A stretch of DNA of 39,225 bases. It comes from Bacteroidetes bacterium GWF2_49_14. GTDB lineage: Bacteria > Bacteroidota > Bacteroidia > Bacteroidales > UBA12481. Under the pieces are notes generated by a model that was given only the letters and a program-made list of their open reading frames with translations, was not told where the DNA came from and did not search any database. Both the position numbers and the translations under genes were made by a program. This document shows positions 1 through 39,225 of this stretch, one piece after another. The DNA lies in contig MEOR01000026.1 of assembly GCA_001769295.1 (NCBI GenBank), positions 10,049 to 49,273 of the forward strand, given 5' to 3'. The number at the start of each line of letters is the position of its first letter. Positions within the stretch are counted from its first letter, which is position 1.

Positions 1-73
1 GCGATAGCCGAGTCAATTGCAAATTAAACAACTGAATGGCCCAAAACGTTACACTTACCTAACATCTACCCAA

Positions 74-913
74 ATGAAATACATCGGAGCCCACGTCAGT
101 ACCGAAGGCGGCGTTGAGAACGCCCCGGTTAATGCTAATAAAATAGGGGCAAACGCATTTGCGCTGTTTCTTAAGAACCAGCGGCAGTGGGTGGCCAAAC
201 CCTATGCCCCGGCTACGATCGAGTCGTTTAAGAAAAACTGCGAAATCTATGGATTTGCCCCTGCGCAGATTCTGCCGCACGACGGCTACCTGATCAATAT
301 CGGGAGTCCTGATCCGGAAATGCTGGAAAAATCCCGTGCGGCCTTCCTGGATGAAATGCAGCGCGCTGAAGTACTGGGGCTCGACCGGATCAATTTTCAT
401 CCGGGGAGTCACCTGCAGAAGGTATCCGAGGAAGAGTGCCTGAAGACCATTGCGGAATCGATCAATATCACGCTGGAAAAAACCAAAGGGGTGACGGCTG
501 TTCTGGAAATCACCGCCGGCCAGGGAAGTAATGTCGGGTACTCCTTTGAACATCTGAAATATATTATTGACCGCGTGGAGGACCCGTCGCGCATCGGAGT
601 CTGCATCGACACCGCCCACTCCTACTCTGCCGGATATGACCTTAAAACCGAGCAGGGTTTTACTGAGACCTTCGCAAAATTTGAGTCGGTCATCGGATTT
701 AACTATCTGAAAGGCATGCATATAAACGACTCCAAGAAGGAGTTCGGATCACGCGTCGACCGTCATGAAAGCCTCGATAAAGGGACCATTGGAATCGACC
801 TGTTTCAACGGATCATGAACGATCCACGGTTTGATGACATGCCCCTGATACTGGAAACACCAGACGAGGAGATATGGGCTCATGAAATCGCACAGCTCAG
901 AGCTTTTTGTTAG
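74..913 (+). CDS. nfo: Deoxyribonuclease IV (AP endonuclease, EndoIV family)
   Basis: Cytoplasmic DNA repair enzyme that cuts the backbone 5' of abasic sites using three metal ions in a TIM barrel. I chose the ATG at 74 because the protein then begins MKYIGAHVS, as E. coli Nfo does; the frame stays open back to an ATG at 17, but that extension looks unrelated. From this start (279 aa, the usual family length) every metal ligand known from E. coli Nfo sits at the same number: His69, His109, Glu145, Asp179, His182, His216, Asp229, His231 and Glu261. The enzyme therefore looks complete and active. It converges on the Rrf2 regulator downstream, and nothing upstream in the window shows operon partners. 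Confidence 0.96.
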
Positions 914-919
914 GCAGAT

Positions 920-947
920 GTAAAGACGCATTATAATGCGTATCTAC
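920..947. repeat. Imperfect palindrome between nfo and the Rrf2 regulator
   Basis: The core ACGCATTATAATGCGT (926-941) is a perfect 16-bp palindrome, flanked by partly complementary GTA/TAC ends that widen it to 28 bp. It starts seven bases after the nfo stop codon and lies between convergent genes, so it may act as a terminator hairpin, although no T-run follows on either strand. From memory, palindromes of the form GTAGAGACGC...GCGTCTCTAC are common interspersed repeats in Bacteroidota; this could be a decayed copy. Confidence 0.55.
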
Positions 948-959
948 CTGGATCTGATT

Positions 960-1001
960 TTCAACATTCAACACTCTGCATTCGAATCTCAACCTTCATC
1001 T
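960..1001. repeat. Short degenerate 7-bp tandem array
   Basis: Two perfect TTCAACA units (960-966 and 967-973) are followed by weaker heptads (CTCTGCA, TTCGAAT, CTCAACC, TTCATCT) ending at the stop codon of the regulator gene. Only the first two units are exact, so the array is weak alone; it is listed because stronger 7-bp arrays occur at other gene ends in this window. Confidence 0.4.
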
Positions 1002-1435
1002 CAGCCCCTCTTCAGCATCGCACTTCCTCCCTCAATCTTCAGCGCAAGCCCCTGAACGGTTTCCCGGTTTGCCATGACCTCCAGGCTTGTCCGGATTTCT
1101 ACAAATTCATCATGCAGCGGACAGGGATTATTGGAATCACACTCTTTGAGTCCCAAAGCACAACCGATAAAATAATCTTTCCCCTCAAAGGCTGTTATCA
1201 CGTCAGACAGCTTCAGGTCTTCTGCGTTGCGGCCAAAAAAGAACCCGCCTCCCTTGCCCCGGATCGAAGATAACAGGCCGCTCCGGACAAGGGTCTGAAG
1301 GATTTTTGCGGTGAACTGAACCGGTGTATCGATCCCCTCCGCTACTTCGCGAAAGCCCGGCCTCCGGCTTTCTTTATTGCTTAATGCAATGTAAATCAAT
1401 GCCCTGATGGCGTATTCGGTTGTTTTTGACCACAT
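1001..1435 (-). CDS. Rrf2-family Fe-S transcriptional regulator, NsrR-like
   Basis: A 144-aa protein with an N-terminal winged helix-turn-helix (about residues 1-70, including the Rrf2-type wing RGKGGGF at 59-65). Three cysteines follow at 92, 99 and 105, the pattern that holds an Fe-S cluster in NsrR and IscR. NsrR proteins sense nitric oxide by nitrosylation of this cluster and then release their operators. The gene is divergent from a nitric oxide reductase with 130 bp between starts, which favours an NsrR-like role over IscR, since no isc/suf genes are nearby. The first cysteine spacing is six residues, so cluster type cannot be predicted. Start: the ATG at 1435 gives the conserved MWSKTTEYAIRAL opening. 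Confidence 0.88.
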   Translation of the reverse strand: MWSKTTEYAIRALIYIALSNKESRRPGFREVAEGIDTPVQFTAKILQTLVRSGLLSSIRGKGGGFFFGRNAEDLKLSDVITAFEGKDYFIGCALGLKECDSNNPCPLHDEFVEIRTSLEVMANRETVQGLALKIEGGSAMLKRG

Positions 1436-1460
1436 ATCAGTTGGTTTGCTTATCCAGTTT

Positions 1461-1468
1461 TAAATATA
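1461..1468 (-). promoter_or_regulatory. Candidate -7 box of the Rrf2 regulator
   Basis: Read leftward, this is TATATTTA, seven of eight positions of the Bacteroidota -7 consensus TAnnTTTG, 25 bp upstream of the regulator ATG. The -33 region is T-rich but lacks an exact TTTG. Weak prediction. Confidence 0.3.
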
Positions 1469-1479
1469 CGAGGTTTTTA

Positions 1480-1510
1480 TCTTTATTTAAAAAGAATTAA
1501 AGACCTTTTT
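1480..1510. promoter_or_regulatory. Candidate operator in the nsrR-norZ intergenic region
   Basis: Two overlapping dyads lie between the divergent genes: TCTTT-N6-AAAGA (1480-1495) and AAAAAG-N10-CTTTTT (1489-1494 with 1505-1510). The second overlaps the proposed -33 box of norZ, where a repressor would block RNA polymerase. The region is very A/T-rich, so chance dyads are easy to find. Assigning it to the NsrR-like protein is inference. Confidence 0.35.
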
Positions 1511-1538
1511 GTATTTTATTAAAAAACCAGTAATATTG
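1508..1538 (+). promoter_or_regulatory. Predicted norZ promoter (Bacteroidota type)
   Basis: TTTG at 1508-1511, exactly 19 bp of spacer, then TAATATTG at 1531-1538. The Bacteroidota sigma-ABfr consensus is TTTG-N19-TAnnTTTG, so only one defined position differs. Transcription would start around 1545, leaving a leader of about 20 nt before the ATG at 1566. No Shine-Dalgarno sequence is present, as is usual in this phylum. Confidence 0.6.
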
Positions 1539-1565
1539 CCTTACCAAAACCTCATTTATTCCGAT

Positions 1566-3803
1566 ATGAAAACACGCACGCTTTGGATCAGCTTTACAGC
1601 AGTGATGATCCTCTCCTTCGGGGTTCTGCTGTTCTTCGGGCGCGAGATATACCGGCAGGCACCGCCGATTCCTGAAAAGGTTGTTACCACCTCGGGGCAG
1701 TTGCTCTTTACCGGCCAGGAGATCCGCGACGGCCAGAATGTCTGGCAATCGACCGGTGGACAAGAGCTTGGCACCGTCTGGGGGCATGGTTCCTATCAGG
1801 CGCCCGACTGGACAGCCGACTGGCTGCACCGGGAAGCGACATTCATCCTGAATACCTGGTCCCGGGAGGGATACAATTCCGATTTTGACGCACTGGGCGT
1901 TGAGCCACAAGCGGCGCTCACGGCCCGTCTGAAGGAAGAAATGCGTAAAAACACCTTTGATCCCGACACCAAAACGCTGGTTGTTTCCGATATGCGGGCC
2001 AGGGCGTTTCAATCCAACAGCCTGCACTACAGCGGTTTGTTTATGAATTCGCCGGAACAGGCCGGTCTGCGTGATGCCTATGCGATGATGGATAACACCA
2101 TCCGGGATCCGGAGAGGATGAAGTTGCTTAACACTTTTTTCTTCTGGGCAACCTGGGCCACCACCACGAATCGCCCGGGTCAGGAGATTACCTATTCCAA
2201 CAACTGGCCGCCGGAAAAACTGGTTGGCAATGAGCCGACGGGATCGCTGGTATTCTGGACCGGTTTTAGCGTCATTATCCTCCTCGCCGGAATCGGCCTT
2301 CTCGCATGGTATTATGCGGCCAGCCAGACCCACGGAGGAGATAAAGTACCGTCAATAAATCCGATGATCGGCACGAAAGTGACACCCTCCATGAAAGCGA
2401 CCCTCAAGTATTTCTGGGTGGTTACCGCCCTGATCCTCGTGCAGATCCTCATGGGTGTCATCACGGCCCATTACGCGGTAGAAGGGCAGGCATTTTATGG
2501 CATTCCGCTGGCCGAGTTCCTGCCCTACTCCCTGTCGCGAACCTGGCATATCCAGCTGGCCATCTTCTGGATCGCCACCTCTTGGCTCGCCACAGGTCTC
2601 TATTATGCCCCGGTTATATCGGGCCATGAACCTAAATATCAAAGACTTGGCGTTAACTTATTATTTGGCGCCCTGCTGGTTATTGTTGTCGGATCCCTGG
2701 CCGGCCAATTTATGGGGATTATGCAGAAACTGGGACTAATTGAGAATTTCTGGTTTGGTCATCAGGGGTATGAATATGTGGACCTGGGCCGTTTCTGGCA
2801 GATATTCCTGTTCATCGGACTGTTCATCTGGTTATTCCTGATGGGGCGATCGCTCTGGCCGGCGTTGAAACAAAAATCGGAAAGCCGCAGTCTGGTCACA
2901 CTGTTCGTTATCGCCAGCGTAGCCATAGCTGCCTTCTACGGAGCAGGCCTTATGTGGGGCCGGCAAACCAACCTGGCAATGGCCGAATACTGGCGCTGGT
3001 GGGTAGTGCATCTGTGGGTAGAAGGATTTTTCGAAGTATTTGCCACGGTTGTGATCGGCTTTTTGTTAGTGAGAATGCAGCTGGTGCAGATAAAAACGGC
3101 AACCATATCGGTCCTGCTTTCCACCGTCATCTTCCTTTCCGGCGGAATTTTGGGAACCTTCCATCATCTCTATTTCACAGGAACCCCGATAGCGGTTCTT
3201 GCCCTGGGGGCCACATTCTCTGCCCTTGAGGTGGTTCCGCTGGTTTTCGTGGGCTTCGAAGCATGGGGTAACCTCAGGCTAAGCCGATCTGCCGATTGGG
3301 TAAAAAACTACAAATGGCCGATTTATTTCTTCATCGCTGTGGCTTTCTGGAACCTGGTCGGTGCCGGAATATTCGGATTCCTGATCAATCCTCCGATCGC
3401 ACTCTACTATATGCAGGGGTTGAATACCACACCGGTCCACGGACATACCGCCCTGTTCGGCGTTTATGGTATGCTCGGGATCGGATTGATGCTTTTTGTT
3501 CTCCGTGAAATGAACCTCGGAGTGGTCTGGAAAGAGGGTTCCCTGAAATGGGCTTTCTGGCTCATTAACATCGGATTAGCTGCCATGGTTTTGATCAGCG
3601 TGCTGCCTGTGGGCCTTGCCCAGACCATAGCCAGCGTCAAACATGGCCTGTGGTATGCACGGTCTGCGGAATTCCTGGATACACCCATCATTTCAACTTT
3701 CCGATGGATGCGAATTTTCGGCGACACGATCTTTGCCGCCGGAACACTGCTGCTGGCATGGTTCGTGTTCGGGTTGAAAACGGGATGGACAATACGGAAG
3801 TAG
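1566..3803 (+). CDS. norZ: Quinol-dependent nitric oxide reductase (qNOR)
   Basis: Inner-membrane enzyme that reduces two NO to N2O with electrons from quinol. The ATG at 1566 (745 aa) starts MKTRTLWIS, directly before the first membrane helix; an upstream ATG at 1509 lies inside the promoter. The N-terminal helix and periplasmic domain carry the qNOR hallmark GQNVWQSTGGQELG. In the heme-copper-type core, expected ligands are present: His328 and His627 for low-spin heme b, His625 for heme b3, and His482, His533 and His534 for the iron FeB site, with Glu486 and Glu490 in HLWVEGFFE. About 14 membrane helices are expected. There is no separate NorC gene, consistent with the fused quinol-fed type. 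No denitrification genes adjoin it, so detoxification of NO is the likely role. Confidence 0.95.
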   Translation: MKTRTLWISFTAVMILSFGVLLFFGREIYRQAPPIPEKVVTTSGQLLFTGQEIRDGQNVWQSTGGQELGTVWGHGSYQAPDWTADWLHREATFILNTWSREGYNSDFDALGVEPQAALTARLKEEMRKNTFDPDTKTLVVSDMRARAFQSNSLHYSGLFMNSPEQAGLRDAYAMMDNTIRDPERMKLLNTFFFWATWATTTNRPGQEITYSNNWPPEKLVGNEPTGSLVFWTGFSVIILLAGIGLLAWYYAASQTHGGDKVPSINPMIGTKVTPSMKATLKYFWVVTALILVQILMGVITAHYAVEGQAFYGIPLAEFLPYSLSRTWHIQLAIFWIATSWLATGLYYAPVISGHEPKYQRLGVNLLFGALLVIVVGSLAGQFMGIMQKLGLIENFWFGHQGYEYVDLGRFWQIFLFIGLFIWLFLMGRSLWPALKQKSESRSLVTLFVIASVAIAAFYGAGLMWGRQTNLAMAEYWRWWVVHLWVEGFFEVFATVVIGFLLVRMQLVQIKTATISVLLSTVIFLSGGILGTFHHLYFTGTPIAVLALGATFSALEVVPLVFVGFEAWGNLRLSRSADWVKNYKWPIYFFIAVAFWNLVGAGIFGFLINPPIALYYMQGLNTTPVHGHTALFGVYGMLGIGLMLFVLREMNLGVVWKEGSLKWAFWLINIGLAAMVLISVLPVGLAQTIASVKHGLWYARSAEFLDTPIISTFRWMRIFGDTIFAAGTLLLAWFVFGLKTGWTIRK

Positions 3804-3810
3804 GTGAAGA

Positions 3811-3880
3811 GTGGTGAGGGATGGTGAGGGGTGGTGAGGTTTTTCCTCACTATACCTCACAATACCTCACGATACCTCAC
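3811..3880. repeat. Head-to-head 10-bp tandem arrays between norZ and the histidine kinase gene
   Basis: Starting eight bases after the norZ stop are three 10-bp units, GTGGTGAGGG, ATGGTGAGGG and GTGGTGAGGT (3811-3840). They are followed without a gap by four 10-bp units ending in the complement CCTCAC, with lead-ins TTTT, TATA, AATA and GATA (3841-3880). The two halves can fold into a long imperfect hairpin, a plausible bidirectional terminator for these convergent genes. The last units are also the final codons of the kinase gene. Confidence 0.85.
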
Positions 3881-5747
3881 CTCTCTCCTCCCCTGTTTGC
3901 TGTATATGCGGGAAAATCACCCTGAAAATCGACCCGACATTTGGTGTGGACTGCACTTCAATGCGACCTCCGAGCATTTCGGTGAGGCCTTTTGAAATGG
4001 CCAGACCCAGTCCGGTTCCCGATATCTTGCGGGTCATGCTATTATCTGCTTTCAGAAACCTTTCGAAAATCTTGTCGAGGCTCTCCTTGGGGATCCCAGG
4101 TCCCGTATCTTCTACGAAAAAAACGATTTCATCCCCGTTTTTGCCCGTCTGAGTGCGGCAGCCCATCATCACATGGCCATACTGCGTGAATTTTGTGGCA
4201 TTGCCGAAAAGATTGACCAGAATCTGGCGGAGGCGCCCGGCATCCGTATAAATCATGCTCCTGGTCTGACTGGCATCACAATCCATGATGTATTTAACAT
4301 CAGGCTTCCGCAGGCCGGGTGACAAAAACAGTTCGCTCACCTCCTGCATGATGCGGGCTATCGGTATCCATTCATGGACGAGGGCGATCTGCCCGGATTC
4401 AATCATCGAAATATCCAGGATATTGTTGATGATCGACATCAGCTGCTCCCCATTTTTGTTGATAATCCGGATATAATTTTCGCGATCGGCAAGATCGATA
4501 TCGGGCTCCTTTAACAGTTCGGAAAACCCAAGAATCCCATTGAGGGGGGTTCTGATTTCGTGCGACATATTGGAAATAAAGGCCGATTTCAGACGGTCGC
4601 TTTCTTCGGCCCTGAGCCTGGCTTTTTCGAGTTCCATAAGGTTATTCGAGTTGAAAGAAGCCAGCGAGATCAGCTCCGCATAGGCTTCAGCAATAGACAC
4701 ATCCTCGGTATTGAACCCCGCCGCTTTGTTTGCGAGGCCCAGCAAACCGACAATCTGGGCATTGGAAAGCAGCGGGGCAATCATCAGGTTATCAAGGCCG
4801 ACATGACCTTCCGGAAGATGCTCCATCCCGGAGGAACTCCTGAACTCATTTTCGAGAACAGTCTGCTGTGTCCTGATCACCTCCTCCTGAAAGCCCGATA
4901 TGAGCAAGTGCAAATCTGTGCCGATCATGGAATCCTGTTTGCCGCAATCCACCACAATGATCGAATTAATTTTGTGCCGCTTGTCAACCGTCAGGATAAA
5001 GCCGCAATCGGCCCCGGTCAGAGATTTGCATTTCGCAAACAATCTTTCCCCGGATTCATTGAAATCCGGATAAGCCAGAATGATTTTAGCCCCCTGCAGC
5101 AGCGAAGCCATCACCTCCTGCTGTTTCACTCCGAGATGGTATAGCTGCCTGATCTGATCGGCCGCTGAAACGGCCTGCGAGCGGCTTTCAATCAGCTGCT
5201 TTTCACGCTCCAGGTTTTCGAGAATCATCCCAATCTGTATCCCTGCAAACTCAAGAATATTCAGGTCATCAATATCATAGGCACCGGGATCTTCATAATT
5301 CTGAACGCAAATAGCCCCAAAACTCTCCTGATCCGTGTTTTTCAGCGGAGCACCCATCCAAACTGCGGCAGGCTGGCCAACAGGGATGTCATTCTGAGTT
5401 AAGCGCTTGCGATTTTTTCGGGTTATCCGATGGCCCTTGTCGCTTCTTCGTACAAAATCGGTAAGACTGGAGGAGGGCAGTTCTATCCACTGATCCGGCC
5501 TGAGGTCATCGAACTTATCAACATGATAGGGGAATGAATATTTATGCTCCTTCTTGTCATAAAGTGCCAGGTAGAACCATTGTGCATCCATCACACGGTT
5601 CAGTTCACAGTGAACGACGGGAAGAAATTCAGAAAGTTTTCCATGTCGGCGTGCCTCACGGGCGAGGGTCATAACAACATGTTCTGCTTGCTGGTACTTC
5701 TTTCTCGAATCGGATTCGTTAAGTTCAGGTGTTTCTGGCTGATTCAA
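3867..5747 (-). CDS. Soluble hybrid-free sensor histidine kinase with two GAF domains
   Basis: A 626-aa cytoplasmic kinase without signal peptide or membrane helix. Two GAF-like sensory domains are suggested at about residues 25-180 and 205-370, then a coiled linker, a HisKA domain with phospho-acceptor His396 in SHEIRTPLNG, and a HATPase_c domain with N box (Asn512, Asn516), G1 box DTGPGIP (547-553), F box and G2 box GTGLGLAIS (577-585). No receiver domain or adjacent response regulator is present, so it is an orphan kinase with an unknown partner. GAF domains can bind small ligands or cofactors; being downstream of and convergent with norZ does not show a link to NO. The last few residues are encoded inside the adjacent 10-bp repeat array. 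Confidence 0.92.
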   Translation of the reverse strand: MNQPETPELNESDSRKKYQQAEHVVMTLAREARRHGKLSEFLPVVHCELNRVMDAQWFYLALYDKKEHKYSFPYHVDKFDDLRPDQWIELPSSSLTDFVRRSDKGHRITRKNRKRLTQNDIPVGQPAAVWMGAPLKNTDQESFGAICVQNYEDPGAYDIDDLNILEFAGIQIGMILENLEREKQLIESRSQAVSAADQIRQLYHLGVKQQEVMASLLQGAKIILAYPDFNESGERLFAKCKSLTGADCGFILTVDKRHKINSIIVVDCGKQDSMIGTDLHLLISGFQEEVIRTQQTVLENEFRSSSGMEHLPEGHVGLDNLMIAPLLSNAQIVGLLGLANKAAGFNTEDVSIAEAYAELISLASFNSNNLMELEKARLRAEESDRLKSAFISNMSHEIRTPLNGILGFSELLKEPDIDLADRENYIRIINKNGEQLMSIINNILDISMIESGQIALVHEWIPIARIMQEVSELFLSPGLRKPDVKYIMDCDASQTRSMIYTDAGRLRQILVNLFGNATKFTQYGHVMMGCRTQTGKNGDEIVFFVEDTGPGIPKESLDKIFERFLKADNSMTRKISGTGLGLAISKGLTEMLGGRIEVQSTPNVGSIFRVIFPHIQQTGEERGEVS

Positions 5748-5767
5748 GGTTTCCGGCGTAATTCAAT

Positions 5768-5775
5768 CAAAAGTA
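5768..5775 (-). promoter_or_regulatory. Candidate -7 box of the histidine kinase gene
   Basis: Leftward TACTTTTG is a perfect TAnnTTTG match, 20 bp upstream of the kinase ATG. No clear TTTG is seen at the -33 position, so only the -7 half is convincing. Confidence 0.4.
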
Positions 5776-5831
5776 TGAAAGACCTGACGTTTTAGCAGGG
5801 TTAGCTACAACTATTTGACGAATGCAAAAAC

Positions 5832-6026
5832 GGGGGTGGGACATAAGACCCCGGGCTGAACCCCGGGGTTACTGAAGAGTAACCTCCTCCCTTGGTTCGA
5901 ATTGCAATTGAATAACGCAAGAGACTCATATTTACGATTGTAAGAGTCTTAGGAATGACTAGAGAATCGTGTTCGACAGACATCACTAACCCTGGCCTTC
6001 AGGCCGGGGATTCTGTCCCAGCCCCG
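5832..6026. repeat. REP-like inverted pair (BIME-like element, about 195 bp)
   Basis: The two ends are imperfect inverted copies of about 40 bp: 5832-5873 and 5985-6026. Each reads, from outside in, a G-run, TGGGACA, a short spacer, a GC-rich hairpin containing CCTGAA or GCTGAA, then GGTTA. In the left copy the stem is ACCCCGGG with CCCGGGGT (5848-5855 and 5862-5869); in the right copy CCCTGGCC pairs with GGCCGGGG around a TTCA loop (5990-6009). A further perfect hairpin, GGTTACT-GAAG-AGTAACC (5867-5884), overlaps the left copy. The right end abuts the stop codon of the PQQ-propeller gene. Organisation resembles REP doublets mobilised by RAYT transposases, but none is encoded here. Two short leftward open frames in this stretch look non-coding. 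Confidence 0.75.
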
Positions 6027-6027
6027 T

Positions 6028-7488
6028 TTAAAAGGCATACACCGCCGAAAACGTCCTGATATAAACCTCCCCGTCCGCCAGGGCCGGCGTGGCCATGATC
6101 CGCTCCTTGAAATCATTGGCCGAAAGAATCTTAAGTTCCGTGCCCGCTTCAAAAACGGTGACCATCCCGCGGGCAGAGGCGGCATACAGCTTGCCGTTTC
6201 CATAAACAGGCGAGGCATAATAGGCTCCGCCGGCGTTCAGTTTTGAATAATATTTCACTTCTCCGGTTGGTGCATCCAGGCAGGTAACCAGCCCCCCATC
6301 GGCCACCATCCACACCCTGCCATTAAACCAGACCGGCGACGGGCACTCCGGAACCCCTTTGCTGCATCGCCAGGCAACCTCGGGATCCTTGCCGGGGGTT
6401 GCAGTCGGCCTCAGGGCGATGAGAGCATTTTCCTGCGCAAAACCATCCACCCAACCCACAATCTTTCCCCACTCCTGCCTCGTAATCTTGCCGCTCCGGT
6501 CCACATCGAGCCATCGGAAAAATCCGGGTAGCGGATGGTCTCCTTCGCCGTCATCGTCATATCGGGATAAAATACTCTTATTCGATTTGATCTCTTCAAA
6601 AACCAGCATGCTGTCGCGGTCCGTGTCATACATCCGTAAAAGTGAATCCCAGGTTGGTAGTCCCAATACCTCAGGATTGGTTTTCATGTTGTAGGAGGTG
6701 AGAAAAAGCAGCTCATTGCCATAAACCGGCGTAATGATCGGCTCATCGGTCAGGCCGGGAAATGACCATACCTCGGTGCCGTCATTCAGGTTATAGGCCC
6801 TTAGCCACCAGATCCCGTAAACGATCAGCTGATCCATCCCGCCAACCGTTATGCACATGGGTGTCGACCAATTTGCCCGGAAATCCTGCCTGTCGGTCCG
6901 CCAGATGCTTTTACCCGTTTCCGGTTCCATTACCTCGATATACGAGTTCTTGTCGGCATCCCGGCTGAAAACCAGCTTATCCTTGAAAATCACCGGGGAA
7001 ACAGCCGTACCATACATGTTACCTTCATGCGGAATTCTCTTTTCCCACAGCATATTTCCCTTGAAATCGTAGCAAATCAGGCCATAGGATCCAAAATAGG
7101 AGATCACATGCTTCCCATCGGTTGCGGGGGTAGGGGCAGCAGGCTGACTGGTCTGGTATACTCTCTCAAACTTTTCCGGCACCACCGGCCGGCGCCACAA
7201 AATTTTTCCGTTCTTCCGGTCGATGCAAATGGTCTCCAGACTGTCGCCGGTCCGGCCCGTGAGAAAAATCCGGTCACCCCACACACAGGGAGACGAAACC
7301 CCAAGGCTCACCTCACATTTCCATTTCGCATCCCTCGCCGGATCCAGCCGGGAAGGCAATGCCTTTTTATCCCGATACAAACCGTCTCCGTTGGCACCCC
7401 GGAACTGAGGCCAGGAGGGCTGGGCAAGAACCCCGGCTCCTGCCATAACCAGCACAACAACCAAAAAAACTATCCGTCTCATATTCAA
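6028..7488 (-). CDS. Exported PQQ-type beta-propeller protein with an EF-hand pair
   Basis: A 486-aa protein with a signal peptide (cleavage probably after residue 22, VLA-QP) and a start typical of this family, WPQFRGANGDG. Blades recur with motifs such as DRKNGKILWRR and NLNDGTEVWSF, the PQQ/BamB-like propeller pattern. Between blades (about residues 280-350) sits a helical insert with two calcium-binding EF-hand loops, Asp288-Glu299 (DTDRDSMLVFEE) and Asp328-Glu339 (DVDRSGKITRQE). Most propellers of this family lack such an insert. No catalytic site is recognisable and quinone binding cannot be assumed. The gene lies 56 bp downstream of the oxidoreductase beta-gamma gene on the same strand and may be co-transcribed; the gap holds an 8-bp repeat rather than an obvious promoter. 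Confidence 0.88.
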   Translation of the reverse strand: MNMRRIVFLVVVLVMAGAGVLAQPSWPQFRGANGDGLYRDKKALPSRLDPARDAKWKCEVSLGVSSPCVWGDRIFLTGRTGDSLETICIDRKNGKILWRRPVVPEKFERVYQTSQPAAPTPATDGKHVISYFGSYGLICYDFKGNMLWEKRIPHEGNMYGTAVSPVIFKDKLVFSRDADKNSYIEVMEPETGKSIWRTDRQDFRANWSTPMCITVGGMDQLIVYGIWWLRAYNLNDGTEVWSFPGLTDEPIITPVYGNELLFLTSYNMKTNPEVLGLPTWDSLLRMYDTDRDSMLVFEEIKSNKSILSRYDDDGEGDHPLPGFFRWLDVDRSGKITRQEWGKIVGWVDGFAQENALIALRPTATPGKDPEVAWRCSKGVPECPSPVWFNGRVWMVADGGLVTCLDAPTGEVKYYSKLNAGGAYYASPVYGNGKLYAASARGMVTVFEAGTELKILSANDFKERIMATPALADGEVYIRTFSAVYAF

Positions 7489-7508
7489 ACCATAAAATCC
7501 TCAATCAA

Positions 7509-7556
7509 CTTATCTACTTATCAACAAATCATCAAATCATCAAATCAACCAATCGT
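7509..7556. repeat. 8-bp tandem array at the end of the oxidoreductase gene
   Basis: Six 8-bp units in a row: CTTATCTA, CTTATCAA, CAAATCAT, CAAATCAT, CAAATCAA and CCAATCGT. Two are identical and neighbours differ by a few bases. The array covers the stop codon and last codons of the beta-gamma gene (stop at 7545-7547) and most of the gap before the next gene. Confidence 0.75.
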
Positions 7557-8792
7557 TTTCCCAATCCTTCCAGCCACCCTGCTCTCCAGTGCTTCATACG
7601 GGTACAACGCGGCCTCCTTCAACAAGTAAAGGAAGCCCACGAGGGCCGCGTTGCGGCTGCCGGCAAACTCACGGAAGGCGTAGGTGACCACACTGGCTTT
7701 CGTTTCCGGGACCGGAAGGGAGGAATCGATATATACCGTTCCCTCCTTCATGGCGGCCAGGGCTCCTTTTGCATAGGCCAGCCCGTCATCCGATGTAATA
7801 ATCAGATAATCAGGAACCGGCGAGCCGGTATATAAGATCGGATCCGGTGAAATAATCACATCCGAAGCGGAAAACCCGATCCCGACGGTAACCGGGTAGC
7901 TGCCTTTTTTTGTGGCATTCAGCCCGGATGCTATTGCCGCGGCCGCGAAATATTCAGCCGCACTCTGGACCCCCTCGCCGGCGGAGCCCGCCACTTGAAT
8001 TCTTACCGTGCTTTTCAGACTGGATACATGTGTAACGGGAATATCGATTTTCCCGGTAAAAAGGGACTTGAACTTTGATTCCGACAGCAGTTCAGGCCCA
8101 GGAATGTTGCGGTCGGCATAAACCCTGATCTCCAGTCCGGCCTCCTGAACCACCTTCGATAGCTTCATTCCCGGATTCGATTTGACCCCGTAACTCGGGC
8201 AGATTTCCATTACCTCAACCAACGAAAACCCAGGTTTCGCAAAGGCTTCGGCCAGATGATCCGATAGGTCTCCGATGCCGATTACCCGGCTCACGTAGGA
8301 GGCCCCGGCAGCTGAAATGATCGCGCAGATATCCGAGGCTTTTTCACCCGCCCCATCCGGAAGGGTCGGCGTTTTGAATCCCTGCGGTGTGAACTCGCTG
8401 GGCTGCCCGCCGGTCATTCCGTAAAGCATATTATTGTGAATCACTACCGTCATGTTGAAATTCCGGTGCGCCGCATTGATCAGGTGCTGGATCCCGATGG
8501 TGACTCCCCCGTCGCCGATGAAAACGATCACTTTTTTATCCGGATTGCTCAGCCCTGCCGAAATCCCGGTGGCCAGCGCAACGGAGCGCCCATGAAGACC
8601 GTGGACGGTATGCATTTTGAACGATTTGTCGATGATTCCGTGGCATCCGATATCGGTTACCAAAATGACATCCAGAAGCGGAATTCCGAGTTTTTGCAGC
8701 GCCTTGTCGGTGTTTTCCGATATGGTGGTATGGCCGCACCCCTTGCAGAATGGGAGGCCCTCTTCCTTAAGATATACTCTTTCCATGGTCAA
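7545..8792 (-). CDS. 2-oxoacid:ferredoxin oxidoreductase, fused beta-gamma subunit
   Basis: A 415-aa cytoplasmic subunit. Residues about 10-255 form the thiamine-pyrophosphate beta domain: GDGG at 93-96 with Asn120-Asn121 is the TPP/Mg motif, and Cys16, Cys19 (CKGCGH), Cys50 and Cys198 are placed like the 4Fe-4S ligands of KorB/PorB beta subunits. Residues about 262-410 form the gamma domain, opening RIQVAGSAGEGVQSAAE. With the alpha subunit it should oxidatively decarboxylate a 2-oxoacid to an acyl-CoA, reducing ferredoxin. No ferredoxin-like delta subunit is encoded here. The start overlaps the alpha gene by 26 bp; the internal ATG for Met3 (8786) is an alternative. The divergent glutaryl-CoA dehydrogenase suggests 2-oxoadipate or 2-oxoglutarate as substrate, an inference. 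Confidence 0.88.
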   Translation of the reverse strand: MTMERVYLKEEGLPFCKGCGHTTISENTDKALQKLGIPLLDVILVTDIGCHGIIDKSFKMHTVHGLHGRSVALATGISAGLSNPDKKVIVFIGDGGVTIGIQHLINAAHRNFNMTVVIHNNMLYGMTGGQPSEFTPQGFKTPTLPDGAGEKASDICAIISAAGASYVSRVIGIGDLSDHLAEAFAKPGFSLVEVMEICPSYGVKSNPGMKLSKVVQEAGLEIRVYADRNIPGPELLSESKFKSLFTGKIDIPVTHVSSLKSTVRIQVAGSAGEGVQSAAEYFAAAAIASGLNATKKGSYPVTVGIGFSASDVIISPDPILYTGSPVPDYLIITSDDGLAYAKGALAAMKEGTVYIDSSLPVPETKASVVTYAFREFAGSRNAALVGFLYLLKEAALYPYEALESRVAGRIGKTIG

Positions 8793-9894
8793 GAACTTCT
8801 GATTTGATTTGTGCCGGTGTGATCATTTTACCGAATGCATTGACTCCTGTAACTCCGGCCGGGGCATTCACGCCGAACAGAAGGTGGCGGTACTGGCCGG
8901 TGAGGTTCTCCTCGGCGATCACGACACGGGGATAGCGCGACATGATATCGAAATATAGATTGGGTATGGGGTATAGGGTTTGGGGTATGAGGAGCGCAAC
9001 TGACTCACCGTCGTTCCGGAGTTGGGCGACGGCTTCGCGGGCGGCCTGTGCGGTGATCCCGTACGATACAATCAGGGCTTTGGCACCTTCCTGCATATCG
9101 TAGGAGTAGCAGGTATAAGAATCCAGATTTTCCGTTATTTTTTCATGCAGTCTGATGGAGTTTCCCAAAGCCTCAGCTCCGGAATTCTGAATGATCCCCC
9201 GGGTATCGTGTGTGCTTGCTGTAAATCTGACCTGATGCCGGCTGGTATCGACTCCAAGGAATAGCGGCACCTTGTTTTCCCCGGCCTTATACGGGAAAAA
9301 CGGTTCATCCGATTCATACACCTTTCGCTCAACCTTCTGAATGGGGGCCAGCTCATCAGGATCGAGACCGAACTGCGTCATCACCTCTTCTTTGGAGGTC
9401 AGAAGAACCACCGGGGTTCTCAGTTTGACGGCCACTTCCACCGCCTTGGCCGTCAGCTCCCAGGCATCAGCCGGATCACTCACACTTATAACCGGAATGG
9501 CCATTCCACCGGAGATCGTACCGGTTACCACATTCAGGTCGCCCTGCGCCCCCATGGTGGCCGTTCCGGTGGCCGGTCCGAGGCGTTGAACGAGGATGAT
9601 GACCATGGGCAACTCCATCATGTAGGCCATGTTGATGCTCTCGATCATCAGGGCATAGCCGGGAAAGGAGGTGGCGGTAACAGGGACTTTGCCCGTTGCG
9701 GCGTATCCACTCATGAGCTGCAGGGTGGTGATCTCATCCGGTGCCGCCATGAACACCGGGAAACGCTGGGATGAGTAATAATAGAGCAGGTTGGCGGGGG
9801 TAATCGGATATCCGATGAAAACATCGGCGCCGGCCTGAACGGCAGCCTCCACCATGAGCCTTGAACTATCGGTAAAAATTATGCGTTGTGCCAT
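8767..9894 (-). CDS. 2-oxoacid:ferredoxin oxidoreductase, alpha subunit
   Basis: A 375-aa subunit starting MAQRIIFTDSS at the ATG at 9894; the open frame continues to 9957 but that part covers the promoter. It carries the pyrimidine-binding TPP fold typical of alpha subunits, with the family motif GYPITPAN near the N-terminus, GATMGAQGD-like glycine-rich segments, and a transketolase C-terminal-like domain from about residue 240. It lacks the N-terminal gamma domain often fused to KorA; here gamma is on the beta polypeptide instead. First gene of a leftward unit with the beta-gamma gene, which it overlaps by 26 bp. Substrate cannot be read from sequence alone. Confidence 0.88.
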   Translation of the reverse strand: MAQRIIFTDSSRLMVEAAVQAGADVFIGYPITPANLLYYYSSQRFPVFMAAPDEITTLQLMSGYAATGKVPVTATSFPGYALMIESINMAYMMELPMVIILVQRLGPATGTATMGAQGDLNVVTGTISGGMAIPVISVSDPADAWELTAKAVEVAVKLRTPVVLLTSKEEVMTQFGLDPDELAPIQKVERKVYESDEPFFPYKAGENKVPLFLGVDTSRHQVRFTASTHDTRGIIQNSGAEALGNSIRLHEKITENLDSYTCYSYDMQEGAKALIVSYGITAQAAREAVAQLRNDGESVALLIPQTLYPIPNLYFDIMSRYPRVVIAEENLTGQYRHLLFGVNAPAGVTGVNAFGKMITPAQIKSEVLDHGKSIS

Positions 9895-9938
9895 TAAAAA
9901 GCAGATTATTGCTGATGACGGGTTTCGTACAAATCTTC

Positions 9939-9968
9939 CAAAAGTATGGAAAATCAATCCGGTAAAAA
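9939..9968 (-). promoter_or_regulatory. Predicted promoter of the oxidoreductase operon
   Basis: Read leftward, TACTTTTG (9946 down to 9939) matches TAnnTTTG exactly and lies 44 bp upstream of the alpha-subunit ATG. About 18-19 bp further upstream is a T-run containing TTTT in place of TTTG. The match is good at -7 and partial at -33. Confidence 0.5.
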
Positions 9969-10052
9969 AAGAGTTATTTCATTAACAGAGTGATCCCAAT
10001 ATGCTAAATTTACCCCATTCAAAAAATCAGGACCAACCAATATATAATAGTC

Positions 10053-11234
10053 ATGTCTGCCACCATACAATTTACCGCACCCGACCATTTTCTCGTTGAT
10101 GATCTCTTCTCGGAAGAACAGCGAATGATACGCGGGGCATTCCGTGATTGGGTTAACCGTTTTGTTAAGCCCGATATAGAGGATCACTTCGAAAAATGTA
10201 CGTTTCCGATCCATCTGGTTAAGGAGCTGGGAGCGATGGGCGGTTTCGGTCCCTTCATTCCGGAAAAATATGGTGGCTCCGGCCTGGATTACATGACCTA
10301 CGGGATCATCATGACCGAACTTGAGCGGGGCGATACGGGAATCCGATCGCTGGCCTCGGTTCAGACCTCCCTGGTCATGTACCCGATCTACGCCTATGGC
10401 ACCGAGGAGCAGAAGATGAAATACCTGCCCAGGCTGGCATCCGGCGACCTTATTGGGTGCTTCGGCCTTACAGAGCCCAATCACGGCTCTGATCCGGGCG
10501 GCATGATCACCCGCTTCACCGATAAGGGAGATCATTACCTCCTCAACGGAGCAAAAATGTGGATCACCAACTCCACCATCGCCGATGTGGCCGTCGTTTG
10601 GGCGAAGGATGAAAACAACGTGGTCCGCGGCCTGATCGTTGAAAAAGGGATGGCCGGATTCACCGCCCCGGAGACCCATGGAAAATGGTCCTTGCGTGCG
10701 TCGGTAACCGGCGAGCTGGTTTTTGACAACGTAAGGGTACCCAAAGAAAATATTCTCCCCGGCGTGCAAGGTCTGAAAGGCCCGTTAAGCTGCCTCAGTT
10801 CAGCCCGTTACGGAATCGCATGGGGTGTGATCGGCGCAGCCATGGACTGTTATGACGCTGCTGTCCGGTACTCTCTTGAGCGGCACCAGTTCGGCAAACC
10901 AATTGCTTCCTTCCAGCTTCAGCAGAAAAAACTGGCCGAAGCCCTCACCGAGATCACCAAGGCCCAGCTCCTGGCCTGGCGGCTCGGTCAGCTGCGTGAT
11001 CAGGGCAAGGTAACCCCCGCACAAATCTCCATGGCCAAGCGCAACAACGTTGAAATGGCCCTTACGGTCGCCCGTGACCTTCGCCAGGTTCTCGGTGCCA
11101 TGGGCATCACCCGCGACTATCCCATGATGCGTCACATGATGAACCTCGAATCGGTGATCACCTACGAAGGCACACACGATGTGCACCTGTTGATTACGGG
11201 GCAGGAGATAACGGGGATAGCGGCGTATAAATAA
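10053..11234 (+). CDS. gcdH: Glutaryl-CoA dehydrogenase (acyl-CoA dehydrogenase family)
   Basis: A 393-aa FAD enzyme that oxidises and decarboxylates glutaryl-CoA to crotonyl-CoA in lysine and tryptophan degradation, passing electrons to an electron-transfer flavoprotein. Conserved family segments are visible throughout: IPEKYGGSGL, GCFGLTEPNHGSDPGGM and MWITNS for FAD and substrate binding, SLRAS-TGEL, and ARYGIAWG. The catalytic base is Glu372 in TYEGTHD, the position used by glutaryl-CoA rather than isovaleryl-CoA dehydrogenases. Length is typical. It is divergent from the 2-oxoacid oxidoreductase operon (158 bp between starts), which could supply glutaryl-CoA from 2-oxoadipate. The stop codon runs directly into a 7-bp tandem array. 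Confidence 0.9.
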   Translation: MSATIQFTAPDHFLVDDLFSEEQRMIRGAFRDWVNRFVKPDIEDHFEKCTFPIHLVKELGAMGGFGPFIPEKYGGSGLDYMTYGIIMTELERGDTGIRSLASVQTSLVMYPIYAYGTEEQKMKYLPRLASGDLIGCFGLTEPNHGSDPGGMITRFTDKGDHYLLNGAKMWITNSTIADVAVVWAKDENNVVRGLIVEKGMAGFTAPETHGKWSLRASVTGELVFDNVRVPKENILPGVQGLKGPLSCLSSARYGIAWGVIGAAMDCYDAAVRYSLERHQFGKPIASFQLQQKKLAEALTEITKAQLLAWRLGQLRDQGKVTPAQISMAKRNNVEMALTVARDLRQVLGAMGITRDYPMMRHMMNLESVITYEGTHDVHLLITGQEITGIAAYK

Positions 11235-11374
11235 AGAAGAAAGACGAAAGAACAAAGATGAAAGAAAGAGCTAAGATTTTTAAGATTGCAAGACCCTCAA
11301 GACCGGGTCCGGAATCTTAACATCTTGAAATCTTTCTTCTTTCTTTCATCTTTGTTCTTTCGTCTTTTATCTTT
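11233..11374. repeat. Head-to-head 7-bp tandem arrays after gcdH
   Basis: Five units of AAAGnnn (AAAGAAG, AAAGACG, AAAGAAC, AAAGATG, AAAGAAA; 11233-11267) begin inside the gcdH stop codon. Downstream, 11340-11374 holds five units ending in CTTT (TTTCTTT, CATCTTT, GTTCTTT, CGTCTTT, TATCTTT). Segments 11240-11269 and 11338-11367 are perfect 30-bp inverted repeats. The 68-bp interior also contains paired AAGATT and AATCTT stretches, so one long hairpin could form and end gcdH transcription. Confidence 0.88.
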
Positions 11375-11428
11375 AGTAATAATCCCCCCTCCCCCGCGTC
11401 TTATCCCAAAACCCGAAGTAATACCCTT

Positions 11429-12691
11429 ATGAAAAACATATTCCTCTCTGCCGCCCTCCTAATTGCGGGCATGAATCTTCTTGGCCAGACCCCTGCTACA
11501 AACGATACCCTGCGCAAGGATGCGCTGAATGTATACATGGAGGCTACCGACTATTTCCGGAAGGAGATTCCCTACATTAATTATGTCCGGGATATCAGGG
11601 ATGCGGATGTGTATATCATCTCAAGCTCCCAGCAAACGGGATCGGGAGGAAAGGAATTCAGCTATTTTATCCTGGGACAGAAAAAGTTTCAGGGAATGAA
11701 GGATACAGTAAGGTTTGTGAGTTCTGCCGATGATACCGAGGAACAAATCCGCACAGGGCAGGTGAGAATGATTAAGCAAGGCCTGATGAGATACGTGCTC
11801 ATGACACCCCTGTCCAAAAATATCGATATTCGATATACGGAACCGCTTTCAGAAACCGTAAACACCGACAAATGGAATTCCTGGGTCTTCAGTTCCAGCC
11901 TTAGCGGGATGCTCAACGGCCAGAAAAGTTATAACACCAACCAGATATTCGGCAGCTTGTCGGCCCGGAGAATCACATCGGACTGGAAAATAGACCTGGA
12001 TGTGGATTACAACCTCAATCTGGATAAGTTCATCATTGAAGGAGAAGAGATCACCAGCATCAATAACGGACGGTCCTTTGAGGCCCTGGTGGTCAGAAGT
12101 CTCGGTGAACATTGGTCCTATGGAGGAGAAATCGAGATCGAATCTTCAACCTATAGCAATTACAAACTGAAGATCACTGCCATGCCCGGCATCGAGTACG
12201 ATATTTTTCCCTATTCCGAGTCCACCCGCCGGCAACTCCGGTTGCTCTATAAAGCCGGATATCAGTACCAGAGTTATATGGATACCACGATATACGACAA
12301 ACTTCAGGAAAATCTCTGGGGGCACCAGTTCAGTGCAGCTTATGAAGTGGTTCAGAAGTGGGGTTCCATTGACCTTTCAGCCTACTGGTTCAACTATCTT
12401 CACGACTTCTCCAAAAACAATCTCTCCCTTAACGGCTCATTCAGTGTAAGGATTGCCAAAGGATTAAGCCTCCAGATGGGCGGCGGTGCCAGCATCATCC
12501 ACGACCAGCTGTCGCTCGTCAAGGGCGGCGCCACCACCGAGGAAATTCTCCTGCAGCGAAAAGAACTGGCCACCCAATACCGCTATTTCACCTTCTTCGG
12601 CCTCTCCTATACCTTTGGCTCGATCTACAACAATGTCGTCAATCCGCGCTTCGGCGGCAGCAGCGGGGGGATGACGATTTCGATTAACTAA
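11429..12691 (+). CDS. Putative outer-membrane beta-barrel protein
   Basis: A 420-aa protein with a signal peptide ending near GMNLLGQ (cleavage about residue 19). Residues about 28-140 form a soluble-looking domain with the segments PYINYVRDIRDADVYIISS and TGSGGKEFSYFILGQKKFQG, which I recall from Bacteroidota outer-membrane proteins of unknown function. Residues about 145-420 alternate polar and hydrophobic positions with many aromatic residues, typical of outer-membrane strands. The C-terminus ends ISIN, not the classical aromatic residue. No known transporter or enzyme motif is visible. It is followed by a thioredoxin-fold protein on the same strand, with a large hairpin between. Function unknown; localisation is an inference from composition. 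Confidence 0.75.
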   Translation: MKNIFLSAALLIAGMNLLGQTPATNDTLRKDALNVYMEATDYFRKEIPYINYVRDIRDADVYIISSSQQTGSGGKEFSYFILGQKKFQGMKDTVRFVSSADDTEEQIRTGQVRMIKQGLMRYVLMTPLSKNIDIRYTEPLSETVNTDKWNSWVFSSSLSGMLNGQKSYNTNQIFGSLSARRITSDWKIDLDVDYNLNLDKFIIEGEEITSINNGRSFEALVVRSLGEHWSYGGEIEIESSTYSNYKLKITAMPGIEYDIFPYSESTRRQLRLLYKAGYQYQSYMDTTIYDKLQENLWGHQFSAAYEVVQKWGSIDLSAYWFNYLHDFSKNNLSLNGSFSVRIAKGLSLQMGGGASIIHDQLSLVKGGATTEEILLQRKELATQYRYFTFFGLSYTFGSIYNNVVNPRFGGSSGGMTISIN

Positions 12692-12710
12692 GGGAATAAT
12701 TATTAATTAT

Positions 12711-12769
12711 TTTTAAATTGTGTGGCTAATCAGTTGACTTATGGAATCAACTGAGCACACAATTTAAAA
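12711..12769. repeat. Long stem-loop between the outer-membrane and thioredoxin-like genes
   Basis: TTTTAAATTGTGTG (12711-12724) pairs perfectly with CACACAATTTAAAA (12756-12769), and CAGTTGA (12731-12737) pairs with TCAACTG (12747-12753) around a 9-nt loop. The asymmetric gaps (GCTAAT against AG) make a stem with one internal bulge. A/T-rich partly complementary flanks could extend it. It may terminate transcription of the upstream gene or act as a processing site for both. Confidence 0.75.
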
Positions 12770-12795
12770 GCAATTAGCAATTATTTATTTTCATC

Positions 12796-13344
12796 ATGAA
12801 AACAACCCTATCACTTATCCTTGGCCTGATGTTCTTTAGCGGTGTTATGGCCCAAACCACCCCGCCTTCGGCTCAATCGGTTCTTGATGAAGCTCTGGCC
12901 GTGGCAAAAGTTGAAAACAAGAATGTTTGCATCATGTTCCACGCCTCCTGGTGCGGTTGGTGCAAACGAATGGACTCGATCATGAATATGCCTGTAAACA
13001 AGCCATACTTCGAGGCCAACTGGGTAATACGGCATCTGGTTGTGGCTGAGAATAAGCCGGATCTAAAGAAAAATGAGAATCCGGGGGGCATGGAATTGCT
13101 GGTCAAATATGCAACCGTTTATCAGGGTATCCCCTACTGGCTGGTTTTCAACCCGAAAGGACAACTTCTATTCGACTCAAAAATGCCCGCCAAGGACAAA
13201 ACAGGCATGGACATCCGCACCAATACCGGCTGCCCGGCTGCTGCCGACGAAGTGGAGTATTTCGAATATGTGATGAAGCATACCACGAAGCTCACCGCCG
13301 AAGAGATTTCGAAGATCGGGGCTACTTTCCTGCTGAAGAGGTGA
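12796..13344 (+). CDS. Exported thioredoxin-fold protein
   Basis: A 182-aa protein with a signal peptide (cleavage about residue 19, VMA-QT) and a thioredoxin-like core. The redox motif is Cys53-Gly-Trp-Cys56 within FHASWCGWCKRM, and the cis-proline loop is probably GIPYWLVF. It is expected to work in the periplasm as a disulfide reductase or isomerase. The WCGWC form is common in the Thioredoxin_7/DUF255-like group, whose partners are mostly unknown. The 104 bp upstream holds a large stem-loop, so it may be transcribed with or separately from the preceding outer-membrane gene. It converges on the second PQQ-propeller gene. Confidence 0.88.
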   Translation: MKTTLSLILGLMFFSGVMAQTTPPSAQSVLDEALAVAKVENKNVCIMFHASWCGWCKRMDSIMNMPVNKPYFEANWVIRHLVVAENKPDLKKNENPGGMELLVKYATVYQGIPYWLVFNPKGQLLFDSKMPAKDKTGMDIRTNTGCPAAADEVEYFEYVMKHTTKLTAEEISKIGATFLLKR

Positions 13345-13362
13345 CTTGCAGGGGCTCTCTGA

Positions 13363-13437
13363 TGTCATCCTGACGGAAGTCAGGATCTCCCGCCAGTTGC
13401 TCCGAGGCTGGGGATCCTGACTTTCGTCAGGATGACA
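13363..13437. repeat. Inverted repeat with paired hairpins at a convergent junction
   Basis: Arms 13363-13390 and 13410-13437 are 28 bp each and match with two differences. Each arm is also a hairpin by itself: ATCCTGAC, a GGAA (left) or GAAA (right) loop, GTCAGGAT. It belongs to the same repeat family as 19181-19262. Similar GTCATyCC...GGrAT palindromes are known as interspersed repeats in many bacteria. It lies between convergent genes and could terminate both. Confidence 0.85.
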
Positions 13438-13447
13438 GTTCTGGCCC

Positions 13448-13503
13448 AACCGGCAACCGGAAAATGGCAACCGGCAACCGTTCTTAACCGGCAACCGGCA
13501 ACG
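13448..13503. repeat. 7-bp tandem array (AACCGGC type)
   Basis: Units AACCGGC, AACCGGA, AAATGGC, AACCGGC, AACCGTT, a 3-bp interruption CTT, then AACCGGC, AACCGGC and AACG. It starts 10 bp after the inverted repeat and ends just before the stop codon of the PQQ-propeller gene at 13505. Confidence 0.85.
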
Positions 13504-13504
13504 T

Positions 13505-14758
13505 TCATCTCCCAACCTTATAAAGTGTCGTCTTCGTCCTCAAATACAGGGCCCCGTCAACAATTGCTGGGGAGGCCATGAACCCGTCGGGAAGGCGGTT
13601 TTCACCTACTTTGACGAAGGAATCGCCCGGCCGGAAGACCGTGGTGAGCCCGGATTCGTCAAACGTATAAACCAGGCCACCCACATAAACCGGCGAGGCC
13701 GAGGTTTCCAGTCCCACACGCTCGCTCCAGATCTCGGCACCCGTATCGGGATTGAGGCATTTGGCCTGCCCTGCTGTATTTATCATGTAAAACCTGCCGT
13801 TAATAAACAGGCCTGAGGAGCGTGCGGAAAGATTCCGTTTGTTCATCCATCTGAGCCCCTCGGCGGTGCGATCCCCGGCTCCGCCAGGTTTAATCGCCAC
13901 CACACTTGAATGGCTGAATCCGGTATTGAAGAAAACCAGTCCGTTGCCGGTTACCGGCATGGAAGATCCTGAGAATCCCTCATATCTGACCCGCCAGATT
14001 TCCCGGCCGGTCAATGGCTCATAGGCCATCACCGCATGCGGCCCGGGACTGATCAGCTGGTCCTTACCATCCACCTGAACAATGACCGGGGTGCTGAAGG
14101 CCTTCCGCGCATCTGGGGTGAACCCGCTCAAATCCAGTCCCCGCGGGGTGTTCCAAATTGTTTTTCCGGTCCTTTTGTCCAGTGCGGTCACATATTGCAG
14201 ATCCTGCCCGTCAAAAGTCAGGATCAAGAGATCCTTGTATATGAAGGGAGAGGATCCGGGACCTACCCCATGGTCGCACTGCAGGTCCTTTCTTTTCCAG
14301 ATAACCTTTCCTGATCTGGTATCCAGGCAGGCGGTCCCATACGCTCCGAAATGAACATAAATCCGCCCGGGCTCCAACACCGGTGAAGGAGAGGCATAAC
14401 TGTTCAGTCCATGCTGCTCCTGCGGAAACTCAATTTCAAAAACCTCAATATTATGAACGATTTTCCCGTCTTTTTCTTTAATCCCGATAACCTGCACCTT
14501 CTTCCCATCCGGTACCGACGTGGTCAGCCAAATCATTCCGTCCATCACCACAGGCGAGGACCATCCGCGTCCCGGGACCAGAGTCTTCCATACAATATTC
14601 CTGGTTTCGCTCCACACCACCGGAATATCCCCAGCTGTGCTGGTGCCGTTCCCGGACGGGCCACGGTATCCCGGCCAGCTGTTTGCAGGATATTGCGCCA
14701 TTGTTGTTGCAGCAAACAAATACAGCGTGGGAATTGTTAGTATTTTTGGCAGGTGCAT
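13505..14758 (-). CDS. Exported PQQ-type beta-propeller protein
   Basis: A 417-aa protein with a signal peptide (cleavage near TMA-QY, residue 21) and the family opening WPGYRGPSGNGTS. Blade motifs recur, for example DTRSGKVIWKRKD, DKRTGKTIWNTPRG, EPLTGREIWRVRYE and NPDTGAEIWSERVG, the WD-like pattern of PQQ/BamB-like propellers. It has no EF-hand insert, unlike the related protein encoded at 6028-7488; the two are diverged paralogs. No enzymatic residues are recognisable, so a binding or scaffold role in the periplasm is as likely as a dehydrogenase role. The gene is divergent from the Tricorn protease gene with 72 bp between starts. Confidence 0.88.
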   Translation of the reverse strand: MHLPKILTIPTLYLFAATTMAQYPANSWPGYRGPSGNGTSTAGDIPVVWSETRNIVWKTLVPGRGWSSPVVMDGMIWLTTSVPDGKKVQVIGIKEKDGKIVHNIEVFEIEFPQEQHGLNSYASPSPVLEPGRIYVHFGAYGTACLDTRSGKVIWKRKDLQCDHGVGPGSSPFIYKDLLILTFDGQDLQYVTALDKRTGKTIWNTPRGLDLSGFTPDARKAFSTPVIVQVDGKDQLISPGPHAVMAYEPLTGREIWRVRYEGFSGSSMPVTGNGLVFFNTGFSHSSVVAIKPGGAGDRTAEGLRWMNKRNLSARSSGLFINGRFYMINTAGQAKCLNPDTGAEIWSERVGLETSASPVYVGGLVYTFDESGLTTVFRPGDSFVKVGENRLPDGFMASPAIVDGALYLRTKTTLYKVGR

Positions 14759-14830
14759 CGGGTAAAAATAAGTATTCTGTAATTATCCCGGTACCCCTAC
14801 GTCTAAAAGTATAAACCAAACAAAATCCTT

Positions 14831-17800
14831 ATGAAACTTCGTACATTTCTCCTTTCCTTCTGCCTTGTGCCTTTTGCCTTGTGCCTTCTGCCTTATCAAG
14901 TCTCCGCCCAGGTTCCGGCAAAACTCATGAAATACATGGACGTTTCTGATAATCAGATCACCTTTGTTTACGGGGGAGATATCTGGGTAATGCCAAAATC
15001 AGGCGGAACCGCCTCCCAGATTACACATTCGCCGGGAGAAGAATCCTGGACGCGCTTCTCCCCCGACGGGAAATTCATCGCCTATACGGCATCCTACAAT
15101 GGGAATGCGGATGTATATGTAATCCCGGCCACAGGCGGACTGCCCGTCAGGGTAACCTACCATTCGTTCGGGGATCAGCTTATCGACTGGCATCCCGACG
15201 GCAAGCGGCTTCTCTTCTCCTCGGCACGTGAAAGCGGACGGGGCGCCTTGGCGAATCTCTACCTCGTTGATGCTGCCGGAGGATTTCCGGAGAAACTAAA
15301 GGTTCCCTATGCAGTCCTGGCCAGCTTCTCGCCCGATGGCAGCCAGCTGGCATATATCACGCGGATAACCGAGAACTATCCCTTTAAAAGGTACCGTGGA
15401 GGAATGGCTTCCGATATTATCGTGTACGACCTGGCAAAAAACAGCGCGGTCAACATTACCAATAACAATGGTATTGACGGAAAACCGACCTGGGTGGGAG
15501 ACAAAATCTATTTTCTCTCCGACCAGGATGAAAACATGCGACTGAATATCTGGGTTTATGATACCAAAACCAGGCAGACCAGTCAGATAACCAGAATCAA
15601 GGATTTTGATATCAACCACATGTCGGCTGGAAAAACCGATATCGTTTTCGACGCCGGCGGGACTCTTTTCCTGATGAACCTGGCCTCGCAGAAATATGAA
15701 CCGGTGGATGTGAACGTAGTTTCCGATCTGTCAGTAGAAATGCCGAGATCCTTAAATGTGGGTCAGCAAATTAATGGTGCCACTGTTGCACCGGGGGCAA
15801 AAAGGATTGTTTTCCAGGCGCGTGGTGAACTGTTCAATGTACCGGCGACGGAAGGATATGTGATCAACATGACCCGTTCCAGCGGGGCTTTCGACCGCGA
15901 TCCGGCTTGGTCGCCGGATGGAAAAACCATTGCATTCTGGAGTGACCGCGACGGAGAATGGGAAATCTGGCTGCAACCCGCAACAGACAACTCACAACCA
16001 AAAAAACTGACCAAACGGGGCAAGGGCTACGGATATTCCCTGAACTGGTCACCCGACAGCAAGAACATTGCCTTTATCGACGAAACCAGCACCCTGTTTG
16101 TGATCGATGCGGAAAACGGAAAAACCCGGACGGTCAGTCATACCCTCTATGCTGTCGGTCACGGATCTTCTCAGGGCTACACTCTTGCCTGGTCCCCCGA
16201 TTCCAAATGGCTTGGATTTACCAAAAGCGTGGAAAACACGAACACAGCGGTTTTTCTGTACAACATGGAAACATCTGATTGCAAACAGGTTACCAGCGGT
16301 TTCTTCAATGACGGAGACCCCGTTTTCAGCACCGATGGGAAATACCTGTTCTATCTGACCAGCCGCAGCTTTTCAGCTCTCTATTCTGATATGGGCGACG
16401 GAACCTGGGTGTATCCGAACTCGACACAGATCGCGGCAATCAGCCTGGTAAAAGACGCCCCTTCGCTCCTTTCACCAAAAAACGACGAGCAGGAGGAGAA
16501 AAAGGCTGTGAAGGACACGGCCAAAGTGGTTGTAAAAGTTGATTTTGAAAATATTGAATCCCGATTGGTGATCCTTCCGCCCAAGGCCGGAAACATCAGG
16601 GGAGTCATGGCCTTTGAAGGCAAGATCGTCTATTTCCGTTCACCCAACTCCGGTTCCGGTGAGCGCTCCTCCTCTCTTGTGGTGTATGATTTCACCACCC
16701 GTGAAGAGAAACCGGTGATGGCCGATGTGAGCATGGCTATAATTTCAGCAGACCGGAAATCACTCCTGGTGAGCAGTCAGGGTAAATATGGGATCATCCA
16801 GCCGGCAGCCGCCCAGAAGATTGACAAGGCGGTGCCAACCGGCGACCTCGTAATGCAGCTTGTACCCAAGGAAGAGTGGCGCCAGATTTTCACCGATACC
16901 TGGCGCAGGCACCGCGATTTCTTTTATGATCCCAACATGCAGGGGGTTGACTGGAACGAGATGCGCTCCCGGTACGGAGCCTTGATTGATTACGCCCGTA
17001 CCCGGTGGGATATCAATACCATCCAGGGGCAACTGGTTTCCGAACTCGCAGCCGGCCATACCTACAGCTCTGGTGGCGACCTTGAAAGCGTCAGGCCGGT
17101 TCAGACCGGGTTCCTGGGGATCGACTGGGAACTTTCGAACGGGCTTTACCGGATTAAGAGAATCGTGACTCCTGCAGCCTGGGATACTGATACCCGCTCT
17201 CCATTCGACCTGCCGGCCGCCAAGGCAGGAGTCGGGGACTACATCCTGGCTGTAAATAATATCAGTCTGGATCCGAAAATGGATCCCTATGCTCCATTCG
17301 AGGGACTGGCCGGAAAAACGGTTTCCCTTACCGTCAGCAAGTCCGGCAAAACTGAAGAGAGCGAAAAGATTATCATCAAATGCCTTACCCCGGGTGAAGA
17401 ATCCAACCTCCGGTACCTGGAGTGGATTGAGAACAACCGCAGGATGGTCGATAAGTTGTCCGGCGGAAAACTCGGATACATCTATATGTCGAATACCTCG
17501 ACACAGGGCCAGTTGGAACTGGTTAAGATGTATTATGGGCAGCTCGACAAAGATGGATTCATTATTGATGAGCGGTTCAACGGCGGCGGCGCTTTGGCCG
17601 ACCGCTTCCTTGAGCTTCTTACCCGGCCGGTGGTTTACAACATTCACTGGAGGATGGGCAAGGCCACAACCCAGCCGATCAAATCCAATAACGGTCCCAA
17701 AGGCATGCTGATCAACGGTTGGGCCGGGTCAGGCGGCGATGGGCTGCCATGGGCATTCCAGGAGCTGAAAGCAGGACCGATCGTGGGTGAGCGCACTCTC

Positions 17801-18091
17801 GGCATTCTCGTGGGGCCCGCCACCGGGCATTCACTGATCGACGGTGGGAGTATCACGGTTCCCGACGGAAGGCTTTATGACAATGACGGGCACTGGTTCT
17901 GGGAAGGGGTAGGTGTTTCTCCTGATTTCCCGGTTTGGGACGATCCGAACATTCTCGTTCAGGGCCGTGATCCCCAGATTGAAAAAGTGGTGGAAGAGGT
18001 AATGAAGCTCGTGAAAACCGCTCCCGCAAAGATGACACCCTCTCCGAAGCTGGAGGACCGCACCGCTAAGGGATTAGGGAAGAAGAAGTAA
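14831..18091 (+). CDS. Tricorn-type protease (exported, S41 family)
   Basis: A 1086-aa secreted peptidase. After a signal peptide (cleavage near VSA-QV, residue 27) come two beta-propeller regions with TolB-like PD40 repeats (about residues 35-690; motifs such as SPDGKFIAY and SPDGKTIAFWSDRDGEWEIW), a helical C1 region, a PDZ domain (about 758-850) and the catalytic C2 domain. Catalytic residues fit archaeal Tricorn: His743 in AGHTYSSGGD, nucleophile Ser967 in GWAGSGGDG and Glu1025 in FWEGVGVSPD, each within three positions of the Thermoplasma numbering. Tricorn enzymes trim oligopeptides. Bacteroidota homologues with signal peptides are common and probably act in the periplasm. The signal-peptide core is encoded by a 7-bp tandem repeat. 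Confidence 0.93.
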   Translation: MKLRTFLLSFCLVPFALCLLPYQVSAQVPAKLMKYMDVSDNQITFVYGGDIWVMPKSGGTASQITHSPGEESWTRFSPDGKFIAYTASYNGNADVYVIPATGGLPVRVTYHSFGDQLIDWHPDGKRLLFSSARESGRGALANLYLVDAAGGFPEKLKVPYAVLASFSPDGSQLAYITRITENYPFKRYRGGMASDIIVYDLAKNSAVNITNNNGIDGKPTWVGDKIYFLSDQDENMRLNIWVYDTKTRQTSQITRIKDFDINHMSAGKTDIVFDAGGTLFLMNLASQKYEPVDVNVVSDLSVEMPRSLNVGQQINGATVAPGAKRIVFQARGELFNVPATEGYVINMTRSSGAFDRDPAWSPDGKTIAFWSDRDGEWEIWLQPATDNSQPKKLTKRGKGYGYSLNWSPDSKNIAFIDETSTLFVIDAENGKTRTVSHTLYAVGHGSSQGYTLAWSPDSKWLGFTKSVENTNTAVFLYNMETSDCKQVTSGFFNDGDPVFSTDGKYLFYLTSRSFSALYSDMGDGTWVYPNSTQIAAISLVKDAPSLLSPKNDEQEEKKAVKDTAKVVVKVDFENIESRLVILPPKAGNIRGVMAFEGKIVYFRSPNSGSGERSSSLVVYDFTTREEKPVMADVSMAIISADRKSLLVSSQGKYGIIQPAAAQKIDKAVPTGDLVMQLVPKEEWRQIFTDTWRRHRDFFYDPNMQGVDWNEMRSRYGALIDYARTRWDINTIQGQLVSELAAGHTYSSGGDLESVRPVQTGFLGIDWELSNGLYRIKRIVTPAAWDTDTRSPFDLPAAKAGVGDYILAVNNISLDPKMDPYAPFEGLAGKTVSLTVSKSGKTEESEKIIIKCLTPGEESNLRYLEWIENNRRMVDKLSGGKLGYIYMSNTSTQGQLELVKMYYGQLDKDGFIIDERFNGGGALADRFLELLTRPVVYNIHWRMGKATTQPIKSNNGPKGMLINGWAGSGGDGLPWAFQELKAGPIVGERTLGILVGPATGHSLIDGGSITVPDGRLYDNDGHWFWEGVGVSPDFPVWDDPNILVQGRDPQIEKVVEEVMKLVKTAPAKMTPSPKLEDRTAKGLGKKK
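14856..14894 (+). repeat. 7-bp tandem array inside the Tricorn protease signal peptide
   Basis: Five full units CCTTCTG, CCTTGTG, CCTTTTG, CCTTGTG and CCTTCTG, then CCTT. Because three units equal seven codons, the protein repeats as SFCLVPF then ALCLLPY in the hydrophobic core. Loss or gain of one unit would shift the frame of the protease. Confidence 0.92.
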
Positions 18092-18168
18092 TATTTTCTC
18101 GCAACTACACTTTTGATATGAGATTTATCCGTTTTTTAGAAATCTTCCAAATTTCACAATCATTGCAG

Positions 18169-18176
18169 TATCTTTG
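18169..18176 (+). promoter_or_regulatory. Candidate -7 box of the LruC lipoprotein gene
   Basis: TATCTTTG matches the Bacteroidota TAnnTTTG box exactly, 88 bp upstream of the ATG, in an A/T-rich 173-bp intergenic region. No convincing TTTG lies 17-23 bp upstream of it, so confidence is limited. Confidence 0.4.
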
Positions 18177-18264
18177 GTATGATAATCTACTGATAATATT
18201 GTATTTAAAATTGGGCCTGATATTTGATTCAGCGGTTGGGACTAAATAGTAAAGATCTGAAAAC

Positions 18265-19131
18265 ATGAAAAGCATCATTCTTACCCTTATGGCCACCTTG
18301 CTCATGGTCGGTTGCGGACGTGAGATTATTCCTGATGAGGAACTGTCCAATAAGGACAGGATGAACAAACTGCAAATAAGCGATCCGTTGGTTTGGAATT
18401 CTCTGGTTGACCAAAGCATCAAAATTGACACCTCGGGGCTAGGATTGAAAGGCGCCAATGGCACCATGAAGATCTTTGAATATCCTGGTGACGGGAAGTA
18501 TTACTACACGATTTTTGAAGATCTGTATCCTTCCCAGGGGGATTATGATTTCAATGACCTGATGCTTGAGTCACGCCTTTTCCTTGAGCCCAGAAAAAAT
18601 GAAATTTCCGGGAGGCTCAATGCCACCATGTTCCACCGTGGGGGGACACTGAAGACACAAATAAGCCTGGCTTTCTATTCAAACAACGGGAAAAAGGGCT
18701 ATGAGATTATCCCCAATGAACAGATCCGGATTAACGATGTCGACCTGACTGGCCAAGAGCCTTACGCAATGGATGTTCCCAAGGCTGGAGCTAATTTTGA
18801 CATAAATTTCATCCTTTCGAAGGGCGAGGTACCCATCGACAATATTTGGGTTTCCTGGTTTATTCAAGTGGAGTCAGGTGGTGAAGTCCGGGAAATACAC
18901 ACTGCAGGTTTCCCTCTTTACAAGGTTAATAAATTTGAGATCCCGCAGCGTGACTATCTGACCCAGAATAATCTTCCATGGGGATTGGAAATCATGGCTG
19001 AGAGGTTTTACGTTCCATTGGAGAAGACCTTGTTCCTTGATGCCTTCCCGGAATTCAAGGTTTGGGCTGAATCAGGTGGTGATGAAAACACTGAGTGGTT
19101 CAAAAATCCCGATTTGAAGTACATAAATTAG
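18265..19131 (+). CDS. LruC-domain lipoprotein
   Basis: A 288-aa protein with a lipoprotein signal: hydrophobic stretch then LMVGC with acylated Cys17. Residues 84-100 read FEDLYPSQGDYDFNDLM, the signature of the LruC domain, whose aspartates resemble calcium sites; the C-terminal part also fits the domain (NLPWGLEI near 245 and a final acidic, aromatic segment). LruC was named from a Leptospira lipoprotein; the domain is frequent in Bacteroidota surface lipoproteins and its function is unknown. At 288 aa it is almost only the domain plus anchor. It is likely transcribed alone and converges on the efflux operon. Confidence 0.85.
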   Translation: MKSIILTLMATLLMVGCGREIIPDEELSNKDRMNKLQISDPLVWNSLVDQSIKIDTSGLGLKGANGTMKIFEYPGDGKYYYTIFEDLYPSQGDYDFNDLMLESRLFLEPRKNEISGRLNATMFHRGGTLKTQISLAFYSNNGKKGYEIIPNEQIRINDVDLTGQEPYAMDVPKAGANFDINFILSKGEVPIDNIWVSWFIQVESGGEVREIHTAGFPLYKVNKFEIPQRDYLTQNNLPWGLEIMAERFYVPLEKTLFLDAFPEFKVWAESGGDENTEWFKNPDLKYIN

Positions 19132-19161
19132 GCCTGATCTACAAGAAATAAACCCGATTAA

Positions 19162-19262
19162 CGCTGTCATTCCGGCGACTCTCACGCTGTCATTCCGGCG
19201 AAAGCCGGAATCCCCCTGCAATTGTCGGGGGATTCCGGCTTTCGCCGGAATGACAGCGTGAG
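19162..19262. repeat. Perfect 36-bp inverted repeat with a partial extra copy
   Basis: Arms 19181-19216 and 19227-19262 are perfectly complementary around a 10-nt loop (TGCAATTGTC). Each arm is also a hairpin: ATTCCGGC, GAAA loop, GCCGGAAT. A truncated direct copy of the arm start, CGCTGTCATTCCGGCGA, precedes it at 19162-19178. It is the same family as 13363-13437, with three paired stem substitutions between the copies. It sits between convergent genes (LruC lipoprotein and efflux permease). Confidence 0.92.
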
Positions 19263-19273
19263 CGTATCGGCGG

Positions 19274-19294
19274 TCTGCCGTCTGCAGTCTGCGA
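19274..19294. repeat. Short 7-bp tandem array (TCTGCnn)
   Basis: Three units TCTGCCG, TCTGCAG and TCTGCGA, 11 bp after the inverted repeat and just before the stop codon of the permease gene. The placement mirrors the array at 13448-13503. Confidence 0.65.
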
Positions 19295-19301
19295 TCCTCC
19301 C

Positions 19302-20414
19302 TCACCCCCTCTTCCTGTAGCTCCACACGGCCCACCCGTTGAAGAAAACGGCGAATCCACTGAGTGCAATGAACTGGGGTACCAGCTCATGGAAGGTGCT
19401 GCCTTTGAGGTAAACCAGCCTCATAACCTGCATCATATACTTGAGCGGACTGATGCGGCTTACCGATTGGGCCCAGTCGGGCATGGAGGTAACCGGTGTA
19501 TAGAGTCCGCTCAGGAAAATGAAGGTGATGATAACGAAGAACATCATGAACATGGCCTGCTGGATGGTGTTTGCATAGTTGGAGATCACCAGACCGAAGC
19601 CTGAGAAAGCCAGCACAAACACCGAGGCAAACAGGTAAATCGTGGAGAAATGGCCTGTCGGTACCAGTCCGTAAAAAAGCCAGGCCACAAAGAAACAAAC
19701 GGAGAGAACGACAAATCCGATGATCCAGAAAGGGATGAGCTTTGACAGGATAAACTGGAATTTACTTACCGGGGTCACATTCATCTGCTCCATGGTTCCC
19801 TTCTCCTTCTCACCCACGATGTTCAGGGCCGGAAGAAAGCCGCACACCATCGCAAGCATCATGACCATCAAGGCGGGAATCATATAAATCGTATAGCCCA
19901 TGTGCGGATTGTAACGAAACGTTGGAATGATCCGGGCCGCTGCGATCACTTCGCCACCCGCGCCCTGGATCCATTCACTCCGCACCTCCGCACTGAAGTC
20001 GGTCATGATGCTGGCCAGATAGGCGCTGCCCAGGCCGCCCTTCATGCCGTTCACCGTATTGGCTGAGATCATCACACCTGTTTTGCGGTCGTTAACCAGT
20101 TCCGGTTCAAAACGCGGCGGGATCTCCAGCACAATATCGGCCTTGTCAAGTTCAACACTTTCGATAGCCTGCCTGTAATCCGCAGCCACAGTGGTGATCC
20201 GGAAATATCCGGAGGAGGCGATCTTCTGGATCAGTCGCCCGGAATAGGGGCTGTGACTGTTATCCACCACGCTCAGGCTGATCTTTTTAATGGAGAAGTT
20301 TACCGCCAGCGGGAAAATAGCCAGGGCAACAAAGGGAAATACAATGACGAATTTCGGCAGGAACCGGCTCCGGAAAAATTGTTTAAATTCCTTTTCGAGC
20401 AGATATTTCAACAT
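19302..20414 (-). CDS. ABC-2 type efflux permease (YbhR-like)
   Basis: A 370-aa inner-membrane subunit: one N-terminal helix (about residues 22-40), a large extracytoplasmic domain (about 45-175), then five helices in the C-terminal half. The segment GEKEKGTMEQMNVTPVSKFQF after the second helix is the ABC-2 coupling motif that contacts the ATPases. Last gene of the efflux operon, starting 2 bp after the stop of its paralog. In YbhFSR-type systems such pairs of permeases form one heterodimeric channel that hands substrates to the HlyD adaptor. Transported compound unknown. Confidence 0.9.
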   Translation of the reverse strand: MLKYLLEKEFKQFFRSRFLPKFVIVFPFVALAIFPLAVNFSIKKISLSVVDNSHSPYSGRLIQKIASSGYFRITTVAADYRQAIESVELDKADIVLEIPPRFEPELVNDRKTGVMISANTVNGMKGGLGSAYLASIMTDFSAEVRSEWIQGAGGEVIAAARIIPTFRYNPHMGYTIYMIPALMVMMLAMVCGFLPALNIVGEKEKGTMEQMNVTPVSKFQFILSKLIPFWIIGFVVLSVCFFVAWLFYGLVPTGHFSTIYLFASVFVLAFSGFGLVISNYANTIQQAMFMMFFVIITFIFLSGLYTPVTSMPDWAQSVSRISPLKYMMQVMRLVYLKGSTFHELVPQFIALSGFAVFFNGWAVWSYRKRG

Positions 20415-20416
20415 GG

Positions 20417-21529
20417 CTATTCCAATCGGGTTTTAAATCTCTTCAGGCTTACGGCAATCAGGACCACCGCCATGGAACCGAGTATCAAAAGTTCCCTGGT
20501 GATGGATGAGTAACTCAACCCCTTGATCATGATCTTCTTGACGGCCATAATGAACCATTTGGCCGGAATGATCTCAGAGAGTGCGCGCAGCAACCAGGGC
20601 ATATTCTCCAGGGGGAACATCATCCCCGACAGCAGGATGACCGGCAACATCAGGACCATCCCCGAAATCAGGAGGGCCACGAGCTGCTTGTCAACCACCG
20701 AGGAGATCAGGATGCCCAGGGAGAGGGAGACAAATATGAAAATCAGGGAGAGGATAATCAGCCAGAACAGGCTTCCGGCAATCGGTACATCAAGCACAAA
20801 AACCGATAGCAAAAGAATGGTAGTGAGGTTGATGACCGACATAAAGAAATAGGGAACGGCTTTGGCGAGGATCACATAGATCGGTTTCATGGGCGATACC
20901 AGCAGCACCTCCATGGTTCCCAGCTCTTTCTCCCTCGCAATCGAAACGGATGTCATCATGGCGCAGATCAGCATCATGATCATCCCCATAACCCCTGGCA
21001 CAAAATTGTAGGCCCCCTTCATCTGTGGATTATAAAGCAGCTTCACTTCAGGTGTGATCTGGTAGGGCATCGCGCCCCCTGTCCGGCTGATCAGCTCCTG
21101 CTGGCTCGCCGCGATAATGGCCGTTGCATAATTCACCACCACACTGGCATTGTTCGGGTCCGATCCGTCGGCCAGCAGCTGGATCTGTGCCTCTCCGGTA
21201 TGAACCAGATTTTCGTAAAACCGTTCGCTGAAAACCACCAGCAGCCCGATGCGCCCCTGCCTGAACACACTCTCAATGTCATCCGGACTGCTGAGTTCGC
21301 GTGTGATCTCAAAAAACTCACTGGCCTCCATCCGGTTGAGGATCGCCATGGTTCCGGCATCTTTGGAAGGATCGTAAACCGCAATCTTCGTGTTTCGAAC
21401 TTCGGTGGTGATCGCAAAGCCAAAGAGTGTCAGCATCAGGATTGGCAATAGAAACAGGATCGCCATCGTGAGCGGATCGCGGAAAATATGATAAAACTCT
21501 TTTCTGATGAAAGCCTTGAACTGCTTCAT
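20417..21529 (-). CDS. ABC-2 type efflux permease (YbhS-like)
   Basis: A 370-aa paralog of the neighbouring permease with the same layout: N-terminal helix at about residues 21-41, extracytoplasmic domain, then five helices, with the coupling segment REKELGTMEVLLVSPMKP. I chose the ATG at 21529 (MKQFKAFIRKEF): it begins 1 bp after the stop codon of the upstream ATPase gene, so translation is probably coupled. The frame is open 23 codons further but that overlaps the ATPase gene and adds no homologous sequence. Pairs with the other permease in one exporter. Confidence 0.9.
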   Translation of the reverse strand: MKQFKAFIRKEFYHIFRDPLTMAILFLLPILMLTLFGFAITTEVRNTKIAVYDPSKDAGTMAILNRMEASEFFEITRELSSPDDIESVFRQGRIGLLVVFSERFYENLVHTGEAQIQLLADGSDPNNASVVVNYATAIIAASQQELISRTGGAMPYQITPEVKLLYNPQMKGAYNFVPGVMGMIMMLICAMMTSVSIAREKELGTMEVLLVSPMKPIYVILAKAVPYFFMSVINLTTILLLSVFVLDVPIAGSLFWLIILSLIFIFVSLSLGILISSVVDKQLVALLISGMVLMLPVILLSGMMFPLENMPWLLRALSEIIPAKWFIMAVKKIMIKGLSYSSITRELLILGSMAVVLIAVSLKRFKTRLE

Positions 21530-21530
21530 G

Positions 21531-22268
21531 TTAAGCTCCGTTGCGCCTGGCCTTGCGGGCCAGCTGGTGAAACACCTCATCCATATTTTTCGCCTCAAAC
21601 TGCTCTTTCAGTTTTTTCGGGGTATCCAGCGCCTCTATTTTTCCGTCTACCATTATGGAAACCCGATTGCAGTATTCAGCCTCATCCATGTAATGTGTGG
21701 TGACAAAAACCGTGATCCCCCGGTCAGCCGCATCGTAAATAAGCTCCCAGAACTGCCGCCGAGTCACCGGGTCTACCCCGCTCGTAGGCTCATCCAGGAA
21801 TACAATCCGCGGATCGTGCACAACAGCCACGGAAAACGAGAGCTTCTGCTTCCATCCCAGAGGAAGCTCACTGACCAGCGTATTTCTCTCGCTGGTGAAA
21901 CCAAGCCGGTGAAGGATTTCATCGGTTTTTGGCCCGATCTCCTTCGCGGGTACGCTGTAAATTCCGGCATATAGCCTGATATTCTCCCAAACCTTCAGGT
22001 CCTCGTACAGGGCAAATTTCTGACTGAGATAACCGATGTTTGCCTTGATTTGCTCGGGCTGTTTCCAGATATCAAACCCGGCAACCGATCCTTTCCCGGA
22101 AGTAGGCTTGCTCAGTCCGCAAAACATCCGGATGGCCGTGGTTTTACCCGCTCCGTTGGCACCCAGAAAACCGAAGATCTCCCCTTGCGGAACCTCAAAA
22201 GTGATCCTGTCAACCGCCTTAAAACTGCCGAAAGACTTGCATAGATTCTCAGCTACGATGACATTCAT
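21531..22268 (-). CDS. ABC exporter ATP-binding protein, second ATPase
   Basis: A 245-aa cytoplasmic ATPase: Walker A GANGAGKTT (36-44), Q-loop region around YLSQKF, Walker B IVFLDEP (155-161) and an H-loop His in VTTHYMDEAE. The ABC signature is the variant LPLGWKQ (135-141) instead of LSGGxxQ; from memory this form is usual in the second ATPase half of YbhF/YhiH-type exporters, so it need not mean inactivity. Its first codons overlap the end of the first ATPase gene by 4 bp. The two ATPases here are separate genes, while E. coli YbhF is one fused protein. Confidence 0.92.
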   Translation of the reverse strand: MNVIVAENLCKSFGSFKAVDRITFEVPQGEIFGFLGANGAGKTTAIRMFCGLSKPTSGKGSVAGFDIWKQPEQIKANIGYLSQKFALYEDLKVWENIRLYAGIYSVPAKEIGPKTDEILHRLGFTSERNTLVSELPLGWKQKLSFSVAVVHDPRIVFLDEPTSGVDPVTRRQFWELIYDAADRGITVFVTTHYMDEAEYCNRVSIMVDGKIEALDTPKKLKEQFEAKNMDEVFHQLARKARRNGA

Positions 22269-23185
22269 AATTCAATCTTGTTTGCAGCCAGGTTCATAAA
22301 GCAATCCTCAACCGTTGCGGTAATCGGCTCTACCCCGATATCCGAGTGGCCCAGCCCTGCGAGGTATGCCGCAAGCTCTTCCGGCTTAAGCAGACCCGCC
22401 TTCAGGGTAACATGATGAGCATCGCCAAAGGCATAACAGGTTTCTACCTGCGGGTGCCTGCGCAGATCGGTCAAAAGCTTTGACATTGAAAGGCTGCGGA
22501 CCGCCCAGAGAGCATCCGTAAACTGTTTCGCCAGCCCTGCAGGGGTTTCGATTTTAAGTAAGCGACCGTGCTGCATCAAAGCGATGCGGTCGCACAAGCC
22601 GGCCTCATCCATATAAGGGGTGGAAACCAGGATCGTGATCTGCTCCTTCTTGAGTTTCACCAGCATTTCCCACAGATCACGGCGGGATATCGGATCCACG
22701 CCGGTGGTGGGCTCATCCAGGAAGAGTACTGTTGGCTTGTGTATGAGTGCGCAGCAGAGGGCAAGCTTCTGTTTCATACCCCCCGAGAGGGCACCTGCCC
22801 GGCGCTTCTTAAAGGGCTCGATCTGCTCGTATATATCCCGAATGAGTCCATAGTTCTCTTCGATCGTGGTATTGAAAACCGTGGCAAAGATCTTTAGGTT
22901 CTCCTCCACAGTGAGATCCTGATACAGGGAGAACCGGCCGGGCATGTATCCCACACGCTGACGGATCTTCCTGAAATCCTTTACGATATCGAACCCATCC
23001 ACCTCGCCCGCGCCGGAGTCGGCGAGCAGGAGGGTGGTCAGGATCCGGAACAGGGTGGTCTTCCCCGCCCCATCCGGACCGATGATCCCGAAAAGTTCCC
23101 CCTGATTCACTTCGAAACTGACGTTCCGAAGGGCTTCCACCCTGCCAAATTTTCTACTAATATTTTGAGCGACAATGCCTTTCAT
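22265..23185 (-). CDS. ABC exporter ATP-binding protein, first ATPase
   Basis: A 306-aa cytoplasmic ATPase with canonical motifs: Walker A GPDGAGKTT (36-44), signature LSGGMKQ (133-139), and Walker B VLFLDEP (153-159) followed by TTGVDP. About 60 extra residues at the C-terminus (from about 240) form a regulatory-like tail seen in many drug-exporter ATPases. The H-loop position reads VSTPYMDEAG, with proline where histidine is usual, also found in the first half of YbhF-like proteins as I recall. It overlaps the HlyD adaptor gene by 1 bp and the next ATPase gene by 4 bp, a tight translational chain. Confidence 0.92.
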   Translation of the reverse strand: MKGIVAQNISRKFGRVEALRNVSFEVNQGELFGIIGPDGAGKTTLFRILTTLLLADSGAGEVDGFDIVKDFRKIRQRVGYMPGRFSLYQDLTVEENLKIFATVFNTTIEENYGLIRDIYEQIEPFKKRRAGALSGGMKQKLALCCALIHKPTVLFLDEPTTGVDPISRRDLWEMLVKLKKEQITILVSTPYMDEAGLCDRIALMQHGRLLKIETPAGLAKQFTDALWAVRSLSMSKLLTDLRRHPQVETCYAFGDAHHVTLKAGLLKPEELAAYLAGLGHSDIGVEPITATVEDCFMNLAANKIEL

Positions 23186-24087
23186 CAGTCGGCAATTTTA
23201 AAACCGCCATACATTCCGATCTTCAGGTACCCGTCATTCTGAATCCTCACTTTCACGGCATACACGAGGTTTGCCCGCTCATCCTGCGTCTGGATGGTTT
23301 TCGGCGTAAACTCCGATTTGCCCGATATCCATTCGATTGTACCGGCATACTCCCGTTTGGCATCCGTGCCAAAATCAGCAAAAACCTTCACCCCCTGCCC
23401 GATTTTCATCTTGCTGAGCTGTGCGGAAGTGACGTAGGCCCGGAGCAACATGCGGTCAAGATCGGCCAGCTTGAACAGGGCCTTACCCGGAACCGCCACC
23501 TCCCCGGCCTCCGCATATTTAACCAGTACGGTTCCCTTGATCGGAGCGATAATCCTGCACTTGCTGAGCTGGTCGGTGAGCTGGTCCACCTGGAATCCAA
23601 GTGCTTCCTTGTCGCTGGCAATCCCCCGGTCGGTAATGGACAAGGTGGATTTCTGCGCATCGAGCTGCTTCTCCAGCAGGGCTATCTGCGCATTCAGGTC
23701 GTCGAGCTGCTTCTGGTTGGCGGCATTGGCTTTCAGGAGCTTCACCACCCGGGTCTTTTCCGATTTTGCCGTGGCAATCTGCTGCTCCAGGGCAGCAACC
23801 TGCTTCCGGCTATCGGGTCGCCGCGTCTCAATAGCCTTCATGCTGGCCAGCGTCTGCATCTTTTTGAGATAGAGCTGCACGCTGTCGATGTATCCCACCT
23901 GTTGTCCCGACTCAATAACCTGGCCTTCCAGCACCGTGAACTCCATCAGTTTTCCGGTGGCTTCGGAGGAAACGATGATTTCCGTGGCCTCAAAAGTCCC
24001 GTTGGCATCAAGGCTCTCTTTGGTTTTCCCGCAGGAGACCAGCCCCAGGATTCCGGCTGCCACAAAGGCATAGCGTATCATTTTCAT
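23185..24087 (-). CDS. HlyD-family periplasmic adaptor lipoprotein (YbhG-like)
   Basis: A 300-aa membrane-fusion protein. It has a lipoprotein signal (GLVSC, Cys19), a lipoyl-like half (about 30-70, VSSEATGKLMEFTVLEGQ), a long coiled-coil hairpin (about 75-180, rich in K, Q, E and L heptads), the second lipoyl half (APIKGTVLVKYAEAGEVAVPG) and a beta-barrel region to the C-terminus. It should bridge the ABC permeases with the TolC channel encoded just upstream (10-bp gap). The first Met pair (24087 or 24081) leaves the exact start open. Lipid anchoring replaces the membrane helix of E. coli YbhG. Confidence 0.9.
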   Translation of the reverse strand: MKMIRYAFVAAGILGLVSCGKTKESLDANGTFEATEIIVSSEATGKLMEFTVLEGQVIESGQQVGYIDSVQLYLKKMQTLASMKAIETRRPDSRKQVAALEQQIATAKSEKTRVVKLLKANAANQKQLDDLNAQIALLEKQLDAQKSTLSITDRGIASDKEALGFQVDQLTDQLSKCRIIAPIKGTVLVKYAEAGEVAVPGKALFKLADLDRMLLRAYVTSAQLSKMKIGQGVKVFADFGTDAKREYAGTIEWISGKSEFTPKTIQTQDERANLVYAVKVRIQNDGYLKIGMYGGFKIAD

Positions 24088-24097
24088 GGTATTCCGT

Positions 24098-25363
24098 TTA
24101 ATTGTTTTTCAGATTTTTAAGATTATATACCGATATCAGGAGCTGCATCTCATGAACCGCACGCTCCTGCCGGGCCATATCCTCCGCCTGGATGTCACGG
24201 ATCAGTTCTGTAACCGAGAGGGTACCGTTTTCCACCTTTACCTCTGAGGATTGCCGGATCCTTTGTCGTAGCATGATAATCTCATCGTCGCGGCCGATCA
24301 TCTCCCGGATCTTGCTAATCTCGGCATTCTGCTGGATTCCGGCCAGATTGCTGTTGTACAGAAAGACATTCTCCTGAAGATCAACTAACTGACTACTGAC
24401 TCCCAACTTACCCAGACTATTTTTCTGCTGGTAATAGTTACTGAGGTTCCAGGTGAGCCGGGCGCCGCCGATATAAAAAGGCGAGAATTCATTGTTCAGG
24501 ATATTCAGTCCGGGCTTACCATACCCACCCTGAAGGTAAAGACCAAACCTGGGCATATTGTCGGCCCGGATCGCATCCTGCTGACGATCGAGAAGGTTTC
24601 TCTGCGACTGAAAAAGGTTCAGTTCCGGACGGTTATTCCCGGCCGCTTCGCCGGTGAAAGCATTCATATCCGGCTTACTGAAAACCATCTCCGTCCCAAC
24701 CGGTTCTGCGATCATGACCGAAAGCATCCGGAGGTAGCCGGACTCTGCCGACTTTAGCTCGGTTGTGCGCTGGGCTGTCCGCAGCTGCTCAACCTCCAGC
24801 GCATCCAGGTCGGACTGGCCGGCGATGCCGCCGTTGATTCCTGCCATGACCCTGTCAATGTTATTCTGCCACCCGGCCTGCAATATCTCGTTCTGCCGGA
24901 GCTGTTCCCGAATGACCAATATTCCGAAGAAAAGCTGGTTGATCCGCTCGTTCAGTGCGTACAGGGCAACCTCCAGACTCTGGCGGTCGACCTCGGCCGA
25001 CTGGTCAATGATCTGCTTCTGCGCCCGGATCGCGCCACCGTCCCACAGAACCTGGGTTACCTCGGCAACAGCCTGGTACTGGTCTTTGGAGAGGGAAAAC
25101 GCCGGAATGCCCGGGATGTTGATGGGGATCTCCGTAACCTCCGACTGATAGCTCGCCTTGGCCATAACTGAAACCTGCGGCAGGTAGCCACGGGAGGCAT
25201 TGGACAGGTTATACTCAGCCGACCGGTCGATCAGCCCATACTGCCGGATCAGCGGATAATTGGCGCGGGCTTTCTCACGGCAGGCATCCAGCGTCAGCTG
25301 GCCGTAAGCTGCCGGAGATTGCATCAGAAATGAGGCAAGCACGGCAAATAGTAACAGTCTCAT
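24098..25363 (-). CDS. TolC-family outer-membrane efflux channel
   Basis: A 421-aa protein with a signal peptide (cleavage near AYG-QL, residue 22) and the two-fold OEP repeat of TolC proteins: long helices with residues such as LTLDACREKARANYPLIRQ at the start, and strand segments like GYLPQVSVMAKASYQ and RFGLYLQGGYGKPGLN that contribute to the outer-membrane barrel. Length is close to the family norm. It lies second in the efflux operon after the TetR gene (38-bp gap), so this exporter brings its own outer-membrane exit duct rather than borrowing a housekeeping one. Confidence 0.92.
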   Translation of the reverse strand: MRLLLFAVLASFLMQSPAAYGQLTLDACREKARANYPLIRQYGLIDRSAEYNLSNASRGYLPQVSVMAKASYQSEVTEIPINIPGIPAFSLSKDQYQAVAEVTQVLWDGGAIRAQKQIIDQSAEVDRQSLEVALYALNERINQLFFGILVIREQLRQNEILQAGWQNNIDRVMAGINGGIAGQSDLDALEVEQLRTAQRTTELKSAESGYLRMLSVMIAEPVGTEMVFSKPDMNAFTGEAAGNNRPELNLFQSQRNLLDRQQDAIRADNMPRFGLYLQGGYGKPGLNILNNEFSPFYIGGARLTWNLSNYYQQKNSLGKLGVSSQLVDLQENVFLYNSNLAGIQQNAEISKIREMIGRDDEIIMLRQRIRQSSEVKVENGTLSVTELIRDIQAEDMARQERAVHEMQLLISVYNLKNLKNN

Positions 25364-25401
25364 ATTCAGTCCTTTTAAATTTCAATTCCGATAAAATCCG
25401 T

Positions 25402-26025
25402 TCAATAGGGACGTAAACTTCTAAGAATAATCGTTACGTTCTCCTCTCTTCGCCGCTCAACCATCTGCTCAAATTCCTCATCGGAAATCCCCGTGAGCGT
25501 TTTGAAAATCGGGCTTGCCAGAAACAGGAATACATTCAGCGAAAGCATCGTCATCAGAAGGTCAATCATGCTCACCGGCCGGATATTACCCCGGGCGATC
25601 TCCGCTTTGAGTTCCGCCTCCATGGGCTTGACAATGCCGAGAGGAAAATCCTTGATAATTTCACGGAGAGCCAGCAGCCGGGGCGGATTGGTGATCATCT
25701 CGTTAAAAAACAAAAAGGGAAGGCGGGGATTCTCCTTCAGCATATTGTAATGCGCCTCGATCTTATGCCGCAGTTTCTCCTCAAACGACAAATCCGGACG
25801 GTCGGCTTGCAGCAGGTTGGCCACCATCATCCTGGCCTTCTTTTCAAAAACGGAAGTGAACAGCTTCTCCTTGGTGCGGTAATAATAATGAACCATCGCC
25901 TGATTGCATCCCGCCACCCGCGCGATCTCGGTGGTGGAGGTGAGCGCAAAGCCCTTCTCCAGGAACAGGCGCTCAGCGGCCTCCAGAATCGCTTGTTCGG
26001 TTGAAATATCAGTATGGCTCTCCAT
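25402..26025 (-). CDS. TetR-family repressor of the efflux operon
   Basis: A 207-aa regulator with an N-terminal helix-turn-helix (about residues 10-60; TSTTEIARVAGCNQAMVHYYYRTKEKLF fits the TetR recognition pattern, shown here over two segments) and a helical ligand-binding C-terminal domain without recognisable ligand motifs. Being first in the operon, it probably controls its own synthesis and that of the exporter, and is released by an exported compound, as with E. coli CecR (YbiH) and YbhGFSR. The operon promoter with a dyad overlapping the start site lies directly upstream. Confidence 0.92.
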   Translation of the reverse strand: MESHTDISTEQAILEAAERLFLEKGFALTSTTEIARVAGCNQAMVHYYYRTKEKLFTSVFEKKARMMVANLLQADRPDLSFEEKLRHKIEAHYNMLKENPRLPFLFFNEMITNPPRLLALREIIKDFPLGIVKPMEAELKAEIARGNIRPVSMIDLLMTMLSLNVFLFLASPIFKTLTGISDEEFEQMVERRREENVTIILRSLRPY

Positions 26026-26043
26026 CTTAATTCAATTATTTAA

Positions 26044-26070
26044 CTAAGCTATTTAATAGAGCTATTAACT
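26044..26070. promoter_or_regulatory. Candidate TetR operator
   Basis: AGCTATT occurs twice 13 bp apart (26047-26053 and 26060-26066), and AGCTATT also faces AATAG-A-GCT, making an imperfect dyad of about 20 bp. The site lies directly downstream of the predicted -7 box, where a bound repressor would block initiation. Its assignment is based on position only. Confidence 0.4.
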
Positions 26071-26071
26071 G

Positions 26072-26104
26072 CAAATTTAAAACACTTTTATTGAAACCTC
26101 CAAA
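26072..26104 (-). promoter_or_regulatory. Predicted promoter of the TetR-efflux operon
   Basis: Read leftward: TTTG (26104-26101), a 21-bp spacer, then TAAATTTG (26079-26072), matching both Bacteroidota boxes with a spacer two bases longer than the optimum. The -7 box is 46 bp upstream of the TetR ATG. Confidence 0.55.
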
Positions 26105-26144
26105 TGAAAGTTTAATTTAACTGGGAATTTTTAAAGCAAACTCC

Positions 26145-27245
26145 ATGAAACTCCGAATCCCGGCCACTATTGCTGTTTTTACCCTGATGCTTGCGCTGGC
26201 AGGCTTCATGAAGGAACAACCCAAAGGTTTTCTCAAGGGAAACCTGCATACACATTCCTACTGGAGCGATGGGAACACGTACCCTGAAGAGGTGGCCCGA
26301 TGGTACCGGGATCATGGATATCAATTTCTTGCGGTAACCGATCATAATATTCTCCAGGAAGGCCGTAAAACAAAGGTTGTCGGCAAGGATACGGTTGTGC
26401 TGAAGCAGCTGGTCGAATACCGGTCTGAGTTCGAAAAGCAGGGGGTGTTTCTTATTCTGAACTCCGAAGAGATTTCAGATGCATCGGAGAAAAAGCCGGT
26501 ACACCTGAACGGATTTAATCTCACCCGCCTGGTGAAGCCTGCCGGGGGAGCCACTACCGGTGAATGTACGGAGGCGAATGTCAAGGTGATCCGCACTGCC
26601 CTGGAAAACTCCGGAACGCCCGAATGGATCATGGTGAATCATCCCAATTTTGTCTGGGGGCTTAAAACCGAAGATCTTGCGCGCTGCGGTGCCCGGTTTT
26701 TTGAGGTATTCAACGGTCACCCCTCGGTCAGAAATTACGGGGATTCGGCCCATCCTTCCACTGAAGTGATGTGGGACCGGGCGAATAAATGGCGGATCGA
26801 CAACGGGGTGCCGCTTTTACTCGGCACTGCCACTGACGATGCACATCAGTATGACCAGTACGCGGTTGGCAAAGCAAACCCGGGCCGCGGATGGGTGATG
26901 GTCAGGGCAACGGAGCTAACCCCCGTGGCACTTTATCAGGCTATGTATTCCGGGGATTTCTTTTCTTCCACGGGTATTGAACTGAATGACTTCACCAGCA
27001 GCCGCAAGCGACTGAATATCATGATAAAAGAGCAGCCGGGTGTAACCTATAAAACCGAATTCATCGGATGGGTCCAGGGCAAGGATCAGCCCGAGATCCT
27101 GAAAACTGTGGCCGGAGTGAACGCTTCCTATAAAAGGACCGGCAAGGAGCTCTTCCTACGGGCCCGGATAACTTCCAGCAAACCCAAGGCCAATCCATTC
27201 GCGGTAGGGGATGTTGAGATGGCGTGGACTCAGCCGGTTCAGTAA
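26145..27245 (+). CDS. Exported PHP-domain metallohydrolase
   Basis: A 366-aa protein with an N-terminal hydrophobic segment (residues 5-21), a signal peptide or anchor. The PHP fold is clear: GNLHTHSYWSDG (His35, His37, Asp42), AVTDHN (Asp66, His67), NSEE (Glu108-Glu109), His120, VNHPN (His166), and DDAH (Asp231, Asp232, His234), together a full set of metal ligands for two or three metals. PHP enzymes cleave phosphoester bonds; the exported CehA/McbA-like group has varied and mostly unknown substrates. Residues about 270-366 form a small beta-rich tail. It is divergent from the TetR gene with 119 bp between starts and appears to be a single-gene unit. Confidence 0.88.
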   Translation: MKLRIPATIAVFTLMLALAGFMKEQPKGFLKGNLHTHSYWSDGNTYPEEVARWYRDHGYQFLAVTDHNILQEGRKTKVVGKDTVVLKQLVEYRSEFEKQGVFLILNSEEISDASEKKPVHLNGFNLTRLVKPAGGATTGECTEANVKVIRTALENSGTPEWIMVNHPNFVWGLKTEDLARCGARFFEVFNGHPSVRNYGDSAHPSTEVMWDRANKWRIDNGVPLLLGTATDDAHQYDQYAVGKANPGRGWVMVRATELTPVALYQAMYSGDFFSSTGIELNDFTSSRKRLNIMIKEQPGVTYKTEFIGWVQGKDQPEILKTVAGVNASYKRTGKELFLRARITSSKPKANPFAVGDVEMAWTQPVQ

Positions 27246-27259
27246 GCCTGCCGCCAGGC

Positions 27260-27283
27260 GCCCCGGGCTGAAGCTCCCGGTCG
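27260..27283. repeat. Partial REP-like unit
   Basis: GCCCCGGGCTGAAGCTCCCGG shares the CCCCGGGCTGAA core with the left REP copy at 5849-5860 and forms a CCGGG/CCCGG stem. The TGGGACA head of the other copies is missing. A second small hairpin, GCCTG...CAGGC, precedes it. It may also serve as terminator of the PHP gene. Confidence 0.45.
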
Positions 27284-27539
27284 AAAATAGAAAAACTGAG
27301 TGTATCGAGCTTGCCTTGGGGGACAATACAGACCGCATTTCCTTCTTTATTAACCGTAACGGTAAACATAATGTGCAATTCCGTGTTAGCATTATTATCA
27401 CGGTAATTTACACAAATCGTGAGACCTTCACAAAAACCTCGTGGGTCTGTGAATTAAAAGCGATTAGAATCACTGAATCGGTTTTGCTTGCTCAGGCACC
27501 CAATCCCTTTTCACGCTTTCATCAAGTTTTCAATAATCT

Positions 27540-27549
27540 GAAAAAGGGA
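27540..27549 (+). promoter_or_regulatory. Shine-Dalgarno-like sequence of the LamG/T9SS gene
   Basis: The purine-rich AAAAAGGGAG lies about 8 bp before the ATG at 27558. Such a strong match is uncommon in this window and supports this start over any later Met. Confidence 0.5.
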
Positions 27550-27557
27550 GCACTATA

Positions 27558-30500
27558 ATGAGCACTATTAAAAGAGTATTACTGATTCTGAGCCTGACCC
27601 TGTCAGGTGCAGAACTGTTTTCACAAGCCGCCAGCATAACCTGGCCTCTAACTGCCACTATCAATCCCAATGTGCCGGTTGGGAACATTCAGGGATCTCC
27701 ACAGATCCTGGGTCCCGGTCCGGCTCCCCTAATGTCGGTTTTTTCTTATACTGGCGGACAGCGACTGGTTCTGGGCACATTAGGATCCTATGGCTGGCCG
27801 GCCGGTTCGGTTGATTTTACCCGATATATCCAGTTTGATGCCAGTCCGGTTTCAGGAAATACACTGACCGTTAACTCCGTGTCGGTGAATTACGGCGATA
27901 ATCCGCTCGCGGCAAACTTTCACATCATTAAATCTCAGGTTTATTATTCAACCGATTCCTGGGCCAATCAAACACAGTTAACCACCACGCCGCTCGACTA
28001 CCTGAATTCAGGCATGACTCCGTTTGTAGCTTCCGGACTCAACGAAACGGTTAGTGGCAGTCAGTCCTTTTCCGTCAGGATTTATCCCTATTCGGTCTCC
28101 GGTAGTGTCGCAAATACCGCTTCCTTTGCCATTCATGATACTTTTGTTATCAATGGCACTACGGACGGAGGAGAGGTTTCATCGGTATGTACAGACTTTG
28201 AGGATGGAACGAATAACGGATGGCAGGTCAGCAATGCGGGCTCCTCAATTTTATTGGCGGATGGAAACCATTACCTGGAAACCACTGACCAATCGGGCGC
28301 ATCATCACTGGTTAATCAGAGTAGGCCACTTACGGGTGACTGGACCACTCTTTTTGCAGGTGGATGCGGGTCCTTGTGCTTCGATGTAAACTTCCTGTTC
28401 CCGGGATTTCCTTTTGGAGGGGTTAATCCTCCGAATACCATGACCCCCTATATTCATATTAAAGGCAATGGTTTCTCAGCCAGTTTCGTGATAACCAATC
28501 CTATTACGGCAGGTTCAGGCTGGCACTCCTATTGTGCTCCACTTGCCATGCAGCACTCCGACGGGACACTACCCGAAAATGCCGATGGACATTGGGTGAT
28601 GGGGGTCGGCACAAACAACGACTGGAACTCTCTTCTGAGTAATGTGACGAGCATACATTTTCCGATTGACCCAACCAGCTACCAGGGAGAAAAGTTTGGA
28701 TTCGATAATATTTGTCTCCATAATACCGGCGATTGCGGAGATAGCGGCGTGGTCTGTGACTCATTGAAAGCTTCTGTTTCAAAGGTTACTGAAGGAGACT
28801 GCTGCTGGAATCTTACACTAACGCATCCTTCGAATACGGCTGGGATCAAAGGAATCCAGTTCCTTGCACTGACACCCAACACCTTTGTCACCGGTGGTTC
28901 CCAGCTTGCTTCCGGACAAACCGGATGGCTCTTTGGGGCCAACAGTGCCACTGAATTCACGATTAAAAGACAAACCGGGGATATACCCGCCGGTGAGCTG
29001 ACCAATTTTTTCAAGTTTTGCATCAATAAAGTTTCCTCCCCGCAGTATGTTGCAGTCAATTGGCTCGATGCTTCCGATTCGGTACTTTGCTCGACGCTGG
29101 TGACACTGGATTGCGAAATCCCGTGTGTAACGGTAGTGAGACAGGCCATCGAATGCGATGTAAACAATAACTGGTCGATGCAATTCTCTTTTATTAACAA
29201 TGCATCCTATACGATCGGCGCCATTGAGGTCGACCATACCCTTCCGGCCGGTCTGACAGTAACCCCCGGCACCTCAGCCATCTCACCTGTTGCCACCGGT
29301 GGGAGCTCAGGACCTCACTCATTCACTATCAGTGGTGCCTTACCCAATACAACGGTTCAGCTCTGGTTTACCTTCACAAGTGCCGATGGTTGCTGCTCCT
29401 GCACCAGCCTGGTGGAGGTGGATATTCCTAACTGCCTCTGCAGCCAGGTTGGCGCAAGCCTGAAATCGGATCCGGATAATTGCTGCTCTACAATGAGCAT
29501 TGTCAACACCTATTCCGGTGCATACTTTACCAATGTCCACCTTACCGCCCTTACCAGTGGCGTCACTTTCAGCAATTGGACTACCAATACTTCAACCGGC
29601 TGGTATTCACAAAATACATTTTCCTCCAATACGGTTGAGCTTGTCAACATTGGTAATGGATTCATTCCGGCCGGGAGTTCTGCCGATATCCTGGATTTCT
29701 GCCTGGCCGGCATCACCACATCACCGCAGCAGATCCTGGTGGAATGGATCCGCAATGATTCGGTTGAGTGCAGGGATACCCTCACCACCGAATGCACCAC
29801 CCCTCCAACCCCGGCATTCTGTGTCCAGTTGGTGGATGAAACGCTGGAATGCCTGCGCGACGGAACTATCCGCTATAAATTCAAGGTCAGGAACAATTCA
29901 ACCTATTCCACAACCGGTTTCCAACTGAATCCGCTCTCGCCTTCATCCGCGGCATTCAGTCCGTCGGAATTCAATAGTGTACCCATCGGACCTGGCATGA
30001 CTTCGGCAGAACAAACCGTCATAATCAGCGGGACCTACGGAAGTGTGGAACTCTGCTATGAGATTGCCCTGTTCATGCACATTTATGAAAATGAGGAGCT
30101 GCAATACAGCTGGTGCTGCCACAGTGAGCAGGTTTGTATTACGATCCCCGATTGCGGCAGGGTGGATGATTGCGTGGAACCGCCGAAAGAGATGGTAGCA
30201 TGGTGGCCTTTTGATGAAACCTCGGTAACCCGTGAAGGTTCCGTTTCTAATGACCTTGCCGGCTATAACAACCAGGGGGCCCGAACCAACGGACCGGTTC
30301 CGGTTTCAGGGGTTGTGCTGGGCGCACTGGAATTTGACGGAAAAGATGATTACGTTCAGGTTCCTCATCATGCCGAACTCAGTTTTGGTATTGGAAACTT
30401 CTCTTTTGATGCCTGGATCTGGACTAAAATGGATGAAGGAGTTCAAGATTTGGTGGATAAGCGAATCTCAGCGGTAGGTTATACGGGTTACAGCTTCTTC

Positions 30501-31136
30501 CTTAACAAAGGCAGGCTATCCCTGCAAATGAGTACCGGGTCTGTGACAAATTATGACTCCCCGTTACTGGTAGCCGATGGCAAGTGGCATCATATTGCAG
30601 TTACCGTTAACAGAAGGCAAAAAGATGGAATTACCTTTTACCTGGATGGTGTACCCACTCAATTCGGTGACCCGACACCCCATGCCGCTTCGCTGGATAA
30701 TACGGGACCGCTGCGTATCGGGAGCCTCTCTTATGGGAATGGCTACCTGTTCACAGGAGTTTTGGATGAAATTGAGCTGTTCAACCGGGTCATCTCAAAA
30801 GATGAAATCAATTCCATTTTCGAGGCCGGAAAAGCCGGAAAATGTAAATCCAAAACCTCCGGAACCGGCAATGATTTGACAGGGGCACAACAGGGACAGA
30901 TCACGGTTTACCCGAATCCCGCATCCACCCGGTTGTTTGTTGAGTTCGGGAACTCCGGAAGCCAGACGGCCGTTTTGAAAATCCATTCGATCCTGGGTGC
31001 CGAACTGGTGAATAAAAAGATCTCAGGCAGCCAGGCAGAAATAGATGTATCAGACTTGCCAGGGGGCTTTTATATTGTAAGTATGACCATCGGTCAGTTA
31101 CAATCGGTTCGCAAGACGTTGATTATTGAGAGATAA
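27558..31136 (+). CDS. Large secreted LamG-domain protein with T9SS sorting domain
   Basis: A 1192-aa secreted or cell-surface protein. Order: signal peptide (cleavage near LFS-QA, residue 23); a beta-rich N-terminal region (about 25-390); two related cysteine-rich modules, about 400-627 (CDSLKASVSK, DCCWN, GIKGIQFLALTP) and 628-860 (CSQVGASLKS, NCCST, TNVHLTALTS); a LamG/concanavalin-like domain (about 879-1085, AWWPFDET to GVLDEIELFNR); and a type A T9SS C-terminal sorting domain from about 1115 (ITVYPNPAS ... GGFYIVS). LamG domains often bind carbohydrate; no catalytic domain is visible. It should be exported by Sec, then by the type IX system. Ends at a strong shared terminator. Confidence 0.9.
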   Translation: MSTIKRVLLILSLTLSGAELFSQAASITWPLTATINPNVPVGNIQGSPQILGPGPAPLMSVFSYTGGQRLVLGTLGSYGWPAGSVDFTRYIQFDASPVSGNTLTVNSVSVNYGDNPLAANFHIIKSQVYYSTDSWANQTQLTTTPLDYLNSGMTPFVASGLNETVSGSQSFSVRIYPYSVSGSVANTASFAIHDTFVINGTTDGGEVSSVCTDFEDGTNNGWQVSNAGSSILLADGNHYLETTDQSGASSLVNQSRPLTGDWTTLFAGGCGSLCFDVNFLFPGFPFGGVNPPNTMTPYIHIKGNGFSASFVITNPITAGSGWHSYCAPLAMQHSDGTLPENADGHWVMGVGTNNDWNSLLSNVTSIHFPIDPTSYQGEKFGFDNICLHNTGDCGDSGVVCDSLKASVSKVTEGDCCWNLTLTHPSNTAGIKGIQFLALTPNTFVTGGSQLASGQTGWLFGANSATEFTIKRQTGDIPAGELTNFFKFCINKVSSPQYVAVNWLDASDSVLCSTLVTLDCEIPCVTVVRQAIECDVNNNWSMQFSFINNASYTIGAIEVDHTLPAGLTVTPGTSAISPVATGGSSGPHSFTISGALPNTTVQLWFTFTSADGCCSCTSLVEVDIPNCLCSQVGASLKSDPDNCCSTMSIVNTYSGAYFTNVHLTALTSGVTFSNWTTNTSTGWYSQNTFSSNTVELVNIGNGFIPAGSSADILDFCLAGITTSPQQILVEWIRNDSVECRDTLTTECTTPPTPAFCVQLVDETLECLRDGTIRYKFKVRNNSTYSTTGFQLNPLSPSSAAFSPSEFNSVPIGPGMTSAEQTVIISGTYGSVELCYEIALFMHIYENEELQYSWCCHSEQVCITIPDCGRVDDCVEPPKEMVAWWPFDETSVTREGSVSNDLAGYNNQGARTNGPVPVSGVVLGALEFDGKDDYVQVPHHAELSFGIGNFSFDAWIWTKMDEGVQDLVDKRISAVGYTGYSFFLNKGRLSLQMSTGSVTNYDSPLLVADGKWHHIAVTVNRRQKDGITFYLDGVPTQFGDPTPHAASLDNTGPLRIGSLSYGNGYLFTGVLDEIELFNRVISKDEINSIFEAGKAGKCKSKTSGTGNDLTGAQQGQITVYPNPASTRLFVEFGNSGSQTAVLKIHSILGAELVNKKISGSQAEIDVSDLPGGFYIVSMTIGQLQSVRKTLIIER

Positions 31137-31159
31137 GATTTATCCGATAATTGGAATTG

Positions 31160-31191
31160 AACGGGCTGGCCTTATCGCCAGCCCGTTTCTA
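31160..31191. terminator. Bidirectional intrinsic terminator
   Basis: Perfect 11-bp stem AACGGGCTGGC (31160-31170) with GCCAGCCCGTT (31177-31187), 6-nt loop CTTATC, then TTCT on the plus strand and A/T-rich sequence on the other side. The loop contains the stop codon of the leftward BMP gene and one side of the stem is its last codons. Confidence 0.9.
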
Positions 31192-32191
31192 TTGTGCCGT
31201 CGATAATACCCTCCTCAATCCGGGTCAGCGCCGTCCGGATGCTGTCGGGGATCACCGCCTCAAAATCATGGAAGGGCGCCAGGCCCACCCCGCCATTCAG
31301 CAGGTTTCCGCTGACCGCGGTGCCGCCCTGCCAGCTTTCAGCATGATAACTTTCCAGGACATCAAACAACATCTGTCCGAGGTTCTTCATGCAGGACGTA
31401 AGCAGCACGGATCCCACCGCGGGGATCGAGATATATTGGTCAACATCTACGCCGATGGCCCATTTTCCAGATTCTTTAGCCTGATATAAAGCCCCGTTGC
31501 CCGTCTGTCCGGCAAAGGCGAAGATTACCGACGCCCCCTGCCGGATGGCGCTGTCGGCCAATTGGGCCCCCATCAGGGTGTCGGTGAAACTGCTTGCGAA
31601 GAATCCAGATACCTCAACACTTCTGTTGTATTTTGAATTGAAATACTCCACTCCCTTTACATAGCTCTGTGAAAACTGCAGGATTTCATATATTTCAGGG
31701 CCTCCTACAAATCCGGTGCGCGGAGATTCCGGATTCTCCTTATCGGCCCACCAGGCAGCCAGAAATCCGCAGGGAAATGAACTTTGGTCCACCTCAAAAA
31801 TCACGCACTGGATGTTCGCCACTGGTTCTTCATACACATAATCGAGGATCACAAAATCGATATCCGGATTGGCTTCTGCTGCATGCAGGGTGGGCACGGC
31901 CGCATGGAAGCCGCAGGTGATGATCAGGTCATATCCGTACGCAACCAGCACCCCGATGTTGGTCGCTATGTCGCCCTCCAGCTCACAGGCCAGGGCATCA
32001 CCTTCGAATCCAAATTCTTCCTGGGCCTCCAGAAATCCGGACAGAATATCCTGATTAAACCCGCGGTCGTCGAATCCGCCCAGGCCGCTGACCAGGCCGA
32101 TTTTAGGAACCGGAGGATCATCCTTGCAGGAGCTGAATAATAATACCAGGGTAAAGCACACAGAAAAAACAACATAAGCTACCTTTTTCAT
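31172..32191 (-). CDS. BMP/Med-family substrate-binding lipoprotein
   Basis: A 339-aa lipoprotein (LLFSSC, Cys22) of the Bmp (PnrA/Med) type I periplasmic-binding fold, known for nucleoside binding in other bacteria. Typical segments are GLGGFDDRGFNQ near the N-terminus, FAFAGQTGNGAL and AIGVDVDQY, which line the ligand cleft in characterised members. It has several cysteines (for example in DALACELEGD and IITCGF) that may form disulfides. No ABC ATPase or permease gene is adjacent, so it is an orphan binding protein and its transporter or sensory partner is unknown. It follows a beta-propeller lipoprotein gene by 44 bp on the same strand. Confidence 0.88.
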   Translation of the reverse strand: MKKVAYVVFSVCFTLVLLFSSCKDDPPVPKIGLVSGLGGFDDRGFNQDILSGFLEAQEEFGFEGDALACELEGDIATNIGVLVAYGYDLIITCGFHAAVPTLHAAEANPDIDFVILDYVYEEPVANIQCVIFEVDQSSFPCGFLAAWWADKENPESPRTGFVGGPEIYEILQFSQSYVKGVEYFNSKYNRSVEVSGFFASSFTDTLMGAQLADSAIRQGASVIFAFAGQTGNGALYQAKESGKWAIGVDVDQYISIPAVGSVLLTSCMKNLGQMLFDVLESYHAESWQGGTAVSGNLLNGGVGLAPFHDFEAVIPDSIRTALTRIEEGIIDGTIETGWR

Positions 32192-32235
32192 AAAGAATCC
32201 GTTTTTAAGTAAGGTGAACTATTTTAATTATCATG

Positions 32236-33456
32236 TCACTTCAGCTTCATGACCACGATTGCCATATTGGCTACTCCATCGGCAGACTCAATAAGATCAG
32301 CAAGCCGGTCTCTTATGGCTGGCAATGTTACATTCCGTTGGCGTAAACAGGTTATATCGTGACTATCGACAGCCCAGCCCGGCATCACCCGCGCAATAAT
32401 CTCCTTCTTGTCAGGATTATAATTGCTAATGTTAATCGGCTCGATGCCAAATACATCATTAATCACCGAGGTTTTCACCCAGGAATTATCTGCCGTATCA
32501 CAGGCAATAGGCTGACCAATTGAGAAGGCTCTTTTTAACTTTTTGTCGTAAAGCACATTTCTTGACTCTCCCATATGGATCACATCGATAAACAGCCGGT
32601 CAGGAAGGTCGAGTACATCCATGATCATAGTGCAAATCGCCTGTTTTCCTGACGAATCAAATTCCGGCAGTCCAAATCCCATGCTGAAACAATGATTCTT
32701 TATGCCGATATGGTACTGTGGTTCAACCATCCCCTCTTTATCGATATAGTATAGAGTATCCTTGTAGGTCTCCCAGAAGCAAAATCCATCCTCGGAGCGG
32801 ATCATCGACATGTAGGACAGGTTCGACATTGCCTCCTCAGGGTCGGCCGACCGCGGCAGGATTCGCTGGACAACCTTCAGGTTCAGATCGTAGGTCAGGA
32901 TGCTAGCAAATCCAGGTACGGGCCTGGACGGACGCCGGAAGGTGACCATAAAATTCCCATTGTCCTTAAAGGCCATACTCACCAAGGTAAATGCCGGGTT
33001 GTCCTCTTTGAACCGGCGCTCACGGATATACTGCCCGTTGATGTCATACAGGATCAGTTTCCGGGTACTTTCATCCCCTACCACAATATACCTTTCATCC
33101 GGTGAAACCGCCACCATTCTTGGCCATACATATTCACCCGGGCCTTTCCCAACGCGTCCCACGTTACGGATGAACTTGCCGGAGCGGTCGAACAAATAAG
33201 CCTTTTTCTGAATATCGCATGCAAAGCAAATGAAATGATCGGTAAGTGTAAGTCCCATTGAATTAACAAAGTAGGCATCCTTTACCGTGTCAAGCTCAAT
33301 GATCTCGACATCGCTGACCAAATCACTCAGACGAAAGTCGCCTGGCGTTTCCAAGGCTTGATTGAGATCAATTACCAGCACAGATTTGTTATTCGACTTT
33401 TGGCACCCTGCCAGGAATAGACAAGCTAAGAGCAAAGGGATTAGGACATGATTCAT
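32236..33456 (-). CDS. 6-bladed beta-propeller lipoprotein
   Basis: A 406-aa lipoprotein (LFLAGC, Cys18) of the Bacteroidota 6-bladed beta-propeller group (PF17170-like). Telling segments are SDVEIIELDT near the start, DRSGKFIRNVGRVGKGPGEY in the first blade, then VSPDERYIVVGDESTRKLILYDINGQYIRE. The motif GxGPGEY is a hallmark of this family. These proteins are surface or periplasmic; their function is mostly unknown. It sits between an unrecognised cytoplasmic protein gene (44 bp upstream) and the BMP lipoprotein gene (44 bp downstream), all leftward, a possible three-gene unit. Confidence 0.85.
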   Translation of the reverse strand: MNHVLIPLLLACLFLAGCQKSNNKSVLVIDLNQALETPGDFRLSDLVSDVEIIELDTVKDAYFVNSMGLTLTDHFICFACDIQKKAYLFDRSGKFIRNVGRVGKGPGEYVWPRMVAVSPDERYIVVGDESTRKLILYDINGQYIRERRFKEDNPAFTLVSMAFKDNGNFMVTFRRPSRPVPGFASILTYDLNLKVVQRILPRSADPEEAMSNLSYMSMIRSEDGFCFWETYKDTLYYIDKEGMVEPQYHIGIKNHCFSMGFGLPEFDSSGKQAICTMIMDVLDLPDRLFIDVIHMGESRNVLYDKKLKRAFSIGQPIACDTADNSWVKTSVINDVFGIEPINISNYNPDKKEIIARVMPGWAVDSHDITCLRQRNVTLPAIRDRLADLIESADGVANMAIVVMKLK

Positions 33457-33500
33457 TGGTTTTGGTGTTTGAACCGGAAGATACGGAAAATTACTGAGGG

Positions 33501-34265
33501 CTATTTCGGATCTGCCCCGAAATGCCTCCTGAGATCGGGCTGCCGGTGGATCATGTCAAACCTCCACTCGCACAGAATCTTGAGCCTGTGTATCACGTTG
33601 GTAGTAACCTGATTATGGACAGCCTGCCAGGTTCGGTTGATGATTCCCTTCTTTGCCCACCCTTTTCTTCCGTAAAAATTGAACCCGACGATGATAAAGA
33701 GCCGGGTGGATTCAGCCTCGCCGAGTTCCGGAATCGAGGTTCTCACGTACATCGAGAAAAAGCCGATAGGATAGCCCCCGCTGCATCGGTAGAGCAGATA
33801 CCGGGCATTGTCGAAATCGAAGGAGTCGGGAACGGTCTTGAAGCGGATGGCATTCATAAGGAACAGCGGAATCAGGTTAAATCCAAAAATATTCTTCATA
33901 CCGAAGGGATATTTCGACCAGCCGAAAGGCAGTATCCGGATGTTTTCGAGTTTGTCATCAATCCGGTCGACCCGGGCCAGGTGGTTGGGCCAGCAGGTGG
34001 ATTCTCCGCTCCACTTCAGCAATTCGTTGAATACATAGCTTGGCGGCGCATCCACCCCGATCTGGTGAATATTCAGGATCGTATAATCATCAGGCTTGAT
34101 TCCAAGCCGCTGCAATATCCTTTTGTTGTAGTTTTCGCGGTCATCTTCGGTGGCGAAGCGTAACAGCGTGGCAGGTTTCGGCCGGTGGATCAGGAAATAG
34201 CTTATATCCGTAAACAAATTGCGACTCCTTTTGGGTGGTTTACGGTGAACGGGCTTCTCTGGCAT
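33501..34265 (-). CDS. Unrecognised cytoplasmic protein
   Basis: A 254-aa protein I do not recognise. It has no signal peptide and a basic N-terminus (MPEKPVHRKPPKRSRN). Conspicuous segments are NIHQIGVDAPPSYVFNELLKW, LENIRILPFGWSKYPFG, RYLLYRCSGGYPIGFFSMYVR and FIIVGFNFYGRKGWAKKG; the mix of paired strands and a long C-terminal helix (about 215-240) vaguely recalls SRPBCC/START-like lipid or hydrophobic-ligand folds, but this is impression only. Composition and codon use look like those of the neighbours, which supports it being a real gene. It is divergent from the AsmA-like gene with 69 bp between starts. Confidence 0.75.
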   Translation of the reverse strand: MPEKPVHRKPPKRSRNLFTDISYFLIHRPKPATLLRFATEDDRENYNKRILQRLGIKPDDYTILNIHQIGVDAPPSYVFNELLKWSGESTCWPNHLARVDRIDDKLENIRILPFGWSKYPFGMKNIFGFNLIPLFLMNAIRFKTVPDSFDFDNARYLLYRCSGGYPIGFFSMYVRTSIPELGEAESTRLFIIVGFNFYGRKGWAKKGIINRTWQAVHNQVTTNVIHRLKILCEWRFDMIHRQPDLRRHFGADPK

Positions 34266-34334
34266 CTGAACAGGTTTGAATCGCTACGATCTAAATTTAG
34301 TAATTTAGCAGTTAATACGTGACCCGTAACCATC

Positions 34335-35921
34335 ATGAAACGTAACCGCCTGCTTAAAATCCTCCTTGGCCTCGCAGCATTGCTGCTGCTGATAAACGTT
34401 TTAACAACCGTGCTGGCCGGGCCATGGGCCGGGAAGAAGATCATAAGCCTGCTGAATGAAAAGAGCCTGATCTGGACCTTTGAACTGCGGAACGCCAAAG
34501 TTTACCTGATACCTACCCGGATCACCCTTACCGGAATTTCCATGAAGCCCAGGATGGAAACCGAAGGCAACCGATATCTGAACGGCGAAATCGGATCGGT
34601 AAAAATCATGGGAATAAACCTGTGGAAGGCTCTGTTTAAAAAAGAGATCGACATCCGGGAACTCTCCATTACCGGAAGTAGGGTTTCCGGTAAATTACCT
34701 GAATCGAAAGTATCCAAGAAGCCTTTGATCCTACCGGTTAACCTCAGGATCGGGAGGCTGGTTGTGGATCGTTTGGATTTGGCGGTGGAAAGCGAATCCT
34801 CCCGGCAGGCTTTAATGATTAAGGATGCCGGTCTGAAAGTCTTAGACCTTCAGGGTGACAAACTGGATACAGTTTCCCCTGCGATCATTAAAAAATTCGA
34901 ATTCAGTGCGAATGAGATTATTACCGTTCCACCTGACAGCCTCTACACAAACACGGTTGGCAGGATTGACTATTCCTCTGAGGATGGAACCCTAACGGTG
35001 GACAGATTATCCATTCATCCGAATTATTCCGATGAGGCCTTTACCAAAAGGCATGAATTCCAGTCGGACCGGTTTGACGCAGCATGCATGAATATCACCC
35101 TCCGGGATTTTGATGCCCCGGCGTTTCTCGCCATCCGTACCCTGGCCTGTTCCCGTATCGAAATAAAAAAATTGGATCTGGATGTGTTCCGCGACAAACG
35201 CAAGCCGTTCAATCACAAGGTTAGGCCGGTATTCCAGGATATGATCCGAAACTATAAAGGAGTGCTTGACATCGATTCCATCCTTCTTGACGAAGGGAAC
35301 ATAACTTACAGGGAACATGCAGAAGCGTCTAACAATCAGGGAAGTATAAGTTTCAACGAATTGCATGCCGGGATTTATAAAATCACCAACAATCCCGCTT
35401 TGAAATCGGAAAACCCGGTGTTTCAGCTGAAAGGGGAGGCCCGCCTGATGGGCAAAGGAAAAATGACCATCCTTCTTAAAGCGGGATTATTCGACCCATC
35501 CCGCACCTTCCATTTAAGCGGCAGCCTGGCCGCCATGGATGCTGATGCCTTAAATCCGATGCTCGAAAACAGCGCACTTATCCACGTGAATTCAGGCCGG
35601 ATTGATGCCATGAATTTCAGCTTATCTGCCAATAATACAAAATCGTCCGGCAGGATGACCTTGTTGTACCATGGATTGGAAATCGCAATGATTAACAGGA
35701 AAACGGACGAGACTACGGCTTTTAAGGAGCGGTTCATGTCATTCTTCGCAAACAGGAAGCTGTTGGATTCCAATCCGTTACCAAAAGATGAAGTAAGAGA
35801 AGGGCCCATTGATTTTGACCGGGATCCTGAACGGTTCCTATTCCATTACGCCTTCAAGTCGATACTATCGGGGATGAAAGGTAGCCTGGTAAAAGAATCC
35901 AGGAACACAAAAAATCAATAA
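34335..35921 (+). CDS. AsmA/DUF748-like envelope protein
   Basis: A 528-aa protein with one N-terminal membrane helix (about residues 8-28) and a long, mostly beta, extracytoplasmic body. The start (helix, then GKKIISLLNEKSL and GISMKP) and the repeated short strands resemble AsmA/YdbH/DUF748 proteins, which form lipid-carrying bridges between the inner and outer membranes. The resemblance is in architecture, not in a diagnostic motif, so the family assignment is tentative. The conserved-looking segments LSITGSRVSGKLPE and KIKKLDLDVFRD-like stretches recur as beta units. It converges on the M14 carboxypeptidase gene, 4 bp apart, leaving no room for a separate terminator. Confidence 0.7.
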   Translation: MKRNRLLKILLGLAALLLLINVLTTVLAGPWAGKKIISLLNEKSLIWTFELRNAKVYLIPTRITLTGISMKPRMETEGNRYLNGEIGSVKIMGINLWKALFKKEIDIRELSITGSRVSGKLPESKVSKKPLILPVNLRIGRLVVDRLDLAVESESSRQALMIKDAGLKVLDLQGDKLDTVSPAIIKKFEFSANEIITVPPDSLYTNTVGRIDYSSEDGTLTVDRLSIHPNYSDEAFTKRHEFQSDRFDAACMNITLRDFDAPAFLAIRTLACSRIEIKKLDLDVFRDKRKPFNHKVRPVFQDMIRNYKGVLDIDSILLDEGNITYREHAEASNNQGSISFNELHAGIYKITNNPALKSENPVFQLKGEARLMGKGKMTILLKAGLFDPSRTFHLSGSLAAMDADALNPMLENSALIHVNSGRIDAMNFSLSANNTKSSGRMTLLYHGLEIAMINRKTDETTAFKERFMSFFANRKLLDSNPLPKDEVREGPIDFDRDPERFLFHYAFKSILSGMKGSLVKESRNTKNQ

Positions 35922-35925
35922 CCAA

Positions 35926-37689
35926 TTAAAGCTTCAATCGTGCTACCGGGTACCGGCCGACCCACTTGTTTGCCAATCCGCATTGGGTGTATACAAAATA
36001 CATCTGCGCAGTCCGGTTCTTTGAAATCTCCGGATGAGCTGCGATGGCATCGTCCAGCTTTTTACGGGCCTCGGGGTTCTCGGTCAGGTACTTGTAGATG
36101 CGGTCTTCCAGCACCGGATGCGGCGAGAACCATTCACGGTCCTCCAGGCAGGGATCGAAAAAGTTCCACCGGAAATAGGAATCGGCCCCTTCAGGCTCCA
36201 GCATGTTCACGATGAAATAGTTGGTCTCCTGGTTTACCCGGATCAGATAATCTCCCGCATAGTAGGGGATCGGCTGCACCTCTTTGCGGGTGGTGAAGCT
36301 TTCATGGAAATTATGGCCGTTGCTGGGCCTCGGAGACCAAACCAGGTTTTCAATGTAATAAACCTCAACCGTCAGAATGGTATCCTTTGGGAGGCGTTCC
36401 ATTATGATCCCGTTGATTTCCAGGCGTTCAACCACCTCGCTCCAGGCCTGCGGAAGGATATAATAATCAGGGGCCGTAACGGTTTTTGCCGGCTCATAGT
36501 GATCATAAAAAGGAACCAGCATGGTAAAGGGTTTCGAATAATCGTAGACCGGCCGGTCTTCACCGGTGAGCGGACTCTTGTCGGTTCCCCTGCCAAAACC
36601 CTTGAATTCGATCATCTGGTAGCGGGTAGTATCAACCAGATAATCCAAAGCATACACTTTCTGTGATTTCACCTGCTCCTTCGATTCGGCCCTGACTTCA
36701 CTGATTCGTGAACCGTTCTCTTCCGTGAACTCAATAAGCTTGTGGATGAACAGATAGATCGATTTAACCCGGTCTACATAGGGCTTGTAGCAATGGTTTT
36801 CGATCATCTGTGTAAATGTGTGAAAAAGAAGGGTATAGCCAGTTGAAAAGCGGGGTGTCTGTACATAATTTTCGATCCCCTGCTCGGGTGAATCGTTCGT
36901 GTATTCCGCATAGGGGATCATCTCATAGGGGGTGGACCGCATTTTTTCATACAGCGCCGGAATCATGGTTTCGGAGAAATAGTTCCCCACCTTTTCGGGC
37001 ATGCTGTTGTGCTGGGCCGGAAGATAGGTGATCACATACTGATGATCGGATCCGTTGGTGGTATGGGTATCAAGGAAAATGTCCGGATCCCACTGCCGGA
37101 AAAGTCTGGCGAATGACCGTGCATTCTCCGTGTCCAGCTTGACAAAATCACGGTTCAGATCAAGGTTTTTGGCATTGCCGCGGTACCCGGGATTCAGCGG
37201 CTCCGGCTGATTGGTCCGGTGCCATCGGTTCTGATAAAGCAGGCCGCCTACGCTGTAAACCGGGATGATACAAACAACCGTGTTCTCAAGCAACTTGCGC
37301 ATCCCGTCATGATTCCGGAGAATATCGTCGGCAATCAGCATCCCGGCCTCTATCCCTTCGGGCTCGCCGGAATGAATACCGTTGTTGATCATCACGATAC
37401 GCTTCCCCGATTTACGTATCTGCATCGGGTCGAACTGCCGGTCTGAACTGATCACAAACAGGTGCAGGGGCTTTCCGCAATCCGTGAGCCCGGCTTCCAG
37501 CAGCTGAGCCTCCGGCCAGGCGCTGTCGAGCTTCTGGTAATTCGCGATCACCTCCGGATAGGACGTGCTTAGTTGCTGATCGTACTTCAGATGAATCAGG
37601 GATTCACTTTCCGCGGCCTGTTTTTGCCGGGCTTCGCAACTGCCTAACAATATGGCTGTTACAAATAATGCAAGTAGGTTTCGATACAT
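35926..37689 (-). CDS. M14-family zinc carboxypeptidase lipoprotein
   Basis: A 587-aa peptidase. I chose the ATG at 37689 (MYRNLLALF) since it gives a compact lipoprotein signal with LLGSC (Cys18) and starts 1 bp after the upstream stop codon; a longer frame from 37716 overlaps that gene. Zinc ligands fit M14: His106 and Glu109 in HSGEPEG, and His209 in LDTHTTNG; substrate-binding Asn-Arg is probably in NLDLNRDF. About 300 further residues follow the catalytic part, probably a beta-rich accessory domain. It should sit in the periplasm or on the outer membrane and remove C-terminal residues from peptides. Adjacent to a dicarboxylate/amino-acid symporter, perhaps in one transcript. Confidence 0.9.
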   Translation of the reverse strand: MYRNLLALFVTAILLGSCEARQKQAAESESLIHLKYDQQLSTSYPEVIANYQKLDSAWPEAQLLEAGLTDCGKPLHLFVISSDRQFDPMQIRKSGKRIVMINNGIHSGEPEGIEAGMLIADDILRNHDGMRKLLENTVVCIIPVYSVGGLLYQNRWHRTNQPEPLNPGYRGNAKNLDLNRDFVKLDTENARSFARLFRQWDPDIFLDTHTTNGSDHQYVITYLPAQHNSMPEKVGNYFSETMIPALYEKMRSTPYEMIPYAEYTNDSPEQGIENYVQTPRFSTGYTLLFHTFTQMIENHCYKPYVDRVKSIYLFIHKLIEFTEENGSRISEVRAESKEQVKSQKVYALDYLVDTTRYQMIEFKGFGRGTDKSPLTGEDRPVYDYSKPFTMLVPFYDHYEPAKTVTAPDYYILPQAWSEVVERLEINGIIMERLPKDTILTVEVYYIENLVWSPRPSNGHNFHESFTTRKEVQPIPYYAGDYLIRVNQETNYFIVNMLEPEGADSYFRWNFFDPCLEDREWFSPHPVLEDRIYKYLTENPEARKKLDDAIAAHPEISKNRTAQMYFVYTQCGLANKWVGRYPVARLKL

Positions 37690-37690
37690 A

Positions 37691-39004
37691 CTAAGCCCGG
37701 CATATTTTTGATTCATCCAGAAGCCCTTCCGATTTCGCCACGATTACGGAGGTTGCTGAATCTCCTGTGATATTTGCGATGGTCCTGAACATGTCAAGCG
37801 GCCTGTCGACCCCCAGAATCAGGGCAAGGCCTTCCACCGGAATCCCGGCTGAAGTCAGGACGATAATCAGCATCACAATACTTCCGCCGGGAACACCCGG
37901 GGAGCCTATGGCCGCCAGAAGGGCTGTCAGAACAATGATCAGCTGTTGCCCCATGGTCAGGTCAATTCCATAGACCTGTGCGATAAAAACCGCAGCGATG
38001 GCCTGGTAGCAACTGGTACCGTTCATATTGATCGTAACGCCCACCGGAAGGACAAAATTTGCAACCTCATGATCGACACCGAGTTCTTCGGTAGTCTGTT
38101 TCATGGTTACCGGCAGCGTGGCAGCACTGGAACTTGTGGAAAAAGCAACCATCTGTGCCGGTAGAATCCCCTTGAAGAATTTGCCGATGTTGGCCTTTCG
38201 CACGAAGATCTTAAGGTAGATTGGGTAGAGAACTACCAATATCAGGAAGATCCCTAATAGCACAGTCACAAAATAGAGCCCCAGAGACGTGAATACGTCC
38301 AAATCCCCCGCAAAGTCCACGACCAGGGCCGATAAGAGAGCAAAAACACCATATGGGGCTGCAAGCATTATGATGTCTATTAGCTTAAGGACGATCTCAT
38401 TAAGGCTATCAATAAAATCCTTAACCGGCTGAATTGCTTTTACCGGCAGCAGAATCATGGCGATTCCAAATAAAAGGGCAAACAAGATGATCTGAAGCAT
38501 CTTGGAATTGTCAGTTGTTGCCTTCACGATGTTCTCGGGAACCATATCCACAATAAACTGCAAGGGGGATTGGTTTGAAATCTCCGTTGCAGCCGTTTGT
38601 TTTTCAGAAATATTCTTGCTGTACTGGTCCTGAAATTCAATCTGTTTACCTTTTGGAAAAGTGTTTCCCGGTTTTATGGTATTGACCAGCGCAAGACCGA
38701 TTATGATGGAAGCAACCGTAGTGGCTACATACAGGCCAATGGTTTTGAAGCCCATTGCCCGTAGTCTGTTGATATTATCCAACCCGTAAATCCCCTTGAC
38801 AAGGGATACGAACACCAGTGGTACCGCAATCAATTTGAGCAGGTTAAGAAAAACCGTTCCCCAGGGCTTAATCCAGTCGGAGGTGATTTTACCGAGGTCA
38901 AGCTTAACGGCCAAAAGGCCCCAGATGAGGCCAAGAGCCATTCCGATGATGATCTTTAAATAAAGTGGTACCCGCTTTTTCATTCGTAAATGATTTTTTC
39001 GCAT
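37691..39004 (-). CDS. Dicarboxylate/amino-acid:cation symporter (DAACS family)
   Basis: A 437-aa inner-membrane transporter of the glutamate/aspartate type, about eight helices plus two re-entrant hairpins. HP1 carries STSSSAATLP (289-298), HP2 carries GSPGVPGG (368-375), and the last helix has Asp400, Asp404, Arg407, Thr408, Asn411 and Asp415, matching the substrate-binding set of archaeal GltPh (Asp390 to Asp405); Arg407 is the residue that selects acidic substrates. The sodium-site motif is NMNGT (326-330) rather than NMDGT, so the Na3 aspartate is asparagine. The hydrophilic segment at about 111-145 is longer than usual. Either ATG 39004 or 38983 (MKKRVPLYLK) could be the start. It directly precedes the M14 peptidase gene. 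Confidence 0.9.
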   Translation of the reverse strand: MRKNHLRMKKRVPLYLKIIIGMALGLIWGLLAVKLDLGKITSDWIKPWGTVFLNLLKLIAVPLVFVSLVKGIYGLDNINRLRAMGFKTIGLYVATTVASIIIGLALVNTIKPGNTFPKGKQIEFQDQYSKNISEKQTAATEISNQSPLQFIVDMVPENIVKATTDNSKMLQIILFALLFGIAMILLPVKAIQPVKDFIDSLNEIVLKLIDIIMLAAPYGVFALLSALVVDFAGDLDVFTSLGLYFVTVLLGIFLILVVLYPIYLKIFVRKANIGKFFKGILPAQMVAFSTSSSAATLPVTMKQTTEELGVDHEVANFVLPVGVTINMNGTSCYQAIAAVFIAQVYGIDLTMGQQLIIVLTALLAAIGSPGVPGGSIVMLIIVLTSAGIPVEGLALILGVDRPLDMFRTIANITGDSATSVIVAKSEGLLDESKICRA

Positions 39005-39088
39005 TAATCAAAAATGGGTCGTACAAAAAAGATTTTGAAACGTTAAATATATCAGGATTACGCTTTCCCGCCTGAACCAAGGTCAGAA

Positions 39089-39225
39089 TTATAAATGTTT
39101 CTTTATTTCAGCCATTTTTGCAGCGGGGGCCTTGTATTCCTTCATCTGCCGCGTAGGCTCGATGATCGAGTACCCTTTCCAGATCGCATCGGAATACGCG
39201 GTTATCTTATCGGGTTTAACTCCCC
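39089..39225 (-). CDS. 3' end of an unidentified gene, running off the window
   Basis: Leftward reading frame open from the window edge to TAA at 39089-39091, giving 44 C-terminal residues that end APAAKMAEIKKHL. The internal part reads AYSDAIWKGYSIIEPTR. I do not recognise the family from this tail. It is on the same strand as the symporter gene and ends 84 bp before it. Confidence 0.55.
   Translation of the reverse strand, partial: GVKPDKITAYSDAIWKGYSIIEPTRQMKEYKAPAAKMAEIKKHL

Follow-up and report, generated by a model that had tools for sequence, protein, structure and literature searches.

Polar arrays of 7- and 8-bp units beside REP-like hairpins at the gene boundaries of a Bacteroidetes genome

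In the draft genome of Bacteroidetes bacterium GWF2_49_14, REP-like hairpins between genes are associated with short tandem arrays of 7- or 8-bp units, which lie close to the edges of open reading frames (ORFs) and turn the same strand toward them. The association is established, as are the unit families, the 7/8 periodicity, the polarity and the position close to ORF edges. The near-uniform direction of the repeats beside hairpins suggests that one process shapes the gene boundaries. The reading preferred here, with a probability of roughly 0.38, is a gene-boundary module in which arrays born by slippage are kept in one orientation, giving C-rich leaders and G-rich trailers, while the hairpin insulates transcript ends.

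The stretch of DNA analysed, referred to as the window, comprises 39,225 nucleotides (G000:C26:10049-49273) of a 3.52-Mb assembly in 163 contigs, and its closest protein matches come from Bacteroidetes MAGs. Two junctions, at 13345-13504 and 19132-19301, lie between convergent gene pairs about 160–170 bp apart. Junction 1 is bordered on the left by the gene of a thioredoxin-like protein (12796..13344, + strand) and on the right by that of a PQQ/BamB-like beta-propeller protein (13505..14758, − strand). Its REP-like hairpin (13363..13437) consists of two 24-nt arms, TGTCATCCTGACGGAAGTCAGGAT, in inverted orientation, and each arm forms a small stem-loop of its own (4-nt loop); the 32-nt inverted repeat gives a calculated RNA fold of -58.1 kcal/mol (z -9.9). 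The 9-nt linker GTTCTGGCC (13438..13446, + strand) connects the hairpin to a 7-bp array of the AACCGGC family (13447..13502), the C-form of which, meaning the C-richer strand of the array unit, is on the + strand. The array, listed by TRF as CAACCGG with a score of 57, faces the adjoining stop codon of the leftward gene at 13505 and ends 2 nt short of it, and its period-7 identity of 0.53 was reached by 0 of 3000 shuffles.

Junction 2 lies between the gene of a DUF4842 protein (18265..19131, + strand) and that of an ABC-2 transporter permease (19302..20414, − strand). The hairpin at 19178..19265 belongs to the same family, with arms of 44 nt that are 93% complementary and a partial third arm at 19165-19188; the palindrome folds at about -67 kcal/mol (z about -12). 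It is followed by 2.9 units of a TCTGCnn array (19273..19292, + strand; TRF score 33, period-7 P=0.0013), the C-form of which points to the stop codon of the permease gene 9 nt away. The order given in the preliminary description, a REP-like hairpin and then a 7-bp array next to the stop codon of the leftward gene, is thus found at both junctions, although the array has 7.6 copies at junction 1 and only about three units at junction 2. The spacing, described as shared, is approximately so, 9 nt as against 7 or 17 nt, because the gap at junction 2 varies with where the hairpin is taken to end.

Further arrays are present elsewhere in the window. An inverted pair of AAAGAAG / CTTCTTT heptad arrays at 11233..11374, composed of a G-form array (11233-11266) and a C-form array (11342-11374), is a related structure that has no REP hairpin. 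The ATCAACAA octad array at 7504..7554 (C-form, + strand) extends into the stop of the leftward gene at 7545-8792. A sigma-70 promoter was found at neither junction, and Rfam gave no match within the window. The reading of the hairpin as an intrinsic terminator is not supported, since neither junction contains a stem-loop followed by a T run; where the T run of such a terminator would stand, the 3' side of the hairpin carries GTTCTGGC or a similar sequence.

The pattern of the hairpin arm, TGTCATYCYGRCGRAAGYCRGRAT, matches the genome at 64+64 sites, while a reversed control matches nowhere. The arms are dispersed, many of them in +/- pairs, and resemble REP/BIME elements in being short intergenic stem-loops in inverted pairs with over 100 arm copies. 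Since a single arm folds into a stem-loop closed by four loop nucleotides, the palindrome has the build of paired REPs, to which, unlike in the REP/BIME elements associated with RAYT, polar arrays are added. Y1_Tnp genes are present across the relatives, and the genome has one PF01797 (Y1_Tnp, RAYT-like) gene, within about 1.5 kb of which there is no hairpin arm. A RAYT origin of the hairpin is therefore not supported. At its locus, L158 (G000:C30:47693-51031), the gene stands between copies of a different palindrome, CCCGGCCTGAAGGCCGGG with TTACTGATGTC after it; CCCGGCCTGAAGGCCGGG is probably the cognate REP of the Y1_Tnp gene.

Coupling between hairpins and arrays was scored in the surroundings of every listed hairpin copy (about 0.7 Mb in total), in outward flanks of 70 nt, with ORFs defined by a simple longest-ORF rule in a draft assembly whose contig breaks often fall in repeats. 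As this sample was picked around hairpins, it overstates the density of arrays, which in unselected sequence of the same genome is 16 per 248 kb. In this test, which the preliminary description had proposed, arrays of period 7 or 8 stand beside the hairpin copies, at 81 of 189 hairpin ends versus 0/189 shuffled flanks; the background is 19% at gene 3' ends, and by position 11% in hairpin-free intergenic sequence versus 0.8% in coding sequence. Intergenic regions with a hairpin contain an array in 47 of 67 cases, compared with 36 of 146 for those without (odds ratio 7.2, P=5e-10), and the odds ratio is 8.9 for regions of 150-400 bp. Of the 34 hairpin ends with the GTTCTGGC linker, 28 have an array next to them, spaced at 9-13 nt in 27/28 and drawn from the AACYRGY (23) and CCYYATR (5) families. 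Many hairpin ends are without an array, chiefly those of the CCCCGC class with ACGCT/AGTGC linkers, where one is present at only 9/58. Hairpins in general are rejected as array anchors, as only nine arrays adjoin the 174 non-REP hairpins in the same DNA, and these nine show no polarity (4 C, 5 G). While strong in the source genome, the coupling of arrays to REP-like hairpins is weak in its congener G004, where an array follows only about 1 in 10 hairpin ends. The composite element proposed in the preliminary description is thus supported as an association of hairpin and array, but the array is not an obligatory part of one element, because arrays occur without a hairpin and many hairpin ends have no array.

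At L052, L042, L056, L071 and other loci, AACCAGT/AACCGGC units extend from a second palindrome, GTACCGGCCGGCCTYAGYGCCGGCC, up to a start codon. A related stem-loop, GTCATCCCCGCGAAAGCGGGGACCGCG, forms clusters at L035 (34-159), L046 (3936-4073) and L060 (10461-10584), with AGTGC/ACGCT spacers and mostly without arrays.

Periods 7 and 8 dominate among the arrays. TRF gave 188 rows of period 7 and 82 of period 8, other short periods having at most 40; in ungapped counts with a score of at least 12, the numbers are 154 and 64, and each other period from 4 to 13 has at most 24. The 7-bp families are AACYRGY, GGTCRTC, CCYYATR, GCCTTGN, CTTTCKN, GCGTCAC, TCTGCNN and AAATCRT, those of 8 bp are ATCAWCAM, CAGTCTYT and CCCCTATG, and an AACYGAY family occurs in G004. 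The latter was defined after G004 had first been scored with the earlier families, a choice of which the family-free test given below is independent. A typical array has 4-5 units, or about 28-40 nt, and in the C-form of all 12 families C exceeds G. The diversity of array sequences at similar spacing, as described for the two junctions, is borne out across the unit families. The further proposal that only the period is conserved holds for the variation in sequence, while the period is 7 or 8 and not always 7, the units come from about 12 recurring families and are not free, and the strand polarity is conserved too, the C-rich strand pointing outward in 60/60 arrays.

These 60 arrays are those adjacent to hairpins, and they represent seven families. 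Where two arrays lie within 220 bp of each other, the G-form comes first and the C-form second in 38 pairs, versus the reverse order in two, and a hairpin stands at the centre of 16 of the 38. Both members belong to the same family in 19/38 of these G-to-C pairs, compared with 6.2 expected by shuffling, and the pairs of different families include a 7-bp unit opposite an 8-bp unit, so that the two sides are partly matched, yet often different. More than half of the arrays (53%, versus 15% expected) lie no more than 10 nt from an ORF edge. The C-form is turned toward the ORF at starts as it is at stops, in 90/97 of the selected set. Outside the data from which the families were defined, the same polarity was observed in 8/8 arrays of unselected sequence of the source genome, 27/28 of G004, 3/3 of G005, 3/3 of G007, 1/1 of G001 and 1/1 of G006. 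Of the gaps between convergent genes 51% contain arrays, of the tandem gaps 36% and of the divergent ones 19%.

A family-free test, which uses only the sign of C minus G and no unit families, gives the C-richer strand toward the ORF at 91:14 in the source genome (P=5e-15) and 31:1 in a congener (P=1.5e-8), the series continuing with 13:2 and with 6:0 for other genera. Arrays of other periods, few of which could be scored, show no significant bias (8:5 and 3:1). The polarity is not a matter of background composition, since GC skew is absent after stops in flanks that have no array. An artefact of ORF calling is ruled out by GGTTGCC, a unit with no stop codon and with a TAA in its complement, which follows stops at 20:1, as well as by the 38:2 order of the pairs, which uses no ORFs. 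The polarity rule is independent of gene direction, unit sequence and family, and the C/G skew is the sole common denominator.

The inversion of arrays about the hairpin also accords with a palindromic mobile (MITE-like) composite, whose heptad arrays would be its terminal inverted repeats, with intergenic insertion, intrinsic polarity and chimeric pairs arising by recombination at the hairpin. Such an element would account for the outward C-form in all 60 arrays, for the threefold excess of same-family pairs and for the fixed spacing of the GTTCTGGC linker class, and it is in line with the different array content at an orthologous gene end between congeners and with the array-free relatives of array loci noted in one report (PMC4679880). 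However, most arrays are solo or lack a hairpin, half of the inverted pairs differ in family, even combining 7 with 8 bp, no transposase is linked to them, the only Y1_Tnp gene being flanked by a different palindrome, and the 53% of arrays within 10 nt of an ORF edge would be unexpected for random insertion. A mobile composite is thus considered unlikely.

The fact that the two sides of a junction carry families independent of each other agrees as well with a strand-directional synthesis, in which G-rich units would be added to 3' ends, by telomere-like break healing or hairpin-primed copying, and the sides then joined with the G-form away from both ORFs. The 7-8 bp G/C-skewed units, with the G-strand running 5'->3' away from both ORFs, conform to this scheme. 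Growth from old proximal to fresh distal units is, however, the opposite of what is observed, as units are slightly more uniform near the ORF (0.95 for the first unit on the ORF side, 0.90 for the last on the centre side), and among enzymes other than reverse transcriptases no candidate was identified. This origin is regarded as improbable. The palindromic mobile composite and directional synthesis both remain candidates beside the slippage model.

An excess of 7-bp repeats in bacteria has been noted since 2007, with no accepted function, and was attributed to slippage at 7-nt units (Mrazek 2007, as cited in PMC4692102 and PMC4679880). The G-rich heptamers GGGAATC of Xanthomonas and GGGGA(T/C)T of Nostoc form intergenic arrays of mostly about four copies. 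Their G-rich strand is the coding one when they follow a stop, within 50 nt, and the non-coding one when they precede a start; many are in convergent inverted pairs, they are rare between divergent genes, and their function is unknown (Rehm et al. 2015, PMC4692102). The arrays described here are similar in their 7-nt intergenic units, polarity and convergent inverted pairs, and with these properties they belong to the polar intergenic heptamer kind, the definition of which is extended by period 8. While Xanthomonas and Nostoc have a single G-quadruplex-capable unit per genome, about 12 families are present here, most of them without GGG runs, periods 7 and 8 are mixed within pairs, and a REP-like hairpin is often central. 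The main families (AACCGGC, ATCATCAC, GACGGAT and AAGGCAC) have no G-quadruplex-capable GGG run on either strand, which places the arrays outside Rehm's G-quadruplex subset.

Direct TAACTGA repeats of a Beggiatoaceae genome are situated just upstream of starts in one orientation (147 facing starts, 12 facing stops), and they are also found in a few Bacteroidetes (MacGregor 2015, PMC4679880). The AACYGAY arrays of G004 have the same unit and match them in place and orientation. That study treats one unit and, in the parts covered, describes no coupling to a hairpin, as opposed to the many families with a hairpin found here. In the part of the literature that was searched, no report combines a large set of unit families and two periods with a hairpin; polarity has already been published for single heptamers, and the multi-family, two-period, hairpin-joined form is new.

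The likeness to TAACTGA favours a further explanation, in which the arrays would be bound by a Csp/S1-like protein that recognises RNA or DNA with a footprint of 7 nt and acts in a post-transcriptional network, as proposed for those repeats; one Csp per heptamer is discussed in the same report (PMC4679880). A sequence-specific protein is unlikely, because a single genome has about 12 families of unrelated units, with two periods, that all follow one rule, and arrays after stops would be antisense to such a role. As the rule is independent of gene direction, unit sequence and family, sequence-specific binding and G-quadruplexes are both poor general explanations. Because about a dozen families and two periods share a fixed polarity within one genome, the conserved properties (period, C/G polarity, proximity to ORFs) can be told apart from the variable one (sequence), and the family-free statistic is simple enough to be applied to any annotated genome. 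It is possible, if doubtful, that bacterial intergenic 7-/8-bp arrays of any sequence follow one polarity law, with the C-rich strand turned to the nearest ORF at starts as well as stops, produced by a single undescribed process in Bacteroidota, Gammaproteobacteria and Cyanobacteria with palindromes, among them the REP-like hairpin, at its centre.

In the preferred slippage-retention model, the module would consist of a BIME/REP-like palindrome and slippage-prone 7-/8-bp arrays between the palindrome and the neighbouring ORF. Its full form would be [G-form array]-[hairpin]-[C-form array], with one side, or the hairpin, often absent. Arrays would be born and enlarged by replication slippage, spread among loci, and be lost unless their orientation leaves acceptable mRNA ends, which may be C-rich, G-poor RNA entering the ORF in leaders and G-rich RNA leaving it in trailers, ahead of a stabilising hairpin. 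The hairpin would mark and insulate transcript ends, mostly between convergent genes, and the arrays would occupy the room that is tolerated between hairpin and ORF. To explain one polarity rule, the model has to invoke two separate kinds of selection, on leaders and on trailers. Calculated RNA folding of the two array strands differs modestly, and in some families not at all, so that a simple leader structure does not explain all families. Unit families common to hundreds of loci need a spreading mechanism beyond slippage alone, and the excess of same-family inverted pairs (19/38 vs 6.2) hints at inverted duplication or unit-wise insertion over independent slippage on each side.

The C-rich RNA entering the ORF could instead load Rho and halt antisense or read-through transcription, making the composite a bidirectional Rho-dependent boundary. 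Rho favours C>G RNA with regularly spaced C, a rut site being 70-80 nt of such RNA with YC dimers 9-13 nt apart (PMC6407284, PMC9160355), and the C-forms of the 12 families, every one with more C than G, fit this preference. Arrays are also most frequent between convergent genes, as such a boundary would require. Most arrays, at 4-5 units (28-40 nt), are nevertheless shorter than a rut site, their unit spacing is 7-8 nt, not 9-13 nt, and the polarity upstream of starts would give the gene a rut site within its leader. Cyanobacteria are not known to have Rho. The same polarity in Nostoc, a cyanobacterium (PMC4692102), also opposes a Rho-dependent boundary, which is regarded as improbable.

At the orthologous junction in the congeners, no array is shared at the 3' end of the ortholog, and the gap itself is too low in identity to be aligned. 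Downstream of the ortholog of the PQQ gene, L162, L163 and L164 each have a different inverted or repeated structure, for example GTTGCCAACTT...AAGTTGGCAAC; as each congener has its own structure at this 3' end, the intergenic repeats are subject to fast turnover. Genome G006, the source of the closest protein match, L078, is without such hairpins. The GATGATKT octad pattern occurs in 0/246 other genomes of the phylum sample, and in the order sample in G004 and one other genus. In a Saccharicrinis MAG, L100 (17210-17390) contains a GATGATGT octad array right behind a TAA and then an inverted TAATCTAA octad array, a layout that this different genus shares with the source genome.

At L058 (4452-5616), convergent palindromic octads are based on GCAAAGGC/GCCTTTGC (CTCGCAAAGCCGCAAAGGCGCAAAG...). 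In the window, a CCTTSTG heptad array at 14856-14894 lies within the start of a Tricorn-protease ORF (14831-18091), where it codes for the hydrophobic, signal-peptide-like stretch FLLSFCLVPFALCLLP, so that here a tandem array apparently serves as coding sequence.
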